Shown here piece by piece: positions 1 to 47,846 of a stretch of 47,846 nucleotides of DNA. Source of the DNA: Candidatus Woesearchaeota archaeon (GTDB taxonomy: Archaea; Nanobdellota; Nanobdellia; Woesearchaeales; SKGA01). Both the position numbers and the translations under genes were made by a program. Within the stretch, counting starts at the first letter, position 1. Each line of letters begins with the position of its first letter. A model generated the notes under the pieces. The model made no database searches. It saw nothing but the letters and a program-made list of their open reading frames with translations, and was not told where the DNA came from. The stretch covers positions 1-47,846 of the forward strand of contig JAIPJP010000007.1 of assembly GCA_021734105.1 (NCBI GenBank). The letters are read 5' to 3'.

Positions 1-181
1 CAGCTGCGGTATCAATTAAGTCAACATGACCCATAAATACTGCCCGGCAACAATAACGCTCTAGACCTAGTTCATCAAGTACTTTTTTACGGTCTTCGCC
101 TTTCGCTACTCGTTCTTTGAATTCTTCCCAAAGGTGGCCAATTGGTTTTCCGCAACTCATGCATCGAACTGGAATGATCAT
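1..181 (-). CDS. rpoN: DNA-directed RNA polymerase subunit N (Rpo10), C-terminus cut by window edge
   Basis: The reading frame begins [20 protein letters not shown] and is still open at base 1 after 60 codons. The CxxC pair near the start and the later [15 protein letters not shown] segment are the zinc-binding and signature regions of Rpo10/RPB10, a small assembly subunit of archaeal RNA polymerase. A strong ribosome binding site (AAGGAGAGG) sits about 10 nt upstream of the ATG. It is the last visible gene of the S13-to-RpoN ribosomal operon. Typical length is about 65-75 residues, so only the tail is missing. Confidence 0.95.
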
Positions 182-208
182 TTTTATTTGCCTCTCCTTA
201 ATTTGATT

Positions 209-343
209 TTAACGGTACGATTTTTGGCGTGTTAAACCTGACGGGTTTGACACCAAGAAATCTTATCTAACGATAAGATTTCTGCCGTGTTAAGCATGAA
301 ATGCTTGACAAACAAAAATCCTTTAACGATAGGATTTTTGTCT
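209..343 (-). repeat. Three tandem recoded copies of the rpsI 3' end with hairpins
   Basis: Read on the minus strand, the final codons of rpsI occur three times at 56-58 bp spacing. Copy 1 (323-340, the living gene) is CAA AAA TCC TAT CGT TAA. Copy 2 (267-284) is CAG AAA TCT TAT CGT TAG. Copy 3 (209-226) is CAA AAA TCG TAC CGT TAA. All encode QKSYR-stop, and the preceding arginine is AGA, CGG and CGC. The copies are not all in one frame. Copies 1 and 2 are each followed by a perfect inverted copy of their own tail (arms 313-322/331-340 and 256-267/272-283). A second hairpin with conserved flanks and variable stem follows each (287-310 and 229-253). This is seen directly; the mechanism is inference. 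Confidence 0.85.
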
Positions 344-718
344 TTTTGCTCGCGCATTACCTTGCGTATTAGGTTTTCGAGCTTCTTTACGCCTAACATC
401 TGCAACTAAAAGTTGTCTGTCATAATTAAGGAATGTGTCTTTTAATTTAGGAAATTTTTCAACTAGGGCGCGTGCAATTGCAAGTCGTGCTGCAATAGTT
501 TGGCCCATAAATCCACCACCTTGTACAGTAACGCTAATATCAATTTTATCTACATTTGCTCCTGCTAAAATTAGCGGTTCTTGTAATTTTAATCGTGCAA
601 TTGTTGGTTGGAATGCAGTTACATCAAGGTTATTAATCTTCAGTTTACCGGTTCCATTCTTAAGTGTCGCTCGCGCAATTGCTTCTTTTCGTTTTCCGGT
701 TGTTATAATTGATTTCAT
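323..718 (-). CDS. rpsI: 30S ribosomal protein S9 (uS9)
   Basis: 131 residues, the usual size of archaeal uS9. It shows the family features: N-terminal TGKRKEAIARATLK, central QGGGFMGQTIAARLAIARAL, and the basic tail ARAKRQKSYR that reaches into the ribosomal P-site in known structures. It lies 10 nt after L13 and upstream of rpoN, as in most archaea. The stop codon falls inside the loop of a hairpin whose left arm is the coding tail, and two further recoded copies of the tail follow (see the repeat feature). There is no sign that the gene itself is damaged. Confidence 0.97.
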   Translation of the reverse strand: MKSIITTGKRKEAIARATLKNGTGKLKINNLDVTAFQPTIARLKLQEPLILAGANVDKIDISVTVQGGGFMGQTIAARLAIARALVEKFPKLKDTFLNYDRQLLVADVRRKEARKPNTQGNARAKRQKSYR

Positions 719-728
719 AATTCTTCAC

Positions 729-1136
729 CTAAAGGTTTTTGATAACTTCTTCAACTGTTGTGAATTTAAGATTTGGAAGTTTGTTTGCTTCTGCATGGGG
801 CAGTGAAACTGGTGTAACGTCTTTGAATTCTTCTGGCTTTCCTACATAACAAAGTACTCGTTTGTATGCTTCAGCTCCTTTTGCTTGTCGGTGAGGGAGC
901 ATGCCTCGAATGGTACGCCTAACGTATCTGTCGGCAACACGAGGAATGAATGGTCCTTTTGCCGGCGTTCCTCTATTTCGTCGTACCTTTGCATCTTCAA
1001 TTGATTTTGCTTTTGATCCTGAGATGATTGCTTTTTCTGCATTGATTACTCTAACGTCCTCTCCTAAAAGTGCTTGTTTTGCTGCAAACGTTGCAAAACG
1101 TCCAAGTATCAAGTTAGTTGCATCTATTACTATCAT
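729..1136 (-). CDS. rplM: 50S ribosomal protein L13 (uL13)
   Basis: 135 residues, slightly shorter than typical archaeal L13. MIVIDATNLILGRFATFAAK and RGMLPHRQAKGAEAYKRVLCYVG match the archaeal/eukaryotic form of the protein (L13a-like). The ATG lies only 2 nt after the stop of L18e, so the two are translated as a tightly coupled pair. The gene order L18e-L13-S9-RpoN is the conserved archaeal arrangement. Confidence 0.96.
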   Translation of the reverse strand: MIVIDATNLILGRFATFAAKQALLGEDVRVINAEKAIISGSKAKSIEDAKVRRNRGTPAKGPFIPRVADRYVRRTIRGMLPHRQAKGAEAYKRVLCYVGKPEEFKDVTPVSLPHAEANKLPNLKFTTVEEVIKNL

Positions 1137-1138
1137 TT

Positions 1139-1495
1139 TTATCCCATAACCCGAACCTTATTTCCTTGTGGGTTCTTTTGCATTAATTCTGTAATGGTAA
1201 GTACTTCACCTTTGTTTGCAAGAATTTTATCTTTTGCACTTTCTGAGAAACTTAGTGCAGCAACAGTGATTTTTTTAGAGAGAGCGCCCGAGCCAAGTAC
1301 TTTTCCTGGCACGATGACTATTTCGCCTTCTTTTGCGAACGTATCTATTTTATAGACATTTACTTCTCGTCGAGCTCGCGTAGCTTTCTCTAAATCAGTT
1401 GCAATTCGTTTCCAAAGTTTGCTTTCTTTTTGAATTGCGAGTGTTTTAAGAGCTGTAATAAGCGCCGTCATTTGCTCGTTTTTGTTCTTTGCCAT
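1139..1495 (-). CDS. rpl18e: 50S ribosomal protein L18e (eL18)
   Basis: 118 residues, normal for archaeal L18e, a protein absent from bacteria. Recognised by the segments LWKRIATDLEKATRARREVN and IVIVPGKVLGSGALSKKITV. It is placed directly after tRNA-Leu in the ribosomal operon. The about 90 nt leader between tRNA and ATG is AT-rich and holds a small inverted repeat (CAAAAAT/ATTTTTG, about 1541-1560), which may mark the processing zone between the tRNA and the downstream mRNA. Confidence 0.95.
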   Translation of the reverse strand: MAKNKNEQMTALITALKTLAIQKESKLWKRIATDLEKATRARREVNVYKIDTFAKEGEIVIVPGKVLGSGALSKKITVAALSFSESAKDKILANKGEVLTITELMQKNPQGNKVRVMG

Positions 1496-1585
1496 TTTGT
1501 TGAATTTTTGATTTTGTTAATTTTTGTTTGACTTTCAAAAATCTTATATTTTTGAATTTTTGTACAGTGACTGTGTTTTGATGAA

Positions 1586-1714
1586 TGCGGGAGACGTGGT
1601 TCGAACACGCGCAAGCACTAAGCTACTAGGCTTTTGATCGCCGTAATCAGTGTTTTATACACCAACTGCCAGTCATCCTCAACCTAGCCCGTTTGACCAC
1701 TCCGGCACTCCCGC
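1586..1714 (-). tRNA. tRNA-Leu (anticodon GAG) with intron
   Basis: On the minus strand the acceptor arm GCGGGAG/CTCCCGC closes the molecule, with A as discriminator base. The T-arm reads CGTG TTCGAAC CACG, and a long variable arm marks a type II tRNA. The anticodon stem is CTAGG/CCTAG with loop TT-GAG-G|G, giving anticodon GAG for CUY leucine codons. CCA is not encoded. The mature RNA would be 84 nt after removal of a 45-nt intron. The tRNA lies between rpoD and rpl18e, its conserved place in many euryarchaeal operons. Confidence 0.93.
1632..1676 (-). other. 45-nt intron in tRNA-Leu at the canonical 37/38 position
   Basis: The insert interrupts the anticodon loop after nucleotide 37. Flanking sequences can form the bulge-helix-bulge substrate of the archaeal splicing endonuclease: outer helix CTAGG/CCTAG, a 4-bp central helix TTGA/TCAA, and 3-nt bulges GGA and AAG holding the two cleavage sites. 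The inner helix is imperfect, so this is a relaxed motif. The likely enzyme, EndA, is encoded at 30969-31715. Confidence 0.85.
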
Positions 1715-1735
1715 GAGGAATTTTATTCCGATTAG

Positions 1736-1830
1736 GTGCCAGTGAATACCTTCGGGTTGCCGAAAATCTTCGATTTTCGTGCACTGAGGGATTCTAACGC
1801 GCACCCACGCGAAGGTATTTACTTAAGAGC
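1736..1830 (-). repeat. Nested inverted repeats after rpoD
   Basis: The 3' end of rpoD runs into a 14-bp inverted repeat with one mismatch. The arms are AGTAAATACCTTCG, which contains the rpoD stop, and CGAAGGTATTCACT about 75 nt further on. Between them lies a second perfect stem, CGAAAATC/GATTTTCG, and a tRNA-like piece reading TTAGAATCCCTCAGTGCAC. The structure separates rpoD from tRNA-Leu and could be a processing or termination signal, or decayed inserted DNA. Confidence 0.6.
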
Positions 1831-2592
1831 TGCGGTAAAATCTTTCAACTGCTTTTCGTATACTTCCATTGCTCGCAAAACTATTTCTTTTGCACTTAGC
1901 GCGCCGAATGATTCAACTACAAAGACAAATACGTCTTTGTTATAGGTAATGGATATGATTTCATCTTGTACACCGGAGCATGCATCAAGGAGTTCTGGTG
2001 TATTTATCTGCTTTGCATCAATTTCTCCTTTCGCGTTAAATACTTGTAAGGGAAAGTTATCTTTAAAGGTTGCAAAGTCTTTATGTTTGTTATTGATTTT
2101 GATGATTGGTTCGTTGTAGTACCAGATAAGACCTGGATTCCATTTGCTATGTTCTTTACCAATGCCAAGCGTTGCTACTGCTTCAATTTCGAGTTGTTGT
2201 CCTTCAGTTAATTTTACAATCGGCGTTTCTGGATGAATAGGAGTTACACTTTTATCCTTACTTACCAATTCTTTTGCATAAACTGTTTTTGGTCCTTCAA
2301 CGCGCAGACTAATTGCTACTTGACTGTGCGGACCATCTACTCGGTTACCGTCCTTATCAAATTTGATTGTGTATGAGTCCAGATCTGTTTTTAAAACTAT
2401 TAATCCTAAACGATGTGCGATGATTTCGTCGTATAAGACAGAATCATTTCGATTGATAACAAGATTTTCAATCGCAAGGGTTGGAACTTCTCCAATCATG
2501 AGTCTTCGTAAAGTATTTGCGTATGCTGCTGATACTCCCTGCACTGTAAAACGTAACTTTGCATCGGTTTGTTCTAACACGGAGATATTCAT
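1819..2592 (-). CDS. rpoD: DNA-directed RNA polymerase subunit D (Rpo3)
   Basis: 257 residues, the archaeal counterpart of bacterial alpha and eukaryotic RPB3, which nucleates polymerase assembly with subunit L. Recognised by LRFTVQGVSAAYANTLRRLMIGEVPTLA near the N-terminus and YDEIIAHRLGLIVL. The cysteine-rich ferredoxin-like insertion found in some archaeal RpoD proteins is not visible, so no iron-sulfur cluster is expected. It follows S11 by 15 nt in the operon. Confidence 0.96.
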   Translation of the reverse strand: MNISVLEQTDAKLRFTVQGVSAAYANTLRRLMIGEVPTLAIENLVINRNDSVLYDEIIAHRLGLIVLKTDLDSYTIKFDKDGNRVDGPHSQVAISLRVEGPKTVYAKELVSKDKSVTPIHPETPIVKLTEGQQLEIEAVATLGIGKEHSKWNPGLIWYYNEPIIKINNKHKDFATFKDNFPLQVFNAKGEIDAKQINTPELLDACSGVQDEIISITYNKDVFVFVVESFGALSAKEIVLRAMEVYEKQLKDFTAALK

Positions 2593-2607
2593 TGTTTGTT
2601 GCCTCGC

Positions 2608-3009
2608 TTATACTCGTCGTCCACGTCTTCCACCTTTTTTTCGACAACCGCCGTGTGGAATTGGTGTAACATCTTCGATAAAGCCAATTCGCAGACCCAT
2701 TCGCGATAATGCTCGAACTGCTGCTTGACTTCCCGGACCAGGATTCATTGGACCATTATGTCCTCCTGGAGCTCGCACTTTGATGTGTAAACCGGTAATC
2801 CCTTTTTCTTTTGCTATTTCTGCTGCTTTTTTCGCTGCAGTCATTGCTGCTGTTGGACTTGATTCTAGTCGGTGACTTTTAACAACTTGTCCACCACTTG
2901 CAAGTGCCAGTGTTTCTGTTCCGGTTACATCAGTAATATGAATGATTGTGTTGTTATATGAAGCAAAAATGTTTGCTATTCCCCATCGGATATTTGGATC
3001 GTGTCTCAT
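2608..3009 (-). CDS. rpsK: 30S ribosomal protein S11 (uS11)
   Basis: 133 residues, normal for archaeal uS11. The sequence [20 protein letters not shown] at the start and the C-terminal [23 protein letters not shown] are family signatures. The protein forms part of the 30S platform and binds 16S rRNA. The start codon overlaps the end of S4 by 4 nt, indicating translational coupling. Confidence 0.97.
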
Positions 3010-3743
3010 GCTGATTTCTCCTCCTCTGATGGTTGTTCTTCTACTGCAGTTTCTTCAGTAACTTTCCTAAGCGCTTCTTCTTCTGCTTTTTTTACATCTT
3101 CTTCAGATGGAGCTACTTCTTCAATACCTTGCGCTTTTTCTTGAGCTTCTCGCTCAGCTTTTCTTGCTGCTTCTTCTGCAGCTTGTTTTGCTAAGAGTTC
3201 TTTTTGTGCTCGTTGTTCAGCAAGACGTTCAGTACTTGCTCGTTCTGGATGATCTTCGCTAATAAGCGGTGAAGAGACTGCAAATGAAATAGATGATTCT
3301 TCAGCAACAGTTACTAAATACGATGGCGAAGTAATTTTTTTATCTCCTACTAAAACATGTTCGTGTACAATAAATTGTCGCGCTTGTTTCACACTTCGAG
3401 ACATGTCTTTTTTGAAAAGAATTGTCTGTAATCTTCGAGCCATCACATCATCAATAGTTAAACCAAGAATTTCATCAAAAGTTACTTCTCCATTTACCAA
3501 ACCAAGTTCTTTTACGCGTCGAAATAAGTGTTGTGTTTCAATAACTGCTTGATCTGAATTAAGTGCAATGAGTTTTTTTGCTTGCGTTTTAAAATTCTTA
3601 AGAACAGTATCCATTTTCCAAATTTCTTTTTTGTTTCGTGTACCAAACTGTCTTGAAAGTCTTTTTTCATCATCAATTCGGCTTTTAATCCATGGATGAC
3701 TAGGTGTTTGGTATTTTTTTCTGATTTTTCTTGGATCGCCCAT
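3006..3743 (-). CDS. rpsD: 30S ribosomal protein S4 (uS4) with acidic/alanine-rich tail
   Basis: The first ~175 residues are a standard archaeal uS4: [18 protein letters not shown], then an S4 RNA-binding domain around [31 protein letters not shown]. The total is 245 residues, longer than the usual ~170-185, because of a C-terminal extension rich in Glu, Ala and Lys (ending [17 protein letters not shown]) that is predicted to be a charged helix or disordered. It lies between S13 and S11. The function of the tail is unknown. Confidence 0.95.
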
Positions 3744-3763
3744 TTTGTATTCCTAAGTAATAT

Positions 3764-4279
3764 TTATTTTCTTGTTACTGCTCGTTTTTTTACAGCAGTA
3801 GCTTTACCTTTGTTAGGTCTAAAGTTTGATTGTGTTCGTTGACCTCGAAGCGGTAATCTCCATTGATGTCGAAGACCTCGTCGTGATTTAATTTTACGTA
3901 GTCGTTTAATATCTTGGTCTTTGTGAAAGTCAAGGTCTGATAAGAAAAGGTGTTTGGTCTCGCCTGTTTCGTAATCTTGTTGAACGTTAAAATAGTGAGT
4001 TGGGATGCCTGCTTTTGCTGGCGCATCTATAACTTGTTCTAAGGCGGTTACTTGTTTATCGTTTAATTCGCCAGTTTTGGCCATGTAGTTAATTTTTGCT
4101 GCAACACAAATTGCTCTTGCAAAGTTTTCACCGACTCCTTTAATTTTTTGAAGTGATAAATAGAGTACCTTCTCACCTTTTAGATCGGTATTACCTACAC
4201 GTACAATATGTCTAAACTCAGAAGAATCCTTTTTTGATTCTTCGAGCGCCGAAAATTTCATTTTCTCGCGTTCTGCCAT
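3764..4279 (-). CDS. rpsM: 30S ribosomal protein S13 (uS13)
   Basis: About 171 residues from the ATG at 4279 (MAEREKMKFSALEES). The frame is open further upstream, but only from a TTG, and the segment from there has no family similarity, so I prefer 4279; a second ATG at 4261 is possible. Family features are FRHIVRVGNTDLKGEKVLYLSLQKIKGVG and the basic C-terminal RGLRHQWRLPLRGQRTQSNF. It is the first gene of the ribosomal operon, about 75 nt downstream of the predicted transcription start. Confidence 0.94.
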   Translation of the reverse strand: MAEREKMKFSALEESKKDSSEFRHIVRVGNTDLKGEKVLYLSLQKIKGVGENFARAICVAAKINYMAKTGELNDKQVTALEQVIDAPAKAGIPTHYFNVQQDYETGETKHLFLSDLDFHKDQDIKRLRKIKSRRGLRHQWRLPLRGQRTQSNFRPNKGKATAVKKRAVTRK

Positions 4280-4379
4280 TTTGATTGCTCTCGAGTTAGT
4301 TTTGCGTAGAAAGAGGCTGTGTAATCGCCATTCCCTCAACGCGTGAACTCGGGATGATAAGGGTAGGAAACTTCTTGCC

Positions 4380-4389
4380 CTTTATAAAA
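4380..4389 (-). promoter_or_regulatory. TATA box for the ribosomal operon
   Basis: TTTTATAAAG on the minus strand, the only good TATA element between tRNA-His and rpsM. Transcription would start about 25 nt downstream (near 4355), giving a leader of about 75 nt before the rpsM ATG at 4279. Confidence 0.55.
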
Positions 4390-4403
4390 CCATAGGGTTG
4401 CTT

Positions 4404-4554
4404 GTTCAAATACCAGCAACGCTTAAATGAGTATGGGGTGGCGCCTGGGATTCCATAAAGCAAGCTCTGCTTGCGAAGGGGTGCAGGAACGTCAGTGACA
4501 GCATGTTCAAATGCCGGTTGACGCATAAATGAAAATGGGGCGGCACCCGGGATT
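4404..4554 (-). repeat. Imperfect direct repeat copying the 3' end of tRNA-His
   Basis: Two ~50-bp segments about 101 bp apart, 4404-4452 and 4505-4554, align along their whole length. The upstream-lying copy (by minus-strand reading) contains the last ~18 nt of tRNA-His plus its 3' flank. The second carries a diverged version in which the acceptor end reads GGCGCCACCCCA instead of GGTGCCGCCCCA. Both copies share the blocks GTTCAAAT, TAAATGA and TGGGG on the plus strand. No tRNA body accompanies the second copy. This resembles the scar of an element that targets a tRNA 3' end. Confidence 0.8.
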
Positions 4555-4613
4555 TGAACCCGGACTAAAAGATCCACAGTCTCATGTGCTAACCAGATTA
4601 CACTAATGCCACC
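4536..4613 (-). tRNA. tRNA-His (anticodon GTG)
   Basis: The minus strand folds as a full cloverleaf. The extra 5' G at 4613 faces C73, the hallmark of tRNA-His; the acceptor stem is GTGGCAT/GTGCCGC with two G-U pairs. The anticodon loop CTGTGGA gives GTG. The T-arm is CCGGG TTCAAAT CCCGG. A CCA follows the discriminator (4536-4538), so the end may be encoded. It lies upstream of the ribosomal operon on the same strand and divergent from leuS. Confidence 0.95.
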
Positions 4614-4713
4614 ATATACGAAGTATAAAGATACTAAGTTATACTAAGCTCTAGAAGCCAGAGGTGCTTTTTAAAGGTTTTTATAAGATAAGAGAGGGCG
4701 AAAACGACAATTA

Positions 4714-4723
4714 TTATATATAA
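4714..4723 (+). promoter_or_regulatory. TATA box for leuS
   Basis: TTATATATAA lies 41-50 nt before the leuS ATG. The transcript would start near 4745 with a short leader. That leader includes the palindrome CTCTATATATAGAAG and a GTGAT Shine-Dalgarno-like element just before the ATG. Confidence 0.5.
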
Positions 4724-4763
4724 ACCATTCATACTTCATCTCTATATATAGAAGTGATATATT

Positions 4764-7376
4764 ATGGACTTTAAAGCAATTGAACAAAAATGGCAAGCAA
4801 AATGGGAAGATAAAAAAGTCTTCGAAGTCAAAGAAGATGACAATAAAGACAAATTTTACGTATTAGAGATGTTTCCGTATCCTTCTGGTTCTGGCCTGCA
4901 TATGGGTCATGCTTTAAACTATACTATTGGCGATATCTTTGCTCGTTACAAAATTATGAACAGCTTTAATGTCTTGCATCCGATGGGTTATGATGCTTTA
5001 GGTCTTCCTGCTGAGAATGCTGCAATTAAAGAAGATACTCATCCTGAAGACTACACAAACAAATCTATTCAACATTATATTAAACAACAAAAAGCGCTCG
5101 GCTTAACCTATGATTGGACTCGCATGGTAAATACTGCAGATCCCTCATTTTACAAATGGGATCAATGGATTTTCCTCAAACTTTTCGAAAAAGGTTTAGC
5201 TTATCAAAAAGAGTCAGCAGTAAATTGGTGCCCGAAATGCGATACCGTGCTTGCTAATGAACAAGTTCATGATGGTAAATGTTGGCGCCATGAAGACACA
5301 TCTGTTCAAGTTAAACAACTTCGACAATGGTTCTTTAAAACGACCGCATACGCTGAAGAACTCTACGATAGTATCGATGCATTAGACTGGCCTGAACGAA
5401 CAAAAGCCATGCAAAAGAATTGGATTGGCAAAAGTTATGGTACTGAAATCTTATTTGATATTAATAAAGAACAATGGCCCATCTTTACTACACGTCCAGA
5501 TACATTATTTGGCGTGACCTTTATGGTGGTGTCAGCACAGCATAAAAAATTACAATCGCTTGTAACGCCAGAACAACAAGAGGAAGTTAACAAATTTCTT
5601 AAGCAAGTTAAATCCGTTTCTGAAAAAGATTTAGAAACTATGGAAAAAATTGGCGTCTTCACAGGTAGTTATGCAACTAATCCTGCAACAGGTGAGAAGG
5701 TTCCCGTTTACGCTGGTAACTTTGTTGTTGCTGATTATGGCGCTGGTATGGTAATGGCTGTTCCTGCTCATGATCAACGCGATTTTGAATTTGCAAAAAA
5801 ATATAATATTCCAATTAAACAAGTTATACAAGGAGAAATTACAGAAACGCGAGCGTTTACTGAATATGGAAAATTAATGAACTCAAATCAATTTAACAAT
5901 TTAGGAACTGCAGAGGCAAAAGAGAAAATAACCGCCTGGCTTGCAGAAAAAAACGCAGGAAAACAATTTCTTAATTTCAAACTTCGTGATTGGGGAGTTT
6001 CTCGACAACGATATTGGGGAACGCCTATTCCAATTATCCACTGCGAAAAATGTGGTGCAGTTCCTGTTCCTGAAAGTGACCTTCCAATAACACTTCCTAA
6101 AGATGTAACTTTTGGTCAAGGTAATCCTTTAGCTACCAGCAAATCATTTGTTAATACTACTTGTCCAAAATGTAGCGCGCCTGCAAAAAGAGAAACGGAT
6201 ACTATGGATACATTCGTAAACTCTTCATGGTATTTTCTTCGCTACACAGACCCTAATAACAATAACGAAATCTTTGATAAAGATAAAGTAAATTATTGGA
6301 CTCCTGTTGACATGTATATTGGCGGTGCAGAACACGCCTGTATGCATCTGATTTATTTTCGATTTTATACTAAATTCTTGCGAGACTTAGGACTCCTTAA
6401 TTTTGATGAACCTGCAAAAGTATTATTCCATCAAGGAATGTTGCATGGTGAAGATGGAAATAAGATGAGTAAGTCAAGAGGCAATGTTGTTTTACCTGCG
6501 ACAGTTTCAGAAAAATATGGTATTGACACGGCAAGGTTGTTCCTTGTTTCTGTTGCCGGCCCTGATAAAGACATTGACTGGAGTACTACTGGTATTGAAG
6601 GCAGTCTTCGATTGGTAAAAAAAATTGATGAATTCATTGCGAACGTTAAGTTTGGAAAAAGTAGTCCTCGAGTTGAAAGTATTGTTAATCGAACAATTGT
6701 AGAAGTAACAGAAGACATTGAAAAATTCAGATATAACTTGGCAGTAATCCAACTAAGAACGTTGTTTAATTCATTTGAATCAGAAATTGCAAAAGAAGAT
6801 TTAGAAGCATTCCTTAAATTGCTTAATCCTATTTGCCCTCATATTACTGAGGAATGGTGGGAGAAAATAGGAAACAAAGATTTACTCAGCGTAGCTCCCT
6901 GGCCAAAGGCTAATGAAAATAAAATAAATCTAAGTGCTGAGATGATTTACTCATTTGATTATCAAGTAATGACAGATGTTGAGAAAGTCTTAAAACTTGC
7001 CAATATAGAAAAGCCAAGTAAAATAACATTAATTATTAGTCCAGCCTGGAAATATTTATTTTTCAAAGAACTAAAAAAAGAAATTGAAAAAACTCGTAAT
7101 GGTGGTGAGCTTATCAAAAACATGATGAGTAAAGATGAGTTTAAACCTTTTGGAAAAGATGTTACGAAAATTATTCCAAGCGCGCTCAAGGACGCGAGCA
7201 AATTGCCAGAAGTTGTTCTTGATGCAAATACGGAAAAAAATGCTTTAGAAAAAAATATAGAAAAAATTGCAAGCAAGTTTAATAAGTGTAAAGTTTCTAT
7301 TCTGATTGCAGAAGAAAGCAATCATCCTAAAGCAAGTCAAGCATCACCAGGAAAGCCAGCAATAGTGATAGAATAA
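4764..7376 (+). CDS. leuS: Leucyl-tRNA synthetase, bacterial-type core
   Basis: 870 residues; charges tRNA-Leu with leucine in the cytoplasm. The class I motifs are HMGH at 46-49 and KMSKS at 567-571. The CP1 editing domain shows TTRPDTLFGVTF (~242) and GMVMAVPAHDQRDFEFA. Two zinc-type CxxC pairs are visible (CPKC near 156, CEKC and CPKC near 430-475). The wording around HMGH (YPSGSGLHMGHALNYTIGD) and LGLPAENAAI is that of bacterial LeuRS, not the ~960-residue archaeal enzyme. The leucine-specific insertion that precedes KMSKS in E. coli and Thermus is absent. The C-terminal ~150 residues (DVEKVLKLANIEKPSKITL onward) look like the extension of archaeal LeuRS. This suggests an old transfer or mosaic gene. 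Confidence 0.95.
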   Translation: MDFKAIEQKWQAKWEDKKVFEVKEDDNKDKFYVLEMFPYPSGSGLHMGHALNYTIGDIFARYKIMNSFNVLHPMGYDALGLPAENAAIKEDTHPEDYTNKSIQHYIKQQKALGLTYDWTRMVNTADPSFYKWDQWIFLKLFEKGLAYQKESAVNWCPKCDTVLANEQVHDGKCWRHEDTSVQVKQLRQWFFKTTAYAEELYDSIDALDWPERTKAMQKNWIGKSYGTEILFDINKEQWPIFTTRPDTLFGVTFMVVSAQHKKLQSLVTPEQQEEVNKFLKQVKSVSEKDLETMEKIGVFTGSYATNPATGEKVPVYAGNFVVADYGAGMVMAVPAHDQRDFEFAKKYNIPIKQVIQGEITETRAFTEYGKLMNSNQFNNLGTAEAKEKITAWLAEKNAGKQFLNFKLRDWGVSRQRYWGTPIPIIHCEKCGAVPVPESDLPITLPKDVTFGQGNPLATSKSFVNTTCPKCSAPAKRETDTMDTFVNSSWYFLRYTDPNNNNEIFDKDKVNYWTPVDMYIGGAEHACMHLIYFRFYTKFLRDLGLLNFDEPAKVLFHQGMLHGEDGNKMSKSRGNVVLPATVSEKYGIDTARLFLVSVAGPDKDIDWSTTGIEGSLRLVKKIDEFIANVKFGKSSPRVESIVNRTIVEVTEDIEKFRYNLAVIQLRTLFNSFESEIAKEDLEAFLKLLNPICPHITEEWWEKIGNKDLLSVAPWPKANENKINLSAEMIYSFDYQVMTDVEKVLKLANIEKPSKITLIISPAWKYLFFKELKKEIEKTRNGGELIKNMMSKDEFKPFGKDVTKIIPSALKDASKLPEVVLDANTEKNALEKNIEKIASKFNKCKVSILIAEESNHPKASQASPGKPAIVIE

Positions 7377-7409
7377 AAAACATTCAACAACAAAAAGAGA
7401 CGTGAGATA

Positions 7410-8072
7410 ATGAAGAAAGCAGTAATTTGGGACTTGGATGGTACGCTTGTTAATTCTATTCCTGTGCATTTCAAACGACATCAGAAACTCTTTAAAGAAG
7501 AGTACAGCATTAACTTAACTAAAAAGTTTTTTGAAGAAGAGTGTAATGGTTCTCAAGAACTAGAATTCTATCATACTATTATGAAGCATTATTTGGGCAA
7601 TGTTAAGCAAGTGAATGCAGCAATGAAAAAAAATCATCTTCCTAAGTATAAAGCCGACCTTTCTAAAATTAAAGTATTTCCTAACGTAAAACCACTTCTT
7701 AAAAAACTTAAAAAAGAAGGCTATTACATGGCTGTTGCTTCATCATCTCACATTACTTATGTAAAGACTATTCTAAGAAATAATGACATCATAGACTATT
7801 TTGATGTTGTTGTCTCAAGTAGCGAAGTGAAGCATTCAAAACCAAATCCAGACATATTTTTGCATGCACAAAAAAAACTAAACATTCCTAAAAAAGAGTG
7901 CATCATTATTGAAGATGCGGCCAATGGCGTAATTGCTGCTCGTCGCGCTGGTATTGATTGCCTTTGTCTCTTAACATCAGAAACGCGTGATGAAGTACCT
8001 AAGAGTGCAATCATTGTTCCAAGGCATAAAGGCTTATATCGCGCAATCAAAAAAGCACAAACAACACGATGA
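7410..8072 (+). CDS. HAD-superfamily hydrolase (phosphoglucomutase/phosphatase-like)
   Basis: 220 residues with all four HAD motifs. Motif I is IWDLDGTLVNS, with nucleophile Asp8 and acid Asp10. Motif II is VASSSH, and the lysine comes in SEVKHSKPNPDIF. Motif IV is IIEDAANGVIAARRAGI. The helical cap after motif I fits the beta-phosphoglucomutase/phosphoglycolate phosphatase group, but the substrate cannot be read from sequence. It follows leuS by 33 nt and overlaps the next gene by 4 nt (ATGA), so the three are probably one transcript. Confidence 0.88.
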   Translation: MKKAVIWDLDGTLVNSIPVHFKRHQKLFKEEYSINLTKKFFEEECNGSQELEFYHTIMKHYLGNVKQVNAAMKKNHLPKYKADLSKIKVFPNVKPLLKKLKKEGYYMAVASSSHITYVKTILRNNDIIDYFDVVVSSSEVKHSKPNPDIFLHAQKKLNIPKKECIIIEDAANGVIAARRAGIDCLCLLTSETRDEVPKSAIIVPRHKGLYRAIKKAQTTR

Positions 8073-8722
8073 CTCCTAAGCAATTCACAACAATTTGCGA
8101 TCAATTCTTCGTTCCTAACATCATTAGAAATCATTTGCTTAGAGTCAGCGCTATTGCGTTACAGATTACTAAATACTGTAATAAAGAACTCAATAAAAAT
8201 CTTATTCGCGATGCAACACTTTTGCATGACATAGGAAACATCGTCAAATCTAATGTCCATCGTTTATCAGCTTATGAAGAAAAGAGTGAAGACTTCTGGG
8301 CAGTAAAGCAAAAAGAAATCATTGAGAAGTATGGTCGTTTTGATGATGAAGCAACGGCCAATATGCTTAAAGAAATTGATATTCCAGAACAGCTCAGAAG
8401 ACTCATCAGCACGGCAAAAAATGATAAGGTCTGGGATGTCGTAGAGGGTAATGATTGGAATGCAAAAATTTGTTTGTACGCTGATTATCGTGCGGGACCG
8501 GCAAGTGTGTTAACGCTGCAAGAGCGTTTTGATGATTTAGAAAGACGGTATAAACAAAAGCCTCCCGAGTTTCGTTTAACTGATGAGGAAGCAAAACGTG
8601 TGCAAGATGGTTTTAGAGCCCTTGAAAAACAACTTTTTGAAGCGTGTGACAGCAGTCCAGACGATATCTCTGAAGAGTCTATTCAAAAATTCTTACTCCT
8701 GGCGTTAATTCCTAAAAAATAG
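8069..8722 (+). CDS. HD-domain phosphohydrolase-like protein
   Basis: 217 residues. An HD metal-binding signature is visible: His22 (RNHLLRVSAIA), His53-Asp54 (LLHDIGNI) and a later Asp in YADYRAGP. Proteins of this group hydrolyse phosphate esters of nucleotides or related compounds; the substrate is unknown. Its start overlaps the HAD gene by 4 nt, suggesting that the two hydrolases are made together and may act in one salvage or clean-up pathway. Confidence 0.8.
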   Translation: MTPKQFTTICDQFFVPNIIRNHLLRVSAIALQITKYCNKELNKNLIRDATLLHDIGNIVKSNVHRLSAYEEKSEDFWAVKQKEIIEKYGRFDDEATANMLKEIDIPEQLRRLISTAKNDKVWDVVEGNDWNAKICLYADYRAGPASVLTLQERFDDLERRYKQKPPEFRLTDEEAKRVQDGFRALEKQLFEACDSSPDDISEESIQKFLLLALIPKK

Positions 8723-8737
8723 TTCTTTCTACCTCAA

Positions 8738-8747
8738 TATTTATAAA
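8738..8747 (+). promoter_or_regulatory. TATA box of the SRP RNA gene
   Basis: ATTTATAAAG lies about 26 nt before the predicted 5' end of SRP RNA at ~8768, the standard archaeal spacing. Confidence 0.65.
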
Positions 8748-8767
8748 GAAATGACTCCTCATACTCT

Positions 8768-9036
8768 TTGGCTAGGCCGGGTGGTTGATCCTCACCTGTC
8801 GCGTCAAATGGATCGTTGGACGGGCCGAAGCAGCGAGGGCGACAAGGATAGTGTGTCGCAGTCTTTTGGGAATTGTTGATACTCTGTCCTACTTGGTCGT
8901 TATGTTCATCAATCTGGTCAGGCCTTGACGGGAGCAGCCATACGTGATTGTATCGGTGTTTGTAGGGTTGCAGAGAGGAGAGACTCAGAAGGTATACTGT
9001 GCATGTTATTCATTGTCCACCTTGCTGCGCGCCACT
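8768..9036 (+). ncRNA. ffs: Signal recognition particle 7S RNA
   Basis: About 270 nt. The 5' GGCTAGGCCGGGTGG with CTCACCTGT is the Alu-domain start. The S-domain core is recognisable as GGTCAGGCC at 8916-8924 followed by GGGAGCAGCC at ~8930-8939, the SRP54-binding helix 8. Long helix 5 is supported by GCAGCGAGG (~8830) pairing with CCTTGCTGC (~9020). The RNA ends in a T-rich stretch. The RNA scaffolds SRP19 and SRP54 for membrane targeting. The helix 8 loop reads TTGAC, not the usual GGAA-type tetraloop. The ends are approximate. Confidence 0.9.
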
Positions 9037-9080
9037 TTTATTTCTATTTAACAACATGCAGTGATGAAAAGAAAATTTCT

Positions 9081-10025
9081 TCAAAGAAATAACAATACTA
9101 GCAGCAATACACCATATCCTGCTAAACAGCCGGCTGTAAGAAAAGGCATTGCCGGATAGAATTTATCTTTCTTGCCTTTGATAAAAAGAAGTGCAAGACT
9201 TGTTGTAACGCCTGCCAGCACAATAAGACTCAAACTAAATGCTACGAGTTTAGTAAATCCTGTTTGCAAGAGCCAAATAAGTACTGCACCCATAAAAAGA
9301 AGTGGAAAAATAATGTCGCCTCCACCAAGAATTGCTTGTCGCAGTTTCACCTTGCTACCGCTTTTCTTCTTCGCTTCTTTTTTGCTTACTAATTTTTTTG
9401 TCTTGATTTTGGACCCTTCTTCAGCGTAATTTATTGCTAGTCCTGCAAAGAGTTCTTGTTTTGATGTGAATTGTGCGAGTTTCACCATGTGTTTGCTTTT
9501 CCAGACCGCGTACGCATCATAAAGTGAAATAAGTACTAATAAGATAATGGCCCAAAAAACAGACAGTAAAGGCACAAGAAGAACAGCAAGTCCTGCGTAC
9601 ATAAAGAGTTCTGTAAGGTTGTGAGTATAAAAATTGTATTTCCATATTTTAAGTCCTGCAAGAAGAACTGCTACAATAATTGCAATCAAGGAGGGAATAA
9701 GAACTCCAAAAGCAATAGTGAGTGCGGTTGTAACTGCTAGAAAATACCATACTTTCCAAAGTTTCCCTCCGAATTTAAGTTTAATTAGACCAAGAAGAAC
9801 TATTGTTGCAATTCCTATACCAACTGCTAAATAAATAATAGTGCCAACGCCACTAAGTTCTGGCCGCGGTCCTGCTGCTGTTTCACTAAATTCCACAATA
9901 AGTGTCTGATTATCTGTTGATAACTCACCAACTTGAGCATCATAATTAATAAGCCCTAAACCAATAACTTGAGCTAGGACAAAGAAGAGTAAGAGGAGCG
10001 TAATAATTGATGGCTTATGTTTCAT
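9081..10025 (-). CDS. Presenilin/signal-peptide-peptidase-type intramembrane aspartyl protease
   Basis: 314 residues with about nine hydrophobic segments. The two catalytic motifs of GxGD proteases are present: YD at 169-170 in a membrane helix (LVLISLYDAYAVW) and GGGD at 234-237 (AILGGGDIIFPLLF). The PAL-like motif follows as PAMPFLTAG at 291-299. A basic cytoplasmic loop (~200-228) separates them. The family cleaves transmembrane peptides, and archaeal homologues are known as presenilin homologues. The natural substrate here is unknown. It is the last gene of a minus-strand run of membrane genes; a short hairpin (ATTTCTT/AAGAAAT, ~9074-9090) lies at its 3' end. Confidence 0.88.
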   Translation of the reverse strand: MKHKPSIITLLLLFFVLAQVIGLGLINYDAQVGELSTDNQTLIVEFSETAAGPRPELSGVGTIIYLAVGIGIATIVLLGLIKLKFGGKLWKVWYFLAVTTALTIAFGVLIPSLIAIIVAVLLAGLKIWKYNFYTHNLTELFMYAGLAVLLVPLLSVFWAIILLVLISLYDAYAVWKSKHMVKLAQFTSKQELFAGLAINYAEEGSKIKTKKLVSKKEAKKKSGSKVKLRQAILGGGDIIFPLLFMGAVLIWLLQTGFTKLVAFSLSLIVLAGVTTSLALLFIKGKKDKFYPAMPFLTAGCLAGYGVLLLVLLFL

Positions 10026-10057
10026 AAGAATAAATAAGAAAAAGCAAGTTTATAGGT

Positions 10058-11044
10058 TTATCGTTTATTTTTTACAGGTTTTCTCTTTGCAGGAGTTTTT
10101 TTCTTTGATGCTGTTTTCTTCAGTGACTTCTTTTTTACAGGCGCTCTTTTATTAACAGACACCGTTTTTACTTTTGTTTTAACAATTGGTTTATTTCGTA
10201 CCGAAGGTTTTTTTCGTTTCTGTTTTTGTTTTTTTGGTAATCGTTTTCGCGCTTCTTTGTTCTCCAATTTGTTAAAGGCACTTTCTTCACTGAAGAATTT
10301 AGATGTTTTATACATTTTGGCAATTTTGGTAACTTGCGTACTCTTATTCATCACTCGAATAATACGAACTGCTCTAATAAGTTTAAGTCCTCGAAGCATA
10401 CCAAATGAAGGTATCGCTGCAATAATATCAAAAATATTTTTGTGTAAGAATTTTGAGAAACTTCCCGCTTTTTCATAAAGAATAACAAGATCTACAATGA
10501 AAAGAATGGTAATGAATGCTTCAACCATAAATAGTTCATCAGCTATTCTTGATACATCGAAAAATGATTGTGCTAAAAGCACAATAAACGTTAAGGCTAC
10601 TGCAATAAGAATAATTACTCCCCATATATGTTCAAACGTTGCGTGTTTGATTTCGTGCGAAGACATATTTTTAAATTTCTTCACCTGTTCTTCTGAAGAT
10701 TCTTCTTTATGTTCAAATGTAATAATGTTTGCTATTTGCTCTATTCCCACAACAACTATCGCTGCTGAAAGAAATATGATAAAATTATATATCATCACTG
10801 AAAAATTTGCAAGAGTTCCCGCAAGTACTTCAGTAAGAATAAATCCAGTGATAATGACCGCTACACCACTAAGTAAAAATTCTTTTTGATCATGATGTCG
10901 AAGTGCTCCAACAACTATCCCTGAAAAGACAAGAAGAATAAATTTGACTGATTGCATGGCTGCATCAAGTTGAAAAGCACTATCAAGTATTGCTACAACT
11001 GCTGCCACGATAAAAAAATATTGACTCAATTTGTTTTGATTCAT
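10058..11044 (-). CDS. Voltage-sensor-like membrane protein with lysine-rich tail
   Basis: 328 residues. The first ~115 hold four hydrophobic helices. Residues ~135-235 hold a second four-helix unit whose last helix, LKLIRAVRIIRVM, carries arginines every third residue like the S4 segment of voltage-gated ion channels. No pore loop or selectivity filter follows. The chain ends instead in an ~80-residue Lys/Arg-rich tail (from KRLPKKQKQKRKK on). It could be a voltage sensor coupled to something else, or a channel relative that lost its pore. The 4-nt overlap with the upstream gene shows coupled translation. Confidence 0.6.
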   Translation of the reverse strand: MNQNKLSQYFFIVAAVVAILDSAFQLDAAMQSVKFILLVFSGIVVGALRHHDQKEFLLSGVAVIITGFILTEVLAGTLANFSVMIYNFIIFLSAAIVVVGIEQIANIITFEHKEESSEEQVKKFKNMSSHEIKHATFEHIWGVIILIAVALTFIVLLAQSFFDVSRIADELFMVEAFITILFIVDLVILYEKAGSFSKFLHKNIFDIIAAIPSFGMLRGLKLIRAVRIIRVMNKSTQVTKIAKMYKTSKFFSEESAFNKLENKEARKRLPKKQKQKRKKPSVRNKPIVKTKVKTVSVNKRAPVKKKSLKKTASKKKTPAKRKPVKNKR

Positions 11045-11301
11045 CTTTTCTTTTTCCTCGCGGGTTTTTCTATACGCACACGAGTTTTTCTATTTGTATG
11101 GTGTTCATCTAGTGCTAATTCTGCTTCTACTGGCGCATAAGTCATACTTATCATCGATGCTGTAAATGCTGCAACACTCAAAAAACCTATGGTAAACGCC
11201 CATGTAGGGGATACTTTACTTAATACCATAACACTAAAAACAAATCCAAAAATGGAAACAAGCATAAAGGTTCCTGATAATGGTGCTACTTTAAATCTCA
11301 T
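11041..11301 (-). CDS. Small membrane protein, two transmembrane helices
   Basis: 86 residues. Hydrophobic stretches LVSIFGFVFSVMVLS and WAFTIGFLSVAAFTASMIS form a probable helical hairpin, followed by a soluble tail ending in EKPARKKKR. Both ends overlap neighbours by 4 nt (GAPDH before, voltage-sensor-like gene after), which argues that it is a real translated gene. No family was recognised. Confidence 0.75.
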   Translation of the reverse strand: MRFKVAPLSGTFMLVSIFGFVFSVMVLSKVSPTWAFTIGFLSVAAFTASMISMTYAPVEAELALDEHHTNRKTRVRIEKPARKKKR

Positions 11302-12302
11302 TGTGTTTGCCTCATCATTTGCGCTACAAAATCACAAACTCTGTTTGAGTAACCCCATTCATTATCATACCAGGAGACTATTTTTACCATAGTACCATTA
11401 ACAAATGTTAGGCTAGAGTCAAAAATGCTAGAATGCGGATTACCTACAATATCACTACTTACTAAAGGCGCTTCTGAATATTCTACGATTGAATGAAGAT
11501 GATGTTGCGCTACTTCTGCCATTAACCAATTAATTTCTTCTTTTGATGTTTCTTTACTAAGTTCGCAAACAAAATCTGTTACTGAACCCACAGAAACAGG
11601 TACTCGAATAGCTATGCCATCAAGTTTTCCTGCTAAATGAGGCATTACTTTTCCAACTGCTATTGCTGCTCCTGTACTTGTTGGTATAATGTTCGCTGCT
11701 GCTGATCGTGCACGTCTAAGATCAGTATGTGGTGCATCGAGTAGTCGTTGGTCGCCTGTGTATGCATGAATAGTCGTCATATAGCCTTTTTTTACACCAA
11801 AATTGTCATCAAGTACTTTTACAAGTGGCGCTAGACAATTGGTCGTGCAGCTTGCATTGCTAACAAAATTATCGGTTTTTGAGTTATATTCATGTTCATT
11901 AACTCCTAAAACAAATGTTTTCACTTCTTCTCCCTTCGCTGGTGCGCTAAGCATAACTTTTTTTGCTCCTGCTTGCACATGTAGTTGCATTTGTTCTTTG
12001 GTTCGAAAAATCCCTGTTGACTCAATAACAACATCAATGTTTAGTTCGCCCCAAGGGAGTTGAGAAGGATTTTTTTCTGCAAAAACAAGGATTTCTTTGC
12101 CATTAATACTAATTCCTTGCTCTGTTTCATGTACATCACCAGAAAATTTTCCTTGTGAAGAATCATGTTTGAATAAATGAGCAAGTGTTTTCTTGTCTGT
12201 TAAATCATTACAAGCAACAAATTCAATATCATCTCTAGTTATCCCTGCTCGAACAACCATTCGACCAATTCTACCAAAACCATTTATGGCCACTCTCACC
12301 AT
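11298..12302 (-). CDS. gap: Glyceraldehyde-3-phosphate dehydrogenase, class I (bacterial type)
   Basis: 334 residues. The Rossmann start is MVRVAINGFGRIGRMVVRAG; the catalytic cysteine is Cys152 in SNASCTTNC with His179 in TTIHAYTGDQ; the C-terminal WYDNEWGYSNRV is diagnostic. It oxidises glyceraldehyde-3-phosphate with NAD(P). Most archaea use the unrelated-looking class II enzyme, so this class I gene is probably a transfer from bacteria. It lies downstream of PEP synthase on the same strand. A diverged copy of its own first codons sits ~100 nt upstream (12296-12403). Confidence 0.96.
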   Translation of the reverse strand: MVRVAINGFGRIGRMVVRAGITRDDIEFVACNDLTDKKTLAHLFKHDSSQGKFSGDVHETEQGISINGKEILVFAEKNPSQLPWGELNIDVVIESTGIFRTKEQMQLHVQAGAKKVMLSAPAKGEEVKTFVLGVNEHEYNSKTDNFVSNASCTTNCLAPLVKVLDDNFGVKKGYMTTIHAYTGDQRLLDAPHTDLRRARSAAANIIPTSTGAAIAVGKVMPHLAGKLDGIAIRVPVSVGSVTDFVCELSKETSKEEINWLMAEVAQHHLHSIVEYSEAPLVSSDIVGNPHSSIFDSSLTFVNGTMVKIVSWYDNEWGYSNRVCDFVAQMMRQTQ

Positions 12303-12403
12303 AATCCTACACCTCGTAAGAAATCAAAGTCAGCATCCAAAGCCATAAATGGCGCCAAAAACGTTCGAACATTTTTTCGTGCCTTAATTGCTACTCTTAC
12401 CAT
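12296..12403 (-). pseudogene. 35-codon ORF beginning as a diverged GAPDH start (probable gene remnant)
   Basis: The ORF starts ATG GTA AGA GTA GCA ATT, encoding MVRVAI like the living GAPDH (ATG GTG AGA GTG GCC ATA). Differences in these codons are silent. The match extends upstream: GGTGTA-GAT precedes both starts. Downstream, KNVRTFLAPFMALDADFDF resembles the next part of class I GAPDH proteins of the GRNVFRAF type, with a short deletion. It ends in TGA within the living gene's first codons. I read it as the stump of an earlier GAPDH gene; a leader peptide is the alternative. No good independent TATA box is evident. Confidence 0.55.
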
Positions 12404-12422
12404 TATATCATACACCATAATT

Positions 12423-14840
12423 TTATTCTGGATTTATTCCTAACTGTCGTTCTTTTTCTGCAATCTTAAGTGTTGTCTTAACAACCGTATCCGGATTAAG
12501 ACTCATTGATTGAATTCCGCATTCCACTAGAAATGTTGCAAAGTCTTCATAATCGCTTGGTGCTTGACCGCAAATACCAATATATTTTCCTTTATTGTTT
12601 GCAACTTCTACTACTTGCTTAATAAGTGCTTTTACCGCTTCATTTCGTTCATCATAAATATGACTTACAATCTCTGAGTCTCTATCAAGTCCCAAAGTTA
12701 ATTGTGTTAAATCATTACTTCCAATAGAAAATCCATCAAAAACTTCTAGAAATTGATCTGCCAAAATGACATTTGAAGGAATCTCACACATCCCTATAAC
12801 GCGTAAGCCATTTTCTCCTTTTCGAAGACCGTTCTTTGCCATTTCATTAATAACACTATGTGCTTCTTGTACTGTTCGACAAAATGGCACCATGACTTCA
12901 AGGTTTGTTAATCCAAATTCGTTGCGTGCTTTAAGGATTGCTTGACATTCAAGTGCGAAACCTTCTACATAATTACCTTTGTAATATCTGCTTGCTCCTC
13001 TCCAGCCAATCATGGGATTATCTTCTGTTGGTTCAAATTGTTTTCCACCAATAAGGTTTGCGTATTCATTCGTTTTAAAATCGCTCATTCTCAGGATAAC
13101 TGGTTTTGGATAAAATGCCGCCGCAATTTTTGCAATACCATGCGCTAATTTTTCTACGAAATAATATTTCTTATCAGGATATCCTGTAGTAAGTTCATCA
13201 ATTTGTTTTTTTGCTTCTTGATCTTCTAGCGTATCATAATGAATTAATGCTAGTGGATGAATTTTAATATCTGAGTTAATTATAAATTCTTCTCGCGCTA
13301 GACCTACACCTGCGTTTGGAATGAAGCTTTCCTCGAATGCTTGTTCAGGATTACCAACATTCATCATAATTTTTGTTTTCGTTTTGGGCAGATTATCTAG
13401 TTTAACTTCTTCAATAGTATAAGTGAGATGTCCTTCATAAACATATCCTGTATCTCCTTTGCTACAATCAACAGTAACTCTCATTCCTGTTTGAAGTTTT
13501 TCAGTGCCGTTTTCTGTTCCAACTAAACAAGGAATACCTAATTCTCTACTAATAATTGCTGCGTGGCAAGTTCGACCACCTCGATTGGTAATAATCGCAC
13601 TTGCTATTTTCATAATAGGCTCCCAATCAGGATCAGTCATTTCTGTTACCAGCACATCTCCTTTTTGGAATTCATGAATATTATGTACGTCTTTGATAAC
13701 TCGCACCGGTCCTGCACCTATTTTTTGTCCAACACTTCGTCCTTCAACTAAGATATTTCCTTCTTGAGTCATCTTATAGGTTTGCAAGATATTTGCATTT
13801 TTTTGTGATTGTACTGTTTCTGGTCGTGCTTGGACAATAAAAAGTTCGCCACTCACACCATCTTTTGCCCATTCCATATCCATTGGTTTGAATTTGCCTG
13901 CTTTTTGCGAGTAATGATCTTCAATAATTTGCGCCCAATTTGCAAGAGTAAGCACTTCATCGTCTGATAAGCAAAATCGTTTTCTATCATTAATATCGAC
14001 ATCGACATTTTTAACAGGTTTATTCCCGCCATGATCATAAATCATTTTGATTGCTTTTGTTCCTATTTTTTTGCTAATGATTGCTCGTTTTCCTTCTCGA
14101 AGAGTAGGTTTGAAAACGTAGTATTCATCAGGGTTTACTGCTCCTTGCACTACATTTTCTCCAAGACCGTATGCGCCAGTTACAAAAATAAGATCTTTAA
14201 ATCCGCTTTCCGTGTCAATGCTAAACATAACACCACTTGTTGCCTTATCACTTCGCACCATTTTTTGTACGCCAATAGAAAGTCCTATGGAAAAATGATC
14301 AAAATTTTTGTCGACCCGATAACTAATTGCACGATCAGTAAACAAACTTGCAAAGCATTTTTTACAAGCCATAATTAAATCATCACGTCCTGAAATATTC
14401 AAATATGTTTCTTGTTGTCCTGCAAAGCTTGCATCAGGCAAGTCTTCTGCTGTTGCACTACTTCGAACTGCAACATCTGGGTTTGGTCCATATTGGACTC
14501 CTAAATGAGTATATGCTTCAACGATCGCATCAACAAGTTCTTGTGGAAAAGAGGCAGTTCGGATAAGTTCACGTACTTTTCGTCCTCGTTCCGAAAGGTT
14601 TGACATATCACTAGTGTCTAAATCAGCAAGAATATGTTGAATTTCATCGCGAATTCCTGCGTGGTCAAGTAAATATTGATAGGCATATGCAGTTATTGCA
14701 AAGCCATTAGGAACTTTAACGCCATGCGCTGTAAGATTGGAGTACATTTCTCCTAATGAAGCGTTTTTTCCGCCTGTAATGGGTACGTCCTCAATTGTTA
14801 ATTGATCAAACCAAAGAATGAAAGCTGTCGATTTATCCAT
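12423..14840 (-). CDS. ppsA: Phosphoenolpyruvate synthase
   Basis: 805 residues, full length. N-terminal ATP-grasp domain (ITGGKNASLGEMYSNL, AVRSSATAEDLPDASFAGQQ). Phosphohistidine domain GGRTCHAAIISRELGIPCLVG, with the catalytic His in TCHAA. C-terminal PEP-binding barrel with GFSIGSNDLTQLTLGLDRDS and the active-site Cys in GICGQAPSDY. It converts pyruvate, ATP and water to PEP, AMP and phosphate, and with the downstream GAPDH points to gluconeogenesis. The start is fixed by AGAGGTAAC 5-11 nt before the ATG. Two TATA-like elements lie upstream. Confidence 0.97.
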   Translation of the reverse strand: MDKSTAFILWFDQLTIEDVPITGGKNASLGEMYSNLTAHGVKVPNGFAITAYAYQYLLDHAGIRDEIQHILADLDTSDMSNLSERGRKVRELIRTASFPQELVDAIVEAYTHLGVQYGPNPDVAVRSSATAEDLPDASFAGQQETYLNISGRDDLIMACKKCFASLFTDRAISYRVDKNFDHFSIGLSIGVQKMVRSDKATSGVMFSIDTESGFKDLIFVTGAYGLGENVVQGAVNPDEYYVFKPTLREGKRAIISKKIGTKAIKMIYDHGGNKPVKNVDVDINDRKRFCLSDDEVLTLANWAQIIEDHYSQKAGKFKPMDMEWAKDGVSGELFIVQARPETVQSQKNANILQTYKMTQEGNILVEGRSVGQKIGAGPVRVIKDVHNIHEFQKGDVLVTEMTDPDWEPIMKIASAIITNRGGRTCHAAIISRELGIPCLVGTENGTEKLQTGMRVTVDCSKGDTGYVYEGHLTYTIEEVKLDNLPKTKTKIMMNVGNPEQAFEESFIPNAGVGLAREEFIINSDIKIHPLALIHYDTLEDQEAKKQIDELTTGYPDKKYYFVEKLAHGIAKIAAAFYPKPVILRMSDFKTNEYANLIGGKQFEPTEDNPMIGWRGASRYYKGNYVEGFALECQAILKARNEFGLTNLEVMVPFCRTVQEAHSVINEMAKNGLRKGENGLRVIGMCEIPSNVILADQFLEVFDGFSIGSNDLTQLTLGLDRDSEIVSHIYDERNEAVKALIKQVVEVANNKGKYIGICGQAPSDYEDFATFLVECGIQSMSLNPDTVVKTTLKIAEKERQLGINPE

Positions 14841-14913
14841 AAATGTTACCTCTTTTTTAGTACTTTCCTACATATGAAGAACAGGTTCATAATCCAACCC
14901 TCTCACTTGCAGA

Positions 14914-14923
14914 TTATATAAGT
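14914..14923 (-). promoter_or_regulatory. TATA box for ppsA
   Basis: ACTTATATAA on the minus strand, about 75-80 nt upstream of the ppsA ATG. It would give a leader of roughly 50 nt carrying the GAGGT ribosome binding site. A second candidate, TATTTATAAA, lies at 14942-14951. The rest of 14841-15096 is AT-rich with no convincing gene. Confidence 0.45.
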
Positions 14924-15096
14924 AAACCAGACATAAATTGCTTTATAAATATTTGTTACTATCCATTAAAGAAAACGTCTTGCACTGCATTCTTGTTGAT
15001 AAAACATTAATTTTTGAAATGCAAACAAGCAAGCTTCAGCATATAAGAATTAAACAAGAACAATTACTAGATAAACAAAGCTAAAGAAAATAAAAA

Positions 15097-16155
15097 TTAT
15101 TTTTTGACATAAATTGTTTGGCTAGGATAAGCAAATTCAATTTTTTCTTTTTCAAACGCTTTTTTTATTGCAAAATGCACTTCATCTCGAGCGCCCAAAA
15201 TATTGTTTAAATCTTTAATCCAATAAATAACTTGAATATCTAAGCTTGAAGGACCAAAGCCAATAAAATGAATGAGACTTTCATCGGTTGTGCTTTTATT
15301 TTTTTTAATAATCTCTGCCAAAAGTTTTTTTGCCTTTTCGAGTTTTGCTGTTGAGGTACTATATTCTACTCCTAAAACTACTTTCGTTCGTCGTGTTGGT
15401 TCTCGACTAATATTTTCTAACACTGAATCTGCAAGTCGCCTGTTGGGCATAATAATGTTGGTGCCATCAAATGTTTCCAGTGCTGTTGTTCGAAGACCTA
15501 TTTTTCGAACAAAACCATCTTGTCCATCAACCAAGATACGATCGCCTACTTTGAAGGGTTTGTCGCTAATAATTGCAATACCAGCAAACATATTACCTAA
15601 GATATCTTGCGCGGCAAGTGCAAATGCTAAACCTCCTATTCCTAGTCCTGCTAAAAGACTGCTGACTTCAAATCCTAAATTTCGAAGAATAACAATAATT
15701 GCAATAACATAAATAAGAAAATTAATAAGTCGTTTTAAAACAGGGTATGATGTATCACTTAAAGGTATTGATGATTTTTTAGTCATTGGTTGTACATAAT
15801 TTGCAAGAATAATATCTATAATACGAACAATGAGCCAAGTTATATTTATTGCAACAAGTACAACAAATACTTTCAAATACCAACCAGTTACCGCATCTGA
15901 TAACGTTAATACCCCTTTTCCAAAATGTATTGCGCCCAAAATAACTGCAAAAATTATTGGTCCACGTAATGCATCTACTATAAGATCATCAACTTGAGAT
16001 TTAGTTTTCTTAGTGAGTGTTTTAAATATTTTCTCAAAGATAAAATAAATAAGTTTTATACTGCCAAAAGCCAAAATTAAAATCCCTATGAATAAAAGCC
16101 ATTGAACAACATTGTTGCCGCCGATTTGTGTTTGTAATATATCTGTAAATGCCAT
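15097..16155 (-). CDS. mscS: MscS-family mechanosensitive channel
   Basis: 352 residues. Four to five membrane helices precede the conserved MscS core: pore helix LLAGLGIGGLAFALAAQDILGN, then IISDKPFKVGDRILVDGQDG and the cytosolic beta domain with MPNRRLADSVLENISREPTRR. These channels open under membrane tension to release solutes. It stands alone between ppsA and the dehydrogenase; 16156-16373 upstream is very A-rich with no further gene seen. Confidence 0.92.
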   Translation of the reverse strand: MAFTDILQTQIGGNNVVQWLLFIGILILAFGSIKLIYFIFEKIFKTLTKKTKSQVDDLIVDALRGPIIFAVILGAIHFGKGVLTLSDAVTGWYLKVFVVLVAINITWLIVRIIDIILANYVQPMTKKSSIPLSDTSYPVLKRLINFLIYVIAIIVILRNLGFEVSSLLAGLGIGGLAFALAAQDILGNMFAGIAIISDKPFKVGDRILVDGQDGFVRKIGLRTTALETFDGTNIIMPNRRLADSVLENISREPTRRTKVVLGVEYSTSTAKLEKAKKLLAEIIKKNKSTTDESLIHFIGFGPSSLDIQVIYWIKDLNNILGARDEVHFAIKKAFEKEKIEFAYPSQTIYVKK

Positions 16156-16373
16156 AATAAAAACTACGAATACGATTTAATTTATAATTATTGTGAAAAT
16201 GTAAGAATAAAAGTTATTGCTAGCTCATTAAAAAAAGGGCGAATAAATATCTTAAATGATAAGTATAATGATAATTTAAAATCTAAAAAAAAGCAAAAAA
16301 AATACCAACAACAAAGCAAATTTATACACTATAAAAAAAACAGAGTAAGAAAAAAAATAAGATTAAAAAAAGT

Positions 16374-17378
16374 TTAACAACAAACTTTATTTTTATATCG
16401 TTTCGTAATATGTCCTTTCAAATTAACAAGAGTGATATCTAGTATTCGTTGTAATGCTTGCTCGGTATAAAACGCTAAGTGCGGCGTTACAATAACATTT
16501 TTTCGATGTAAAAGCTCATGATTTTCAACAAGCACTAATAAACGTTTTTTATCATTGCTTAAATGACCCAAAAGTTTTGCTTCATTTTTCAAATCAGACT
16601 CTAATTCTAAAACATCAAGTGCCGCTCCACGAACTTTTCCACTATCTAATGCCTTAATAAGCGCTTTTGTATCTACTAAGGGTCCTCGCCCAACATTAAT
16701 AATAATTACTCCTTTCTTCATTTTTCGAAATGCTTGTGTATTAAGCAAATGGCGTGTTGCATCATTTAAAGGTACGTGAAGCGTTATGAAATCTGATTGT
16801 TTATAGAGTTCGTTAAGTGAGACATAAAAAAAACCAAGTTTTTTTGCTAAATCCGCTCGCTTGTATGCATCATAAGCAACAACACGCATACCAAATACTT
16901 TTGCATAGCGCACCATGTATTCACCAATATTTCCTGTCCCAATAATCCCCATTGTTTTTCCAACAAGATCTTGCCCTAGTAAATCTTGAAAAGAAAAATT
17001 TCCTTCACGTGTTCGTTTGACTGCTTCAACGATATGTCGATTAAGAGCTTGTAATAAGCCAAAAGCATGTTCTGCAACGGTATTTTGACCATAAACAGGA
17101 ACTCGCGAAACTTTTATATCTCGTTTTTTGCATGCATCTAAATCTATATGATCAAATCCTGTTGACATCGTAGTAATAAATTTAAGTCTGGGCATTTGGT
17201 CTAAAACGTCTTTAGTAATTTTAGAAAGAATAAAAATAGCTATAGCTTCTGTGTCTTTAAATTTTTTTGCGTTTCGTTTTCCTAAAGGATTTTTTTCAAA
17301 AACTAAATCATGACCAACAAGTTTACTGGTAAAAAAAGGTTTTTCATTTGGTTGAACTTCAAAAAAAGTTATGCGCAT
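16374..17378 (-). CDS. D-2-hydroxyacid dehydrogenase (D-lactate dehydrogenase-like)
   Basis: 334 residues from the ATG at 17378. A GTG at 17387 is in frame, but GGTGA, which spans that GTG, makes a better ribosome binding site for the ATG. NAD-binding motif GIIGTGNIGEYMVRYAKVFGM. Catalytic Arg region NVGRGPLVD, Glu region ~255-265, and His in TPHLAFYT. The overall pattern (LDACKKRDIKVSRVPVYGQNTVAEHAFGL) fits D-lactate dehydrogenase and related enzymes. Probable role: pyruvate/lactate interconversion for redox balance. Exact substrate uncertain. Confidence 0.88.
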   Translation of the reverse strand: MRITFFEVQPNEKPFFTSKLVGHDLVFEKNPLGKRNAKKFKDTEAIAIFILSKITKDVLDQMPRLKFITTMSTGFDHIDLDACKKRDIKVSRVPVYGQNTVAEHAFGLLQALNRHIVEAVKRTREGNFSFQDLLGQDLVGKTMGIIGTGNIGEYMVRYAKVFGMRVVAYDAYKRADLAKKLGFFYVSLNELYKQSDFITLHVPLNDATRHLLNTQAFRKMKKGVIIINVGRGPLVDTKALIKALDSGKVRGAALDVLELESDLKNEAKLLGHLSNDKKRLLVLVENHELLHRKNVIVTPHLAFYTEQALQRILDITLVNLKGHITKRYKNKVCC

Positions 17379-17439
17379 TAGCTTCACCTAATAAGTATTC
17401 TAATGGTAACCATTAATAAATCTTTTGTAAAGGAAAATG

Positions 17440-17622
17440 TTAATTATTTATGATATAATCAGACGGGAACGCGAAGAAAACAACGTTTTCTGGCGTGCCA
17501 AAAAAAGCTTCAGCAAAATATCCTTCATCATAAAAATCAGACGGGAATAACATCATCATCAGCAAACCAACAATAATCAAATAAAAAAACATTATCTGAA
17601 TATAATAATCATGGTAATCCAT
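17440..17622 (-). CDS. Possible small single-helix membrane protein
   Basis: 60 residues starting MDYHDYYIQ, one hydrophobic helix (IMFFYLIIVGLLMMMLF), then an acidic, aromatic tail. It fits into the 258-nt gap between the MCM-like gene and the dehydrogenase on the same strand. No ribosome binding site is visible and no family is recognised, so it may be a chance frame. Confidence 0.35.
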   Translation of the reverse strand: MDYHDYYIQIMFFYLIIVGLLMMMLFPSDFYDEGYFAEAFFGTPENVVFFAFPSDYIINN

Positions 17623-17645
17623 TAAAAAAAAAACTTATTTAAATT

Positions 17646-18842
17646 TTACGCTCGAACGACCCCATCGACAATCAAACTTTTTTTCACAAGAACAATTGCT
17701 TCATCAACATCTTCCTTAATGGTGGTGGTTCTTAGAAACATTCTCGCCCTTGCTTGAGCCATACGCATAATACCATGAACAAGTCGAGGACCTATATCTA
17801 CTAAATAATTTTGTTCATTTGTTTTTAAGTCTTCAATAAAATGTGCGACAAGTTGTGTATGTTTTTTATCAAAAGTTACATCAAGTTCTAAAGCGTGCTC
17901 AACATACGATTTTAAGAAATCCAAATCTTCTTCACGCAACCGGGTTGTTGATGATTTAATAATTTTTCGAGTGATAGAAACAAGTTCTTGTACACCTGGT
18001 TTTCGAACAATATAAACGAGATGAAATCGAGAGAGCAACGCAGAATCAAAAGGCACTTGTTGTTTAATAATAGAAAAACTTTTGCCTACAAATCTATCAC
18101 CTTCTGGATTTGCCGTTGCTAAAATGCGTACGTTTGCTTGAAATTTTTTATGTGAACCCCCTTTATCATATGTAATAAAACCTTTTTCCATAGCACTATA
18201 AAATGCAGCCCTATCGTCTTTTTTCATAAGGTTTAATTCATCAATACAACAAAGACCATTATGTGCTAAAAGAAGCAATCCTTTTTGAACATCTCTTCCT
18301 TTCATAGAAACACTTAGACCTGCACCGCTCGTTCCAGACCCGAGGCCAAATGAACTAATTGGACTAATTACGCTACTACTACGAAGAATATCTGTTTTTC
18401 CTGTTCCGGGATCGCCTAAAAGAAGAATATGAAAACGTTCTTTGGAAAATAACTGAAGAAGAGTTGCATATTTAATATCGTCCATACCCAAAATATTTGG
18501 TGCGATATATTGTAACATGCGTTCTTTTGCATGAGACGAGAATTGGTTAAAAGAATGTGCAAATGTTTGTTCTCGAATAATACTATTTAAATCTTTGATA
18601 AGCGTTGTTACAGGAACGTCTTCTACAAGCGAAACGAATTGTTTAATAGATGATATCTCTGTTAGTTTTTTACTAATATGAGTTGCACTATCAGTAAGAC
18701 CTATTTTTTTAGTTTTAAGTAAATATGTTACATCACTAAGTTGATCAGAAGAAAGGAATTGCTTTAGCTGGTTAAGTTGTATACGATGCCGTTTTTTAAG
18801 TGGCAGTAATTGTTGCAGTAAATCTTTAAATGTTTTTTCCAT
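17646..18842 (-). CDS. MCM-like AAA+ ATPase lacking the N-terminal DNA-binding domain
   Basis: 398 residues. Walker A GDPGTGKT at 143-150, Walker B with Asp201-Glu202 (GLCCIDELNLM), sensor-1 Asn245 (ILATANPEGDRF) and arginine-finger motif LLSRF at 269-273. The block between Walker A and B (SGTSGAGLSVSM, DRAAFYSAMEKGFITY) is laid out as in MCM helicases. A replicative MCM is ~650 residues with an OB-fold/zinc domain in front; here only ~100 unrelated helical residues precede the AAA+ core. It may be a specialised MCM paralogue or a MoxR/MCM intermediate. It begins 3 nt after rsmA ends. Confidence 0.75.
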   Translation of the reverse strand: MEKTFKDLLQQLLPLKKRHRIQLNQLKQFLSSDQLSDVTYLLKTKKIGLTDSATHISKKLTEISSIKQFVSLVEDVPVTTLIKDLNSIIREQTFAHSFNQFSSHAKERMLQYIAPNILGMDDIKYATLLQLFSKERFHILLLGDPGTGKTDILRSSSVISPISSFGLGSGTSGAGLSVSMKGRDVQKGLLLLAHNGLCCIDELNLMKKDDRAAFYSAMEKGFITYDKGGSHKKFQANVRILATANPEGDRFVGKSFSIIKQQVPFDSALLSRFHLVYIVRKPGVQELVSITRKIIKSSTTRLREEDLDFLKSYVEHALELDVTFDKKHTQLVAHFIEDLKTNEQNYLVDIGPRLVHGIMRMAQARARMFLRTTTIKEDVDEAIVLVKKSLIVDGVVRA

Positions 18843-18845
18843 TGT

Positions 18846-19565
18846 TTAATTCACCAATGTACAAAGGAACGTATAAAGTTGCATAAATTCGCTTGTGGAA
18901 AGCGTATATAATTGTTTATCAAGTAAAAGATTTAAATCAGTCATTCGATTTCGAATTTCTCGTTTTGTTATTAAATCTTTAGTCACTGTAAGTATATAAT
19001 TCTTTACCTTTTGTCGTTGATGAGTATAAAAAGAACTAAGAAAAGGAGTGAGACTTGTTTGTTTAACTGTTGCTACAATGAGAGCAGAAGTCGTTTTTGG
19101 AGCTGGAGAGAATACCGTGGGAGGTATGTCCTTAATGTGCTCAATAGTATATTGGGATTGCGCAACAAGTCCTAAAATTGTTTTTCCTAAAAGCTTTTGC
19201 GCAAATGTTTTGCCAACAACTAAAATTATCTGATGAGGTTTATGTAAAAGTAATTTAATAAACAGCGGCTCACTTATATGATATGGTATATTTGCAACAA
19301 CTTTGTTAAATGATAACTGATCAATGACTTCAAGTACATCTCCTGTAATAAGTCGAACAGGAACAGGCAACGTAAATCGTTTATCTTTTTCGATGCAAAC
19401 AAGCGTTCGGGGGTTTGCAGCATATAAATATCGAGTAAGTGCGCCATGACCAGAACCTATTTCTACAACATCATCAGTTAAAGTGATGTGTGCTGCAACA
19501 GCAATCTCTTTAAGCAAGTTCTCATCAACCATGAAATGTTGTCCTAGCTGCAAGTTTTTTTTCAT
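18846..19565 (-). CDS. rsmA: rRNA adenine dimethyltransferase (RsmA/KsgA/Dim1)
   Basis: 239 residues, a little shorter than usual. SAM-binding motif VVEIGSGHGALTRYL, acidic motif IEKDKRF and catalytic motif ANIPYHIS are the signatures of KsgA/Dim1, which dimethylates two adenosines in the last helix of 16S rRNA during 30S maturation. It starts LGQHFMVDENLLKEI, as expected. It is divergent from the next gene across a 70-nt spacer with a TATA element (~19587-19597). Confidence 0.93.
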   Translation of the reverse strand: MKKNLQLGQHFMVDENLLKEIAVAAHITLTDDVVEIGSGHGALTRYLYAANPRTLVCIEKDKRFTLPVPVRLITGDVLEVIDQLSFNKVVANIPYHISEPLFIKLLLHKPHQIILVVGKTFAQKLLGKTILGLVAQSQYTIEHIKDIPPTVFSPAPKTTSALIVATVKQTSLTPFLSSFYTHQRQKVKNYILTVTKDLITKREIRNRMTDLNLLLDKQLYTLSTSEFMQLYTFLCTLVN

Positions 19566-19635
19566 AAAAATGTTAAAACGTCCTTCTTTTTATATTTAAC
19601 CAAACCTTTAAGAAGAACTCAAGATTAACAGATAT

Positions 19636-20763
19636 ATGGATTGTCTCATACCAACACTAAAAGGCTTAGAAACTATTTGTGCAGCAGATATCTTCGAATT
19701 AATAAAAAAGAAAGCAATAATAGGCAAGCAATTTTGTTTGGTAAAAAATATTACTTCTCAAGACATAGCTAAACTGGCTTATGTATTACAATCAGGAATA
19801 AGTATTCTTCCATTATTAACAAAAGGAAAACACATTGATAAGTTAACTTTAATGGATAAAGAACTTTTCAAAAATTCATTGCAAGAAGGAATGAAATTCG
19901 CTGTTCGTTCAATCAAAACAAAAAATGAAAAATTAAGTTCAGAAGAGCTCCATGAAGAAATAGGTGCTTGTGTTAGTAAATGGTTAAAAGAAAACAATAT
20001 CAGCCCTCAAGTTTCATTAACAAAACCAGATATAACTTTTCTCGTTGTTGCTAATGATGAAGAATATTTTGTCGGCATAGATGTTATCGGTTTTCGTTTA
20101 TGTAAAAGACCTTATAAATTATTTCAACATCCTGCTTCATTAAATGGTTGTATCGCATATGGTATTGCAAAGTGTGCAGGTTTAACAAAAGAAAGTGTTG
20201 TTCTTGATCCATTCTGCGGAACAGGTACTATTCCTATTGAAGTTGCACTTTATCAACAAGAAATGTCTCCGTTTCATTTTGAAAATAAATTTGCAGGACT
20301 CAGTATTTCTTTTTTCAAAAAAGAATTTGAAAAACAAGCAAATCTTGAAAAAAATAAAAAAGTTCAAAAAAGAAAAATTTTCGGTTTTGATAGCCAACTT
20401 AAAATGATGAATGGCGCAAAACAAAATGCAAAAATTGCAGGTATAAAAGATGGTGTTTCATTTTCAAAAGTGAGCATCGATTGGGTTGATGCAAAGTTTC
20501 AAGAAGGAGAAGTTAATATAATTATCACGCAACCACCAATAATAAGCGAGCGGACACATAATGAAAAAGACGTACGCAAACTCTTTGATGAATTATGTTA
20601 CCAAAGCAAGTATTTATTAAACAAAAAAGGTACATTGGGTGTTTTTGTGAATCGTCCTGAAGTGTTCAAAGAAGCCGCAATTAAACATAAATTAACCTTT
20701 AAAAGCGAGCAAGCATTTCAATTAGGCGATGCGACATTTGTTTTGTTAATATTCTCCCCTTAA
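19636..20763 (+). CDS. THUMP-type RNA methyltransferase (Trm14/TrmN-like)
   Basis: 375 residues. The N-terminal half looks like a THUMP RNA-binding region (MDCLIPTLKGLETICAADI onward). The C-terminal half is a Rossmann methyltransferase with motif I VLDPFCGTGTIPIEVA at ~190. In place of the usual catalytic NPPY/F-type motif IV it has TQPP (~298, in NIIITQPPII). Likely target is a guanosine in tRNA or rRNA. The altered motif IV makes activity uncertain. It is a single gene before MBF1. Confidence 0.78.
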   Translation: MDCLIPTLKGLETICAADIFELIKKKAIIGKQFCLVKNITSQDIAKLAYVLQSGISILPLLTKGKHIDKLTLMDKELFKNSLQEGMKFAVRSIKTKNEKLSSEELHEEIGACVSKWLKENNISPQVSLTKPDITFLVVANDEEYFVGIDVIGFRLCKRPYKLFQHPASLNGCIAYGIAKCAGLTKESVVLDPFCGTGTIPIEVALYQQEMSPFHFENKFAGLSISFFKKEFEKQANLEKNKKVQKRKIFGFDSQLKMMNGAKQNAKIAGIKDGVSFSKVSIDWVDAKFQEGEVNIIITQPPIISERTHNEKDVRKLFDELCYQSKYLLNKKGTLGVFVNRPEVFKEAAIKHKLTFKSEQAFQLGDATFVLLIFSP

Positions 20764-20825
20764 AAGGCACATCATTCATAAAGTTTTTATATATCTGAAA
20801 CAATTGTATCTAGAAGGGATATCTA

Positions 20826-21305
20826 ATGGTTGATTGTGAAATGTGTGGCAAACCGGGCGAGGGCATTAAAAAAGCTAAAATAGAAGGAACTATTATGGCC
20901 GTTTGTGTTGGGTGCGCAACCTATGGCACTGAAGTTGCCATGCCTAAAAAAGTTTCTGCAAAAGTTATTCGAAATTATGCGCCTAAAGAGTTTAAAAATT
21001 CTGATGAAGATGCAAGCATTGTTTCAAACGCAGGAAATCTTCTTAAAAGAGCTCGTGAAAAACAAGGTTTAAAACAAGAACAACTTGCAAAAAAAATTAA
21101 TGAAAAAGAATCACTTATTCATAACATTGAATCAGGCAAGTTTAAACCTCGACTCGAAACTGCAAGAAAATTAGAAAAATTCTTTGGAATAAATCTTATT
21201 CAACAAACGTCTCTACAAGAAGATAATACTTTTCTTCAAACAAATAACAACGAAGAATATTTAACAATGGGTGATTTGCTCAAACAATCATTTACGAAGA
21301 AATAG
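20826..21305 (+). CDS. mbf1: Multiprotein bridging factor 1 homologue (zinc ribbon + HTH)
   Basis: 159 residues. N-terminal zinc ribbon with MVDCEMCGKPG and AVCVGCATYG, followed by a Cro/C1-type helix-turn-helix (LLKRAREKQGLKQEQLAKKINEKESLIHNIESGKFKPRLETARKLEKF pattern), the layout of archaeal MBF1. The protein has been linked to transcription and to ribosome binding in archaea. A TATA element (TTTTTATATA, ~20785) lies upstream. The 3' end overlaps the convergent membrane gene by 14 nt. Confidence 0.93.
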   Translation: MVDCEMCGKPGEGIKKAKIEGTIMAVCVGCATYGTEVAMPKKVSAKVIRNYAPKEFKNSDEDASIVSNAGNLLKRAREKQGLKQEQLAKKINEKESLIHNIESGKFKPRLETARKLEKFFGINLIQQTSLQEDNTFLQTNNNEEYLTMGDLLKQSFTKK

Positions 21306-22650
21306 GGCTATCCCATCCTAAAAAATAATAAATTTCATACCCCGCAACATCATAAATTTTCTTAAATTGTTCATTATATTTCATTACAAAAAGTAATCCT
21401 TCCTCTGGTTGTTGCCAAACAGCACCTTGAAGCATCGCGGGATCAATAAAAATAAATGCGACATCATGTCGATTTAATAACAAAGAAACATAAGAAAAAC
21501 TTTGAGAATCAAAAAGCGGGGAGGTATCATCTCGATAAGCAGACAACCCGGTAAAAAATTCAATAAAATCAGCTTTTTCTAAAGGTGCAAGAATTAATGC
21601 GTTCTTATAAAGAGGATTATCTGTAATTGATGCACGTAAATAAGTAAGGGCTTGTACATGTTGTTGAGTTGGCGCTTGACGTATTTCTTCTTGTATATAG
21701 CTTGTTGTTGAAAAAAGAAGAATACAAACAAAAAGTAAGGCTGTTAATTGTTGTAGTGAATGAGTGTGCCATTTTTTGGAGAAGAGTAACACAAACCCTT
21801 GTACTGCGTAATAAGAAAGTAGAGCTATACCCAGTATTCGTAAAGGTTCGTATACAATTGAAAAAATAAGTAATAAAGCTTGCAAGGCTCGTTGTCCACG
21901 CAATTTTACTTTCACATGCATTGCTAAAAATCCTCCAATACCCAATAAAATAAGGAAAAGCGAATAACCATAGCGCCCACCTAGAAAACTAAAAAATGAA
22001 TCTAAATTAAATTGAAGTGGAGCATGAAATACGATATGAAATGGCAAAAAACCGCTTGCTAAAAGAATCACAACATAGGTAACAATCAAGAGTAGGGCAT
22101 TTTTGTTTTGTTTTTTAAAAAATTCTAAAAAGAAAATTCCTGCAAACAAAAGAGTTGCATAAAAAGGATTGAGTAAAAAAAGAACTCCCAAAAATAAAAG
22201 ATAAAAATAGTTGCGTAGCAAATACAAATAAATGGCCAATAAGCTAAAAAACAATAAAGCTGAGTAAAGAGTTAATCCTACATGCATAGCTAAAAATGCA
22301 GGAGTTAATACAAAAACAAGTAAAGATGCAATAAGTTCAGGCATGGATTCTACTGAGTGAAAAATAAGTACTGTGAAGAGTATAAGTGAGCCTAAAGCAA
22401 GTAATAAAGGGATAAGTATAACAACGAGTTGTGGTGAAAAAGATTGAAGAAAAAAATTAATAATTGCATCATAAAAATTCAAAGGTATTGATTGCCCAGC
22501 AATGAGATGAGTATATGTTTCCAAATTTGAAGAGAAAGGATTGCCTTTTGCATTTCGAAGTAGTGGTATAAGTACTGTGATAAAAAAAGAGACTACCATG
22601 CTTAAAAAAAGCATTCCTTTTTGTTGTGTGCTTAATCGTTTACGCGACAT
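21292..22650 (-). CDS. Multi-pass membrane protein, probable GT-C glycosyltransferase-like
   Basis: 452 residues with ~10-12 predicted membrane helices and a C-terminal soluble part (from ~330) that includes LYKNALILAPLEKADFIEFFTGLSAYRDD. The overall plan, a hydrophobic channel plus a C-terminal globular domain, is that of GT-C enzymes that move sugars from lipid carriers. It overlaps its upstream neighbour, a similar protein, by 19 nt, so the two are probably partners. No clear DxD motif was found, so the function is tentative. Confidence 0.6.
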   Translation of the reverse strand: MSRKRLSTQQKGMLFLSMVVSFFITVLIPLLRNAKGNPFSSNLETYTHLIAGQSIPLNFYDAIINFFLQSFSPQLVVILIPLLLALGSLILFTVLIFHSVESMPELIASLLVFVLTPAFLAMHVGLTLYSALLFFSLLAIYLYLLRNYFYLLFLGVLFLLNPFYATLLFAGIFFLEFFKKQNKNALLLIVTYVVILLASGFLPFHIVFHAPLQFNLDSFFSFLGGRYGYSLFLILLGIGGFLAMHVKVKLRGQRALQALLLIFSIVYEPLRILGIALLSYYAVQGFVLLFSKKWHTHSLQQLTALLFVCILLFSTTSYIQEEIRQAPTQQHVQALTYLRASITDNPLYKNALILAPLEKADFIEFFTGLSAYRDDTSPLFDSQSFSYVSLLLNRHDVAFIFIDPAMLQGAVWQQPEEGLLFVMKYNEQFKKIYDVAGYEIYYFLGWDSPISS

Positions 22651-24173
22651 TTTACCTCATATGCACTTACTTCTTTCCATTCATAAATAGGTAAGAAGCA
22701 ATTGCTGTTTTCAAATAAACGTTTTGCTTTAGGATAATCCTGAATAGTTAATGGAGTTATTAAAACGTGCGTTATTCCATAACGTTGAAGTGTTTTAAGA
22801 ACTGTCGTTTGCGATTGTGATAGAAATATCGTTTTTGCATCTGTATACCGTTGTTGTGCATTCGGCGCAAGAATAAAATTCATATCATAAAAATTTTTCC
22901 TGTGAGTTTGAGCAGATATTAAATGTCCTTCAGTAATGTGGCCAAGAACCGTTGCGTCTAAAGGTAACATGCCGTCTAATGAAGTAAAAACATTCACTTC
23001 ATCAAGTGATGGTGCTTGTTGTGTAATGGTGTCTTGATAAATAAGAACAGGTAAAAAATTAAGAATAACTAGAATAAAAAATCCAACAAGAAATAAAAAT
23101 TTTGCATGAGGAATAATTGTTTTTTTGGTAAAAAGGTGTAGCTGTTTAATTGCAGGTCCTGAAAGAAGAATGAACGTTAGTGTGGTGTAGAAAAGCCCTT
23201 CTGCTAAAGGTAAAAATCCAAACCACGTAATGATACTAAATACAAATGCTAATGAAGTAAGAAAAAGATGTAAGCGCGAGCGTTGTACAAATAACGTCCG
23301 ATAAATAGTGTGTATCCCTAAAAGTAAAGGTACAATACCAACAAGAGATACTGCTAAAGGAACGGTTAAGCCTTGCAAAGTACTAACAACTAATTCTCGA
23401 GGCATGGTTTTCCATAAAATAGTAGAGCCATATTGAAAAAATAATGGTTTATAAAGCAAGAGATGAAACCAAATAATAAGAACGCTTGAAAAAATAAGAA
23501 ATTCGAATTCTCGTTTGCGAACAGCAAGACTTTCCAGTTTAAGAAGTAATAAATAAAGACCAAAACCAGCCACAAACACTAAAGTTAAAGAACTTATGAG
23601 CATTGCGCCAACAAATGCAATAATTAGCCACGTAATAAATTTCTTTTTACTTGATTCGAAAAAAAAGAAAATGAGAAGTAAATATAAAACAGCAAATAAA
23701 GTGGAAGGAAGCAAAGTGTTTAAATGCGTAGTGAGTATGCTTGGACTTAGTGCTGCAATAATTGTTGTAAGAAGCGCCACCCATCTATCTTTAGTTACTC
23801 GTTGAGTTATTTTATAAACCAAAAATAATACAAGCAGACCAAAAATAATACTACCATACTTAAAGAGTAATAATGTCGGAATAAATACTGCAACACCTGC
23901 AAGAATAGTGTAAAAAACAATTCCACTATAAGTAATTCTTCCTTGATAACTTAAATCATCAACAAAAAGAGGGAAACCTGTTTGGTGAATGTGTTCAATT
24001 TGACGTATACCATAATAAGCATCATATGCAGGAACTGGACTTTGTAGAACAAAATAGAGTTTAACAGTCAAAACAATGACTAGTAAAGCAATTAAGATCC
24101 ATTCTTGTGTTCGTTTTGGTTTAACTGCTTCTACTGTTTTTACTAATTTTTGCAATGATTCTGATGCAGGCAT
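22632..24173 (-). CDS. STT3/AglB-like GT-C membrane protein
   Basis: 513 residues, ~12 membrane helices. The first extracellular loop contains YDAYYGIRQIEHIHQTGFPLF followed by DD, which resembles the DxYYxxRxIE loop of oligosaccharyltransferases STT3/AglB and related mannosyltransferases. The C-terminal soluble domain (~400-513) is short and lacks a visible WWDYG motif, so it is probably a GT-C relative and not the oligosaccharyltransferase itself. Operon with the downstream gene suggests a role in surface glycan or protein glycosylation. Confidence 0.65.
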   Translation of the reverse strand: MPASESLQKLVKTVEAVKPKRTQEWILIALLVIVLTVKLYFVLQSPVPAYDAYYGIRQIEHIHQTGFPLFVDDLSYQGRITYSGIVFYTILAGVAVFIPTLLLFKYGSIIFGLLVLFLVYKITQRVTKDRWVALLTTIIAALSPSILTTHLNTLLPSTLFAVLYLLLIFFFFESSKKKFITWLIIAFVGAMLISSLTLVFVAGFGLYLLLLKLESLAVRKREFEFLIFSSVLIIWFHLLLYKPLFFQYGSTILWKTMPRELVVSTLQGLTVPLAVSLVGIVPLLLGIHTIYRTLFVQRSRLHLFLTSLAFVFSIITWFGFLPLAEGLFYTTLTFILLSGPAIKQLHLFTKKTIIPHAKFLFLVGFFILVILNFLPVLIYQDTITQQAPSLDEVNVFTSLDGMLPLDATVLGHITEGHLISAQTHRKNFYDMNFILAPNAQQRYTDAKTIFLSQSQTTVLKTLQRYGITHVLITPLTIQDYPKAKRLFENSNCFLPIYEWKEVSAYEVKCRVND

Positions 24174-24270
24174 CGTAAACAGAAAAAGAACGAACTAGTT
24201 TTTAAATCTGTGTAAAAAGAAGAAATTAAAAGAAAAAAAGAAATAAAAAAAACTAAAAAGCTTAAAAAAC

Positions 24271-24561
24271 CTATTTCTTGCGTTTTTTAGCGGGTTTCTT
24301 TTTTGCTGCTTTCTTAGTTGAGCTCGTTTTAGCAGCCTTTTTTGGCTTTGTTAAAGCGCCTCGCTTACCTAGCTTTGCTTCAATTGCGCGTTCTTCTCGC
24401 TCTATTTTCAGCTCCTCTTGAAGAACTCTGTTTGTTAATGCCTCAATGTTTAAATCCATGCGTGCAATTCTTCGCTCTAAAAGAATGAGAACCCGTAAAC
24501 TATAAACAATTGCTGCAAGAGTACCTATAATTATGCCCAGAATAACAGTATCAGTTGCCAT
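24271..24561 (-). CDS. Membrane-anchored protein with histone-H1-like lysine tail
   Basis: 96 residues. One N-terminal membrane helix (VILGIIIGTLAAIVYSLRVLIL), a short charged helical segment, then a tail made almost only of Lys, Ala, Thr and Pro (KKAAKTSSTKKAAKKKPAKK). GGTGAG ~8 nt before the ATG is a good ribosome binding site, and a TATA element (~24608-24617) lies upstream. The tail could bind DNA, RNA or acidic lipids. No family recognised. Confidence 0.75.
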   Translation of the reverse strand: MATDTVILGIIIGTLAAIVYSLRVLILLERRIARMDLNIEALTNRVLQEELKIEREERAIEAKLGKRGALTKPKKAAKTSSTKKAAKKKPAKKRKK

Positions 24562-24765
24562 TGTTAAAATCTCACCTCATATGATATACTGATTTACGCC
24601 AGAAGAGTATATAAATCTATCGCCAAATAAAGCTTAAAAATAACTAAAGTTCTCTTGCTAGAAGCTCTGATTTTGATGAAAAGGGCCCTCGAAACGAAAA
24701 ATATTTAAATACAATTAAGTCCTTTGTACTATCCTGTCCTAGTGACGTTTTTTGAGGGTGATATA

Positions 24766-25035
24766 ATGCTTAAGATGAAAAAAATTAGCGAGACGTACGA
24801 TATGCGTGTATTTACTGATGCTGGAGATTATTTTGGAGATATTGAAGAATCCATTCTCACACAGACAAAGATTTTTGGTTGGAAAGTCCGAGCAACAAAA
24901 AACTCATTTCTTAACAAAGTGCTGGGTAGTGCTAAGGGAGTTATCGTACCACATCAATTGGTGAAGTCCATTGGCGATATTATGATTATTTCAAAAACAG
25001 CTATTCCCTCCTATCGTCAAGATGAAGAAGAATAA
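24766..25035 (+). CDS. PRC-barrel domain protein
   Basis: 89 residues from the ATG at 24766, chosen because GAGGGTGAT precedes it by a few nt; the frame is open further upstream. KISETYDMRVFTDAGDYFGDIEESILT and GVIVPHQLVKSIGDIMII follow the PRC-barrel pattern, a small beta-barrel found in photosynthetic reaction centre H subunits and RimM, and common in archaea as a stand-alone protein of uncertain role. A TATA-like ATATTTAAAT lies near 24702. Confidence 0.85.
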   Translation: MLKMKKISETYDMRVFTDAGDYFGDIEESILTQTKIFGWKVRATKNSFLNKVLGSAKGVIVPHQLVKSIGDIMIISKTAIPSYRQDEEE

Positions 25036-25072
25036 GCACTAATTTTTTTTATTTCATAAGTTTTGCTTAGGT

Positions 25073-25828
25073 ATGAAGAAAAGTTTTGCTTTTCTTGCAC
25101 AAAAAAACAAGAAATTGTTTTTTATACTGAAAATACATATCTGGTTTAAGCATATTCTTATATCCTATTCGGTGCGTAACGTGAACTCTGCCATAAAATA
25201 TACTGCGTTAAAACATCCTTGGTTTTACCATTACTACGTTGATGTCCAAAAAACACATCTTTATACGCCGCAAAAATTACATTCATTCTTAGAATCCATG
25301 TTTAATGCATGTCCACATCATAAATTTTTAGATGGGCCTCGCTCGAGCAGTCTGAAAATGAAGTCAGGTGCAACACTAACAGAAATCCCAAATAATGATG
25401 TGTGTCACTTTGCAACGCAAGGCAATGCGTGGGGCTTACAAGGAACTGCTCATGGCAATGTACAATTACACATGTTGCAAAATGATCCTAAAACTATTGG
25501 TGTTGAAGTACCATTATGGTTAGACAAAGATGAGTACCAAGCACTCGGACTTCAGTTTGAAAAAGACGGCCCACTCACAGGACACATCGATATTGTGCGA
25601 ATTGAAGATGATAAGATTTGGATTTGGGATTATAAACCAAAAGCTGTAAAAGAAAAATTTGCTGATACGCAAGTCTTGATGTATGCTATTATGCTCGCAA
25701 CGCGTATTGGTCTTCCGCTTGAAAATTTTATGTGCGGTTATTTTGATGAAAAAACAAGTTATGTCTTCAAACCAGATTTTCTGCAGCTCAAACCAATTCT
25801 AAAGGTCAGTAAACGTGATGAATGCTAA
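25073..25828 (+). CDS. PD-(D/E)XK nuclease-fold protein
   Basis: 251 residues. The core GHIDIVRIEDDKIWIWDYKPKA gives the Asp...Asp-x-Lys pattern of the PD-(D/E)XK fold, followed by a QVLMYAIMLATR helix as in Cas4/RecB-type nucleases. No cysteine cluster like that of Cas4 is present. The first ~60 residues are basic and aromatic. No CRISPR array or cas gene is nearby, so a general DNA repair or processing role is more likely. Confidence 0.7.
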   Translation: MKKSFAFLAQKNKKLFFILKIHIWFKHILISYSVRNVNSAIKYTALKHPWFYHYYVDVQKTHLYTPQKLHSFLESMFNACPHHKFLDGPRSSSLKMKSGATLTEIPNNDVCHFATQGNAWGLQGTAHGNVQLHMLQNDPKTIGVEVPLWLDKDEYQALGLQFEKDGPLTGHIDIVRIEDDKIWIWDYKPKAVKEKFADTQVLMYAIMLATRIGLPLENFMCGYFDEKTSYVFKPDFLQLKPILKVSKRDEC

Positions 25829-25862
25829 AATTTTAAATACATAAACTAAAAGAAAAAGAAGC

Positions 25863-26378
25863 ATGACAATTATCAAAACTAAAGATTTTACGCTCAGACC
25901 TATTCGAGCAAGCGATGCGCAGGGCTATCTCGAGTGTCATGAAGATAAAGAAGCTAAAGCTAATTTCACTTCAGTTCCTACAACAATACACGAAGCCAAA
26001 GAGGAAATTCTTGAAGGTAAGAAAGAACGAAATGCAATAAATAAAAAGTTTGCAATAATCGTTGAAGGCAAATTTGCAGGCTTTATCAATTTAGAACTAA
26101 CTAACCATCCTCGCTATAAACATTCAGCAAATATTAGTTATGGAATCCATAAAGATTTTCGAGGGCAAGGCCTTGCAACAAAAGCGTTAAAGAAAATCAC
26201 CACATATGGACTTAACGAACTAAAACTAAAACGCATTTCTGGATATTGTAGAACACACAACAAAGCATCAGCAAAAGTATTAGCTAATGCTGGTTATGAG
26301 CATGAAGGTACATTAAGAAAAAACAAATTCATGAATGGTAAATATCTTGATGATATGATTTGGGCTAAAGTCAAGTAA
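25863..26378 (+). CDS. GNAT-family N-acetyltransferase (RimJ/RimL-like)
   Basis: 171 residues. FTLRPIRASDAQGYLECHED at the start, the acetyl-CoA loop DFRGQGLATKALKKIT in the middle, and LKRISGYCRTHNKASAKVLANAGYEHEGTLRKNKF at the end are the RimJ/RimL pattern. The family acetylates protein N-termini or small amines; the substrate is unknown. It stands 34 nt after the nuclease-fold gene. Confidence 0.9.
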   Translation: MTIIKTKDFTLRPIRASDAQGYLECHEDKEAKANFTSVPTTIHEAKEEILEGKKERNAINKKFAIIVEGKFAGFINLELTNHPRYKHSANISYGIHKDFRGQGLATKALKKITTYGLNELKLKRISGYCRTHNKASAKVLANAGYEHEGTLRKNKFMNGKYLDDMIWAKVK

Positions 26379-26382
26379 AAAA

Positions 26383-27141
26383 TTAATTCTTAGCTTGCTT
26401 CCACAGTAAATTAAAAAAAGCTCTATTCGAATCAGCTGCGACCTTATTATGAATTAACGTGACAACCGGCTCATTAGTCCAAATAATAATCATCGTCTTA
26501 TCGTTCCAAATAATTGTTTCTGTCAATGGTTCAAATTCTTTTTCTAAAAAACGTAAATCTTCATCAGTATATGCTTTGCTTTGTTTCATCCAAGAACGCA
26601 AGGATTCATTAAATATTAATTTACAAGAAATATTTTTTTCTTGTTGAATAACATGATTGCGAAGCCAGAAAGCATCCCCCATCACGTCAACAGAAGTAAG
26701 AGCGCCTCCATAAGCAACATAAGATGATGCTTCAGCATATAGTTCGTGAAATGCTCGTCTTACTCCCTGTACTCCTTGAAAAATTCTCGCCTCTTCTGTT
26801 TGCAAAGTTTTTTGTTTTAGTAGAGTAATATCTTTTGTTAATCGCTTCAATTGTGTTTGTTGTTGCTTCAATTGATTTTCTTTTTGATGCAAATAATCTT
26901 CTAAAGCAGATGGTGGTTCAGGGAAAAAAACCGACCTAGTACCTTCTATAATAGATGAAACAACACCTTTATCCATTAACTTTTGAAGATTATCATATAC
27001 AATATTCTTATGCACTTTTAGCTCCTTAACAAGCGTTCTAGCGTCAGCTCTACCATAGCTAAGAAGCACTACGTAGACTTTGGCTTCATTAACATTAAAA
27101 CCTATAGCCACAAAATCTGTAAAATCCATTATAGTAGTCAT
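26383..27141 (-). CDS. TrmB-family transcriptional regulator
   Basis: 252 residues. The N-terminal winged HTH (VAIGFNVNEAKVYVVLLSYGRADARTLVKELKVHKNIVYDNLQKLMDKGVV) is typical of TrmB-type archaeal regulators. It is followed by a coiled coil (~85-115, Q/K/L rich) and a C-terminal sensor domain. It is divergent from two unknown genes with a shared TATA region and an operator-like palindrome, so it probably controls itself and them. The ligand is unknown; sugars are common for the family. Confidence 0.88.
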   Translation of the reverse strand: MTTIMDFTDFVAIGFNVNEAKVYVVLLSYGRADARTLVKELKVHKNIVYDNLQKLMDKGVVSSIIEGTRSVFFPEPPSALEDYLHQKENQLKQQQTQLKRLTKDITLLKQKTLQTEEARIFQGVQGVRRAFHELYAEASSYVAYGGALTSVDVMGDAFWLRNHVIQQEKNISCKLIFNESLRSWMKQSKAYTDEDLRFLEKEFEPLTETIIWNDKTMIIIWTNEPVVTLIHNKVAADSNRAFFNLLWKQAKN

Positions 27142-27156
27142 AGATTATGACAACTA

Positions 27157-27192
27157 GTTTTTATATACTTTTCTGATGCTACTTAAAAGTAG
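27157..27192. promoter_or_regulatory. Bidirectional TATA region and candidate operator
   Basis: TTTTTATATACTTTT reads as a TATA box in both directions, about 26 nt before the plus-strand start region at ~27190 and near the TrmB gene start on the minus strand. The inverted repeat CTACTTAAAAGTAG (27179-27192) lies on the predicted plus-strand initiation site, a place where a bound regulator would block transcription. TrmB binding there is inference. Confidence 0.5.
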
Positions 27193-27224
27193 TAAACATT
27201 GATTCATTAAACGAGGCGATAACA

Positions 27225-27512
27225 ATGTTGACCAAAAAATTAAAGCGGTTTCAGAAAGTGCTACCGAAAATAAAACAAGAAGTAACAGACATCGGAGAAC
27301 TCATCGAGCAGCAAGAATTCAAGAAAGGAAACTATAGATTACATGCAGTTCCAATAAACAACACGCTCTATCTCGCAGCCGATGCTAAATCAATGAACAA
27401 ACACGATAACCAATCAGGACGTGGTTGTTGGCGATATATATTCAACAAAGAGAATCAACAATATGTTGGAATTGCCAAAGAACAAGATAGCGGAAGCTAT
27501 CGATGGATGTAA
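27225..27512 (+). CDS. Uncharacterised small protein under TrmB-type control
   Basis: 95 residues, soluble. Basic N-terminus (LTKKLKRFQKVLPKIKQEV), then a mixed beta region with GRGCWRYIFNKENQQYVGIAKEQDSGSYRWM. GAGGCGAT 5-12 nt before the ATG is a convincing ribosome binding site. It overlaps the next gene by 10 nt. No domain recognised. Confidence 0.65.
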   Translation: MLTKKLKRFQKVLPKIKQEVTDIGELIEQQEFKKGNYRLHAVPINNTLYLAADAKSMNKHDNQSGRGCWRYIFNKENQQYVGIAKEQDSGSYRWM

Positions 27513-28129
27513 ACAATCAAGAGAACAACAAAATGAAAAAAACAAATACTATTGATGTAAATGAACAAGAATTAATCGATATTGTAGAAAAATACGGCTA
27601 CGAAGAATCTGAGCACGTGTACATACTACACAAACCACTCGATAAAATTCCAGGCTACGAAAACAAACAAATACAATTACCAGTAGCATTTCAGAATTCG
27701 GCAGAAGAAGTGGACGTAGGAACATATATGTGGACCGTATTCACAAATGAATTTTATAGAGGCGAAGCTATCAAAGACCCCAATAGGATTGGAGAAAAAA
27801 CCCATCATTCAACAAATTGGGAAGAAGAATTAGCTCACCATGCAGAAACAGAAAGAATGATTGGCGGATGTGGAATTCAAGAATTCACCTATGAAAGTAT
27901 TAACGCTTCACATGGAGAAACAGCGCAAGAAGCAATCAATAATCAAGTTAAAAAATATATTAATTCACTCAAAAAAGTAGAACTTGATGATTTTTACTTT
28001 TTGCGTCCGAATACATATGCATTTCAAGAGTTTCAAAAGCACAAAGAACTCCCCTCAGTAAAAAAATTCTTCGATTTGTATGCCGAAGTGAAAAATAACA
28101 TAAAAAAAACAATTTTTCAATACAAATAA
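27503..28129 (+). CDS. Uncharacterised protein, partner of the preceding gene
   Basis: 208 residues from the overlapping ATG at 27503; a second ATG at 27533 (MKKTNTIDVNEQE) is possible. The protein is acidic and soluble. Visible features include WEEELAHHAETERMIGGCGIQEFTYE, with clustered His/Glu residues that could bind metal. No signal peptide or membrane helix. Translational overlap with the preceding gene and the shared promoter suggest joint function. Confidence 0.7.
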   Translation: MDVNNQENNKMKKTNTIDVNEQELIDIVEKYGYEESEHVYILHKPLDKIPGYENKQIQLPVAFQNSAEEVDVGTYMWTVFTNEFYRGEAIKDPNRIGEKTHHSTNWEEELAHHAETERMIGGCGIQEFTYESINASHGETAQEAINNQVKKYINSLKKVELDDFYFLRPNTYAFQEFQKHKELPSVKKFFDLYAEVKNNIKKTIFQYK

Positions 28130-28140
28130 TTTTTTATTTT

Positions 28141-28527
28141 TTAATTCCCTATTACATCTTCAAAACTTAATCCTTTCAAGTCAACATCTGTTTTACTAAT
28201 AACAAAACTTTTTGTTGTTGCGCATAAGTCTTCCAGCGAAAAAAACGCCCATGGCGTTCCGTTGAATTTGACTGCAATCCAGGCTTCTGCTCCAAACGTT
28301 CTGGCAAAATAGTTGAGTTGGTTAATTTCGTCTTGTGGAAAATATTTTTTCTCATCAACCGTTATTTTGGCTTCTATTGCTAGCCTTCGCCCTTCTCGCC
28401 CAACAAGTATATCAGGACTCGGATAATGACTCGATCCCGATCCTGCAACGCGTACTGCTGCCCAACCTTCTTTCCAGAACGTTCTCACAAGCTCTCGCTC
28501 TGCATTAGTTCCTTTTCGCTTCGACAT
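28141..28527 (-). CDS. hjc: Holliday junction resolvase Hjc
   Basis: 128 residues. Catalytic residues of the archaeal resolvase are in place: Glu10/Glu12 (NAERELVRTF), Asp39 (SPDILVG), and Glu52-x-Lys54 (LAIEAKIT). The enzyme cuts four-way junctions symmetrically as a dimer during recombination and fork repair. A TATA box 24-32 nt before the ATG implies a leaderless mRNA. It is divergent from the histone gene. Confidence 0.95.
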   Translation of the reverse strand: MSKRKGTNAERELVRTFWKEGWAAVRVAGSGSSHYPSPDILVGREGRRLAIEAKITVDEKKYFPQDEINQLNYFARTFGAEAWIAVKFNGTPWAFFSLEDLCATTKSFVISKTDVDLKGLSFEDVIGN

Positions 28528-28550
28528 AATGCGTAGTTCCTTATTATGAC

Positions 28551-28559
28551 TTTATATAG
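28551..28559 (-). promoter_or_regulatory. TATA box of hjc, leaderless
   Basis: CTATATAAA on the minus strand centred 28 nt before the hjc ATG, so transcription should begin at or within a few bases of the start codon. Confidence 0.6.
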
Positions 28560-28590
28560 CTTTCCAGCGGCGTTTCTAGGTCAGAACACA

Positions 28591-28602
28591 AATATTTATA
28601 TA
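28591..28602 (+). promoter_or_regulatory. TATA box of the histone gene
   Basis: AATATTTATATA on the plus strand. The start of transcription would be near 28623, giving a leader of ~57 nt that carries the strong ribosome binding site GGAGGGG before the ATG at 28680. Confidence 0.6.
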
Positions 28603-28679
28603 GCAAACTACCTCTTTTTATCTTATTTGGATGAGAAAAGGGCAAATTACTGCTCATTTCTTAGTTGGAGGGGAAAATT

Positions 28680-28883
28680 ATGAAACATGCAATTCCTTTA
28701 GCCGCTATGGAGCGGGTTTTAAAGAACAGTGGAGCACACAGAGTTTCTGAAGAGGCAAAAGTAGCACTTCGTCAAGTGTTAGAAGATATTGCCATAGAAA
28801 TTGGTGAAGAAGCAAATAAGCTTGCAGCACATGCTGGTCGAAAAACAGTCAAGGCTGATGATATTAGACTTGCAAGCCACTAA
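28680..28883 (+). CDS. Archaeal histone
   Basis: 67 residues, a single histone fold: IPLAAMERVLKNSGAHRVSEEAKVALRQVLEDIA then GRKTVKADDIRLAS. It wraps DNA as a dimer or longer filament. The start at 28680 is fixed by GGAGGGG a few nt upstream; an upstream in-frame ATG at 28665 is unlikely. No N- or C-terminal tail. The strong ribosome site suggests high expression. Confidence 0.95.
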   Translation: MKHAIPLAAMERVLKNSGAHRVSEEAKVALRQVLEDIAIEIGEEANKLAAHAGRKTVKADDIRLASH

Positions 28884-28899
28884 AAAATAATTTTTTTTA

Positions 28900-29802
28900 T
28901 TAAAACTTTTTTTTAAAAAAATCATAAGCGCAGATAGTGTTAGGAAAGACTGCTTTTGCTTCTTGTTCAAGCTGCGTTGTTTCTTTGTAGCGTTGTGAGA
29001 AGTGGGTGAGAATTAATTCTTGTGCTCCTGCCATACTTGCTACTTGTGCTGCTTGTTGTGCAGTCATATGCTTGTATTCTTCTGCTTTATGTTCAAGTTC
29101 ATGTAAATAAACTGCTTCGCTCACAACCAAATCTACATTTGCTGCTAGTTCATGACAAGCATCAGTTAAAAGCGTATCGAAAATAAATGCAATTGATTTT
29201 CCTGGAATACTTGTTGAGACTTCATCAGGCTTTATTTCTAACTTCTTGTGCGTAATTGTTTTTCCTTCTTGAAGTTTGCCAACGTTTGGTCCTGTGATGC
29301 CTAGTTGGACAAGTTTTTTTTGATTCATTCGTCGTTTTGGTTTAATTGCAAATTTATAGCCAAGACAAGGCGTGGAATGTTCTAGATTAATTGCGGAAAT
29401 AGTGTACTCATCTGTTTCAAAAATTGTTTTAACTTCTTGAGCATCAATTTCAGTAACATCTAAATCTACTTTTGTTTCAAAAATACAACTATTCATTAAA
29501 TGATTCAAATGTTTTGTTGTTCCTTTTGGTCCAAAGAGTCGAAGTGATTTGGTGTCATGTCCACTAAAATTTCCTATTGTTTGAAGTAATCCAACAAGAC
29601 CTGAGACGTGATCACCATGCCAGTGGCTAATGAGAATAGTTCTAATTTTCTGGGCATTCAGTTTTGCAAGCTGTATTTGACGCTGAGTTCCTTCGCCGCA
29701 ATCAAGCAATATGCCTTCTCCTTTATAATCTAAGTAAATGCTTTGTACGTTGCGTTCCTTAGTAGGCACCATCCCTGCAGTTCCTAAAAATACAAGCTCC
29801 AT
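28900..29802 (-). CDS. rnz: Ribonuclease Z (tRNA 3' endonuclease)
   Basis: 300 residues from the ATG at 29802. The metallo-beta-lactamase motif SHWHGDHVSG, the N-terminal FLGTAGMVPT, and C-terminal LILTHFSQRY are the signatures of RNase Z, which removes the 3' trailer from pre-tRNA before CCA addition. The frame is open to 29826, but TTTATAAAT at 29826-29834 is the TATA box, 24-32 nt before 29802, so the start is leaderless at 29802. Confidence 0.95.
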   Translation of the reverse strand: MELVFLGTAGMVPTKERNVQSIYLDYKGEGILLDCGEGTQRQIQLAKLNAQKIRTILISHWHGDHVSGLVGLLQTIGNFSGHDTKSLRLFGPKGTTKHLNHLMNSCIFETKVDLDVTEIDAQEVKTIFETDEYTISAINLEHSTPCLGYKFAIKPKRRMNQKKLVQLGITGPNVGKLQEGKTITHKKLEIKPDEVSTSIPGKSIAFIFDTLLTDACHELAANVDLVVSEAVYLHELEHKAEEYKHMTAQQAAQVASMAGAQELILTHFSQRYKETTQLEQEAKAVFPNTICAYDFFKKKF

Positions 29803-29825
29803 ACAAAGAATAAAACCATTGCTCA

Positions 29826-29835
29826 TTTATAAATA
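29826..29835 (-). promoter_or_regulatory. TATA box of rnz that decides its start codon
   Basis: TATTTATAAA on the minus strand lies ~28 nt before the ATG at 29802. A start at 29826 would lie inside the promoter and cannot be transcribed from it. Confidence 0.6.
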
Positions 29836-29902
29836 TGTGCGCAAACAAAGAAATGAAATAGCCTCTTTCGTCAACAAATTAATAAATCATCAACAACAAA
29901 AT

Positions 29903-30883
29903 CTAGAACGTCTTTACAATAACACCTTTGTATTCTTGTTTAATAATATCTTTACTTTTTTTAGTGAACTCGCCGTTAGTTAAGAAAAAACACTGCATAT
30001 CTTTTTGTTTTGCTTTAAGAAGAGCCGGCGCAACATCATTTTGATTGAGTTTTTTCTTGTTTCGTGCAAGACAAAACATATCCATTTGACCAACAGCCGA
30101 TGGTATGCGAATAATAAATTCATATTCTCTATTTTTTGCAACGGTTTTTTCTTCAATAACGGTTATTTCTGATTGTTTAAAATAATCTAGAACGTCTTCA
30201 TAAAATGGCGTTGATTCTATTGTTGTTTTAACATCAAGTTGTTGTTGAGCTTCATTAACCGGTTTTTGCTTTTGTACTTCTTGCTCTGCAGCCGGCTTTT
30301 CTGCTGGTTGTGGTGTTGATTGTTGTTTAGGTGTTGCTGTTGGTTGCGCAGTAGTTTGAGATGCTGGTTGTGGTGTTGATTGTTCTGGAGCAGAGGCTAC
30401 TTCAAGTATTGGCTTTGGAGCAGTTGCTTGCTTTGGTTCTTCTTTTGGTTTATTACCAGCCATAAGTATATTTTTTGCATCTGTTTCGGAAAGTAGATAA
30501 TAACGCCAAAAAAGCACATCTCCATTTGTTGTTTGCATAGTGAACGATTTTGCAAAATCTTTTATTTGCCGTATAGACACACGATAAAATAATTCAAGAG
30601 AGTGGTCTCGTAGTATTTGTTGTTCTTTTAAGAGTTGCTGAGTCTTTTGATCTTTTGGATTAAGATATTCGGTGAATTTTTCAAGTTGCGCTTCTTGACC
30701 TTCAAGATAATAAAAGGGACTACCGCCTTTTTTTAAGTGAGAAATTTTGACAAATCCTCGTCCTGCAAGATCGCTCAGTACAGCTCCTACAATCATCGTA
30801 TCAGCACCGAGTACTTTTTTAATATCATTAGGCACAAGCGGCCCTTTAGACTTTAAAAGAGCAAGAATTTTATCTTTATCCAT
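29903..30883 (-). CDS. Winged-HTH protein with Pro/Gln linker and nuclease-like C-terminal domain
   Basis: 326 residues. Residues 1-60 form a winged HTH (KGPLVPNDIKKVLGADTMIVGAVLSDLAGRGFVKIS). A helical middle follows, then a ~70-residue linker of Pro, Gln, Thr and Ala (~150-215). The last ~110 residues (YEDVLDYFKQSEITVIEEK to KGVIVKTF) have an alternating alpha/beta pattern like restriction-endonuclease-fold domains (QMDMFCLARNKKKLN, AKQKDMQCFFLTNGEF), without a full catalytic triad that I can assign. Leaderless TATA at ~30906-30915. Possible DNA-binding sensor; function unknown. Confidence 0.6.
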   Translation of the reverse strand: MDKDKILALLKSKGPLVPNDIKKVLGADTMIVGAVLSDLAGRGFVKISHLKKGGSPFYYLEGQEAQLEKFTEYLNPKDQKTQQLLKEQQILRDHSLELFYRVSIRQIKDFAKSFTMQTTNGDVLFWRYYLLSETDAKNILMAGNKPKEEPKQATAPKPILEVASAPEQSTPQPASQTTAQPTATPKQQSTPQPAEKPAAEQEVQKQKPVNEAQQQLDVKTTIESTPFYEDVLDYFKQSEITVIEEKTVAKNREYEFIIRIPSAVGQMDMFCLARNKKKLNQNDVAPALLKAKQKDMQCFFLTNGEFTKKSKDIIKQEYKGVIVKTF

Positions 30884-30968
30884 CAGAAATTAAGAGAAGC
30901 CTTGACTTTTTATACCTTTGGAAAAGTAAGAATATGCTAAGTTCGGACTACCGGTGAGCAACTCGTAG

Positions 30969-31715
30969 TTATGGGCGGACCCATTTAATTTCCCAGTAGG
31001 TAACATCGTTTTCATCGTCAACAACGCCCATCATAAGTCTTTTTTTTGTAGAATGAGCCACTCTATTTTTTGCTGCAAAGTCAAACCAAGTATATTTTTC
31101 GCCTTCATGCACAGGATAGACTATCCATCGTGCATGGTCTTGTCCTGGTTTAATTCCTCTGTCATATACGCGAAAATCTGCTCCAAATTTAAGTGCAGTT
31201 TTAACAACATAACCTCTGTTTCGCATGTCTTTGTAAACAGCATATCGTATCCAGAATTTTGGTTCTACTCTACTTGCTTTTGAAACAAAGCTTGGAAAAT
31301 CAAGTTGATTATTTTTTCCATTAAGCACGACAATTTTCTTTTTTTCCATTAAATATAATGCTTCAGTTAAAGAGAGTTGTACCTTCCCATCTTCAAGCAC
31401 TGTTCCAAACGCACTTTGGTTAAAAAGTTCTCGTGCAAGATCCGTATCTTCAGTAATAACTCGTTCTCGAGCAAACGTCGTTTTTATTGGACCTATATTT
31501 TTTTGCTTCTTGCTTGCATTATCAACTACTAATAATTGGGGGTTTGTTACTGGTTGCTCTTCTTTTGTTGCTTTAGCTTCACGAGAAATTTTTTGTTTCT
31601 GCGCACTAGCAATTTTTTTACGTTCCTTTGTAGTTACTTTTTTTGCAGCAGTTTTTGTAGCCACTTGAGGAGTGGTTTTTGCAGCAGTTTTTGTAGTAGT
31701 CTTTTTTGCAGGCAT
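30969..31715 (-). CDS. endA: tRNA-splicing endonuclease EndA with Lys/Thr/Ala-rich N-terminus
   Basis: 248 residues. The catalytic triad of archaeal EndA is visible: Tyr184 (FRVYDRG), His194 (GQDHARW) and Lys224/225 (STKKRL). The core starts near residue 85 with LFNQSAFGTVLEDGKVQLSLTEALYLMEK. The first ~65 residues are an unusual basic, low-complexity extension (AKKTTTKTAAKTTPQVATKT). It cuts bulge-helix-bulge motifs; its substrate tRNA-Leu lies at 1586-1714. A TATA element ~26 nt upstream implies a leaderless transcript. Confidence 0.94.
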   Translation of the reverse strand: MPAKKTTTKTAAKTTPQVATKTAAKKVTTKERKKIASAQKQKISREAKATKEEQPVTNPQLLVVDNASKKQKNIGPIKTTFARERVITEDTDLARELFNQSAFGTVLEDGKVQLSLTEALYLMEKKKIVVLNGKNNQLDFPSFVSKASRVEPKFWIRYAVYKDMRNRGYVVKTALKFGADFRVYDRGIKPGQDHARWIVYPVHEGEKYTWFDFAAKNRVAHSTKKRLMMGVVDDENDVTYWEIKWVRP

Positions 31716-31770
31716 AAATATACAGAGTCAAAGTCCATTTAAAAAGGTTTGTGTGAGTGCAAACAGCACA

Positions 31771-31780
31771 TTTTTATAGT
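31771..31780 (+). promoter_or_regulatory. TATA box of fen, leaderless
   Basis: TTTTTATAGT on the plus strand centred 26 nt before the FEN-1 ATG at 31801. The 85-nt spacer to endA thus holds two back-to-back leaderless promoters. Confidence 0.55.
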
Positions 31781-31800
31781 TAAACTCGCTAAGAAGATTC

Positions 31801-32835
31801 ATGGGTGTTGCAATGAGCGGCCTTCTTAAGGCCCAAGAAACAAGTATTGAAGAGTTACACGACAAAGTAATTGCTGTTGATGCTATGAACATGCTCTATC
31901 AATTCGTTACTACCATTCGTCAACAAGATGGTACGCCGCTTAAAGATAGCAAGGGCAATATCACCAGTCATCTCACCGGTCTTTTTGCACGGACAACCCG
32001 CATGCTCCAAAAAGGACTAAAGCTTGTTTTTGTCTTCGATGGCGAGATGCCAACGCTTAAGGCTGCCGAACGTGCAAGACGTAATGAGCTCAAAGAAAAA
32101 GCTCGCGAGCAATTAGAAAAAGCAACAGCAAACCGAGATATTACCCAAATGAAAAAACTTTCGAGCAGAACTGCAAAGATTACTTCTGAAATAATTCAAG
32201 AAAGTAAAGACCTCTTAACAGCTTTAGGTATTCCTATTATACAAGCACCAAGTGAAGGTGAAGCGCAAGCTGCATTTATGGTGTCGCGAGGCGATTGTGA
32301 TTTTGTTGCCTCGCAAGATGTTGATTGTTTAATTTATGGCGGTCCTAAAATGATTCGAAATCTGGGTCTTTCGCCAAAAAGGAAAAAAATTAATGCACTT
32401 ACGTATAAAACTATCCAACCAGAAATTATCACATTAAATCACGTTCTTAAAGAATTAGATATTTCTCTTCATCAACTGCGAGCTCTTGCTATGCTTGTTG
32501 GTACTGATTTTAATATTGGCGGCGTGAAAGGTCTTGGTCCAAAAAAAGGTTTAACATTAGTCAAAAAGTTTGGTGATGATCTTGAAGGGTTATTTACAGA
32601 AGTTAATTTTCAAGAAGAATGTGCTGTTTATTGGAAAGACGTCTTTGATACTATTGCTAAAATGCCCACAACTGACGAGTATGAGTTAGAATGGAAATCA
32701 ATTGATAAAGAAGCCCTGAACAAATTATTAGTGGAAGACCATGACTTCTCAACAGAACGAGTTAATCATGCAATAGAAGCACTAGAAAAAGAAAAAAAGA
32801 GTAGTCAACAAACAAGTTTGGGCAATTATTTTTAA
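31801..32835 (+). CDS. fen: Flap endonuclease 1
   Basis: 344 residues. N and I nuclease domains with acidic metal-binding clusters: VDAMNMLYQF, FVFDGEMPTLK, APSEGEAQAAFMVSRGDCDFVASQDVDCLIYGG, and GTDFNIGGVKGLGPKKGL with the helix-hairpin-helix. The C-terminus QTSLGNYF is a PCNA-interacting (PIP) box. The enzyme removes 5' flaps of Okazaki fragments. Usual length is ~340. No damage seen. Confidence 0.96.
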   Translation: MGVAMSGLLKAQETSIEELHDKVIAVDAMNMLYQFVTTIRQQDGTPLKDSKGNITSHLTGLFARTTRMLQKGLKLVFVFDGEMPTLKAAERARRNELKEKAREQLEKATANRDITQMKKLSSRTAKITSEIIQESKDLLTALGIPIIQAPSEGEAQAAFMVSRGDCDFVASQDVDCLIYGGPKMIRNLGLSPKRKKINALTYKTIQPEIITLNHVLKELDISLHQLRALAMLVGTDFNIGGVKGLGPKKGLTLVKKFGDDLEGLFTEVNFQEECAVYWKDVFDTIAKMPTTDEYELEWKSIDKEALNKLLVEDHDFSTERVNHAIEALEKEKKSSQQTSLGNYF

Positions 32836-32877
32836 ATAAACAACAAGTTTTTATACGTATAAAAAAAGGAAAAGAAT

Positions 32878-33231
32878 ATGATAAACAAAGAGCTAAGCGA
32901 TATCACAAATCAAGAATTTAGAAAAGATATTCCAGACATAGTAACTAAAAAAGAAGTAGAAAAACAAGTAGATGATTTTTTGAATTTTAAAACACATCGA
33001 AAAGAAAAAAAAGAGTATAAACCACAATCGTTCGATTCTAACTGTACTAATGTGCGACTTGCCTATGGCAGAATAAAAACGAAAGCTGATGCAGATAAAG
33101 AAGTAGAAACATTCATTAATTTTCTCCCTAAACAAGAGAGCGAAAGTGTAATACACTATACTTTACGACAATTAAAAAAAACTTATAATAATACAAAAAA
33201 CAAAATTAAACAATACAATGCAGGTAAATAA
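32878..33231 (+). CDS. Uncharacterised basic, charged protein
   Basis: 117 residues, soluble, rich in Lys, Asp/Glu and Asn. Two related segments, TKKEVEKQVDDFLNFKTHRKEKK and KADADKEVETFINFLPKQE, look like an internal repeat of a short helix (x-K-E-V-E-x-F-h-N-F). No family recognised. It follows FEN-1 by 42 nt with its own possible TATA (TTTATACGTATAA, ~32850) and almost touches the next gene. Confidence 0.6.
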   Translation: MINKELSDITNQEFRKDIPDIVTKKEVEKQVDDFLNFKTHRKEKKEYKPQSFDSNCTNVRLAYGRIKTKADADKEVETFINFLPKQESESVIHYTLRQLKKTYNNTKNKIKQYNAGK

Positions 33232-33232
33232 A

Positions 33233-33775
33233 ATGGAAGAAACACAAAACAACGGAGTTGTTGGTGTCTCTGGCGAGACATTCGAACAAAAGGTTATTCG
33301 TAACGTACAAGGAAATTTTGCAGTCTATAAAACAACTGAGGTTGTCGGCGATAAGAGCTTCATGCCAAATTTAGAATGGGCTGAGCCTGAAGATGTGGAT
33401 AAGTTCTTCATGTTTGCAAAGAATCTTGGTGTTAAAGTTATCTACATCACTGAAGGTGAAGATGAAGAAGATACTGATAATCCAACGAAAAATACTATTT
33501 TGCAAGTTGGTTTTCTTCACCAAGGAATTATGCACCATATTGATTATGCTGATGATGACGATGATGATAATGTAGAGTATGAAGATGACGAAGAATCTGA
33601 GGATGAGGAAGATGAAACGCTCGAGTATAATTCTGCAGATTCCAAGCAAGAAGAGGAAGTGCCAACTACTCAGCCAAGCCCGCAACCAATCCCTCAACCC
33701 GCTCCACAACCAACTCAGCAACAGCAAGGTTTGGGTAATCCGCAAGGACAACAGTTTAATCAGAATCAATTCTGA
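33233..33775 (+). CDS. Uncharacterised protein with acidic run and Pro/Gln-rich tail
   Basis: 180 residues from the ATG at 33233, chosen because AGGT lies 8 nt upstream; another ATG at 33218 overlaps the previous gene. Residues ~1-105 look like a small alpha/beta domain (FEQKVIRNVQGNFAVYKTTEVVGDKSFMP, FFMFAKNLGVKVIYITEG). Then come a stretch of aspartates and glutamates (~107-145) and a tail of Pro-Gln repeats ending NQNQF. Such tails bind basic proteins or occupy disordered space. Function unknown. Confidence 0.7.
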   Translation: MEETQNNGVVGVSGETFEQKVIRNVQGNFAVYKTTEVVGDKSFMPNLEWAEPEDVDKFFMFAKNLGVKVIYITEGEDEEDTDNPTKNTILQVGFLHQGIMHHIDYADDDDDDNVEYEDDEESEDEEDETLEYNSADSKQEEEVPTTQPSPQPIPQPAPQPTQQQQGLGNPQGQQFNQNQF

Positions 33776-33868
33776 TTATTTTTTCTTTTTTATCTTTTTT
33801 TTATTAATTTGTAGTAATATAAAGAGAAAACCAATATAACTACTAGTTCTTTGGTTAAGAAATAATCT

Positions 33869-36800
33869 TTAAATCTTCAAGGTAGTAACTTTACTCATAC
33901 CGTGTTCGTTCATGGAGACGCCGTAGAGATTGTCTGCTTCGCTGATAACGCCGTCGTTATGGCTAATAACTACATATTGTGCGTGTTCACAGTAACCTCG
34001 AATAAGTTCAGCGAGTTTTTGCGAGTTCTTTTTATCAAGTGCTGCATCGACTTCGTCGAGTACATAGAAGCTTGCTGGTTCGTATTCTTGGACTGCAAAG
34101 AGGAATGCCAATGCTGTCATTGTTTTCTCGCCGCCGGAAAGACTTCGAATATCCATGAATCGTTTTCCGGTGAGTCGTACTTTAATTTCTACGCCTCCTG
34201 CAAAAGGGTCTTTTGAATTTTCTAAAACAATGCTTGCTTCTCCTTTCATCAGAAGTGTTGAGAATATTCGTTTGAAGTTTTCTTGGAGTGCTTCGAATGT
34301 TTTCATAAAAAGTTCTTTTTTCTTGCTATCAATTTCATTCATCATGAGAAGTACATCTTCTCGTTCTTTTCGCAAAGTTTCTTTTTTCGCCAATAAATTA
34401 GTGTACTCTTCTGCAACTTCTTCATAAATTTCAAGTGCACGCATATTAACTGCGCCAAGGTCTGCTGTAAGTCTATCAAATTCATTAAGTTCTCGCTTTA
34501 TTATCTCTTTATTTTTACTAGTGAATGATTCAACACCTTGATAATCTTTGTCTTCTTCATAATAGCCCGCAAGCTCAGCTTTAATTCGTGCATTTTCTAA
34601 TGCATATGCATTATTTTTCATTTCAATACCGCGTTGAGTTGTATTATGTTGAGCAATATTATTCTCTGCTTTACTAACTAGATCTGTTAGTTTTGATCGT
34701 TTGGTAAACAATTCTTTAAACTGTGCGTAAAATGCTGCTTCTTGTTTTTCTTTCGCCTTTAAATCGGTTTCATCACGTTTAATAGTTTCTTGCAGTTTTA
34801 CTTTTTCTGCTTTAAATCCTGTTGCTTCTTTTTCGTGTTGTTTCATAATTTCCAGAATTTTTCGTTCTTCTGGACCGATAATCGTTTCTGCTTCTGCAGC
34901 TACATGTTTTGCATCGCTTTGAAGCGCGATAATTTCTTGGGAAAGTTCTATTTTCTTTTCTTCAAAGGTTTTAAGTTCAGCTAGTTTTGCTGGATTTCGA
35001 AGATCCGTAAGTTTATCCCTAAGTTGTTGTCTTTCGATTTTAAGTGTTGCAAATGATTTATTTTTCTGGCTAATGATTTCTTGAATAGAATCAATTTCTT
35101 TGTCTAATGTTTTTGCTTGTTCTTGTAGTGCTTTTTTACCATCCTTATCTAAATCTGCATCGGCACTATCCAGATGTAATGCTTTTTCGGTTTTAATTAT
35201 ATCTCCTTCAAGTTCTCCTTTAAGATTTCGAAGGCGAGTAATAAGTTCTTCGTTCTCAGAGGATTTTTGTTCAAGAAGCGAAATAACTTGTTGTTCATCG
35301 GCAACAACGCTTTCGAGTTGTTGAATTTTTTTATTAACTTCTTCTTGTCCGAAGAGTCCTTGCTGTTTTGCTTGACGAAATCCACCTTGCATAGCACCAC
35401 TAGTTTCTGCGATATCGCCAGTTATTGTTGCCATACGAAATTTCCCAATACCTACCTTTCGTGCAGTTTCTATTGATTCTACAACAAGCGTATTTCCAAA
35501 AACATATTCAAAAACTTTATTATATTGTGGTTTAAATGATATTAAATCTAGAGCCATACCTTTAATTCCTGCTCCTTTCATATTACGAACAGCTTGATCT
35601 ATAGGGGGTGCTCTGAGTTTATTCATAGGTAAGAATGTTGCAACGCCAAGTCTATTCTCTTTAAGATGTCGAATACATTTTGCAGCTACTTTATCATCTT
35701 CAACAACAAGTGCTTTAATTTTGTTGCCTCCTGCAACTTCAAGTGCTAGACTCATACCTTCTTTTACATTTGCTAATTCACCAACCGTGCCATGAATACC
35801 TGGTTCTTTTTTCTTTAATTCCAAAATTGCTTTAATAGCACTACTTCCAGCAATAGATTCTAGAATATTTGCTTTCCTAGCTTCAAGCTTTGCAAGTTCT
35901 TCTTGTCGACTAAGTAGTTTGCTTCTTGCAGTTGCGAGTTGTGATGAATAATCTGATGAAGAAGATAATGCTTTTGAAAGTTCTATTGTCGCTTTTTTGA
36001 ATTCTTGTTTTTTGACTTTGAGTTGTTCAAGTTCTTTTGTATGTTCAGCTTTAATACTCGCAAGTTTTTCAAGTTTATCATCAATAGTTTGGAGTTGTAA
36101 ATCGACCTTATCTTTCTCTCTGAATATATCTTGTTGTTTAAGACGCAAATCATTCATTTCTTCTTGAATTTGTTCTAATTCCTTATCGAGTTTATCAATT
36201 TGTTTGTCTGCATCTGTTTCTTGTTCAAGATTGTTTTTTTTCTTAAAATTCGAGATTTTTTCTTCAATATGTGTGCGGTCTTGTTCTCTAATGCGTATTC
36301 TTTTTTGTAGTTCTACCTTTCGTTTTTCTATGTCTTTTGTTTTATCGCCTAGTTCTTGTTGACTTGTTTTAAGTTCTTGTTGTCGAGCAGCAAGTTTTTC
36401 CAATTCAGTATCAATTGTTTGGAGTCGTTGTTTATTAACAGCAACACTTACCTTGAGTTCTTCAACAAGTTTATGCATCTTCACTTGTTCTTTTTCGCCT
36501 TTTGCTTCAATTTCGTTATTAATGGTGATAATCTCTTCTTTTCGCGTAGCGACATCCGACCTGATATTTGTTATCTCATCTTCTAATTTCTTTATTTTAT
36601 CATTATTTTGAGCAATATCCTGATTAATTTTCGCTATTTGTTTTTCTCGTTGATCAATTGCATCAACAATGAGCGTTTTTTTATTTCGCTTTCTGTTATC
36701 TTCTAAATTTTTGTATTTTTGTGCTTTATCTCTGTCTTTTTTGAGTTCTTTAAGATAAGAGTCACGTTCAGCTAAAATGATATCCGCTTCATTAAGTTTT

Positions 36801-37387
36801 TCTTCAACACGCGTAAGTTCTCGTACGGCTTTTTGTTTTTTATCTTCATAAACATTAATGCCCGCTATTTCTTCAATAATTTGTCTTCGATCGTTTGGAC
36901 TCATTTCTATAAGTCGCACAATATCCCCTTGCAGAATAATATTATAACCATCAGGATTAATTCTTGCTAAACTAAGTAAATCAACGACTGCGGTTCGTGT
37001 TGTGGTCTTATTATTAACTTTATAGACTCCCTGACCACTTCCTTTAATAATTCTAGTAATCTTAACTTCATCAGCATCAACTGAGGAAAAAACTCTTTTT
37101 TTGTTATCAAACCAAATAGAAACTTCTCCTTCTTTTGCAGGTTTTTTAGTTTTACCACCATTATAGATAAGGTTACTTGATTTTTCTACGCGAAGGCCTT
37201 TTGCTCCAGCTTTTCCAAGTACAAAACAAAGAGCATCTAAAACGTTAGATTTACCACTACCGTTGGGTCCGAGAATACAATTAAATTTATTGCCTTGCTC
37301 ATCAGCTTCCTCTTTATCAAAGAGAATTTCAGTTTTTGTTGCAAAGGACTTAAAGCCCTTCATTTCCATTCGTAAAATATGAGTCAA
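33869..37387 (-). CDS. smc: Chromosome segregation protein SMC
   Basis: 1172 residues. Walker A GPNGSGKSN at 40-48, two long coiled coils, a hinge around GIHGTVGELANVKEGMSLALEVAGG, then signature motif LSGGEKTMTALAFLF and Walker B FYVLDEVDAALDKKN near the C-terminus. It forms the ring-shaped dimer that organises the chromosome. The start is a TTG at 37387 (MTHILRMEMKGFKSF), preceded by GAGGGA; it fits the family N-terminus. A TATA element lies near 37424-37434. No ScpA/ScpB gene adjoins. Confidence 0.96.
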   Translation of the reverse strand: MTHILRMEMKGFKSFATKTEILFDKEEADEQGNKFNCILGPNGSGKSNVLDALCFVLGKAGAKGLRVEKSSNLIYNGGKTKKPAKEGEVSIWFDNKKRVFSSVDADEVKITRIIKGSGQGVYKVNNKTTTRTAVVDLLSLARINPDGYNIILQGDIVRLIEMSPNDRRQIIEEIAGINVYEDKKQKAVRELTRVEEKLNEADIILAERDSYLKELKKDRDKAQKYKNLEDNRKRNKKTLIVDAIDQREKQIAKINQDIAQNNDKIKKLEDEITNIRSDVATRKEEIITINNEIEAKGEKEQVKMHKLVEELKVSVAVNKQRLQTIDTELEKLAARQQELKTSQQELGDKTKDIEKRKVELQKRIRIREQDRTHIEEKISNFKKKNNLEQETDADKQIDKLDKELEQIQEEMNDLRLKQQDIFREKDKVDLQLQTIDDKLEKLASIKAEHTKELEQLKVKKQEFKKATIELSKALSSSSDYSSQLATARSKLLSRQEELAKLEARKANILESIAGSSAIKAILELKKKEPGIHGTVGELANVKEGMSLALEVAGGNKIKALVVEDDKVAAKCIRHLKENRLGVATFLPMNKLRAPPIDQAVRNMKGAGIKGMALDLISFKPQYNKVFEYVFGNTLVVESIETARKVGIGKFRMATITGDIAETSGAMQGGFRQAKQQGLFGQEEVNKKIQQLESVVADEQQVISLLEQKSSENEELITRLRNLKGELEGDIIKTEKALHLDSADADLDKDGKKALQEQAKTLDKEIDSIQEIISQKNKSFATLKIERQQLRDKLTDLRNPAKLAELKTFEEKKIELSQEIIALQSDAKHVAAEAETIIGPEERKILEIMKQHEKEATGFKAEKVKLQETIKRDETDLKAKEKQEAAFYAQFKELFTKRSKLTDLVSKAENNIAQHNTTQRGIEMKNNAYALENARIKAELAGYYEEDKDYQGVESFTSKNKEIIKRELNEFDRLTADLGAVNMRALEIYEEVAEEYTNLLAKKETLRKEREDVLLMMNEIDSKKKELFMKTFEALQENFKRIFSTLLMKGEASIVLENSKDPFAGGVEIKVRLTGKRFMDIRSLSGGEKTMTALAFLFAVQEYEPASFYVLDEVDAALDKKNSQKLAELIRGYCEHAQYVVISHNDGVISEADNLYGVSMNEHGMSKVTTLKI

Positions 37388-37466
37388 TAGTATTCCCTCA
37401 CACCATGAAGAATTGATGTGCCTTCATTTATAAAGATTATGCTCATTAAAAACCATGATAGAAGCG

Positions 37467-38117
37467 CTAAAAGTCGTCTCTAAGCGTTTTTTGGCCCTTC
37501 CTTGCATGTCGGAGTGCTTGCTGTACATTTTTAAAATGAAGCTTAACAAATAAAGAAGGTGATTTTCCTGAAGCTATAATCTGGCTAAGTGCTTGTGCTA
37601 CATGCGTTGAGCCTAAAGGTAAAGTAAATCCTGCTCGCTTACGCAGCATTGCGAATTGTTCCATTCCTTTTTGTCGCGCTACAATACTCGCTGCTGCAAC
37701 AGCTAACGAAAGCGTCTCTGCTTGAGTTTGAGCAACATCACCCACTATACATCCAGGAAATTTATCAACAATAAAAGGAACTTTGCCAAACCGCTTCCAA
37801 AGATCACGAGCTACTTGTTCATGAAGCTTATTAAGAAGTTGTGTTTGATTATGTGTGCGTAATAATTCATTATAGTGTTTTGGTTCTAATGAAATCCATG
37901 CAAACTTTTGAGGATACTGCTTAAGAAGTTGTGTTGCAATAGCAGCTATTTGCTCATTAGTCAGTTTTTTTGAATCTTTTACGCCTAGCCCTAAAAAATC
38001 TTCTGTGCCTTCGCTATAACAAGCGCAAACTACTATACCGCCAAAAGTATCGCCTTTGAGCGTTTCATCGCTACCAATATGCGGACCTGCTAGTAATGTT
38101 GTTTTATCCATAAACAT
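37467..38117 (-). CDS. rnhC: Ribonuclease HIII (no N-terminal TBP-like domain)
   Basis: 216 residues. The first catalytic motif is GSDETLKGDTFGG (Asp17, Glu18), close to the GSDESGKGD motif of RNase HIII and unlike GIDEAGRG of archaeal RNase HII. VKDSKKL, FIVDKFPG, AAASIVAR, and the C-terminal KLHFKNVQQA are also HIII-like. It degrades RNA in RNA-DNA hybrids. Bacterial HIII has an extra ~80-residue N-terminal domain, which is absent here. RNase HIII is uncommon in archaea, so transfer is likely. It follows signal peptidase by 10 nt. Confidence 0.85.
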   Translation of the reverse strand: MFMDKTTLLAGPHIGSDETLKGDTFGGIVVCACYSEGTEDFLGLGVKDSKKLTNEQIAAIATQLLKQYPQKFAWISLEPKHYNELLRTHNQTQLLNKLHEQVARDLWKRFGKVPFIVDKFPGCIVGDVAQTQAETLSLAVAAASIVARQKGMEQFAMLRKRAGFTLPLGSTHVAQALSQIIASGKSPSLFVKLHFKNVQQALRHARKGQKTLRDDF

Positions 38118-38127
38118 GCAACTCGCA

Positions 38128-38892
38128 TCAGCCTGCCGTTATGCCAAAAAGCCGTAAAAAATCTACAAAAAATAATTTTAGATAGCCAACAAAGGGTATG
38201 CGAACTACTCCTCGACCAATTAATTGATCCGCATATATTTCTACTTCATTAAAGCCATCTCTATTTATTGAATCTGCATTATGATCTCCTTTTGTAGTAA
38301 ATACATAACCTTGCGTTGTTTCTTGTATGGCAACAATCCTATGAATAATAGGATATGGTCTATCAGAATGAAAAACCAAGACATCTCCCACATCTAATTT
38401 TTCAGGGGTTGCTCGTGTAAGAACAATAACATCTCCTTTCTTAAAACCATTCTTCAAAGGAAAATCAAAAAACATATCTTTTGTAATGCCTTTATCTTCA
38501 TACCAATCACCACACGAAAGCCAATATTCATCTTTATTCAAATGAACTTTTTCATTAAATTCTTTTGTACAAAGCAAGTAACTATCTTGTTGTTCTTGCA
38601 AACATTGTCCGTCAGGTGTACTAATTAAACAATTTTTTGTGGGTTGATGATCCATACTTGAAGTAATAACAGCAACAACCGGAAGTTCACTTCCTAAAGC
38701 TAAACCAAGAAGTGGATAAACAATAAATTTGATAAGAATAAATGCGATAAGAATATTTGCTATCCAACTCAACGCAGAGTCATCATACCAAATAAAATGC
38801 CATGCTCGTTGAAAAAAATTCATTTCGACAGTGCTTTTTTTGTATCGTTTTGGTGTATTGCGCTTCGCTTTACCAGGTTTCATCGCTTTCAT
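38128..38892 (-). CDS. Signal peptidase I, archaeal/ER type
   Basis: 254 residues. Basic N-terminus, two close membrane helices (WIANILIAFILIKFIVYPLLGLAL), then catalytic Ser79 in ITSSMDHQ, the HRI histidine (YPIIHRIVA) replacing lysine as in the Sec11-like group, and Asp in TKGDHNADSI. A ~70-residue insertion with four cysteines lies between the Ser and the next conserved block (NCLISTPDGQCLQEQ). It removes signal peptides outside the membrane. Leaderless TATA at ~38915-38923. Confidence 0.9.
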   Translation of the reverse strand: MKAMKPGKAKRNTPKRYKKSTVEMNFFQRAWHFIWYDDSALSWIANILIAFILIKFIVYPLLGLALGSELPVVAVITSSMDHQPTKNCLISTPDGQCLQEQQDSYLLCTKEFNEKVHLNKDEYWLSCGDWYEDKGITKDMFFDFPLKNGFKKGDVIVLTRATPEKLDVGDVLVFHSDRPYPIIHRIVAIQETTQGYVFTTKGDHNADSINRDGFNEVEIYADQLIGRGVVRIPFVGYLKLFFVDFLRLFGITAG

Positions 38893-39258
38893 CTAGTACG
38901 TAGACTAAGAAAGACTATAAAAAGGTTGTTATAAAAAAGACGGATTTACTAAGGAGACACTTGGTTCGTCACTTGAAAGGTTTGTTAAGAAATACAAACG
39001 GCAATGATGTGGTCCGCTTTGCTACAACGGTATTGAATTTGTTGTAGATGATACTAAAACTTAATCCTTGCAAAGCAAATAAGCATCTCTTCGTAGTAGA
39101 CAATGAAAATTCTTTAGTAAAAACGCCTTATAACAATTCTTTGTTCAGAAAATACAATCAGGCATGCAGTAAAGAATTATTTTTAAGAGCAATACAATAA
39201 TAAAGAACAAGATTTAACGAAGGGTGTATTTATAAAGAACTTTTCATTCTTTTCTTGT
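38893..39258 (+). other. 366-nt gap with a possible decayed or split ORF
   Basis: The gap holds the signal peptidase TATA (38915-38923, minus) and the NMD3 TATA (39229-39236, plus). Between them one plus-strand frame is open from ~38908 to a TAG at 39045-39047, then continues at once with ATG (39048) for 50 codons to TAA at 39200 (MILKLNPCKANKHLFVVDNE and on). A hairpin CTACAAC/GTTGTAG spans the TAG region (~39022-39047). It may be a broken gene, an unannotated small RNA or chance. Confidence 0.4.
39048..39200 (+). CDS. Possible 50-residue protein or pseudogene fragment
   Basis: The frame begins ATG directly after an in-frame TAG and encodes a soluble, mixed peptide (NKHLFVVDNENSLVKTPYNN in the middle). 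No ribosome binding site and no recognised family. See the gap entry. Confidence 0.25.
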   Translation: MILKLNPCKANKHLFVVDNENSLVKTPYNNSLFRKYNQACSKELFLRAIQ

Positions 39259-40251
39259 ATGACAAAGCGATTCTGTCCAAAATGCGGCGTAGCTATTGAA
39301 TCAGGTGTTTTTTGCAGCGATTGCGTAGTTAAAAAGCTTAATTATAAAACACCCTTAGTTCAAGTTTCTGAGTTTAATAGAGAGTACTACAAAAGTCGCT
39401 GGATTCCTTTTAATGATTTAGAAGAAGTTATTATCAAACGCGTTCAAGAAGCCGTAGGTAAAAAAATCACTCTAACACTTGAGCCTTTTTCTTTTGAGCC
39501 CAAGTCAAAAAATAAAACAACACTACACGCGCTTGCAGAAATTAATGGTCAACAAGTAAGGCTTCCTGTAAAGCTTTCATATATGCAATGTGATTTTGGT
39601 CAGAAAGAAAAAACACAATATTACGAAGGTATTTTGCAACTGCGTAACAGCTCTAAAACGGTCTTTTCATTTATTGAACAAGAGTTAAAAAAAATTGCTC
39701 ATAAGGGAGTTTTTATTACAAAAAGTGTAGAAACAAAAACGGGTGTTGACTTATACTTAACTAATAAATCATACATTCGTTTACTTGCACAAAAAATTCA
39801 TGCAAAGTTTGGTGGGAACTTAAAGCTCAATCCCCAATTATTTTCTCATAATCATCAAACATCAAAGAATATTTATCGTCTAAATGTAATAGTAGAATTA
39901 CCTTCTTATCAAGTAGGCGATGTTATTTTTTTCATTCCTGTTGGTGCTCGACGTAAAGAGGAACAAAAAATCGTGCTTATCAAGCGACTAGGCAAAATTT
40001 CTCAAGGCGTTGATTTATTAACAGGTAAAAGCATGGCATTTGAATATAAATTTGCTAAAGATATTAAGGTTGCAACACTTCAAGAAACACAGGTTGCAGC
40101 AACTATTCCTGAACTGCTCGTGCTTGATCCAGAAACATTTCAAGCAGTAAGAATGAGCAATAATATATTCTCAAAAGATAATTTAAAGCCCGATGATAAA
40201 GTTATGGTCGCACAATCTAATCAAGGTCTTATTCTTGTAAAAAAGATCTAA
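39259..40251 (+). CDS. nmd3: NMD3-family ribosome export/assembly protein
   Basis: 330 residues. N-terminal zinc-binding pairs in FCPKCGVAIESGVFCSDCVVKK are followed by the NMD3 core with QVSEFNREYYKSRWI and later VEKT/DLYLTNKSYIRLLAQKIHAKFGG. In eukaryotes NMD3 escorts the 60S subunit; in archaea it is thought to act in large-subunit assembly. A TATA element centred 26 nt upstream makes it leaderless. No unusual features. Confidence 0.88.
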   Translation: MTKRFCPKCGVAIESGVFCSDCVVKKLNYKTPLVQVSEFNREYYKSRWIPFNDLEEVIIKRVQEAVGKKITLTLEPFSFEPKSKNKTTLHALAEINGQQVRLPVKLSYMQCDFGQKEKTQYYEGILQLRNSSKTVFSFIEQELKKIAHKGVFITKSVETKTGVDLYLTNKSYIRLLAQKIHAKFGGNLKLNPQLFSHNHQTSKNIYRLNVIVELPSYQVGDVIFFIPVGARRKEEQKIVLIKRLGKISQGVDLLTGKSMAFEYKFAKDIKVATLQETQVAATIPELLVLDPETFQAVRMSNNIFSKDNLKPDDKVMVAQSNQGLILVKKI

Positions 40252-40356
40252 AAACCTCTGCAAATATGTTGTAAAGACCCTAAGAGAGGCTTCGTATTCG
40301 AAAGGTTTAAATACTCCTCCTAATTGGTAGTAGTATTGTGTTTAGGGGTTATACTC

Positions 40357-40620
40357 ATGGCTGATGACGAAAAAAAATTCTCAAAGCAACTCATTAATAA
40401 GACAGTGGTTTCAAAGACCGGTAAGCGGTTCGGCGAAGTGGGAGATATCATTTTTGAAACTTCCTCTGGCGAGCTCATCCATATAGTTCTTCGTGAACCA
40501 ACGGTGTATACTAAAAAGCTCGAGCTAGAAAAGACAAAGGAAGGCGAAGCACTTATTCCTTTCAGTGCAGTTATTGCAATGGGTGATTTCCTTGTAGTAG
40601 CTGAGGAAGACATTATTTAA
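40357..40620 (+). CDS. PRC-barrel domain protein
   Basis: 87 residues from the ATG at 40357, supported by AGGGGTT ~8 nt before it; the frame is open further upstream. SKQLINKTVVSKTGKRFGEVGDIIFETSSGELIHIVL and ALIPFSAVIAMGDFLVV follow the PRC-barrel pattern better than the other copy at 24766. TATA TTTAAATA at ~40305. The TAA stop overlaps the ATG of the next small ORF. Confidence 0.88.
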   Translation: MADDEKKFSKQLINKTVVSKTGKRFGEVGDIIFETSSGELIHIVLREPTVYTKKLELEKTKEGEALIPFSAVIAMGDFLVVAEEDII

Positions 40621-40730
40621 TGTTTGACGAACGCTACCCCCTGAATGATACAAGGTCTTTATTTCTTTTTTCCCTATTTCTTATTATTGTTTTAGCAAAA
40701 CTATTATATAGTGTTTCTCATTACAACTAA
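40620..40730 (+). CDS. Putative 36-residue single-helix membrane microprotein
   Basis: MFDERYPLNDTRSLFLFSLF then LIIVLAKLLYSVSHYN. A polar N-terminus is followed by one membrane helix (~14-30). The ATG shares one base with the PRC-barrel stop (TAATG), the usual arrangement for coupled reinitiation, and the ORF ends 2 nt before the RFC start, so it fills the spacer exactly. Against it: the RFC TATA (~40703-40712) lies within it. Confidence 0.5.
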   Translation: MFDERYPLNDTRSLFLFSLFLIIVLAKLLYSVSHYN

Positions 40731-40732
40731 TT

Positions 40733-41698
40733 ATGAAAGAAAGCACTATTTGGACTGAAAAATATAGACCTCAAACGTTTAATCAAGTTCGTGGTCAAGT
40801 GCATGTAGTTGGAAAACTCAAAGCGTTTGTAAAAGAAAAAAACATGCCTCACGTATTATTTGCTGGTCCTGCTGGCGTTGGTAAAACAACCCTTTCGCTT
40901 GTTGTTGCTAAGCAATTATTTGGTGATTCTTGGAGCGATAATTTCCTTGAGCTTAATGCTAGTGATGAGCGCGGTATTGATGTTATTCGAAATAAAGTTA
41001 AGGACTTTGCAAGAACTAAAGCGCTAGGCGATGTGCCTTTTAAAATTATTTATCTTGATGAGTGTGACGCGTTAACGAAAGAAGCGCAACAAGCACTACG
41101 TCGAACCATGGAAAACTACACTGCATCATGTCGTTTTATTCTTTCATGTAATTATTCTTCTAAAATTATTGATCCTATTCAATCACGTTGTGCAGTATTT
41201 AAATTTAAACCAATTGAAAAAGAAGAGATTTTCAAACTCATCGATGTTATTGCTCAACAAGAAGACTTAACCATTAGTAATGACGCTAAACAAGCTATTT
41301 ATGAAGCAAGTCATGGTGATCTTCGTCGCGTTGAAAATATTTTGCAAAGTACAGCAACGTTTGATAAAACAATCACCGAAGATGCAGTATTTTCTATTGC
41401 CTCATTAGCTAAACCTAAAGAACTTGAGCACGTATTCGACGCATGTGCTAAAAAAGATTTTAATATAGCTCGAAAAGTGCTTCTTAATATTATGCTCCAA
41501 TATGGCATGAGTGGTCTTGATATAGTTATTCAGTTGCAAAAAGAAATTTGGAATGCTACTGGTTTTAACAAACATACCAAACTTGATTTTGTGAAAGCCT
41601 GTGGCGAAACAGAATTTCGAATGGTTGAAGGTAGCGATGAATACATTCAATTAGAGTCTTTACTTGCTAATCTTATTCTCCTCGTTGAAAACGAGTAA
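40733..41698 (+). CDS. rfcS: Replication factor C small subunit
   Basis: 321 residues. Walker A FAGPAGVGKTTLSL, Walker B IIYLDECDALT (the usual DEAD box reads DECD), sensor-1 RFILSCNYSSKI, and the SRC arginine-finger motif in IDPIQSRCAVFKF. It loads the PCNA clamp as part of a pentamer with the large subunit, which is not in this window. Start IWTEKYRPQTFNQV is typical. Confidence 0.96.
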   Translation: MKESTIWTEKYRPQTFNQVRGQVHVVGKLKAFVKEKNMPHVLFAGPAGVGKTTLSLVVAKQLFGDSWSDNFLELNASDERGIDVIRNKVKDFARTKALGDVPFKIIYLDECDALTKEAQQALRRTMENYTASCRFILSCNYSSKIIDPIQSRCAVFKFKPIEKEEIFKLIDVIAQQEDLTISNDAKQAIYEASHGDLRRVENILQSTATFDKTITEDAVFSIASLAKPKELEHVFDACAKKDFNIARKVLLNIMLQYGMSGLDIVIQLQKEIWNATGFNKHTKLDFVKACGETEFRMVEGSDEYIQLESLLANLILLVENE

Positions 41699-41765
41699 CA
41701 ATAAAAAATAACTAAATACGTTTGGAGAATAAAAAATCTAAAAAAAAGAAAGAAAAAAATTAATT

Positions 41766-42776
41766 CTAACTACTCGATGTTCCTAAATCCTTAATGGTTA
41801 TAGACATTTGGTCCGTTTGTCCAAAACGATAATCAAGGTCTATATTTAAAAGATCTTCATAGATAACATCTGCAGGGGCATTTCCTTGAATTGTGCAAGT
41901 AACTACTCGAGGACCACCATCATATAAATTAATATCGCCTTGTGCAATGCTACCAAAGCCTCCTGAGATTCCCGGACAATTAATTTGTGCGTTGCTTTCA
42001 TCAGGTAAAGACAATGTTAAATGAACAATATTTTTATCCGTATTGGTAATACTTAAATCACAACCATTACTGCTTCCTTGTTTGAAAATTTTTCCAACAG
42101 TATCTACTAAGGAAATAGTAAACGTAACACTTATTTTATCGTCTCCTTGAGGAATTTGTTTAAAATCTTTTATTTGCAAAGGTCCGCCAGAATTCATCGT
42201 CGTTTGTAAACTAGAGATTTTACAAATTTCTTGTGCGTTAGGATTAGTAATTGCATTCGTCGTATCTCCAGCTAAACAAATTGCAGTTGTTGTTGATGTA
42301 CTATAATCGTAGCAAAGTTCGACTTGGAATGTTTTTTGTAAATCTCCTCGAGAGTCCGGTAAGTAACGTAAATTATCAAATGAGAGCGTTGTAAATTGTC
42401 CTTGTTGTGTTGAACCATCAGAACCTTTTTTTGCTCCTGGAAGCGGATCTTCGAGTTGTATAATCATATCATTTGGCGTGATATCAAATTGTTCAGCAAG
42501 AATACCTTTGAGTCGTAACTCCAAGAAATCACCTTCCGCAATATTATGTTCTCCGACATTAGTAAGTTTTGTCCCAATGCTAAACGGTGTTTTTCCTGCG
42601 TCAAGAATTGCACCTTCTTGTGTTGGCGGCATACCTTCAACAAATTCTACTTGTATTCCTTTAGTTCCACCCACATAGGGATTTGTGCTTCCCGTATTTG
42701 TTTCGCCACCACTACATGCTGTAACAAAGAGCATAAGAGTTGTTAAAACAATCAAGAGTATGGTATTAGTTTTCAT
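41766..42776 (-). CDS. Lipoprotein A with shared C-terminal beta module
   Basis: 336 residues. Signal peptide of ~20 hydrophobic residues with lipobox VTAC, so Cys21 would carry lipid. Mature N-terminus starts YVGGTKGIQVEFVEGMPPTQ, a motif shared with the next two genes. The body looks beta-rich with a pair of cysteines (NAQINC...RVVTC) and ends IDLDYRFGQTDQMSITIKDL. It follows its neighbour by 21 nt and converges on rfcS across 67 A-rich nt. Surface-anchored; function unknown. Confidence 0.75.
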   Translation of the reverse strand: MKTNTILLIVLTTLMLFVTACSGGETNTGSTNPYVGGTKGIQVEFVEGMPPTQEGAILDAGKTPFSIGTKLTNVGEHNIAEGDFLELRLKGILAEQFDITPNDMIIQLEDPLPGAKKGSDGSTQQGQFTTLSFDNLRYLPDSRGDLQKTFQVELCYDYSTSTTTAICLAGDTTNAITNPNAQEICKISSLQTTMNSGGPLQIKDFKQIPQGDDKISVTFTISLVDTVGKIFKQGSSNGCDLSITNTDKNIVHLTLSLPDESNAQINCPGISGGFGSIAQGDINLYDGGPRVVTCTIQGNAPADVIYEDLLNIDLDYRFGQTDQMSITIKDLGTSSS

Positions 42777-42797
42777 AGTAATAATTCCTCCAATTCA

Positions 42798-44108
42798 TTA
42801 ATTTGCTAGAGTGATAATGGAATTTCGTTGTATATATTCTGCATAGCCATAAGCTGCTTCTATGTGTAATGGCGCTTCATAAGCTGACGTTGATGTCAAA
42901 TACTCATATGAATAATAACATCGTACACTTCCTTGACCGTTAACAAGTCTAATTCCTTCTCCTCGTTTTGGCGTACAATCAAGTTGTTGATCATTCACCC
43001 GCACATCAAGTAAATAAATCTTATCAAGTTGTTGCGAAGTGAGTTTTCCTGGATAATAAGGACTGCATCGTTCTAAATAACCAAAGTCAAAGACACTCCC
43101 ATCGCCAACGTTCTTAAAATTAATAGTGAAATAAATACCTCGTTTTGTGTTTTCTTGTTCAACGGTCGTTACAGCAACTGGCGCACCATTACCACCATTA
43201 TAAGTGATTTTCTTTGGCGTGCAAACTTTTCTGTTTTCGCTATAAGGATCTGGATCAACACAAATTTGAGGATTTGCATATGTTGCGTACGCATAACAAT
43301 TTGTTACCATAAACGACGCATCTGCTCGGTCATCTCCTGTTTGCCAGCCAACTACATTTCCATCAAATGCAACAACATCACTTTCTCCACCCGGATATTC
43401 TGGGCTGTTTGGTGCAAGGACATATTCATAACCATTATAGTTGTCTAAGGAAAGTCTATCAATTAAAACTAGCATGCCAGTTCCATGATTCATAAAGTCA
43501 ATATCAATAATATCTTGTAAATTCACACTTACTTGTCCCCCTAAGCCATCATTTTCAAGACTAAAACCAACATTTTCAATAATATTGTTAAAAAGCGTAT
43601 CTTGTTTTGCAAGGCCAAATTGCTGAAGTAAAGAGCCTACACTATTTACTCGTAGACCTGCGCCTGCTTGATTTGCATAGCCGTCAAGACCTAGTTCTGA
43701 GCATCGAAGTAGTCCTGTTGCAGTTCCGCCTAATGAACCTAAATCAAGATGGCAATCTTGCCAACTCCCGCCATATTTAGCTATCATAACGCCATCAAAT
43801 TCAATCATATAAGGATTATATCCTGAAACATAAAGTCCTCCTTTTGTCCACGAAGAGCCTCTATTTTGCAAATCTACAAGAACTTGAAAACCATTTTCGC
43901 TCCGTGATGCACCTTGATAATAATATAGGTTTGGCGGTGGACTTGACGGATCTGAAAATCGCATATAAACTCCTTCCGTACCCCTATAATAATCCTTATT
44001 AGGGTTATCTCTATTGGCTCCAGGAAATGCTCCTCCTGAACAAGCGCTTAAAAAAAGCAGGGATACCAGTAAAATCGTTAATAGTATAGGTAGTCTCATA
44101 GTCCTCAC
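42798..44108 (-). CDS. Lipoprotein B with shared C-terminal beta module
   Basis: 436 residues. Lipobox LSAC with Cys23. Begins, after a short linker, YYRGTEGVYMRFSDPSSPPP. The C-terminal ~150 residues (KVCTPKKITYNGGNGAPVAV to YGYAEYIQRNSII) align by eye with the middle of lipoprotein C, including a NGxGAPVAVT stretch and a Cys pair (QQLDC...GSVRC). TATA TATATAAAT ~27 nt upstream suggests a second promoter inside the operon. Function unknown. Confidence 0.75.
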   Translation of the reverse strand: MRTMRLPILLTILLVSLLFLSACSGGAFPGANRDNPNKDYYRGTEGVYMRFSDPSSPPPNLYYYQGASRSENGFQVLVDLQNRGSSWTKGGLYVSGYNPYMIEFDGVMIAKYGGSWQDCHLDLGSLGGTATGLLRCSELGLDGYANQAGAGLRVNSVGSLLQQFGLAKQDTLFNNIIENVGFSLENDGLGGQVSVNLQDIIDIDFMNHGTGMLVLIDRLSLDNYNGYEYVLAPNSPEYPGGESDVVAFDGNVVGWQTGDDRADASFMVTNCYAYATYANPQICVDPDPYSENRKVCTPKKITYNGGNGAPVAVTTVEQENTKRGIYFTINFKNVGDGSVFDFGYLERCSPYYPGKLTSQQLDKIYLLDVRVNDQQLDCTPKRGEGIRLVNGQGSVRCYYSYEYLTSTSAYEAPLHIEAAYGYAEYIQRNSIITLAN

Positions 44109-44153
44109 ACTCTTTATATGATAATCAAGTATTTATATATTATTTGGTTATGA

Positions 44154-45887
44154 TTATCTATTTAAGTTGTTAACACGCTGATAAGCAGCATTTCCTTGTT
44201 TATCAACAACTTTAAGGCAAATTGTTGTCTCATCTGAATTATATGATGGCGTTGCTATTTGAAAATCCATTGCTTTATAATTAGAATCATAAGATCCTTC
44301 TACTTCGTTTTCTGCATATTTAAAATCAGGAATATCCTCGCAACCAGGAATTTCTCCGTTAACAAGAGTTTGCAAGATTCGTTTTTCTACAAATGTCCAA
44401 TAAGCAATAGTGTCACAACCACAGGTTTGTTGAGGATCAAGCGTTATAGTATCATCTGCATCTCTACAAGACCAAGATATAAATGAATCAGTAGCAGTTA
44501 TTTCTTCCACTCGCGGTTTATTATTTCGCTCAAAACAAGTCGGCCATCCACAAAACGTTCCTGGTTGACAAAAATCATTTGCTAAAATACAAGTTGAAGG
44601 GTTTTGTCGGCAAAGACTTTCATCGCCATACACACAATTAAGCGTATCCCACGCGCTAGCAAGTTCTTGATTAGAAACTCCTTGTTGTAAAATAGGCCAA
44701 GTATTCGCTTGTGGATTGTTAAGATCATCATTTAGTGCAACATCTCTAAATGGTTGTGTGTTTTGTTGCATTGCGTAAGCTTCACATTTCGAAATACATT
44801 TTCCTTTATTTCGATCTACTCCTGGAATAAAAACCTCCCATGAATGACAAAAGTCTTCTGTGAATTCTGTTTCTTCAAAAAGATTTAATGGTCGTATTCG
44901 TTCTACAATAAGATCTTTTGAAATAGTTTCTGTGTATAAATAAGAAAGTTCTATTACAAGCGATGATAAATAATTCGTACTTACTAAGTCAATGGAATTT
45001 GTTTCTAATTTACAGACTGTTTCTGCTTCTCCATCTCTAAAGCGCACAACTTCCGGATAACAAGCTAAAGAATCATTTCCCAAACGCGCATCTATTTTAA
45101 AAGTATTTACAGCTGTTGAAGTAATTTCTTTACAAGCACCATTAGTATCAATAATAAAGTCAGAAACTATTCCATCACCATAATGCTCGATGTGCACGAC
45201 AAATTGGGGAAGTACATAGGTGCCTCTAGGTACCATATTCGTTTCAATTGCAGTAATTGCTACTGGCGCTCCTTGGCCTTTAGAATAACTTTTATCTTCT
45301 GCCTCACATACTTTTTGGCGGACATCGACATTTTGTGGGTCGGTATCAATGCAGACATCGTCTGAAAAAAATGTTTTGTAGGGATAGCAGGCAGTTGCAT
45401 AAAATGTTGCTTGATTTTTTTCAAAATTTGCTACAATTGGTTTTGCATTAAAAGTAACCACAGAGCCTCCATATCGATCATAGTATTGCTCATTATCTTC
45501 ACTAAATAAATAATAAAGCTCGCCTTCAGGATATGCTGTTGATTTGCCATGAATTTGTAATTGCGTTGTGACTGGCTTTATACTGTCTTGTGCAGATGTT
45601 GTTTGTCGAAGCATTTCCAACGTGTCAAATGTTAAGTGAAATGAGGCCATATAATCATCAGTAATGTCAAATGATCCTTTGTTTTCAACAAGGAGCTGAA
45701 CATCAAGAGGCGCTCCTTCAAAAACTTTATCCGGAGGTGCTTGTTCTAAAAAAGAAATAGAAAGCCCTTCTTTACCAGTAAAATAATCTACTTGGGTAAA
45801 GCTTGATCGTCTATCAAAAACAGGTCCTGAAGTACAACTTGCTAGAAATAAAATAAGCACGAGTAAAAGCAATAATAATCGTTTCAT
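44154..45887 (-). CDS. Lipoprotein C, long form with cysteine-rich C-terminus
   Basis: 577 residues. Lipobox LASC with Cys18. Mature N-terminus reads YFTGKEGLSISFLEQAPPDK, then a block KGQGAPVAITAIETNMVPRGTY shared with lipoprotein B, a Cys pair (DSLAC...AETVC) and LSYLYTETISKDLIVERI. A further ~220 residues add many cysteines (DFCQPGTFCGWPTCF, CRQNPSTCIL), likely disulfides outside the cell. Its start overlaps the upstream membrane gene by 4 nt. Function unknown. Confidence 0.75.
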   Translation of the reverse strand: MKRLLLLLLVLILFLASCTSGPVFDRRSSFTQVDYFTGKEGLSISFLEQAPPDKVFEGAPLDVQLLVENKGSFDITDDYMASFHLTFDTLEMLRQTTSAQDSIKPVTTQLQIHGKSTAYPEGELYYLFSEDNEQYYDRYGGSVVTFNAKPIVANFEKNQATFYATACYPYKTFFSDDVCIDTDPQNVDVRQKVCEAEDKSYSKGQGAPVAITAIETNMVPRGTYVLPQFVVHIEHYGDGIVSDFIIDTNGACKEITSTAVNTFKIDARLGNDSLACYPEVVRFRDGEAETVCKLETNSIDLVSTNYLSSLVIELSYLYTETISKDLIVERIRPLNLFEETEFTEDFCHSWEVFIPGVDRNKGKCISKCEAYAMQQNTQPFRDVALNDDLNNPQANTWPILQQGVSNQELASAWDTLNCVYGDESLCRQNPSTCILANDFCQPGTFCGWPTCFERNNKPRVEEITATDSFISWSCRDADDTITLDPQQTCGCDTIAYWTFVEKRILQTLVNGEIPGCEDIPDFKYAENEVEGSYDSNYKAMDFQIATPSYNSDETTICLKVVDKQGNAAYQRVNNLNR

Positions 45888-47846
45888 GCTTCCACCCTCA
45901 CAATTGCTGATTTTTGAATACTATAATCATAATCAACAGTAAAAAGCATCGTTGATTTGCTCCAGTCAACGCCTTCTGGAAAAAACACGTCTGCATATTG
46001 TTTATCAACACCTACATCACATTCAATTGTTGTAAAAATTTCCCACTTATTAAAATTATCAATAACAGTGTAAATCCATCGACCGTCTTCTGTTAACGGT
46101 TGCAGGTCGAAATCTGGTGCGAAATTACAATTTGAAATAGCTAGTCCTTCTGGCATGTTAAATTGCGCTTTAGTCACGCGTTCTATTTTTTGTTTACCAT
46201 TTTCATCATCATGGGATAATTGAAGTTGAAACTTAAGTCGGTGTACACGGTTATCTTGACCTTGCGAAATAATTGAGTCTTCATCCATTGCAATAGGCAT
46301 CCTTAAAACATTCGCACCCATTTCTTTAGTGTTTGATACACCTATTTGTATTGGTCCTGCACTAGTGATTGCTTTTGATTCTTCTAAGAACTCTTGCAAA
46401 TCAAGTGTTGTTCCCGCGTCTTTTTTGTGAGCGAGAAGAATAGTTTCAAAGTCTGTTGAAATAATTTGAATGGGTAATCGTACTGTTGAACGATAATTAT
46501 ACACTCCTTTAACAGCAACATTATGTGTTCCCACAGGAAGTTTTTCAAAAATACAACTGACTCGCGGAAAAAAACTTGCTGTTGCTTCTACAGGATAGCT
46601 TGGTTGTATTTCGCCCATATACGTTCCTGTTCGACAGCTTGTAGAAATACTTATGGGTTCATATGAGTTTGCTGCATAGTCAATATCTATTTGCACAGGT
46701 TCTGTTGAATAAAATATATCTTTAAAAGGGTCTGGGTTTTCCATTCGTACACCCATAAATTCATACGTTGATTCTGTTTCTCCATCTGGAAGATACTCGC
46801 CACTTCCTTTGAGTTTTTGTTCGGCAACCCATAATTGTAATTTTTCTAGTAGATTCGCATCTTCCCATGAGGCCTCTCGTTGCGCAACTGTTTGTTCTTT
46901 ATCTGCTTGAAATTGATTTCCTGAAAAATAACCAATCATATTAAAACTGGATAATCCTAAAATAAGAAGAACCATAATAATAATAATTGTTTTTGTGTTT
47001 ACTAGGTCCATTGTTTTCAGAACGAATAATAAACTAAAAACAGCAAAGAGTATCATAACAATAACAGTATTATCTTTAAAAATACTGGATAAAAAGTCAT
47101 TTGCTTTGAGCATCACACTAAGTAAAACATTAAGTGCCATAAAAAGTATTAAACCAAACATTTCTTTTTGTTCGAGCATTCCTAGTTTAGTTCCTAATAA
47201 TAAAAGTAAAATAATAACACCAACAACTGGCAGTGAGGAAAGAATTTGTGTTTCTGAAAATGCCCCGACACCAAACGGTCCTAAAACAATAATACCAATA
47301 AATGCTAGTAAAAAAACTATCTTCTGATTTTCTGCTGCAAGGCCGCTAAAATGTCCTCGTATTCGGGCAAGTCGTTTATCGAGTTTGCTTTTCTCGTCAG
47401 CTTGAACAATTGCTATTTTACGATCATAATCTTGTCGTATTCTTTCAAGTACTCCTGGTAGTTTACTTTCCCATGATTTTCTTAATTGAGCCGGAGGTCC
47501 CCATTTTGCTAAAAGAATTTCAGGAGCTAAATCTGCTAAATCGCCCACTCCCGGAATTAATCCTATAAACAAGTCAACGAACAAAAATCCTAAAATCTTA
47601 ATGTACGTCATTAAATCAAAAAGAATAAGACAAGGAATAAACCAAATAAATGCTGAAATACCAAATGAAATAAAATCACCAACAAATGGTATCCAGCCCA
47701 GTGCAAAATCAACAGCCCCCATAATGTATAAAGAAATATTATTCATGAAAAATCCTAAGAAAGGCGGCTTTTTACTACCGTTGCGATAGGCTTCTATTTT
47801 TGCGTCACGCTGTTGTTTGAGTTTTTCTATTTTTGCGCGTTTTTCT
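45884..47846 (-). CDS. Large polytopic membrane protein with extracellular beta domain, N-terminus beyond window
   Basis: An ATG at 47746 gives 620 residues, but the frame stays open to the last base with plausible protein sequence (KRAKIEKLKQQRDAKIEAYR then NGSKKPPFLGFF), so the true start lies outside. Two hydrophobic units, ALGWIPFVGDFISF and FIGLIPGVGDLADL, resemble each other. Then a charged helical part, ~6 membrane helices (~145-275), and a ~290-residue C-terminal beta domain with the same ending as the lipoproteins (VDYDYSIQKSAIVRVEA) and a Cys pair (ISNC...TIEC). Likely the membrane anchor of the lipoprotein set. Confidence 0.75.
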   Translation of the reverse strand, partial: EKRAKIEKLKQQRDAKIEAYRNGSKKPPFLGFFMNNISLYIMGAVDFALGWIPFVGDFISFGISAFIWFIPCLILFDLMTYIKILGFLFVDLFIGLIPGVGDLADLAPEILLAKWGPPAQLRKSWESKLPGVLERIRQDYDRKIAIVQADEKSKLDKRLARIRGHFSGLAAENQKIVFLLAFIGIIVLGPFGVGAFSETQILSSLPVVGVIILLLLLGTKLGMLEQKEMFGLILFMALNVLLSVMLKANDFLSSIFKDNTVIVMILFAVFSLLFVLKTMDLVNTKTIIIIMVLLILGLSSFNMIGYFSGNQFQADKEQTVAQREASWEDANLLEKLQLWVAEQKLKGSGEYLPDGETESTYEFMGVRMENPDPFKDIFYSTEPVQIDIDYAANSYEPISISTSCRTGTYMGEIQPSYPVEATASFFPRVSCIFEKLPVGTHNVAVKGVYNYRSTVRLPIQIISTDFETILLAHKKDAGTTLDLQEFLEESKAITSAGPIQIGVSNTKEMGANVLRMPIAMDEDSIISQGQDNRVHRLKFQLQLSHDDENGKQKIERVTKAQFNMPEGLAISNCNFAPDFDLQPLTEDGRWIYTVIDNFNKWEIFTTIECDVGVDKQYADVFFPEGVDWSKSTMLFTVDYDYSIQKSAIVRVEA

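Follow-up and report, generated by a model that had tools for sequence, protein, structure and literature searches.

In this genome the 3′ end of rps9 (uS9) stands three times in tandem, each copy spelling the same residues in different codons, and this array belongs to a class of gene-end units that is spread through its lineage, a family of Woesearchaeales. We propose, at roughly even chances of being right, that small gene-free inserts enter at gene ends, each providing a substitute end and displacing the old one downstream. Sequence comparison shows the anatomy of the units, the genes that they target and their patchy distribution and turnover. The stretch analyzed here (the window, 47,846 nt) corresponds to contig C7 of a draft genome of 1.07 Mb and 42 contigs (G000 among the genomes compared), of which 996 kb, all but ten short contigs, was read.

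All features of the rps9 locus lie on the minus strand. The host gene occupies the open reading frame at 323–718, and its functional end is tail 1 (323–343; AGA CAA AAA TCC TAT CGT TAA, RQKSYR-stop), the end now used. The coding tail forms the left arm (343–331) of hairpin 1 (310–343), whose right arm lies at 322–310 and whose loop, ATCGTTAA (330–323), contains the stop codon; the 13-bp arms include one G-U pair and hold a perfect 11-bp core (312–341). A spacer hairpin, TGTCAAGCAT-TTC-ATGCTTAACAC (287–310), leads to tail 2 (267–287; CGG CAG AAA TCT TAT CGT TAG, RQKSYR-stop), which is likewise the left arm of a hairpin with the stop in its loop (256–283; perfect 12-bp arms, loop GTTA). The spacer hairpin of the second unit, TGTCAAACC-CGTCA-GGTTTAACAC (229–252; like the first, located by folding and a pattern search), leads to tail 3 (209–229; CGC CAA AAA TCG TAC CGT TAA, RQKSYR-stop), which has no such stop-loop hairpin and, judging from its sequence and from relatives, is probably the original end. 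Beyond it lies the start of the RNA polymerase subunit N gene (1–181), truncated by the contig end. Each right arm pairs with its own tail, that of tail 2 fitting neither tail 1 nor tail 3, and a hairpin of the form TGTCAA-stem-TTAACAC stands upstream of both tails 2 and 3. The tail region as a whole folds at −47.6 kcal/mol against a shuffle mean of −24.2 kcal/mol (z = −6.7). A sequence-only reading of this stretch had described three tandem, synonymously recoded QKSYR-stop ends spaced by 56–58 bp, and both points hold: the tails lie at 343–323, 287–267 and 229–209, their stops are 56 and 58 nt apart, and tails 1 and 2 differ at 5 nucleotides with 0 amino-acid changes, as do tails 2 and 3. The hairpins and the tandem ends at other genes were not part of that reading.

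The uS9 protein was detected in 56 of 59 related genomes, and the gene order rps9–RNA polymerase subunit N is common to most of the relatives. Variable copy number among relatives, which the same reading had anticipated, was found: this genome has three rps9 tails, whereas G001 and G002 (same genus) and G003 (same family) have one each, followed by a short spacer. With a single tail in all three family relatives, this genome alone among those seen has the extra units. The Tyr codon at the rps9 end is TAC in the three relatives and in tail 3 and TAT in tails 1 and 2, so that tail 3 appears to be the original one. The alternative offered by that reading, remnants of replacement by divergent rpsI alleles, is disfavored as a whole-gene replacement because the body of rps9 finds its best uS9 matches (74–77% identical) within the same genus.

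A search for other genes with tandem ends, which the earlier reading had proposed as a check, finds many, and they include both protein genes and tRNAs in several genomes of the family. For each gene end in this genome, the sequence downstream was searched for a further copy of the final residues, gene names being those that we assigned from sequence; G001 and G003 were read in part and G002 hardly at all. An amino-acid scan of 1,608 ORF ends gave 18 matches scoring at least 26, against 3, 1 and 0 in three controls, and both rps9 copies score 31. A second tail, mostly recoded by silent changes, lies 45–154 nt downstream in no fewer than twelve protein genes of this genome. They include uS10 (GLNIEIEMV, 78 nt, all differences silent), a zinc-ribbon protein (KEPKKKK, 79 nt), a KH protein with two extra copies (49 and 100 nt), FKBP (57 nt, an identical copy), ribonucleotide reductase (RNR; 57 nt), Zpr1 (45 nt), GrpE (119 nt), aIF5B (119 nt, an identical copy), a coiled-coil protein (154 nt), TBP (54 nt), TFB (49 nt) and the gene at C4:18066 (45 and 88 nt, with TTI spelled by three sets of codons); for the last few of these the matches are short. 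Tail spacing is independent of reading frame. Matches inside real long genes (C22, C10:11571) were discarded as unrelated. In this draft assembly exact-repeat units occur at the end of C6, the end of C10 and the start of C23, and the identical copies at these places are less certain. Four tandem ends were found in G001 (the coiled-coil gene, a Trm4-like methyltransferase, PCNA and TBP), and G003 has them at uS10, Trm4, a TFS-like gene and others. Besides rps9, insert-free counterpart sites exist in relatives for KH, PCNA, TFS and RNR, and the presence of units is patchy among close relatives. A genome-wide search for the last 7 residues plus stop of any gene returned only local tandem copies, barring evident paralogues and contig-end repeats, and 414 comparisons yielded 0 mid-gene insertions. 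Strong hairpins centered on the stop codon are enriched across the genome (14 genes score at least 10 there, while other offsets give 0 to 6), and they also occur at genes that have no tail copy, such as the ribosomal protein gene at C5:39971.

Transfer RNA genes are affected at least as often. Counting a copy of the last 12 nt with at most one mismatch within 220 nt downstream, a copied 3′ end was found for 11 of 25 tRNAs in this genome, 4 of 16 in G001, 2 of 7 in G003 and 1 of 9 in G002, compared with 3 of 74 outside the family and a chance expectation that we calculate at about 0.0005 per tRNA. Four tRNAs of this genome have at least two extra end copies, and one tRNA-Met has an additional, more decayed copy. 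Within the window, tRNA-His (4536–4612, minus strand) is followed 102 nt downstream by a copy of its 3′ end, GGCGCCACCCCA (4434–4445; 2 of 12 positions mismatched), with a piece complementary to the T arm just before it, a unit of the rps9 kind. The 5′ ends of genes are affected less often, the cases being UvrA (G001), ribosomal protein L11 (this genome) and tRNA-Asn (G002). The L11 start (ATGGCTAAAGAAAC) is present twice on contig C5 (minus strand, about 10.3–10.8 kb along the strand), and between the copies lies a 51-bp repeat which, in frame with the first start, encodes MAKETKIKDFRTSAINNLAEKTKIKDF...

The two ends of a pair share amino acids rather than codons. By our tally over the clear tail pairs from a search at the nucleotide level, which gives silent change no advantage, third codon positions account for 40 of the 54 coding differences, where one third would be expected. 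Among 24 tail pairs, a set partly picked by amino-acid similarity, the altered codons comprise 73 silent ones and 23 that replace the residue, against 82 of the latter expected for random change (the lowest of 400 simulations gave 67). The downstream tails thus keep their amino acids and not their codons, and the divergence can be saturated, including swaps between the Ser codons TCA and AGT; in KH the older distal copies have non-conservative changes. These figures show coding constraint on both tail copies. Such mostly silent, saturated divergence means that a downstream tail is not a freely drifting fossil: either the event was recent and joined ends of different origin, or the cell uses both ends. 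The end that looks native differs between loci. The distal tail looks native or ancestral at rps9 (from its TAC codon), at TBP, where the distal LKNLK matches relatives and tail 1 reads LKNLT, and at the zinc-ribbon gene, whose distal tail retains an extension found in G003. At uS10 the native-looking end is tail 1 and the distal tail appears foreign, since seven codons are common to tail 1 and the one tail of G002; less clearly, the same appears to apply to the coiled-coil and Trm4 genes. The idea that each downstream tail is a displaced former end, put forward from the rps9 sequence, fits rps9, TBP and the zinc-ribbon gene and appears not to fit uS10 and probably the two other loci. Both uS10 tails, with similar spacers, are present in G000 and G003, which belong to two genera, so that this unit predates the two genera or a like insert came twice.

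A typical unit begins with a tail and its stop, the tail often forming one arm of a hairpin that carries the stop in its loop; a second hairpin or the conserved motif CGCCTATG...TGGC follows, and after it comes the next tail. The spacers are 13–106 nt long, gene-free, mostly hairpin-forming and mostly dissimilar between genes. The motif CGCCTATG-N-A(A/C)TGGC has three copies in this genome, each immediately 5′ of a displaced gene end, and in the readable sequence of three genomes all five instances lie within tandem-end units. It matches 7 times in the four family genomes (0 in the reversed control) and 20 times in the other 349 of the 353 genomes of the order, where the control gives about 10, so that single matches outside the family mean little. 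A second motif, CAGTGAAT...(T/C)TAACG, recurs in the spacers of uS10, FKBP, tRNA-Val and tRNA-Ser and also at 1740–1811 of the window. The hairpin-rich segment there (1738–1818, between an rpo3-like gene and tRNA-Leu) reads CAGTGAAT...ATTCTAACG, and no duplicated gene end was recognised in it. An inverted tail lies between the direct tails more often than in shuffles at both rps9 units (p = 0.003 and 0.003), at unit 1 of C4:18066 (p = 0.003) and at uS10 of G000 (p = 0.013); at most other loci it is missing or no commoner than by chance. Wider searches returned little: the strict TGTCAA...TTAACAC pattern was found at rps9 and one unrelated site only, a hairpin-motif scan did no better than scrambled controls, two spacer patterns had no match in viral contigs, a tRNA-spacer pattern matched this genome only among 288 genomes of the order, and an Rfam search gave no match. 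A CRISPR-like array in G003 (contig C36, L252; about 1–3 kb and 10–12 kb; repeats of about 37 nt, CTCCGCGCCCAGAATCCAATAAAACAAGGATTGAAAC, with a period of about 73 nt) was discarded as unrelated to the gene-end units.

Among known systems, elements moved by tyrosine recombinases offer the closest parallels in targeting. Half of the streptococcal integrative and conjugative elements with tyrosine integrases sit at the 3′ ends of tRNA or housekeeping genes and few at 5′ ends, and their targets include rpsI, rplL and guaA (PMC4701971). Such elements likewise restore the end of their target, rpsI included, displace the old end to the far side, rarely use 5′ targets and can insert serially at one site; the units described here share with site-specific integration the 3′-end location, the restored end with a copy at the far junction and the insert-free site in relatives. 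They differ in being 13–106 nt long, gene-free and without an encoded integrase, in having dozens of targets per genome, and in end copies that are short and recoded. MITEs and REP/REPIN sequences are also tiny, non-coding, hairpin-forming and located at gene ends, but they exist as many near-identical copies with a named transposase, whereas the units here are few, locus-specific and carry the end of their own gene; the best shared motif has three copies, no k-mers are over-represented in this genome that would indicate a high-copy repeat family, and no Y1 (RAYT-type) transposase (PF01797) was found in it. Rickettsia palindromic elements are read in frame inside proteins. They too are small palindromic inserts of reduced genomes that coding genes tolerate, but the units here follow a complete, restored end. 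Nothing describing tandem gene-end units was found in the literature on Woesearchaeota or DPANN archaea.

In the insertion model that we favor, an insert would enter a tRNA or housekeeping protein gene at its 3′ end, or occasionally a gene at its 5′ end, leaving in order the gene body, a new end, a spacer and the old end. The replacement end would derive from a related allele or from the element in circulation, which would explain identical residues spelled by different codons, and arrays would build up where one gene was hit repeatedly, rps9 representing two events. Because the end is re-supplied and the host gene never broken, insertions would be seen at ends only. We infer that the inserts are mobile, that they carry the replacement end and that a site-specific recombinase moves them. 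Six tyrosine recombinases are encoded in this genome, and no recombinase gene lies inside the rps9-type units. Diverged tyrosine recombinases lie shortly downstream of tRNA-Tyr (C13:8.6–11.8 kb) and of the tRNA-Met with a tail-copy array (C10:15.7–16.8 kb); no distal tRNA copy was found at either locus. The integrating element invoked in the sequence-only reading is thus upheld in part: tRNA genes, the classic integrase targets, are the most frequently affected and ends are restored, but the inserts are gene-free and no large element is flanked by tail copies, the search of this genome for far-apart end pairs bounding one giving 0 for protein tails and 0 for tRNA tails. An autonomous, full-size relative of the inserts was likewise looked for and none was found. 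Against the model, the variety of targets exceeds ordinary sequence-specific integration, the spacers are mostly dissimilar, the uS10 pair shared by two genera looks older than a recent insertion, and at uS10, less clearly at the coiled-coil and Trm4 genes, the end that looks native is tail 1.

Local replication error is an unlikely source of the arrays in our judgment, though one that deserves real weight. A template switch near a palindromic gene end would write the tail, a fold-back copy and the tail again, amounting to a very short tandem inversion duplication of which only gene-end events survive and whose later differences are drift. Tandem inversion duplications do show the direct-inverted-direct order that some loci, rps9 included, display, and template switching accounts for that order at both rps9 units, C4:18066 and uS10, where it exceeds shuffles; the identical copies at aIF5B and FKBP and the lack of tail copies outside the locus also fit. 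Template switching accounts neither for the recoding nor for the shared motif, which recurs in the spacers of unrelated genes, and drift of an unused copy gives neither mostly silent change nor Ser TCA/AGT swaps. The units are, moreover, on a scale of about 20 nt and confined to gene ends, with recurrent spacer motifs and codon-recoded copies, and most loci lack the inverted copy. Still less can be said for transcription terminators or other 3′-end signals that overlap the tail and, when duplicated, copy it as a by-product, an improbable reading in our view: the enrichment of stop-centered hairpins speaks for it, but silent-only divergence and the tRNA and 5′ cases go unexplained, and many spacers follow a tail without a strong hairpin. 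We consider it very improbable that assembly or binning joined pieces of related strains at short repeats; the genome is a draft with exact-repeat units at three contig ends, but four genomes that were assembled independently show the class, diverged copies lie within long contigs, and gene ends are strongly preferred.

A different kind of explanation holds that both ends are used, the body being joined to tail 2 as well as to tail 1 and both being selected, either because the unit is skipped in RNA (by processing and ligation, or by ribosomes bypassing about 50 nt) or because it is excised from the DNA in some cells. We think this doubtful. It would explain why distal tails keep their amino acids over long codon divergence and why the uS10 pair persists in two genera, and the stop-in-loop hairpins cover exactly the segment to be skipped. 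The bypass elements of T4 gene 60 and of yeast mitochondria (byps) similarly comprise a segment of about 50 nt with stem-loops, a stop codon and frame-independent spacing, which bypass or excision would allow. Yet the units here hold a complete alternative end, the rps9 frame is complete without skipping, the distribution is patchy, no unit was mid-gene in the 414 comparisons, the older distal KH copies carry non-conservative changes, and a ribosomal mechanism cannot account for the tRNA genes. Patchy presence, the lack of mid-gene insertion, frame-independent spacing and the like treatment of tRNA and protein ends together favor DNA insertion over RNA skipping. Readthrough and frameshifting were rejected since the spacings do not track the frame. 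There is a modest chance that the units belong to a gene-free hairpin cassette system of DPANN archaea, whose sites would carry the end of the target gene and allow reversible gene-end exchange, with both ends selected; a likeness to integron cassettes with an attC-like folded site was noticed by eye only. On this gene-end exchange reading, which we rate as rather unlikely, the hairpin cassettes might enter and leave almost any tRNA or protein gene end. Should both ends be used after all, the units would represent a new archaeal mode of gene expression or a reversible rearrangement.

If the insertion model is true, essential genes of small archaeal genomes would be repeatedly invaded at their ends by tiny inserts that annotation does not see, and the recoded leftover tails would be a record of past insertion events. 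Invasion of essential genes without breakage would be a previously unrecognised route, with recoding acting as a natural rescue of gene ends, and the family would offer a test bed for the preference of integrases for the ends of tRNA and ribosomal-protein genes. The 3′ UTRs, terminators and tRNA surroundings of such genomes would then have to be interpreted with caution.
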